The notes beneath the pieces were generated by a model. That model was not told the origin of the DNA and searched no databases. It saw nothing but the letters and a program-made list of their open reading frames with translations. Shown here piece after piece: positions 1-13,774 of a DNA stretch of 13,774 nt. This DNA is from Nitrospirota bacterium. GTDB taxonomy: Bacteria > Nitrospirota > RBG-16-64-22 > JACRHK01. The translations under genes and the position numbers were made by a program. Every line of letters starts with the position of its first letter. The first letter of the stretch is position 1. The stretch lies in NCBI GenBank assembly GCA_016217625.1, contig JACRHK010000190.1, forward strand, positions 1-13,774. Direction: 5' to 3'.

Positions 1-91
1 CTTCGCAGCGACCGGGATTGCCCCCACCCGCCGGGGCGAAACGCTTACCCTGGAAGAGTTCGGCCGTTTGAGCGACACCTTGGTGACCTAG
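1..91 (+). CDS. rsmA: C-terminal end of rRNA small-subunit dimethyltransferase (RsmA/KsgA-like), 5' truncated by window
   Basis: Frame 2 is open from the window edge to a TAG at 89-91 and encodes 29 residues ending in GIAPTRRGETLTLEEFGRLS followed by DTLVT. The pattern GIxPxxRxExLxxxEFxxL closes the C-terminal helical domain of the RsmA/KsgA family, which dimethylates two adjacent adenines in the 3' helix of 16S rRNA. Only this tail is visible, so the catalytic domain cannot be checked. The next gene starts about 160 bases downstream on the same strand. A different protein with a similar tail is possible, but the motif match is good for so short a piece. Confidence 0.7.
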   Translation, partial: FAATGIAPTRRGETLTLEEFGRLSDTLVT

Positions 92-249
92 CACTCACCC
101 TGACTGTTCTCACGCAACCCCCGTAGCACATCAACCTTCCACCATTATTCTCCACACCGGCCGGTTGCTTGTGACAGGCTTCCCATTTGCCAGATCCCTG
201 TAATTCTGCCATCTTAGCCCCAGGAGCATATCAGCGGAGGTTTCGTGAA

Positions 250-579
250 ATGCGACTGAGCGGCAAGACAAAGAAGATTGTTGAGGAGTTCAAGAGGAAG
301 ATTGAAAGTGCATTTCCCGGTGAGCTGATTAGCCTGACGCTCTTTGGCTCTCGTGTCAGGGGAGGCGCTACCCGAGAATCCGATCTCGACCTGCTGGTCG
401 TCATCCGATCAAGGGATTGGAGGGTGGGAGACCGCATACGTGAGCTTGGGTATCTGCTCGAGCTGGAGCATGGGATCGTCTTGTCCATCCAGGTATTGAG
501 CCAGAGATACGTTGGGCAGCTCAAAGGGATGAGATCGCAATTCCTGGAGGAGGTGGAGCGCGAGGGAATTGTGGTATGA
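250..579 (+). CDS. MNT-type minimal nucleotidyltransferase (antitoxin half of a MNT/HEPN pair)
   Basis: The 109-residue product has the nucleotidyltransferase signature LFGSRVRGGATRESDLDLLV at residues 31-50. It contains the GS motif (33-34) and the paired metal-binding aspartates D45 and D47. MNT proteins of HEPN/MNT modules are antitoxins, and some AMPylate the HEPN RNase toxin. The usual third carboxylate strand is degenerate here (LSIQVLS, residues 77-83), which is common in this small subfamily. I chose ATG 250 because GGAGG (236-240) sits nine bases upstream. A longer reading from TTG 187 has no such site. The stop overlaps the next ATG (ATGA at 576-579), the classic coupling to a HEPN gene. 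That partner is broken, so this antitoxin may be orphaned. Confidence 0.82.
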   Translation: MRLSGKTKKIVEEFKRKIESAFPGELISLTLFGSRVRGGATRESDLDLLVVIRSRDWRVGDRIRELGYLLELEHGIVLSIQVLSQRYVGQLKGMRSQFLEEVEREGIVV

Positions 580-824
580 AGACGCCTCCTCACCGCGAGG
601 AAATCAAAGCCGAGTTGCTGAGGGCAGAAAAGTCGCTCCGCTCTTATCTTGGGCGATACCCTTTGAGTAGTGCGCTGCCTTTCTATGCGGGCACAATTAT
701 GCCACTTGAACCAGTCGGATTCCCATCTCAACCGCCAAACCGGATAAAAGTTCGTCGGCACAAAGCAACTTCGCATGACCAAGATCGTGTGCGATTGCAA
801 GTTGCAGCGCATCGAGTGTCTTAA
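576..824 (+). pseudogene. Truncated HEPN-domain toxin gene (5' stub)
   Basis: Starting at the ATGA overlap with the nucleotidyltransferase gene, the first 22 or so residues (MKTPPHREEIKAELLRAEKS and the next few) match how HEPN partner proteins begin: a charged start and then helix 1. After about position 642 the reading becomes low-plausibility sequence with none of the later HEPN helices or the RxxxxH RNase motif. From 697 on it runs antisense to the vapC gene. Full-length HEPN partners are usually 110-140 residues, so the toxin appears to have lost most of its sequence, with the join lying between about 640 and 697. Identification of the stub rests on position, overlap and a short match, and is moderate. 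Confidence 0.5.
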
Positions 825-1134
825 TACCGCGTCTCGTTCCGAATTCCCTGATGATATCGGCAGCCTTGAAGTAGTGTCTTTCGTCCAGGAAGACCATCTC
901 CATCTGGCCGGTTTGGAGGTCGTCCAGCAGGGCATTCCAGATGTGCATTTCCTGCGTCTTTTTCAGCTCCCTGTTCCTGACCTTTTTCATCAAGGCAGAG
1001 GCCATCTCGACGATGCTCAGACTGGAGATATAGAGATGCCTGGAGGACAAGAGATACCCTTCGATCTTCTCGCTGTCCTTCTCGGGGTAATAATACTTCA
1101 CCAGGGCGCTGGTATCTGCAAAGATCACAGACAC
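697..1134 (-). CDS. vapC: PIN-domain ribonuclease toxin, VapC family
   Basis: The 145-residue protein has the PIN fold signature: DTSALVKYY at the N-terminus with D7, SIVE with E43, TLDALQLAIA with D108 and CADELL with D127. Together these give the usual acidic quartet that binds Mg2+/Mn2+ in VapC toxins, which cleave tRNA, rRNA or mRNA. Length is typical (130-150). The start is GTG at 1132-1134, directly abutting the vapB stop codon with no gap. A purine-rich AGGGAAAGG in the end of vapB serves as ribosome site. The gene is translationally coupled to its antitoxin and runs towards the HEPN stub, suggesting that this module replaced part of the older one. All four acidic residues are intact, so the toxin is probably functional. 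Confidence 0.9.
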   Translation of the reverse strand: MSVIFADTSALVKYYYPEKDSEKIEGYLLSSRHLYISSLSIVEMASALMKKVRNRELKKTQEMHIWNALLDDLQTGQMEMVFLDERHYFKAADIIREFGTRRGIKTLDALQLAIAHDLGHAKLLCADELLSGLAVEMGIRLVQVA

Positions 1135-1374
1135 TTAAAACCTTTCCCTTTCCCTCAATTCGGCAACGATCCTTGACAGAGGTTTGCCTTTTGATTCAAT
1201 GGCTTCTCTCAGCGCTTTATGGCTCACAAGCTTCCTCTTCAGCCGCTTCCTGAATGGAGAGATCTTTGCGATGGCTTCCCCTCTTTTCGTGATAATGACC
1301 TCTTCGCCTTTCTGAACCTTGTTTAAGAATCCCGTCAGGTTCCGACGCGCCTCCTTTATGCCGGTTTTAATCAT
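1135..1374 (-). CDS. vapB: Phd/YefM-type antitoxin of the VapC pair
   Basis: The 79-residue product starts MIKTGIKEARRNLTGFLNKV and continues GEEVIITKRGEAIAKISP, the Phd/YefM DNA-binding fold that dimerises on the operator. The basic linker RKRLKRKL and the C-terminal helix would mask the VapC active site. I chose ATG 1374 because AAAGGAG lies seven bases upstream. The in-frame ATG at 1392 would begin only a few bases after the predicted transcript start and has no ribosome site. The gene heads a two-gene operon with vapC. The palindrome overlapping its promoter suggests autorepression. The antitoxin family name (VapB, RelB or Phd) is used loosely in such pairs. Confidence 0.88.
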   Translation of the reverse strand: MIKTGIKEARRNLTGFLNKVQKGEEVIITKRGEAIAKISPFRKRLKRKLVSHKALREAIESKGKPLSRIVAELRERERF

Positions 1375-1393
1375 CAAGGTCTCCTTTCTCATT

Positions 1394-1431
1394 GTGTATA
1401 CCAGTGTACACTAATGCCCTGTGACTGTCAA
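1394..1431 (-). promoter_or_regulatory. vapBC promoter with overlapping palindromic operator
   Basis: Read on the minus strand, a perfect -35 TTGACA (1426-1431) is followed after exactly 17 bases by TACACT (1403-1408) as -10. Overlapping and following the -10 are two GTGTAYAC half-sites (GTGTACAC at 1404-1411 and GTATACAC, complement of 1394-1401) separated by two bases. An operator here would block polymerase, fitting autoregulation by the antitoxin. The motifs are read directly; their function is inferred. Confidence 0.65.
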
Positions 1432-1444
1432 TCTCCCTGCTTTA

Positions 1445-1637
1445 CCCCGTTAGAAAAGGCCGCCGACTCCTGTCGGCGGTGTTTATCAGATGGCTGATGG
1501 GAGTTGAAGGCTCCCATCAGCCAATCGCTTGTCCCGTTAGATGTGCAAGGAGCTTCGTCTAGGACGGTTGTCCTGAAGTTCCATCACCCAGGCAGCCGAA
1601 ACATCTAACGGGATGAACGACCGTTTTTCTAACGGGG
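1445..1637. mobile_element. MITE-like element with 13-bp terminal inverted repeats and nested hairpins
   Basis: CCCCGTTAGAAAA (1445-1457) is mirrored perfectly by TTTTCTAACGGGG (1625-1637). TTTA flanks both ends (1441-1444 and 1638-1641), looking like a 4-bp target duplication. Inside are a hairpin CCGCCGAC/GTCGGCGG (1460-1479), a perfect 12-bp hairpin GGCTGATGGGAG/CTCCCATCAGCC (1492-1522), and a second perfect 13-bp inverted repeat TCCCGTTAGATGT/ACATCTAACGGGA (1532-1544 and 1601-1613). That inner repeat encloses a stem AGGAC/GTCCT flanked by CTTC/GAAG (1553-1578). No transposase is encoded, so any movement would need one elsewhere. A structured RNA is an alternative reading. Confidence 0.55.
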
Positions 1638-1642
1638 TTTAC

Positions 1643-2000
1643 GCCAGGGCCTTCTCAGCAAAGGTATTCAGATCAGACGATGGGGGCGAGCGAGCGTGTC
1701 CGTTTCAGTCTGCTTCGGCATTTCTGGAATTCCCAAAGTCCGGTATCCAGATTTCAGGCTGCGCGTACTTTCCTTGCCTCTCTTTGACCCCGTGGCGGAC
1801 GAGGATAGAGAACCGACCCTTTCCGATCGGCCACCTGATTAATCAGGACCACCGTCTATTTATCTCATCGTCGGGGGGGGAGGCTCACCCCCAAATGGCG
1901 CGCCATCTCCGTTTCCAGTCAGTCCAAGCTCTTCCCGCACCACCCCTGCCAAACCAATCGCGCCCTAAGCACCAAAGTCCCTAATGTTGTCCTTTGGAAG
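1643..2000. other. Gene-free stretch with two short palindromes
   Basis: I see no credible gene on either strand here. The one forward frame that stays open runs out of the MITE-like element and has no recognisable motif. Present are a 14-bp perfect palindrome CCTGATTAATCAGG (1834-1847), next to CCGATCGG (1823-1830). A G/C-run hairpin lies near 1870-1895. Another short inverted repeat CCAAAG/CTTTGG (1972-1977, 1992-1997) lies just downstream of the zinc-ribbon gene on the minus strand and may act as a weak transcript end, although no T-run follows. Confidence 0.4.
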
Positions 2001-2129
2001 TTAGTCGGCGCACTGCTTGCAAATTGGCTTCCATGGTGATGAGGTGTTGCGGCAAGCTGGGCAGAACTTCTTGCCGCACTGGCTGCAGGTTTGCTGCGCC
2101 TCATTCTTTGTACAGATTTGGCATTTCAT
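2001..2129 (-). CDS. 42-residue eight-cysteine zinc-ribbon microprotein
   Basis: This short frame begins MKCQICTKNEAQQTCSQCGK and ends PICKQCAD before TAA (2001-2003). Its eight cysteines form four CxxC knuckles (C3/C6, C15/C18, C23/C26, C37/C40) spaced 8, 4 and 10 residues apart. This is the layout of a compact two-zinc fold, either tandem ribbons or a cross-brace like B-box/RING fingers. A strong ribosome site (AAGGGGGG) precedes the ATG by six bases. The regular cysteine spacing over almost the entire length, plus that site, argues strongly for a real gene despite its size. It lies 37 bases beyond the attC-like site, same orientation as the cassette gene. Function is unknown; nucleic-acid or protein binding is the usual role of such knuckles. 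Confidence 0.7.
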   Translation of the reverse strand: MKCQICTKNEAQQTCSQCGKKFCPACRNTSSPWKPICKQCAD

Positions 2130-2166
2130 AGTCAGCCCCCCTTCCGTAATTAAGGTCGTGAATAAT

Positions 2167-2325
2167 GCCTAACACCCTGCGTGAGCGGCGAGGGCACACG
2201 AGCTGGTCCGAAGTCCGACTCGCGCCAGTGTTCGGTGGCGCGCAAGAGGAAAGATTTGTCAAATCTAAAGAATTGACCCTCTAACTCGTACGCCGATACC
2301 GCGTCGGCTAAGGCGGTTGTTAAAC
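2167..2325 (-). repeat. Integron attC-like recombination site (159 bp)
   Basis: Read on the minus strand the site opens with R'' GTTTAAC (2319-2325, consensus RYYYAAC) and closes with R' GTTAGGC (2167-2173, consensus GTTRRRY). The two are complementary over all seven bases if G-T wobbles are allowed. The inner L boxes, GCCTTAGCCG (2305-2314) and the complement of GCGTGAGCGG (2179-2188), pair at 7 of 10. The start reads TAACAA then AGCCGACGC, closely like classical attC sites of resistance cassettes. The middle holds two further hairpins: CGCGCCA/TGGCGCG (2221-2242) and AGATTTG/CAAATCT (2252-2266). The site begins eight bases after the stop of the preceding gene, as in integron cassettes. At 159 bp it is at the long end for attC. 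No integrase gene is visible. Confidence 0.65.
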
Positions 2326-2333
2326 TCTGTTCA

Positions 2334-3341
2334 TCATCGGCCGATCTGGCGCGGCATGGGCGCAAGTAAGGCACTAGTTGTTTCTGTATGTTGCTTGCGC
2401 GTTTCCAGAAGACTGGCCCTGACTTCTTGGGTCTTCAGCAACTCGGGTTGAGCCAGCGGCTCAAGCGCAGCGATTACGTCGGCTACAGGGAAGTTGCGTC
2501 TATCCTCTAGGTACCGTGCGACTTGTCGGGCCGGAGGGCGCGGTAGACTTGCTTCTTTAGGGACCTTTGCATCCGCAGCGAGAAATTGCACAACGACCTC
2601 CCACGCTTGGTAAAAGACTTGCATAAAGCTCCGGTCATATGGGAGCGGGCACACAACAAGGTTTTTGAAATCATCTCGAACGATTGCGTCAGTTTCCCCC
2701 TCCTGTACCGGAACAATACCAAGACGCAGTCCGCGTGCACCTTCGAGGTGCGTCCTATTTATCTTCAACGTCGTTCCTATCCATCGATCCGTGTCTGAAT
2801 GACCAGTAAATAGATCGGCCTTCCAAAGTCCACTGATGCTGTGCGGCAGAATATCTCGGGCTGCTGGCTTTCGAAAGGCTGCGGCAACGGATTCGATGTG
2901 CTTCCTTAGCTTAACCGGTCTCCCCTTTGTGCCGTACATCAATATCGACTCTGCGGTAAGTAAGTTTTTTGCGGTGTCAATCAGATTAAGAGCGCCGGCT
3001 TTCTCCGCACCGAATAGAATCGACGAAACTGTGCCTCCGGGTTCTTTACATAAGAGCAGCGCATCATTTACTCGTTCCAAAATCATCGGGTTTTGTTTGT
3101 TAAGCGCGTCGTGCACTGCATACTCGAAACAGACCCCAATGTCGCCATCACCCGGTCGGCGGAGTCGAGAGAGCATAAACAGTTTGACTCCGTCATAGCC
3201 ACCCGCTTCTGTAACAACTTCACCCTTAAGCGCAGACAAGATTCCAGCTAATACCGGACGCACAATGGCCGTAACCGCCGATACTTCATCTGCTACTGCA
3301 GTTTCCTGAAACTCTAGGCGTAGCTGAACAACTTCATCCAC
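2334..3341 (-). CDS. Unrecognised 335-residue protein, possible PD-(D/E)xK-like nuclease, cassette-borne
   Basis: I cannot assign this protein to a family. Visible features: no signal peptide and no membrane helices, so it is probably cytosolic. A helix FEYAVHDALN contains E73, a strand carries ADLF with D176, and WIGTTLKIN ends with K193. The Glu-helix, Asp, then (x)xK order resembles a PD-(D/E)xK nuclease core, although the usual Glu/Gln before Lys is Thr; this is inference. I chose GTG 3341 because GGGAGG lies eight bases upstream, after a perfect -10. The in-frame TTG at 3443 is actually the -35 box. GC content is visibly lower than in argG. Its stop sits eight bases before an attC-like site, suggesting an integron cassette carrying its own promoter. 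Cassettes of this kind often carry defence or stress genes. Confidence 0.72.
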   Translation of the reverse strand: MDEVVQLRLEFQETAVADEVSAVTAIVRPVLAGILSALKGEVVTEAGGYDGVKLFMLSRLRRPGDGDIGVCFEYAVHDALNKQNPMILERVNDALLLCKEPGGTVSSILFGAEKAGALNLIDTAKNLLTAESILMYGTKGRPVKLRKHIESVAAAFRKPAARDILPHSISGLWKADLFTGHSDTDRWIGTTLKINRTHLEGARGLRLGIVPVQEGETDAIVRDDFKNLVVCPLPYDRSFMQVFYQAWEVVVQFLAADAKVPKEASLPRPPARQVARYLEDRRNFPVADVIAALEPLAQPELLKTQEVRASLLETRKQHTETTSALLAPMPRQIGR

Positions 3342-3395
3342 CGCCAGAACCTCCCTTGATATAACCGTCTGGGGCCTAATATTGCCTTTTATGCT

Positions 3396-3409
3396 TATCC
3401 TAACGGATA
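3396..3409. promoter_or_regulatory. Inverted repeat at the predicted transcript start of the cassette gene
   Basis: TATCC (3396-3400) and GGATA (3405-3409) are complementary and separated by TAAC. It overlaps the predicted +1 of the TTGACT/TATAAT promoter, so it could be a repressor site or a 5' hairpin. It is short, and chance is a fair alternative. Confidence 0.3.
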
Positions 3410-3414
3410 GGGGA

Positions 3415-3443
3415 ATTATATCCCTGGTGCGGTATGGAGTCAA
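3415..3443 (-). promoter_or_regulatory. Strong sigma-70 promoter of the cassette gene
   Basis: On the minus strand TTGACT (3438-3443) is followed after exactly 17 bases by a perfect TATAAT (3415-3420). Transcription would start near 3408, inside the inverted repeat TATCC-TAAC-GGATA (3396-3409), leaving about 67 bases of leader before the GTG start at 3341. Confidence 0.78.
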
Positions 3444-3514
3444 ACGGCCAAACTGGGGCGTGGTTTCTACTTTCCATTTGAACCGAAATCACAAAGGTGG
3501 TAGGATAAGGCGCC

Positions 3515-4801
3515 ATGCAGGCTCCGGTGAAGAAGATCGTTCTGGCCTACTCGGGCGGCCTGGACACCTCGGTGGCGATCCATTGGCTGAAGGCGACCTA
3601 CGGCTGCGAGGTCATCGCCTTCATCGCCGATCTGGGCCAGGGGGAGGCGCTCGCTCCCCTCAAGAAGAAGGCCCTCGCGACGGGCGCCTCGAAGGTTTAC
3701 ATCGAGGATCTCCGGGAGGAGTTCGTCCGGGACTTCGTCTTCCCCATGCTTAGGGCGAATGCCGTCTACGAGGGAGGCTACCTCCTGGGGACGTCCATCG
3801 CCCGGCCCCTCATCGCCAAGGCCCAGGTCGAGATCGCCCGCAAAGAGGGGGCGGACGCCGTGGCCCACGGCGCCACGGGGAAGGGGAACGACCAGGTCCG
3901 CTTCGAGCTGACGTATATGGCCCTGGACCCCAGCCTTAAAATCCTTGCCCCCTGGCGGGAGTGGGCGTTCAACTCCCGGCAGGCGTTGATCCGCTATGCC
4001 AAGCAGTACGGCATCCCCGTGACGGCGACGAAGGCGAAGCCGTACTCCATCGACCGGAACCTCTTCCACATCAGCTACGAAGGGGGCATCTTGGAAGACC
4101 CGTGGAAGGAGCCGCCCCAGGAGATGCACACGCTCGCCGTGCCGGTGGAGCGGGCGCCGGAGAAGCCGGAGTACGTCACGATCACCTATGAAGAAGGGAA
4201 CCCCGCCGCCCTCAACGGCAAGCGCCTCACGCCCGCCAGGCTCTTGGCCGAGGCCAACCGGATCGCCGGCCGCCACGGGATCGGCCGCGTGGATCTCGTG
4301 GAGAACCGCTACGTGGGGATGAAGTCGCGCGGGGTGTACGAGACGCCGGGCGGGACGATCCTTCACGCGGCCCACCGGGCCGTGGAGTCGCTGACGCTGG
4401 ACCGCGAGGTCCTGCATCTGCGGGACTCCCTCATCCCCCGCTATGCCGAGCTGATCTACTACGGCTACTGGTTCGCTCCCGAGCGGGAGACGCTCCAGGC
4501 GCTCTTCGACCGGACCCAGCGCCGAGTGACCGGGACGGCGCGCCTGAAGCTGTACAAGGGGACCTGCCTCGTGGTCGGACGGAAGTCGCCCTACTCCCTG
4601 TATCACCCCGAGATGGCGACGTTTGAAGAGGATGCGGTTTACGACCAGCGGGACGCGACCGGCTTCATCCGCCTGAACGCCCTGCGGATGCGGATTGAAG
4701 CGACGCTCAGAAAGTCCAAAGTCCAAAGTCCCTGCCTTGCCGGCAGGCAGGCAAAGTCCAAAGTCGGACAGGGGACCGTGGACATCGGACAACAGGCCTA
4801 A
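3515..4801 (+). CDS. argG: Argininosuccinate synthase
   Basis: The enzyme joins citrulline and aspartate using ATP to form argininosuccinate, the penultimate step of arginine synthesis, in the cytosol. The ATP-pyrophosphatase P-loop AYSGGLDTS is at residues 11-19, followed by [17 protein letters not shown] (85-101) and the substrate-binding [14 protein letters not shown] (118-131). At 428 residues it is longer than the usual 395-405. From about residue 398 the frame runs into a heptamer repeat (AAAGTCC) and reads 31 non-homologous residues before TAA. ATG 3515 has AAGG four bases upstream and the family-typical N-terminus. argH follows immediately, giving an argGH pair. Catalytic motifs are all intact. 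Confidence 0.97.
4711..4766 (+). repeat. AAAGTCC heptamer repeats with GC-rich palindrome, read through as argG C-terminus
   Basis: Three tandem AAAGTCC units (4711-4731) are followed by CTGCCTTGCCGGCAGGCAGG (4732-4751), an imperfect palindrome. Two more units follow, one with a single change (4753-4766). The array interrupts the normal end of argG and is translated. Confidence 0.85.
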
Positions 4802-4807
4802 GTGCCC

Positions 4808-6187
4808 ATGCCTTCCAAGCCCTGGTCCGGACGGTTCCAAGAGCCCACGCATCAGCTCGTGGAGGCCTTCACGGCCTCCCTCGCCTTCGACTGCCGCCTG
4901 GCCCCTTACGACCTCCGCGGCTCCATCGCCCATGCCCGGATGCTCGCCAAGCAGCGGGTCCTCACGCGGAAGGAAGCGGCCAAGATCGTCAAGGGGCTGG
5001 AAGGGATCACGCGAGAGATCGCCCGGGGGAAGTTCCCCTTCTCCGCCGCGGATGAAGACATCCACATGGCCATCGAACGGCGGCTCCTCAAGAAGATCGG
5101 CCCCGTCGCCGGCAAGCTTCACACGGGCCGGAGCCGCAATGACCAGGTGGCCCTCGACCTGCGCCTCTACGTCCGCGAGGTCCTCGACGGGCTGCAGGAG
5201 CGGATCCGCCGGCTCCAGCGCGTCCTCCTCGATCAGGCCGAGGGGCACGCGGAGACGATCCTGCCCGGCTATACGCATATGCAGCGCGCCCAGCCGATCG
5301 TCCTGGCCCATCACCTCCTTGCCTACGTCGAGATGCTGGAGCGGGACCGGGAGCGGCTGGCCGACGCCCGCGCGCGCCTCAACGTCTGCCCCCTGGGCGC
5401 GGGGGCGCTGGCCGGGACGACGTTTCCGCTGGATCGGGCGTATGTGGCCCAGATCCTCGGGTTCGACGGCGTCTCCCAGAACTCCCTGGACGCCGTCGCC
5501 GACCGCGATTTCCTGGTGGAATTCCTGGCTGATGTCGCCCTCCTGATGACGCATCTTTCCCGCCTGGGGGAGGAGCTGGTCCTGTGGAGCACGTTCGAGT
5601 TCGGCTTCGTGGAGTTCCCCGACGCCTTCGCCACGGGCAGCTCCATGATGCCCCAGAAGAAGAACCCCGACGTGGCCGAACTCGTCCGCGGCAAGACGGG
5701 GCGGGTCTTCGGCCACCTCCTGTCTCTGCTCACGATCCTCAAGGGTCTGCCCCTCTCGTACAACCGGGACTTGCAAGAAGACAAGGAGCCGCTCTTTGAC
5801 GCCGTGGAGACGGTGGAGCAATGCCTTGAGGTCCTCACGGCGCTCGTTCCCCGCCTGGCCTTCAAGCCGAAGCGGATGCGGCGGGCTGCCGAGTGGGGGT
5901 ATCTGGCCGCCACGGACCTGGCCGACTATCTGGCCTCCAAGGGGCTCCCCTTCCGCGAGGCGCACGCCATCGTGGGGCGAATTGTCGCCTACTGCCTCAA
6001 GGCGGGGAAGGAGTTGACGGCCCTGTCTCTCGCGGAGTTGAAGACCTTCTCTCCCCGCTTCGGCCCCGATGCCCTCCAGGCCCTCACCTTGGAGGCCAGC
6101 GTGGCCCGGCGGAACCTCGTTGGGGGGACGGCTCCCGCCCAGGTGCGCCGCCAGATCCGCGCCTGGGCGAAGCGGTTGAAGGCGTGA
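4808..6187 (+). CDS. argH: Argininosuccinate lyase
   Basis: The enzyme splits argininosuccinate into arginine and fumarate, the last step of arginine synthesis; it is a cytosolic homotetramer. Numbered from ATG 4808 (459 residues, family-typical), visible signatures are KPWSGRF near the start, HTGRSRND (105-112), GYTHMQRAQP (154-163) with the conserved His, and the fumarase/aspartase-superfamily loop GSSMMPQKKNPD (277-288) that carries the catalytic Ser. GTG 4802, abutting the argG stop, is an alternative start adding two residues. I prefer ATG because family members start just before SKPW. No strong ribosome site is seen, so translation is probably coupled to argG. All active-site motifs are intact. 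Confidence 0.96.
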   Translation: MPSKPWSGRFQEPTHQLVEAFTASLAFDCRLAPYDLRGSIAHARMLAKQRVLTRKEAAKIVKGLEGITREIARGKFPFSAADEDIHMAIERRLLKKIGPVAGKLHTGRSRNDQVALDLRLYVREVLDGLQERIRRLQRVLLDQAEGHAETILPGYTHMQRAQPIVLAHHLLAYVEMLERDRERLADARARLNVCPLGAGALAGTTFPLDRAYVAQILGFDGVSQNSLDAVADRDFLVEFLADVALLMTHLSRLGEELVLWSTFEFGFVEFPDAFATGSSMMPQKKNPDVAELVRGKTGRVFGHLLSLLTILKGLPLSYNRDLQEDKEPLFDAVETVEQCLEVLTALVPRLAFKPKRMRRAAEWGYLAATDLADYLASKGLPFREAHAIVGRIVAYCLKAGKELTALSLAELKTFSPRFGPDALQALTLEASVARRNLVGGTAPAQVRRQIRAWAKRLKA

Positions 6188-6431
6188 GTGGAGACACTCT
6201 TGTACATGATGCTGATGACGGCCCCAGGGGACGGGTCCTGTCGGCGTCTTCCCCCGGCTGTGCTCAGGGGCCTCCGGCTCACCGTTTCGATTGTTGGCGT
6301 TTCCTCCGACTCCTCCAGCTCCTGGGATGATGCCTTGGTGTTCAGTTTCTAGCGGCCTTGGGCCCCTTGCGCGCAGGCGGGGGGCCCCCTGCCGCCGCCA
6401 CCCATCCCCTGTGGCGCGCAGGCAACGCTTC
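6188..6431. other. GC-rich intergenic spacer between argH and the lipoprotein gene
   Basis: No supported gene on either strand. The spacer contains several C/G runs and a 10-bp direct repeat GCGCGCAGGC (6369-6378 and 6414-6423). I see no clear promoter or T-tailed terminator. It is the longest gap in the otherwise tight argG-to-comF block. Confidence 0.4.
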
Positions 6432-7523
6432 ATGGATGTTTGCGTGTATACATCCTCTCGGGTGCTTTTGGCCTCAGTGTTGACTATTGCCTTCGTGCTC
6501 CTTCCCGCCTGCGGGAGGAAGGGGCCGCCGGTCGTCCCCAAGTCGATCGTCCCCGATGCCGTCAAGGAGCTGAAAGCCGATCAGCGGATGCAGAGCGTGA
6601 CCCTGAGCTGGCTCTTGCCTACGGAACATATCGACAAGAGCACGCCCGTCCATTTGGCCGGTTTCATCGTCCTCCGGGGGGAGCACGAACAGGGGGCGAG
6701 CAAAGGGTGCTGCGAACACCGAAAAATCGCCACGCTCGACCTGGAATGGCTCCGCGGGGCCAGGGTCGAGGGGAATCGCGTCGTGTTTCTCGATCGTGGC
6801 GAGGATCCGTCGCCGCCCGGCCTCCGCTACGGACGGACCTACGGCTACAAGGTGATTCCCATCGGGAAGCAGGAGGTCCTGGGGAAGGAGTCGCCCGAGG
6901 TGCGGATCACCCTGCAAGCGCCGCCGGCGCCTCCCACCGACGCGCAGGCCCTCGCAGGGGACGGAAAGGTCACGCTCACCTGGTCGCCCCCCGCGCAGAA
7001 CGTGGACGGGACGACCCCTCCGCGCCTGAAGGGATACAATCTCTATCGCAAAACCGAGGGAGGCGCGTACGGCTCCCCCGTGAACAAGGCCCTTCTGACG
7101 GCGCCCCGGTTTGTAGACATCGGATTGACAAACGGCCGGACCTATTACTACCATGTGAGAAGCGCCGGTGCGGAGCGTCCGGGATGGAACGAGGGGCCGG
7201 AAAGCGCCGAGGTCCGCGCCGTCCCGCGCGACACGACGCCTCCCGCCGCGCCTGAGGGGTTCACGGCGGCCGTGGCGGGGCGCGAGGTCCGGTTGAGCTG
7301 GAAGGAGAACCGGGAGGGGGACCTCCAGGGGTACCGGGTGTACCGCTCGACGGACCGGGAGCGGGGGTACGCGCAGGCGGCGGAGGTCCCGCTGCTTCAG
7401 ACGACGTTCACAGACCGCCCCGGCAAAGGGACCTATTATTATCGCGTGACGGCCGTCGACCGCGCCGCGCCGCCGAATGAAAGCGCGCCTTCGGAAGCGG
7501 CAAGGGTGAGAGTCGAGCATTGA
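6432..7523 (+). CDS. Lipoprotein with LptM-like N-terminus and three fibronectin type III repeats
   Basis: The 363-residue product has a signal peptide (hydrophobic [14 protein letters not shown]) ending in the lipobox LPAC with Cys27, followed by GRKGPPVVP. The CGxKGPxxxP stretch after the lipid-anchored Cys is the hallmark of LptM/YifL, the small lipoprotein that assists LptDE. Its gene commonly follows argH or precedes lysA in Proteobacteria, which fits this position. Unlike LptM it continues into three FN3-like units (about 41-163, 164-267 and 268-362) with VTLSW, VTLTW and VRLSW strands and YxVxxxG/A strands. It is probably outer-membrane anchored with a periplasmic adhesion or binding domain. 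I chose ATG 6432 because the signal peptide begins there. A longer frame from 6291 gives a Pro/Arg-rich, non-signal N-terminus. No substrate can be named. Confidence 0.82.
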
Positions 7524-7539
7524 GGATGGAGGACGTGGA

Positions 7540-9075
7540 GTGGTGTCCGCACACAGACCCAAACCGGTGATGCTCATCGTCCTGGACGGCTGGGGCCTCC
7601 GGGAGGCCCGGGAGGCGAACGCCATTACCCTGGCCAGAACGCCCCGCTACGAGGCCCTGCTCCACAAGGGGAAGGTGATGCGGCTCCTCACTTCCGGCGA
7701 GGCCGTGGGGCTGCCCGACGATCAGATGGGGAACTCCGAGGTGGGCCACATGAACCTGGGGGCGGGACGCATTGTCTATCAGGACCTGACCCGGATCGAC
7801 AAGGCGATCCGCGATGGGACGTTCTGTGTGAACCCCGCGCTCCGGAAGGCGATGGCGGCGGCCCGGGAGCCGGGCGCGCGCCTGCACCTGCTGGGGCTCG
7901 TCTCCGACGGCGGCGTGCACAGCCAGCTCGCGCACCTGCTGGCCCTTCATGACCTGGCGCTGCGCGAGGGGGTGCGGGAAGTGTTCGTCCATGCGTTCCT
8001 GGACGGCCGGGACACGCCCCCTGCCAGCGGCCTCGAATACATCCGGACGCTCCAGGCGCATCAGGATCGGATCGGCCTGGGGCGGATCGCCACGGTCTGC
8101 GGCCGGTATTTCGCCATGGATCGGGACAAGCGGTGGGACCGTGTGGAAAAGGCCTACCGGGCCGTGGTCCTGGGCGAGGGGCGGAAGGCGGTTTCCGCCC
8201 TTGCCGCTGTGGAAACAGCCTATGCCAAGGGAGAGACGGATGAATTCGTCCTGCCGACGGTGATCGATCCGGTTCAAATCCGGGACGGCGACGTCGCGAT
8301 CTTCTTCAACTTCCGGGCCGACCGGGCCCGCGAGTTGACGGCAGCCCTGACGCAGAGCGGGTTTGGCGGGTTCGCCCGGCCGGCGCCCCCCCATCTCGCG
8401 CTGTTCGTGTGCCTGACGGTGTACGATGAGACGTGGGACCTGCCCGCCGCGTTCCTCCCCCAGCGTCTGACGAAAATTCTCCCCGAGGTTTTGAGCGAAG
8501 CGGGCCTCCGCCAGCTCCGGATTGCCGAGACGGAGAAGTACGCGCACGTGACCTACTTCTTCAACGGGGGGCGGGAGGAGCCGTTCCCCGGAGAAGAGCG
8601 CGTCCTCATCCCCTCGCCCAAGGACGTGCCGACCTACGACCGGAAGCCGGCCATGAGCGCGCGGGAGGTGACGGCGGAGGTCCTGCGCCGGATCGACAGG
8701 GAGGACTACGACTTCATTCTCCTCAACTTCGCCAACCCCGACATGGTGGGCCACACCGGCGTCCTCCCCGCGGCGGTGGAGGCGGCGGAGGTAATCGATG
8801 ACTGCCTGGGGCGGATCGCTGACAAGGTCGCTGGGAAGGGGGGCGTGCTCCTCCTCACGGCCGATCACGGCAACCTGGAGCAGATGGTGGATGAACAGGG
8901 CAATCCCCACACGGCCCACACGACCAACCCGGTCCCCCTCATCCTCCTAGGGCGGGATCTGCCCCTGAAGCCCGAGGGGGTTCTGGCCGACGTGGCGCCC
9001 ACGATCCTCGACATCCTGGGCCTCCCCCGTCCCCCTGAGATGACGGCGGAAGGACTGGTAAGAAATCGAGGATAG
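7540..9075 (+). CDS. gpmI: 2,3-bisphosphoglycerate-independent phosphoglycerate mutase
   Basis: The enzyme interconverts 3- and 2-phosphoglycerate in glycolysis and gluconeogenesis through a phosphoserine intermediate, with two Mn2+ ions, in the cytosol. Its 511 residues match the family. Alkaline-phosphatase-superfamily features are visible: VLDGWG with D16, [13 protein letters not shown] with the phosphorylated Ser66, [11 protein letters not shown] in the lid domain, [22 protein letters not shown], and [10 protein letters not shown] with metal ligands. GTG 7540 is placed seven bases after GGAGG (7528-7532). GTG 7543 is an equal alternative. The stop codon lies inside a heptamer repeat (GAGGATA), and the last few residues (RNRG) look atypical. 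The gene follows the lipoprotein gene by 16 bases. Confidence 0.96.
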
Positions 9076-9152
9076 AGGATAGAGGATGGGCGATTGAAGA
9101 GAGAGAACCGATCCACATGGAACAAACCACAACGCACTCCCCATCCTCTATC
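9068..9152 (+). repeat. GAGGATA heptamer repeats plus inverted copy straddling the comF start
   Basis: GAGGATA (9068-9074), GAGGATA (9075-9081) and GAGGATG (9082-9088) are tandem seven-base units. The gpmI stop TAG (9073-9075) lies within them. GATAGAGGATGGG (9078-9090) is perfectly complementary to CCCATCCTCTATC (9140-9152). The 13-bp stem would enclose the comF start codon at 9117 in its 49-base loop, and part of the second arm codes for the ComF N-terminus. Confidence 0.8.
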
Positions 9153-9878
9153 TTCCATCTTCTCTCTTCGCGCAATCTTCTTCGCCTCCTCTTCCCGGGT
9201 CGCTGTCGGGTATGTCAGACCGGCTATCCCGACGGGGCCCCCTTTCTCTGTCCGGCCTGCTGGGGGGTGATGGCGCCGTTTCCTCCGCCCTGGTGCCCGC
9301 AGTGCGGCCGGCCCTTCGCCTCTCCCGAGACCCTGACGGCCAGCCCGGATCACCGCTGCGGGCCCTGCCGCGCGGACCCGCCCCTGTTCGACACGGTGCG
9401 CGCTTACGGCCCGTACGAGGGCCCTTTGAAGGAGGCCCTCCACCTCTTAAAGTACTCCCACAAGATGGCGTTGGCCGTCCCTCTTGCCGAGCGGATGGCG
9501 GTGAGGATGGCGGAGTTCCCTCCGGTGGACGCCCTCCTGGCCGTGCCGCTCCATCCTCGGCGCCTGCGCCGGCGGGGGTTTAACCAGTCGCTCCTCCTTG
9601 CCCACGTCCTTTCCCGGCAGGCGGGTCTTTCCTTATTGGTGGACGCGCTTCAAAGGGTTCGCTGGACGCGCCCCCAGATCGGCCTCGATGATCAGGAACG
9701 GAAGCGGAACGTCCGCGGCGCGTTCGCCGTCATTCAACCGGAGACGATCGCGGAGAAGCGCGTGCTCCTGGTGGATGACGTCCTGACGACGGGGGCGACG
9801 GCCGACGCATGCGCCAGGGTGTTGCGCAAGGCGGGCGCCGAAAGCGTCCATCTCCTCACGGCGGCGCGGTCGTGTTGA
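9117..9878 (+). CDS. comF: ComF family phosphoribosyltransferase-like protein
   Basis: The 253-residue protein has the ComF layout. The N-terminal zinc fingers show CxxC pairs C30/C33, C45/C48, C60/C63 and C81/C84. A phosphoribosyltransferase domain follows, with the PRPP-binding loop LLVDDVLTTGAT at 217-228 and the family motif RRRGFNQS (151-158). ComF proteins are needed for uptake or handling of transforming DNA in some bacteria, but many members have unclear roles. The N-terminal 18 residues before the usual LLRLLFP start are encoded largely by an inverted copy of the GAGGATA repeat, and no other start codon is available closer in. So this N-terminus is an unusual repeat-derived extension, and initiation may be affected by the 13-bp hairpin. 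It follows gpmI by 41 bases, probably in the same transcript. Confidence 0.9.
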   Translation: MEQTTTHSPSSIFHLLSSRNLLRLLFPGRCRVCQTGYPDGAPFLCPACWGVMAPFPPPWCPQCGRPFASPETLTASPDHRCGPCRADPPLFDTVRAYGPYEGPLKEALHLLKYSHKMALAVPLAERMAVRMAEFPPVDALLAVPLHPRRLRRRGFNQSLLLAHVLSRQAGLSLLVDALQRVRWTRPQIGLDDQERKRNVRGAFAVIQPETIAEKRVLLVDDVLTTGATADACARVLRKAGAESVHLLTAARSC

Positions 9879-9905
9879 GACGCCTAAAAGCTCAATGAAA
9901 AATTC

Positions 9906-9933
9906 AAAATGCAAAGTGCAAAATGTAAAATGT
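9906..9933 (+). repeat. AAAATGY heptamer repeat, four units
   Basis: AAAATGC, AAAGTGC, AAAATGT and AAAATGT follow one another without gaps, 27 bases after the comF stop. This is a third heptamer family in the window, A-rich in contrast with the surrounding GC-rich genes. A 68-residue frame covering it has no protein-like character. The rest of 9934-10097 holds no gene I can support. Confidence 0.8.
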
Positions 9934-10097
9934 CAAGGGAAGTACAGTGTCAAAAACTGTAAATACCTGGACTTTATCTTTCGGACAGCGAACAAGTCAC
10001 TCGTGAAAAAACTTCCCCTCCCCCTAAAAGTCAATAAGGCATGTCTGACCCCGTTACGTTATTTTACAAAAGGAGTCAAATGTCACGATCGCTTAAA

Positions 10098-10529
10098 CTA
10101 GGCGCAGAGACTTTCGATCCGGTGAATCATTCTCCTGAGAAGCAGATACATAAACGTGACCTGAATAAGCACTAGGAAAAGGATGCAAACAGCCTTCAAG
10201 TACATCAGATACACGCTACGTTCAGGCAGAAGTATTGACTCATACCCGCCCTGAAGAAGGAACATGTAATCTTTCCATTGAATGGCGATCACGAACACAA
10301 ACGATATGACCACAAAGCCCAACAAAATCCTTACCACGAGAAGCCATTTTTTTAGAAATGCGAGGTAGGTCACCAGGGGTTTCCTATGACGCTCCTCCCA
10401 ATGGACCTTCCATGCCTGACTGATCCTTGAGATCCATTTGCTCCACAGGGCAAGGAGAAGAAATCCGATCCCAAAGATCAGCCATTGAAACCCCATAAAT
10501 GAGACGAAATCTGAAAGAAAAGACCACAT
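10098..10529 (-). CDS. Small integral membrane protein of unknown function
   Basis: The 143-residue product has three hydrophobic spans: near residues 12-32 (FMGFQWLIFGIGFLLLALW), 62-86 (WLLVVRILLGFVVISFVFVIAI) and 108-130 (LMYLKAVCILFLVLIQVTFMYLLL). Basic stretches lie between the first two. No catalytic motif or family is recognised. The start ATG 10529 follows a weak AGGC ribosome site. GC content is lower than in the neighbouring blocks. It lies 46 bases downstream of another small membrane protein gene on the same strand, so the two may be cotranscribed. Protein-like hydrophobic patterning makes a real gene likely; function is open. Confidence 0.65.
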   Translation of the reverse strand: MWSFLSDFVSFMGFQWLIFGIGFLLLALWSKWISRISQAWKVHWEERHRKPLVTYLAFLKKWLLVVRILLGFVVISFVFVIAIQWKDYMFLLQGGYESILLPERSVYLMYLKAVCILFLVLIQVTFMYLLLRRMIHRIESLCA

Positions 10530-10575
10530 TTGCTGCCTACCAGTTGCATCAGCGTTGAAGCATAGTCACGAATTA

Positions 10576-10986
10576 CTATTCCGGGGGAAGTCGCTGTTGA
10601 ATAGTTTCATCGACAATCTCCTTTACATAAGCCACACCCCCCACCAAGCCAAGCACCCCTATCGCCGTAAGCAGGAGTCCTGCCAATGCGATGTAACCAT
10701 TCTTCATTAGAATCCCCATTGCCAGAGCTATCAGACCCAATTCGGTCAGGATGCCGCTCAGCTCGATGAGCTCTCCTAAAATCTCGGAAAGTTGCTGGAG
10801 GTTCAGTATCACCTTTTCAAGATCAGAATCAACTACGTCTCCAGGTTTATCCTCTCCACCTGCGTTAGTAAGAATTCCTGCTATCAGGTACCCTGCCGAT
10901 CCAGTATCGAGATCTAGCACTATCCATCCCTGACCAAACCAATTTGCAGAAAATATGTTAGTTTGGCGAGATAAGCAAACCGGCAT
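10576..10986 (-). CDS. Hypothetical protein with a glycine-rich hydrophobic C-terminal half
   Basis: From ATG 10986 this encodes 136 residues. The middle (VDSDLEKVILNLQQLSEILGELIELSG) looks amphipathic and helical. It is followed by two hydrophobic spans, LGLIALAMGIL and YIALAGLLLTAIGVLGLVGGVAY, and ends near TIQQRLPPE. I do not recognise the family. The start is uncertain. The frame stays open to a TTG at 11037 overlapping the GAF gene stop, but that N-terminus is Arg-rich and implausible. A GTG at about residue 24 of this reading, preceded by GGGA, is another option. It may be downstream in the same transcript as the GAF gene or have its own start. Confidence 0.55.
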   Translation of the reverse strand: MPVCLSRQTNIFSANWFGQGWIVLDLDTGSAGYLIAGILTNAGGEDKPGDVVDSDLEKVILNLQQLSEILGELIELSGILTELGLIALAMGILMKNGYIALAGLLLTAIGVLGLVGGVAYVKEIVDETIQQRLPPE

Positions 10987-11033
10987 CGGGGACAAGCAAG
11001 CCGAGCGCATCCGCCTGAGCCTCCCGGCTCGGC

Positions 11034-12959
11034 TCAACTCTCCTCCAACCCTTTCTCAAACGCCAGATAGGGGGGGTGAACCACTTCTTCTTTTACTACC
11101 GCTTCCTTTGCAATCGGAACAGCCCTGCCCATGAAGTGGGAGACGGCCTTTTCCGCGTACACAGCGAACCTTGCGAGGATATCCGAATCCATTGTTGAAA
11201 AACCGCAAGGGATGATGGTATCTTCACTGGTCTTGTTGAATAAAGAGATGACCCCGATGATGTCGCCCTCCATTTCCAAGGGACGCGAGAGGATCGACTT
11301 GATGTAGGGGCTGGCCTCCTCGGAGAACTCCCTTGAGACCGTTCCCTTCTTTCTGAGGACCTCAAGGACCGCCTCCTTCTCGATCGGCAGTAAATACTCC
11401 CTCACCTGCTTGCTGCTCAATCCGTAGGTTGCCGCCATGTGGAATTTGTTGGTGCGCTCCATTTTCAACCTTAACACCGACCCCTCGGCTCCAAGGATCG
11501 CTACAGGAATCGCGGCGAGCGTAGGCAGGAGTCTCTCCGGGTTCTTCATGGAGATCAGCTCAAGGCCGGCCTCGTCAACGGCAAGAATCTTTCTGGAGCG
11601 GGCAGTTGCTTTTTCACCCTGCTGGTATTTATAGACGCTCTCTGCGAGAAGAGACCGGATCTCCTTCAGGAAGGACTCATGATGTGCGGAAAGCCCCTGG
11701 GGACCTATCACCTGCCCGGTAAAAGTCCCGACAAGGGCGCCATGGACCACCATGGGCAGCGAGAGATAGACCCTCTTGATCCTGCTCTCCGGGGTCCTGT
11801 CTACCAGGATCACATCCTTCGCGTCCGCCATGCCCGATCCTTCGATGCCCTCCCCGGCCCTCAGGCATAGCGGCCCGAGGATCTTGTGGTCCTTGATGCT
11901 TGCAGTCTTAAGAAAGAGCCTGTGTCTTTCCTCGTCGTAGAGATAGATGAAGCATGTAAGGCCCGGCACGAGCTCCACGAGCTTATTGGCGACCATATTC
12001 AAGCGTTTTTCAAAGGGCAGGGGGGAGGACATCAGGGCGTCCACTTTCTTCCAGAAGGTAAACTTGGCCGCATCGACCTTCATCCTCTCGTATTCGTTCG
12101 ACCGCTGGATCACCTCGGCGGCGAGGGCTGCAAGGCTTACCAGAAAGTTCAGGTCGTCATGGATAAAGACATAGGCGGACTCGCTCGTGCTGACATTGAT
12201 GACCCCGATCACCTCGCCGTTCACGACGAGGGGAACGCACATGGCCTCTTTCACGTCGCTTCTGTCCCTCAGGCGCACGAACTCTTCGCCGCTTGTCTTG
12301 CCTGAGAGAAGAAGCGGCACGCCATCTTTCGCCACCCTGCCGGAAATCCCCTCGCCAAGCGGCATCCTGATCTTCCTTGCCACCTCTTCGTCCATCCCCT
12401 TCGCGATCTCCACCCTCAGCACGCCCTCTTCGCGGTTGAGGAGCATGATCGATCCCCTCTCTGCGCGGGTCGATTCCATCGCGAGCCTTAGGATGACGGA
12501 GAGGAGTTCCTTGCGGTCGAGCGTCAGGCGCACCGCGTCGACTATCTCGCGGAGAGACGCAAGGAGCACAGCCTGTTCGTCCGCCGTTCCGTGGCCCTTC
12601 AGGCCGGCTGAAGCGGACCTGACCCCCCAGAGAAGTCTTGCGCTCAAGGGGCCGAGTTTCTCCACGTTTCTGAACTCGGGCTGCTCCAGGAACATTTCCG
12701 TTAGCGGGTCCTGCAGGGCGTTGATGATGATGTCCAGACCGGGGGCCTTCTTCAGGCTCTCGATGTCCGTGGAGATCTTGATATCAAGGTGCTTTGCGAT
12801 CCAGTAGCCGAGCTCGTTGAGCTTAAAAAGCATGACCTCCTTGTTTGAATCCACGATCAACGAGACCTTGCTGTTCCTCTCCCTTAAGAGCAGGGGCAGA
12901 AGTTTCAGCGCTTCTTTATTGGCGCCGACAATGGCGATATTTTTCACTTCACCCGGCAT
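11034..12959 (-). CDS. Sensor-type protein: Rossmann-like N-domain plus three GAF domains
   Basis: The 641-residue product begins with a nucleotide-binding-like strand and turn (NIAIVGANKEALKLLPLLLR, about 7-26), then a DIIINAL strand, resembling a Rossmann fold. Three GAF units follow at about 132-288, 300-445 and 462-612. The first shows the classic run MPLGEGISGRVA, MCVPLVVNGEVIGVINVS; the third has GDIIGVISLFNK. No kinase, GGDEF, EAL, HD or PP2C output domain is present. It may therefore sense a ligand and signal through protein contact. I chose ATG 12959; a TTG frame extension to 12989 lacks support. It lies 33 bases downstream of the DUF4388 gene, on the same strand, forming a likely operon. 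Roles in motility or polarity signalling are known for some DUF4388 partners, but not shown here. Confidence 0.8.
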   Translation of the reverse strand: MPGEVKNIAIVGANKEALKLLPLLLRERNSKVSLIVDSNKEVMLFKLNELGYWIAKHLDIKISTDIESLKKAPGLDIIINALQDPLTEMFLEQPEFRNVEKLGPLSARLLWGVRSASAGLKGHGTADEQAVLLASLREIVDAVRLTLDRKELLSVILRLAMESTRAERGSIMLLNREEGVLRVEIAKGMDEEVARKIRMPLGEGISGRVAKDGVPLLLSGKTSGEEFVRLRDRSDVKEAMCVPLVVNGEVIGVINVSTSESAYVFIHDDLNFLVSLAALAAEVIQRSNEYERMKVDAAKFTFWKKVDALMSSPLPFEKRLNMVANKLVELVPGLTCFIYLYDEERHRLFLKTASIKDHKILGPLCLRAGEGIEGSGMADAKDVILVDRTPESRIKRVYLSLPMVVHGALVGTFTGQVIGPQGLSAHHESFLKEIRSLLAESVYKYQQGEKATARSRKILAVDEAGLELISMKNPERLLPTLAAIPVAILGAEGSVLRLKMERTNKFHMAATYGLSSKQVREYLLPIEKEAVLEVLRKKGTVSREFSEEASPYIKSILSRPLEMEGDIIGVISLFNKTSEDTIIPCGFSTMDSDILARFAVYAEKAVSHFMGRAVPIAKEAVVKEEVVHPPYLAFEKGLEES

Positions 12960-12992
12960 CGTTGCCTTCTTAGGAGGTGGGAACGACAACCC

Positions 12993-13415
12993 TTATGGGA
13001 TCTGCGTCGTGTCTCTTCTCTCAAGAATACCTAACTCAAGGAGCTTTTCGATAAGGCTTAAGGATTCCAGATCTCCGACGTATTCGCGGGGATCCCCAGC
13101 GTGGACTTTCGACTCATCAAGCCTCCTGAACCCCTCGAGGATGAGGACCTCGGCCGGTTCGAGGACGGTATGTTCGGGCAGGGTTGCTCCCGGCTCGACC
13201 TGAAATTCTCCATCCTCCCATGCAAGGAGCGGATAGAGGGCATCCGCTCCCACAAGGTCGCGATAGGCTACGTGTGCGAGCCTGCCGTCCTTAAGATAGA
13301 CATGCCCGTACCCCTTTTCAGAGCCGAGATGTATCGCGACGGTCTTCCGCTCCGCTCCGAAAATCTGAATGAGATCCGCCAGGCTCATATCCTTCAGTCT
13401 GCCCTTTACGCTCAC
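12993..13415 (-). CDS. DUF4388 (PATAN) domain protein
   Basis: The 140-residue product opens SVKGRLKDMSLADLIQIFGA and continues with GHVYLKDGRLAHVAYRDLVG and ADALYPLLAWEDGEFQVEPG. That is the DUF4388/PATAN pattern: G-L-D-x-SLxDLIQ, then dG-xi-hA, then ALxxLLxWxdGxF. PATAN domains are found in response regulators and in proteins paired with Roadblock and MglA-like GTPases, where they act as interaction modules. The C-terminal 40 residues are helical and of unknown role. The start is GTG 13413-13415, preceded by GAGGGGG five bases upstream. The gene is first in the minus-strand set and its stop nearly touches the GAF gene, so both are probably made together. Confidence 0.85.
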   Translation of the reverse strand: MSVKGRLKDMSLADLIQIFGAERKTVAIHLGSEKGYGHVYLKDGRLAHVAYRDLVGADALYPLLAWEDGEFQVEPGATLPEHTVLEPAEVLILEGFRRLDESKVHAGDPREYVGDLESLSLIEKLLELGILERRDTTQIP

Positions 13416-13774
13416 GGCGACCCCCTCTTGAAAAAGCTTTGCAGGCCCTATGCCTCAGAATCCGTTGAGAGGATAGCCCGCGGTGCTTCCGCGGCTCTCT
13501 CGAATTTCTGATTGCAGACTTCCTTGCATGAGGGAGAGGTAGAAGTGCCTTCCTAAAAGGCCTCGCGGACTTTCATTTGACCTGGAATCCCCCCTCTTGA
13601 AGGCAAGGATAAGAGCCTCTGCCCCGCCAGCGGGAGCCAAAGACAAGTCAATTATTACGGGGAGCACAATTGTTGCTCATGCCTTCAGGATTGGAAGTCC
13701 CTCTCCCTAACAGGGAGAGGGACCGGGTGAGGGTTCTCGCCGCCGATTTGAACTCCTCACCCCCCGCCCTCTCC
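13416..13774. other. Gene-free end of window with short repeats
   Basis: No supportable gene is seen. CCCCCTCTTGAA occurs twice (13421-13432 and 13590-13601); the first copy is, on the minus strand, the ribosome site of the DUF4388 gene. A stem CCGCGG/CCGCGG with a short loop lies near 13478-13496. The leader and promoter of the minus-strand operon should lie here, but I could not find a convincing -35/-10 pair. Confidence 0.45.
13697..13723. repeat. Perfect 12-bp inverted repeat, CCCTCTCCCT type
   Basis: GTCCCTCTCCCT (13697-13708) and AGGGAGAGGGAC (13712-13723) are perfectly complementary around AAC. GGGTGAGGG and CCTCACCCCC copies follow (13725-13760 region), and CCCTCTCC runs off the window end. 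CCCTCTCCC/GTGAGGG palindromes of this sort are dispersed in many high-GC bacterial genomes. Confidence 0.8.

Follow-up and report, generated by a model that had tools for sequence, protein, structure and literature searches.

The window, by which we mean the whole 13,774-nucleotide stretch analysed, begins in the 3′ end of rsmA and runs through an insert into argG and beyond. At the right end of this insert lie a gene for a 335-aa protein and, directly behind it on the same strand, a site that resembles the attC recombination sites of integrons. The features on which the following argument rests are these:

2..91, plus strand: 3′ end of rsmA, flanking the insert on the left (over 19 residues it shares 68-74% identity with the end of the gene before argG in loci L119-L121)
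2001..2129, minus strand: 42-aa ORF, zinc-ribbon-like by its cysteine pattern only, with one 76%-identical database protein
2167..2325, minus strand: decayed attC-like recombination site, R″ to R′, 159 bp (motifs and stop-codon rank; weak covariance scores, no folding signal)
2167..2173, minus strand: R′ box GTTAGGC, read in the sequence
2319..2325, minus strand: R″ box GTTTAAC, read in the sequence
2167..2236, minus strand: internal 70-bp sub-site ACCGAAC...GTTAGGC with better L-box pairing (7.8 bits with covariance model R1, 8.0 bits with R2; profile 24.5)
2334..3341, minus strand: gene for the 335-aa protein, very probably a cassette gene, GTG start, PHROG 30306, predicted structure with a very weak resemblance to PD-(D/E)XK nucleases
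3374..3380, minus strand: candidate upstream cassette boundary ATTAGGC, one mismatch to GTTRRRY, proposed from sequence only
3398..3404, minus strand: alternative candidate upstream boundary GTTAGGA, likewise one mismatch to GTTRRRY and proposed in the same way
3415..3443, minus strand: predicted sigma-70-like promoter TTGACT-17-TATAAT reading into the cassette gene, 11/12 consensus matches
3515..4801, plus strand: argG, the right flank of the insert (Pfam argininosuccinate synthase)

The rsmA-argG junction is variable among relatives. In all three class relatives rsmA stands immediately before argG, and in one of the loci compared (L121) the gene directly upstream of argG matches Pfam RrnaAD at E=4.3e-60; in the window, 3.4 kb lie between the two. 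In all, 10 loci were examined with a 29-residue query; in the seven that belong to other classes of the phylum, the search detected no rsmA end next to argG. The GC content of the insert is 0.49-0.57, against 0.65-0.67 in the flanking genes. The nucleotide match to the class relatives starts at 3533, inside argG, and these relatives are too diverged to place the insertion point. An argG 94% identical to that of the window is present in the databases; the named argG matches are mostly from Nitrospirota, at 74-76% identity, with single matches in Beta- and Deltaproteobacteria. A second rsmA 3′ stretch, on another contig of the same genome (C147, locus L231, 4427-4492), shares 91% identity over 66 nt with the rsmA end of the window, so that the left flank of the window may be a second copy. 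The stretch represents either two copies of the gene or a second strain in the bin.

Besides the 335-aa gene and the site, the insert holds a nucleotidyltransferase gene, a PIN-Phd toxin-antitoxin-like pair, a repeat element and the 42-aa ORF. Positions 250-824 and 697-1392 carry, by Pfam assignment, the nucleotidyltransferase gene followed by an 82-aa ORF, and the overlapping PIN-Phd pair on the opposite strand. The 82-aa ORF itself has no Pfam match; we presume that it may be a cut HEPN partner of the nucleotidyltransferase. The repeat element (1441-1640) has terminal inverted repeats CCCCGTTAGAAAA and gives 10 matches in the genome, itself included, on seven contigs (C132, C79, C90, C126, C15, C86 and C116). 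The 42-aa ORF begins 37 bases past the R′ box, has a Shine-Dalgarno-like stretch, and is perhaps a second cassette without a recognisable attC.

The 335-aa protein matches PHROG 30306, which is annotated as of unknown function, at E=1e-100, and has no match in Pfam, NCBIfam or PADLOC. Its family is large: of 7998 scored candidates, 1831 are homologues at E≤0.001. Within the phylum the gene appears isolated: sought in 395 genomes at E≤1e-20, it was found in its own genome and in 0/394 others. Relatives of the protein also occur on 13 viral contigs and on four actinomycete plasmids, and among phage records a Pseudomonas phage homologue is 58% identical and three others 28-30%. In this phage, AUS531phi (L060, 6004-6993), a single small ORF separates the homologue from two DNA methyltransferase genes. 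A plasmid search with the DNA of the gene region matched one Micromonospora plasmid, at 67% over 16% of the query. A sequence-profile search of the PDB gave a single match, at E=0.93, and Pfam searches with 29 family members gave weak matches only, the best being DUF1677 at E 0.02 (3/29). A first predicted structure (29 sequences, pLDDT 71.9) yielded no usable structural match; a second (93 sequences, pLDDT 84.5) yielded weak matches only, by which the modelled protein would very weakly resemble PD-(D/E)XK enzymes.

The initial annotation proposed an attC on the grounds that GTTTAAC and GTTAGGC lie 159 bp apart, starting eight bases past a stop codon of the same orientation, and direct reading of the sequence bears out each of these points. 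From R″ to R′ the site measures 159 bp inclusive on the minus strand, the two boxes stand in the correct order, and 7/7 of their positions are pairable, two as G-T. The stop codon of the 2334-3341 ORF has its last base at 2334, and the site begins at 2325. One gene is therefore followed directly by an attC, taken here as a remnant, as in a gene cassette. The proposed likeness to classical attC sites stands for the first 25 bases: the start of the site, GTTTAACAACCGCCTTAGCCGACGC, is similar to the 5′ arms of attC sites beside homologues of the gene in L041 (AGCTAACAATTCATTCAAGCCGAC) and L043 (GCCTAACAATTCGTTCAAGCCGAC). The site as a whole is decayed and not classical. The L boxes, described as partly complementary, do show some pairing, but it is imperfect; the outer pair matches poorly and, by eye, the extra base expected in L″ is absent in the minus orientation. 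Searches of the own genome with the DNA of the site, and with its first 25 bases at up to 3 mismatches, returned the site itself only, and Rfam at gathering thresholds had no match in the whole window.

When folded, the full site is no better than its shuffles (z -1.0 on the minus strand, -1.2 on the plus strand). The lack of a cruciform with extrahelical bases had been named beforehand as evidence against an attC. The full site, with its poor L boxes, indeed lacks one, but the same does not hold for the 70-bp sub-site, the DNA fold of which reaches -12.7 kcal/mol with an ensemble pairing fraction of about 0.91 for the AAC/GTT core, where the full site has 0.30. Because the L boxes pair poorly, L″ has no extra base and the fold z is -1.0, we speak of an attC remnant and not of an intact attC: the site is attC-like by motif and place, and by structure it is not intact.

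Sequence and structure were scored jointly with two covariance models of our own, R1 from 20 sites and R2 from 27. With default filters R1 had no match in the window; with filters off, scores in the window were weak, at 6-10 bits. In the latter setting R1, run over 3600 bases, placed the 70-bp sub-site (2236-2167) first at 7.8 bits (E=1.2), and R2 placed the full site on the plus strand first at 9.7 bits (E=0.46). With E values of 0.46-1.2, the outcome comes close to the absence of any attC hit at a permissive score, which had likewise been held to speak against the site. A long, 112-bp, textbook-like site (L043) was also misread, at 12.7 bits and in the wrong register, even as a member of the R1 training set; the models are therefore insensitive to long sites and no fair test for them. 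In two whole-genome searches the window's site was not among the matches listed. In each of them 150 first-look candidates were scored, out of 1838 in one and 1688 in the other, so that these searches are no census of the genome.

Separate profiles for the 5′ and 3′ arms were built from 27 attC sites of other loci, drawn from integron-integrase contigs of relatives in the phylum and from contigs holding homologues of the gene. These sites were chosen with our own scanner and models, and the cut-off of 28 was fixed after the scores had been seen; one site (L110:10619) was excluded from the profiles used for the ranking, the genome scan and the homologue scoring. The site at 2167-2325 totals 28.2 on the minus strand and 23.2 on the plus strand, where its 3′ arm scores 13.5. 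Among the regions that follow the stops of ORFs of at least 100 aa, ranked by arm profile without leave-one-out and leaving out duplicate or short loci (L001-L005, L009, L010, L062-L107 and L129-L134), it holds rank 25 of 3416 stop codons. The 24 stops above it comprise 19 profile sites and five others: one in the own genome (C7), two on attC-rich contigs (L029 and L110) and two behind homologues (L052 and L055). All 24 lie either in the own genome or on contigs that carry an integron integrase or one of the gene's homologues. A scan independent of stop codons, over 371 kb of the genome (67 of 289 contigs, one partial), placed the window's site second, after one clear attC on C7. Reversal of the 371-kb DNA gave one match of at least 28 against three in the real DNA, two of which are both strands of the C7 attC, and five block shuffles gave 3, 6, 1, 0 and 2 matches of at least 24 against five real ones. 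By these controls the sequence taken alone is suggestive only, and it is the place behind the gene that makes the case.

This place could be compared across 63 homologue loci, consisting of 49 genome contigs, 12 of the 13 viral contigs, one phage and one plasmid. Each locus was left out of the profile with which it was scored, the fragment locus L150 was dropped, and five loci have fewer than 120 nt after the gene. A score of at least 28 was found behind the homologue in nine of the 63 loci (L043, L041, L022, L056, L033, L024, L029, L052 and L055), against 2 of 3000 random regions of the same loci. Seven of these nine sites belong to the profile set (and were scored with the locus left out); L052 and L055 do not. 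The next scores are 19.8 (L040) and 17.4 (L016), the rest being at most 10. A site of 26.0 lies ahead of the gene in L040, and L055, with a weak 3′ arm (5.2), may be a half site. The 14 loci from viral contigs, phage and plasmid all stay below 28. Searching both strands at E≤1 and irrespective of stop codons, R1 detected sites directly behind the homologue in L029, L041, L022, L024, L033 and L016, on the gene's strand only; five of these six are R1 training sites. Members of the family are thus found in other cassettes, in nine of 63 loci by profile and in six by covariance model. The fetched flanks of the homologue loci contained no integron integrase, the sole tblastn match at E≤1e-8 (L012) being 25% identical. 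With 54 of the 63 loci below 28, the family is not tied to cassettes; it is often, by no means always, cassette-borne in Proteobacteria and, judging from record titles, probably also in Gemmatimonadota, Acidobacteriota and Campylobacterota.

The genome itself, a bin 78% complete in 289 contigs, contains both an integrase fragment and another attC, the two things whose absence had been listed as counting against an integron origin. The C-terminal half of an integron integrase lies at the edge of contig C84, where the contig end cuts it off. It matches TIGR02249 at E=5e-47, has IntI4 as its best PDB match (E=1.6e-30), and is 52% identical to the integrase of a class relative (G003) that has an attC on the same contig. 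We take the fragment to carry the integron-specific patch. This integrase family was found at E≤1e-30 in 12 of 61 genomes searched, the own genome included. Matches to TIGR02249 at E≤0.001 in the own genome are confined to C84, C25 and C78, with none on the window's contig; those on C25 and C78 (41-75 bits) are distant tyrosine recombinases that we did not take as integron integrases.

A clear attC lies at C7:6743-6814, scoring 25.5 bits (E=0.045) with R1 and 29.3 bits (E=0.0097) with R2 in the whole genome, and its R″ box overlaps the stop of a cupin-domain gene. On this contig (L135; positions noted 6743-6814 and 7166-7226) the attC is followed by an RRM gene and a serine-acetyltransferase-like gene, both by Pfam. 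A 61-bp stretch with the promoter region and start of that C7 gene is repeated at 85% upstream of the cupin gene, as if the C7 cassette stood behind a copied promoter. Two further attC-like sites were seen: one on C101 (L136, 6524-6577) behind a DUF2442 gene, with a good 5′ arm and a poor 3′ arm (R1 19.3 bits, E=1.2), and one near the contig end on C113 (L137, 5343-5409; R1 16.4 bits, E=5.5; profile 26.3). Both are absent from the matches listed for R2. Weak whole-genome R1 matches also fell on C70 and C83 (E 7.7 and 9.0), and the R2 matches on C235 and C41 (E 3.9 and 7.1) were set aside at below 20 in the profile scan. A literature search on integron attC sites, its scope being Methylomirabilota, found none for that phylum.

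At the upstream end of the gene, no exact GTTRRRY occurs within 110 bases, and either of the two one-mismatch candidates may be the cassette boundary. The predicted promoter (3443-3415) is upstream of both (3398-3404 and 3374-3380) and is therefore more likely resident than part of the cassette, which runs against the original idea of a cassette that carries its own promoter. The promoter-like site probably predates the cassette or arrived separately; the 1661-base region contains two such sites, against a shuffle mean of 1.3. First-position cassettes downstream of a putative promoter are reported in passages of PMC12690207.

We consider it very probable that the gene at 2334-3341, together with the site at 2167-2325, forms one integron cassette stranded between rsmA and argG, its attC partly decayed. 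The view that the gene is now, or once was, a cassette with no visible integron around it gains from the attC-like sites behind homologues in other phyla, the lack of a match in the 394 other genomes searched from the phylum, the rsmA-argG junction without insert in three class relatives, and the integrase fragment and other attC in the genome. That two short motifs fell by chance near a stop codon, with no integron tie, would fit the poor covariance scores, the missing folding signal and the one match of equal strength in the reversed 371-kb control. Such a coincidence is nevertheless improbable given the site's position immediately after a gene whose homologues have attC-like sites behind them, the rank of 25 among 3416 stops, and the integron traces elsewhere in the genome. 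Also improbable is a plus-orientation attC that was owned by something once to its left, the 335-aa gene then being in reverse. R2 does favour the full site on the plus strand, at 9.7 bits, and the plus-strand 3′ arm reaches 13.5, but R1 found only the gene's strand at the six sites directly behind homologues, and the minus profile total exceeds the plus total (28.2 vs 23.2). The profile scoring of homologue loci covered the gene's strand only and is silent on orientation.

The sub-site leads to another account, which is a variant of the stranded cassette and not its opposite. The 159 bp would be two attC remnants joined by a deletion: from 2325 to about 2300 the left arm of the attC that belongs to the gene, and at 2236-2167 a nearly whole 70-bp attC from a lost second cassette. 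On this view the sub-site may be a second attC to which the first one's left arm has become fused. The sub-site has the better L boxes (GCG-CGAG(T)CGGAC vs CCGCTCACGC), which show complementarity with an extra base in L″ in part, the firmly paired R-box cores described above, and the best minus-strand covariance match in both models. Its R″ box ACCGAAC, on the other hand, has one mismatch, its profile score of 24.5 is below the 28.2 of the full site, and no cassette body is left between the two parts. We regard this fusion as possible but doubtful. A 47-bp reading of the left part (2279-2325), at 6.0-6.7 bits on the minus strand and with a 3′ arm of 1.7, was dropped.

For the stranded cassette, the most likely course of events is that a cassette in folded single-stranded form, alone or in a short array, was placed at a non-classical chromosomal site by an integron integrase of the own genome or a close ancestor. 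The promoter just upstream of the cassette would then express the gene. With L boxes that have ceased to match, the attC probably recombines poorly today, and the cassette is likely immobile and frozen in place. Stranded cassettes are a route by which integron genes enter ordinary chromosome sites. The locus offers a worn example from a lineage about which little is known, and draws attention to a protein family that is widespread and partly carried in cassettes. One could go further and suppose that the family is an undescribed DNA-cutting or anti-mobile-element protein, spreading across phyla as a self-sufficient integron cassette and also in phages and plasmids, and that the integrase of this uncultured lineage has dispersed several such cassettes to places next to core genes, to be expressed from local promoters. 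Taken as a whole, this wider picture is rather unlikely.

Compared with an ordinary integron gene cassette, the locus has the same RYYYAAC...GTTRRRY arrangement within 8 bases of a gene, and homologues of that gene occur in such cassettes. It differs in that its L boxes pair poorly, no folding signal is present, and there is no exact upstream GTTRRRY. Passages of PMC12690207 describe as a SALIN a single attC lacking an integron-integrase. The window likewise has one attC-like site and no integrase on its 13.8-kb contig, whereas its genome has an integrase fragment on another contig, and the site might fail a standard attC threshold. Insertion of cassettes at attG sites (Loot et al. 2024, as cited in passages of PMC12901181, PMC12690207 and PMC11023631) is a route described for other genomes. 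The present locus shares with it a cassette that stands alone between core genes, with a promoter-like site upstream, and differs in that its insertion point is not placed by the empty site of a near relative. For the protein, the closest known counterpart is PHROG 30306, with the match given above. The stranding of a cassette is thus a known kind of event, and the gene that was stranded belongs to a widespread, uncharacterised family.
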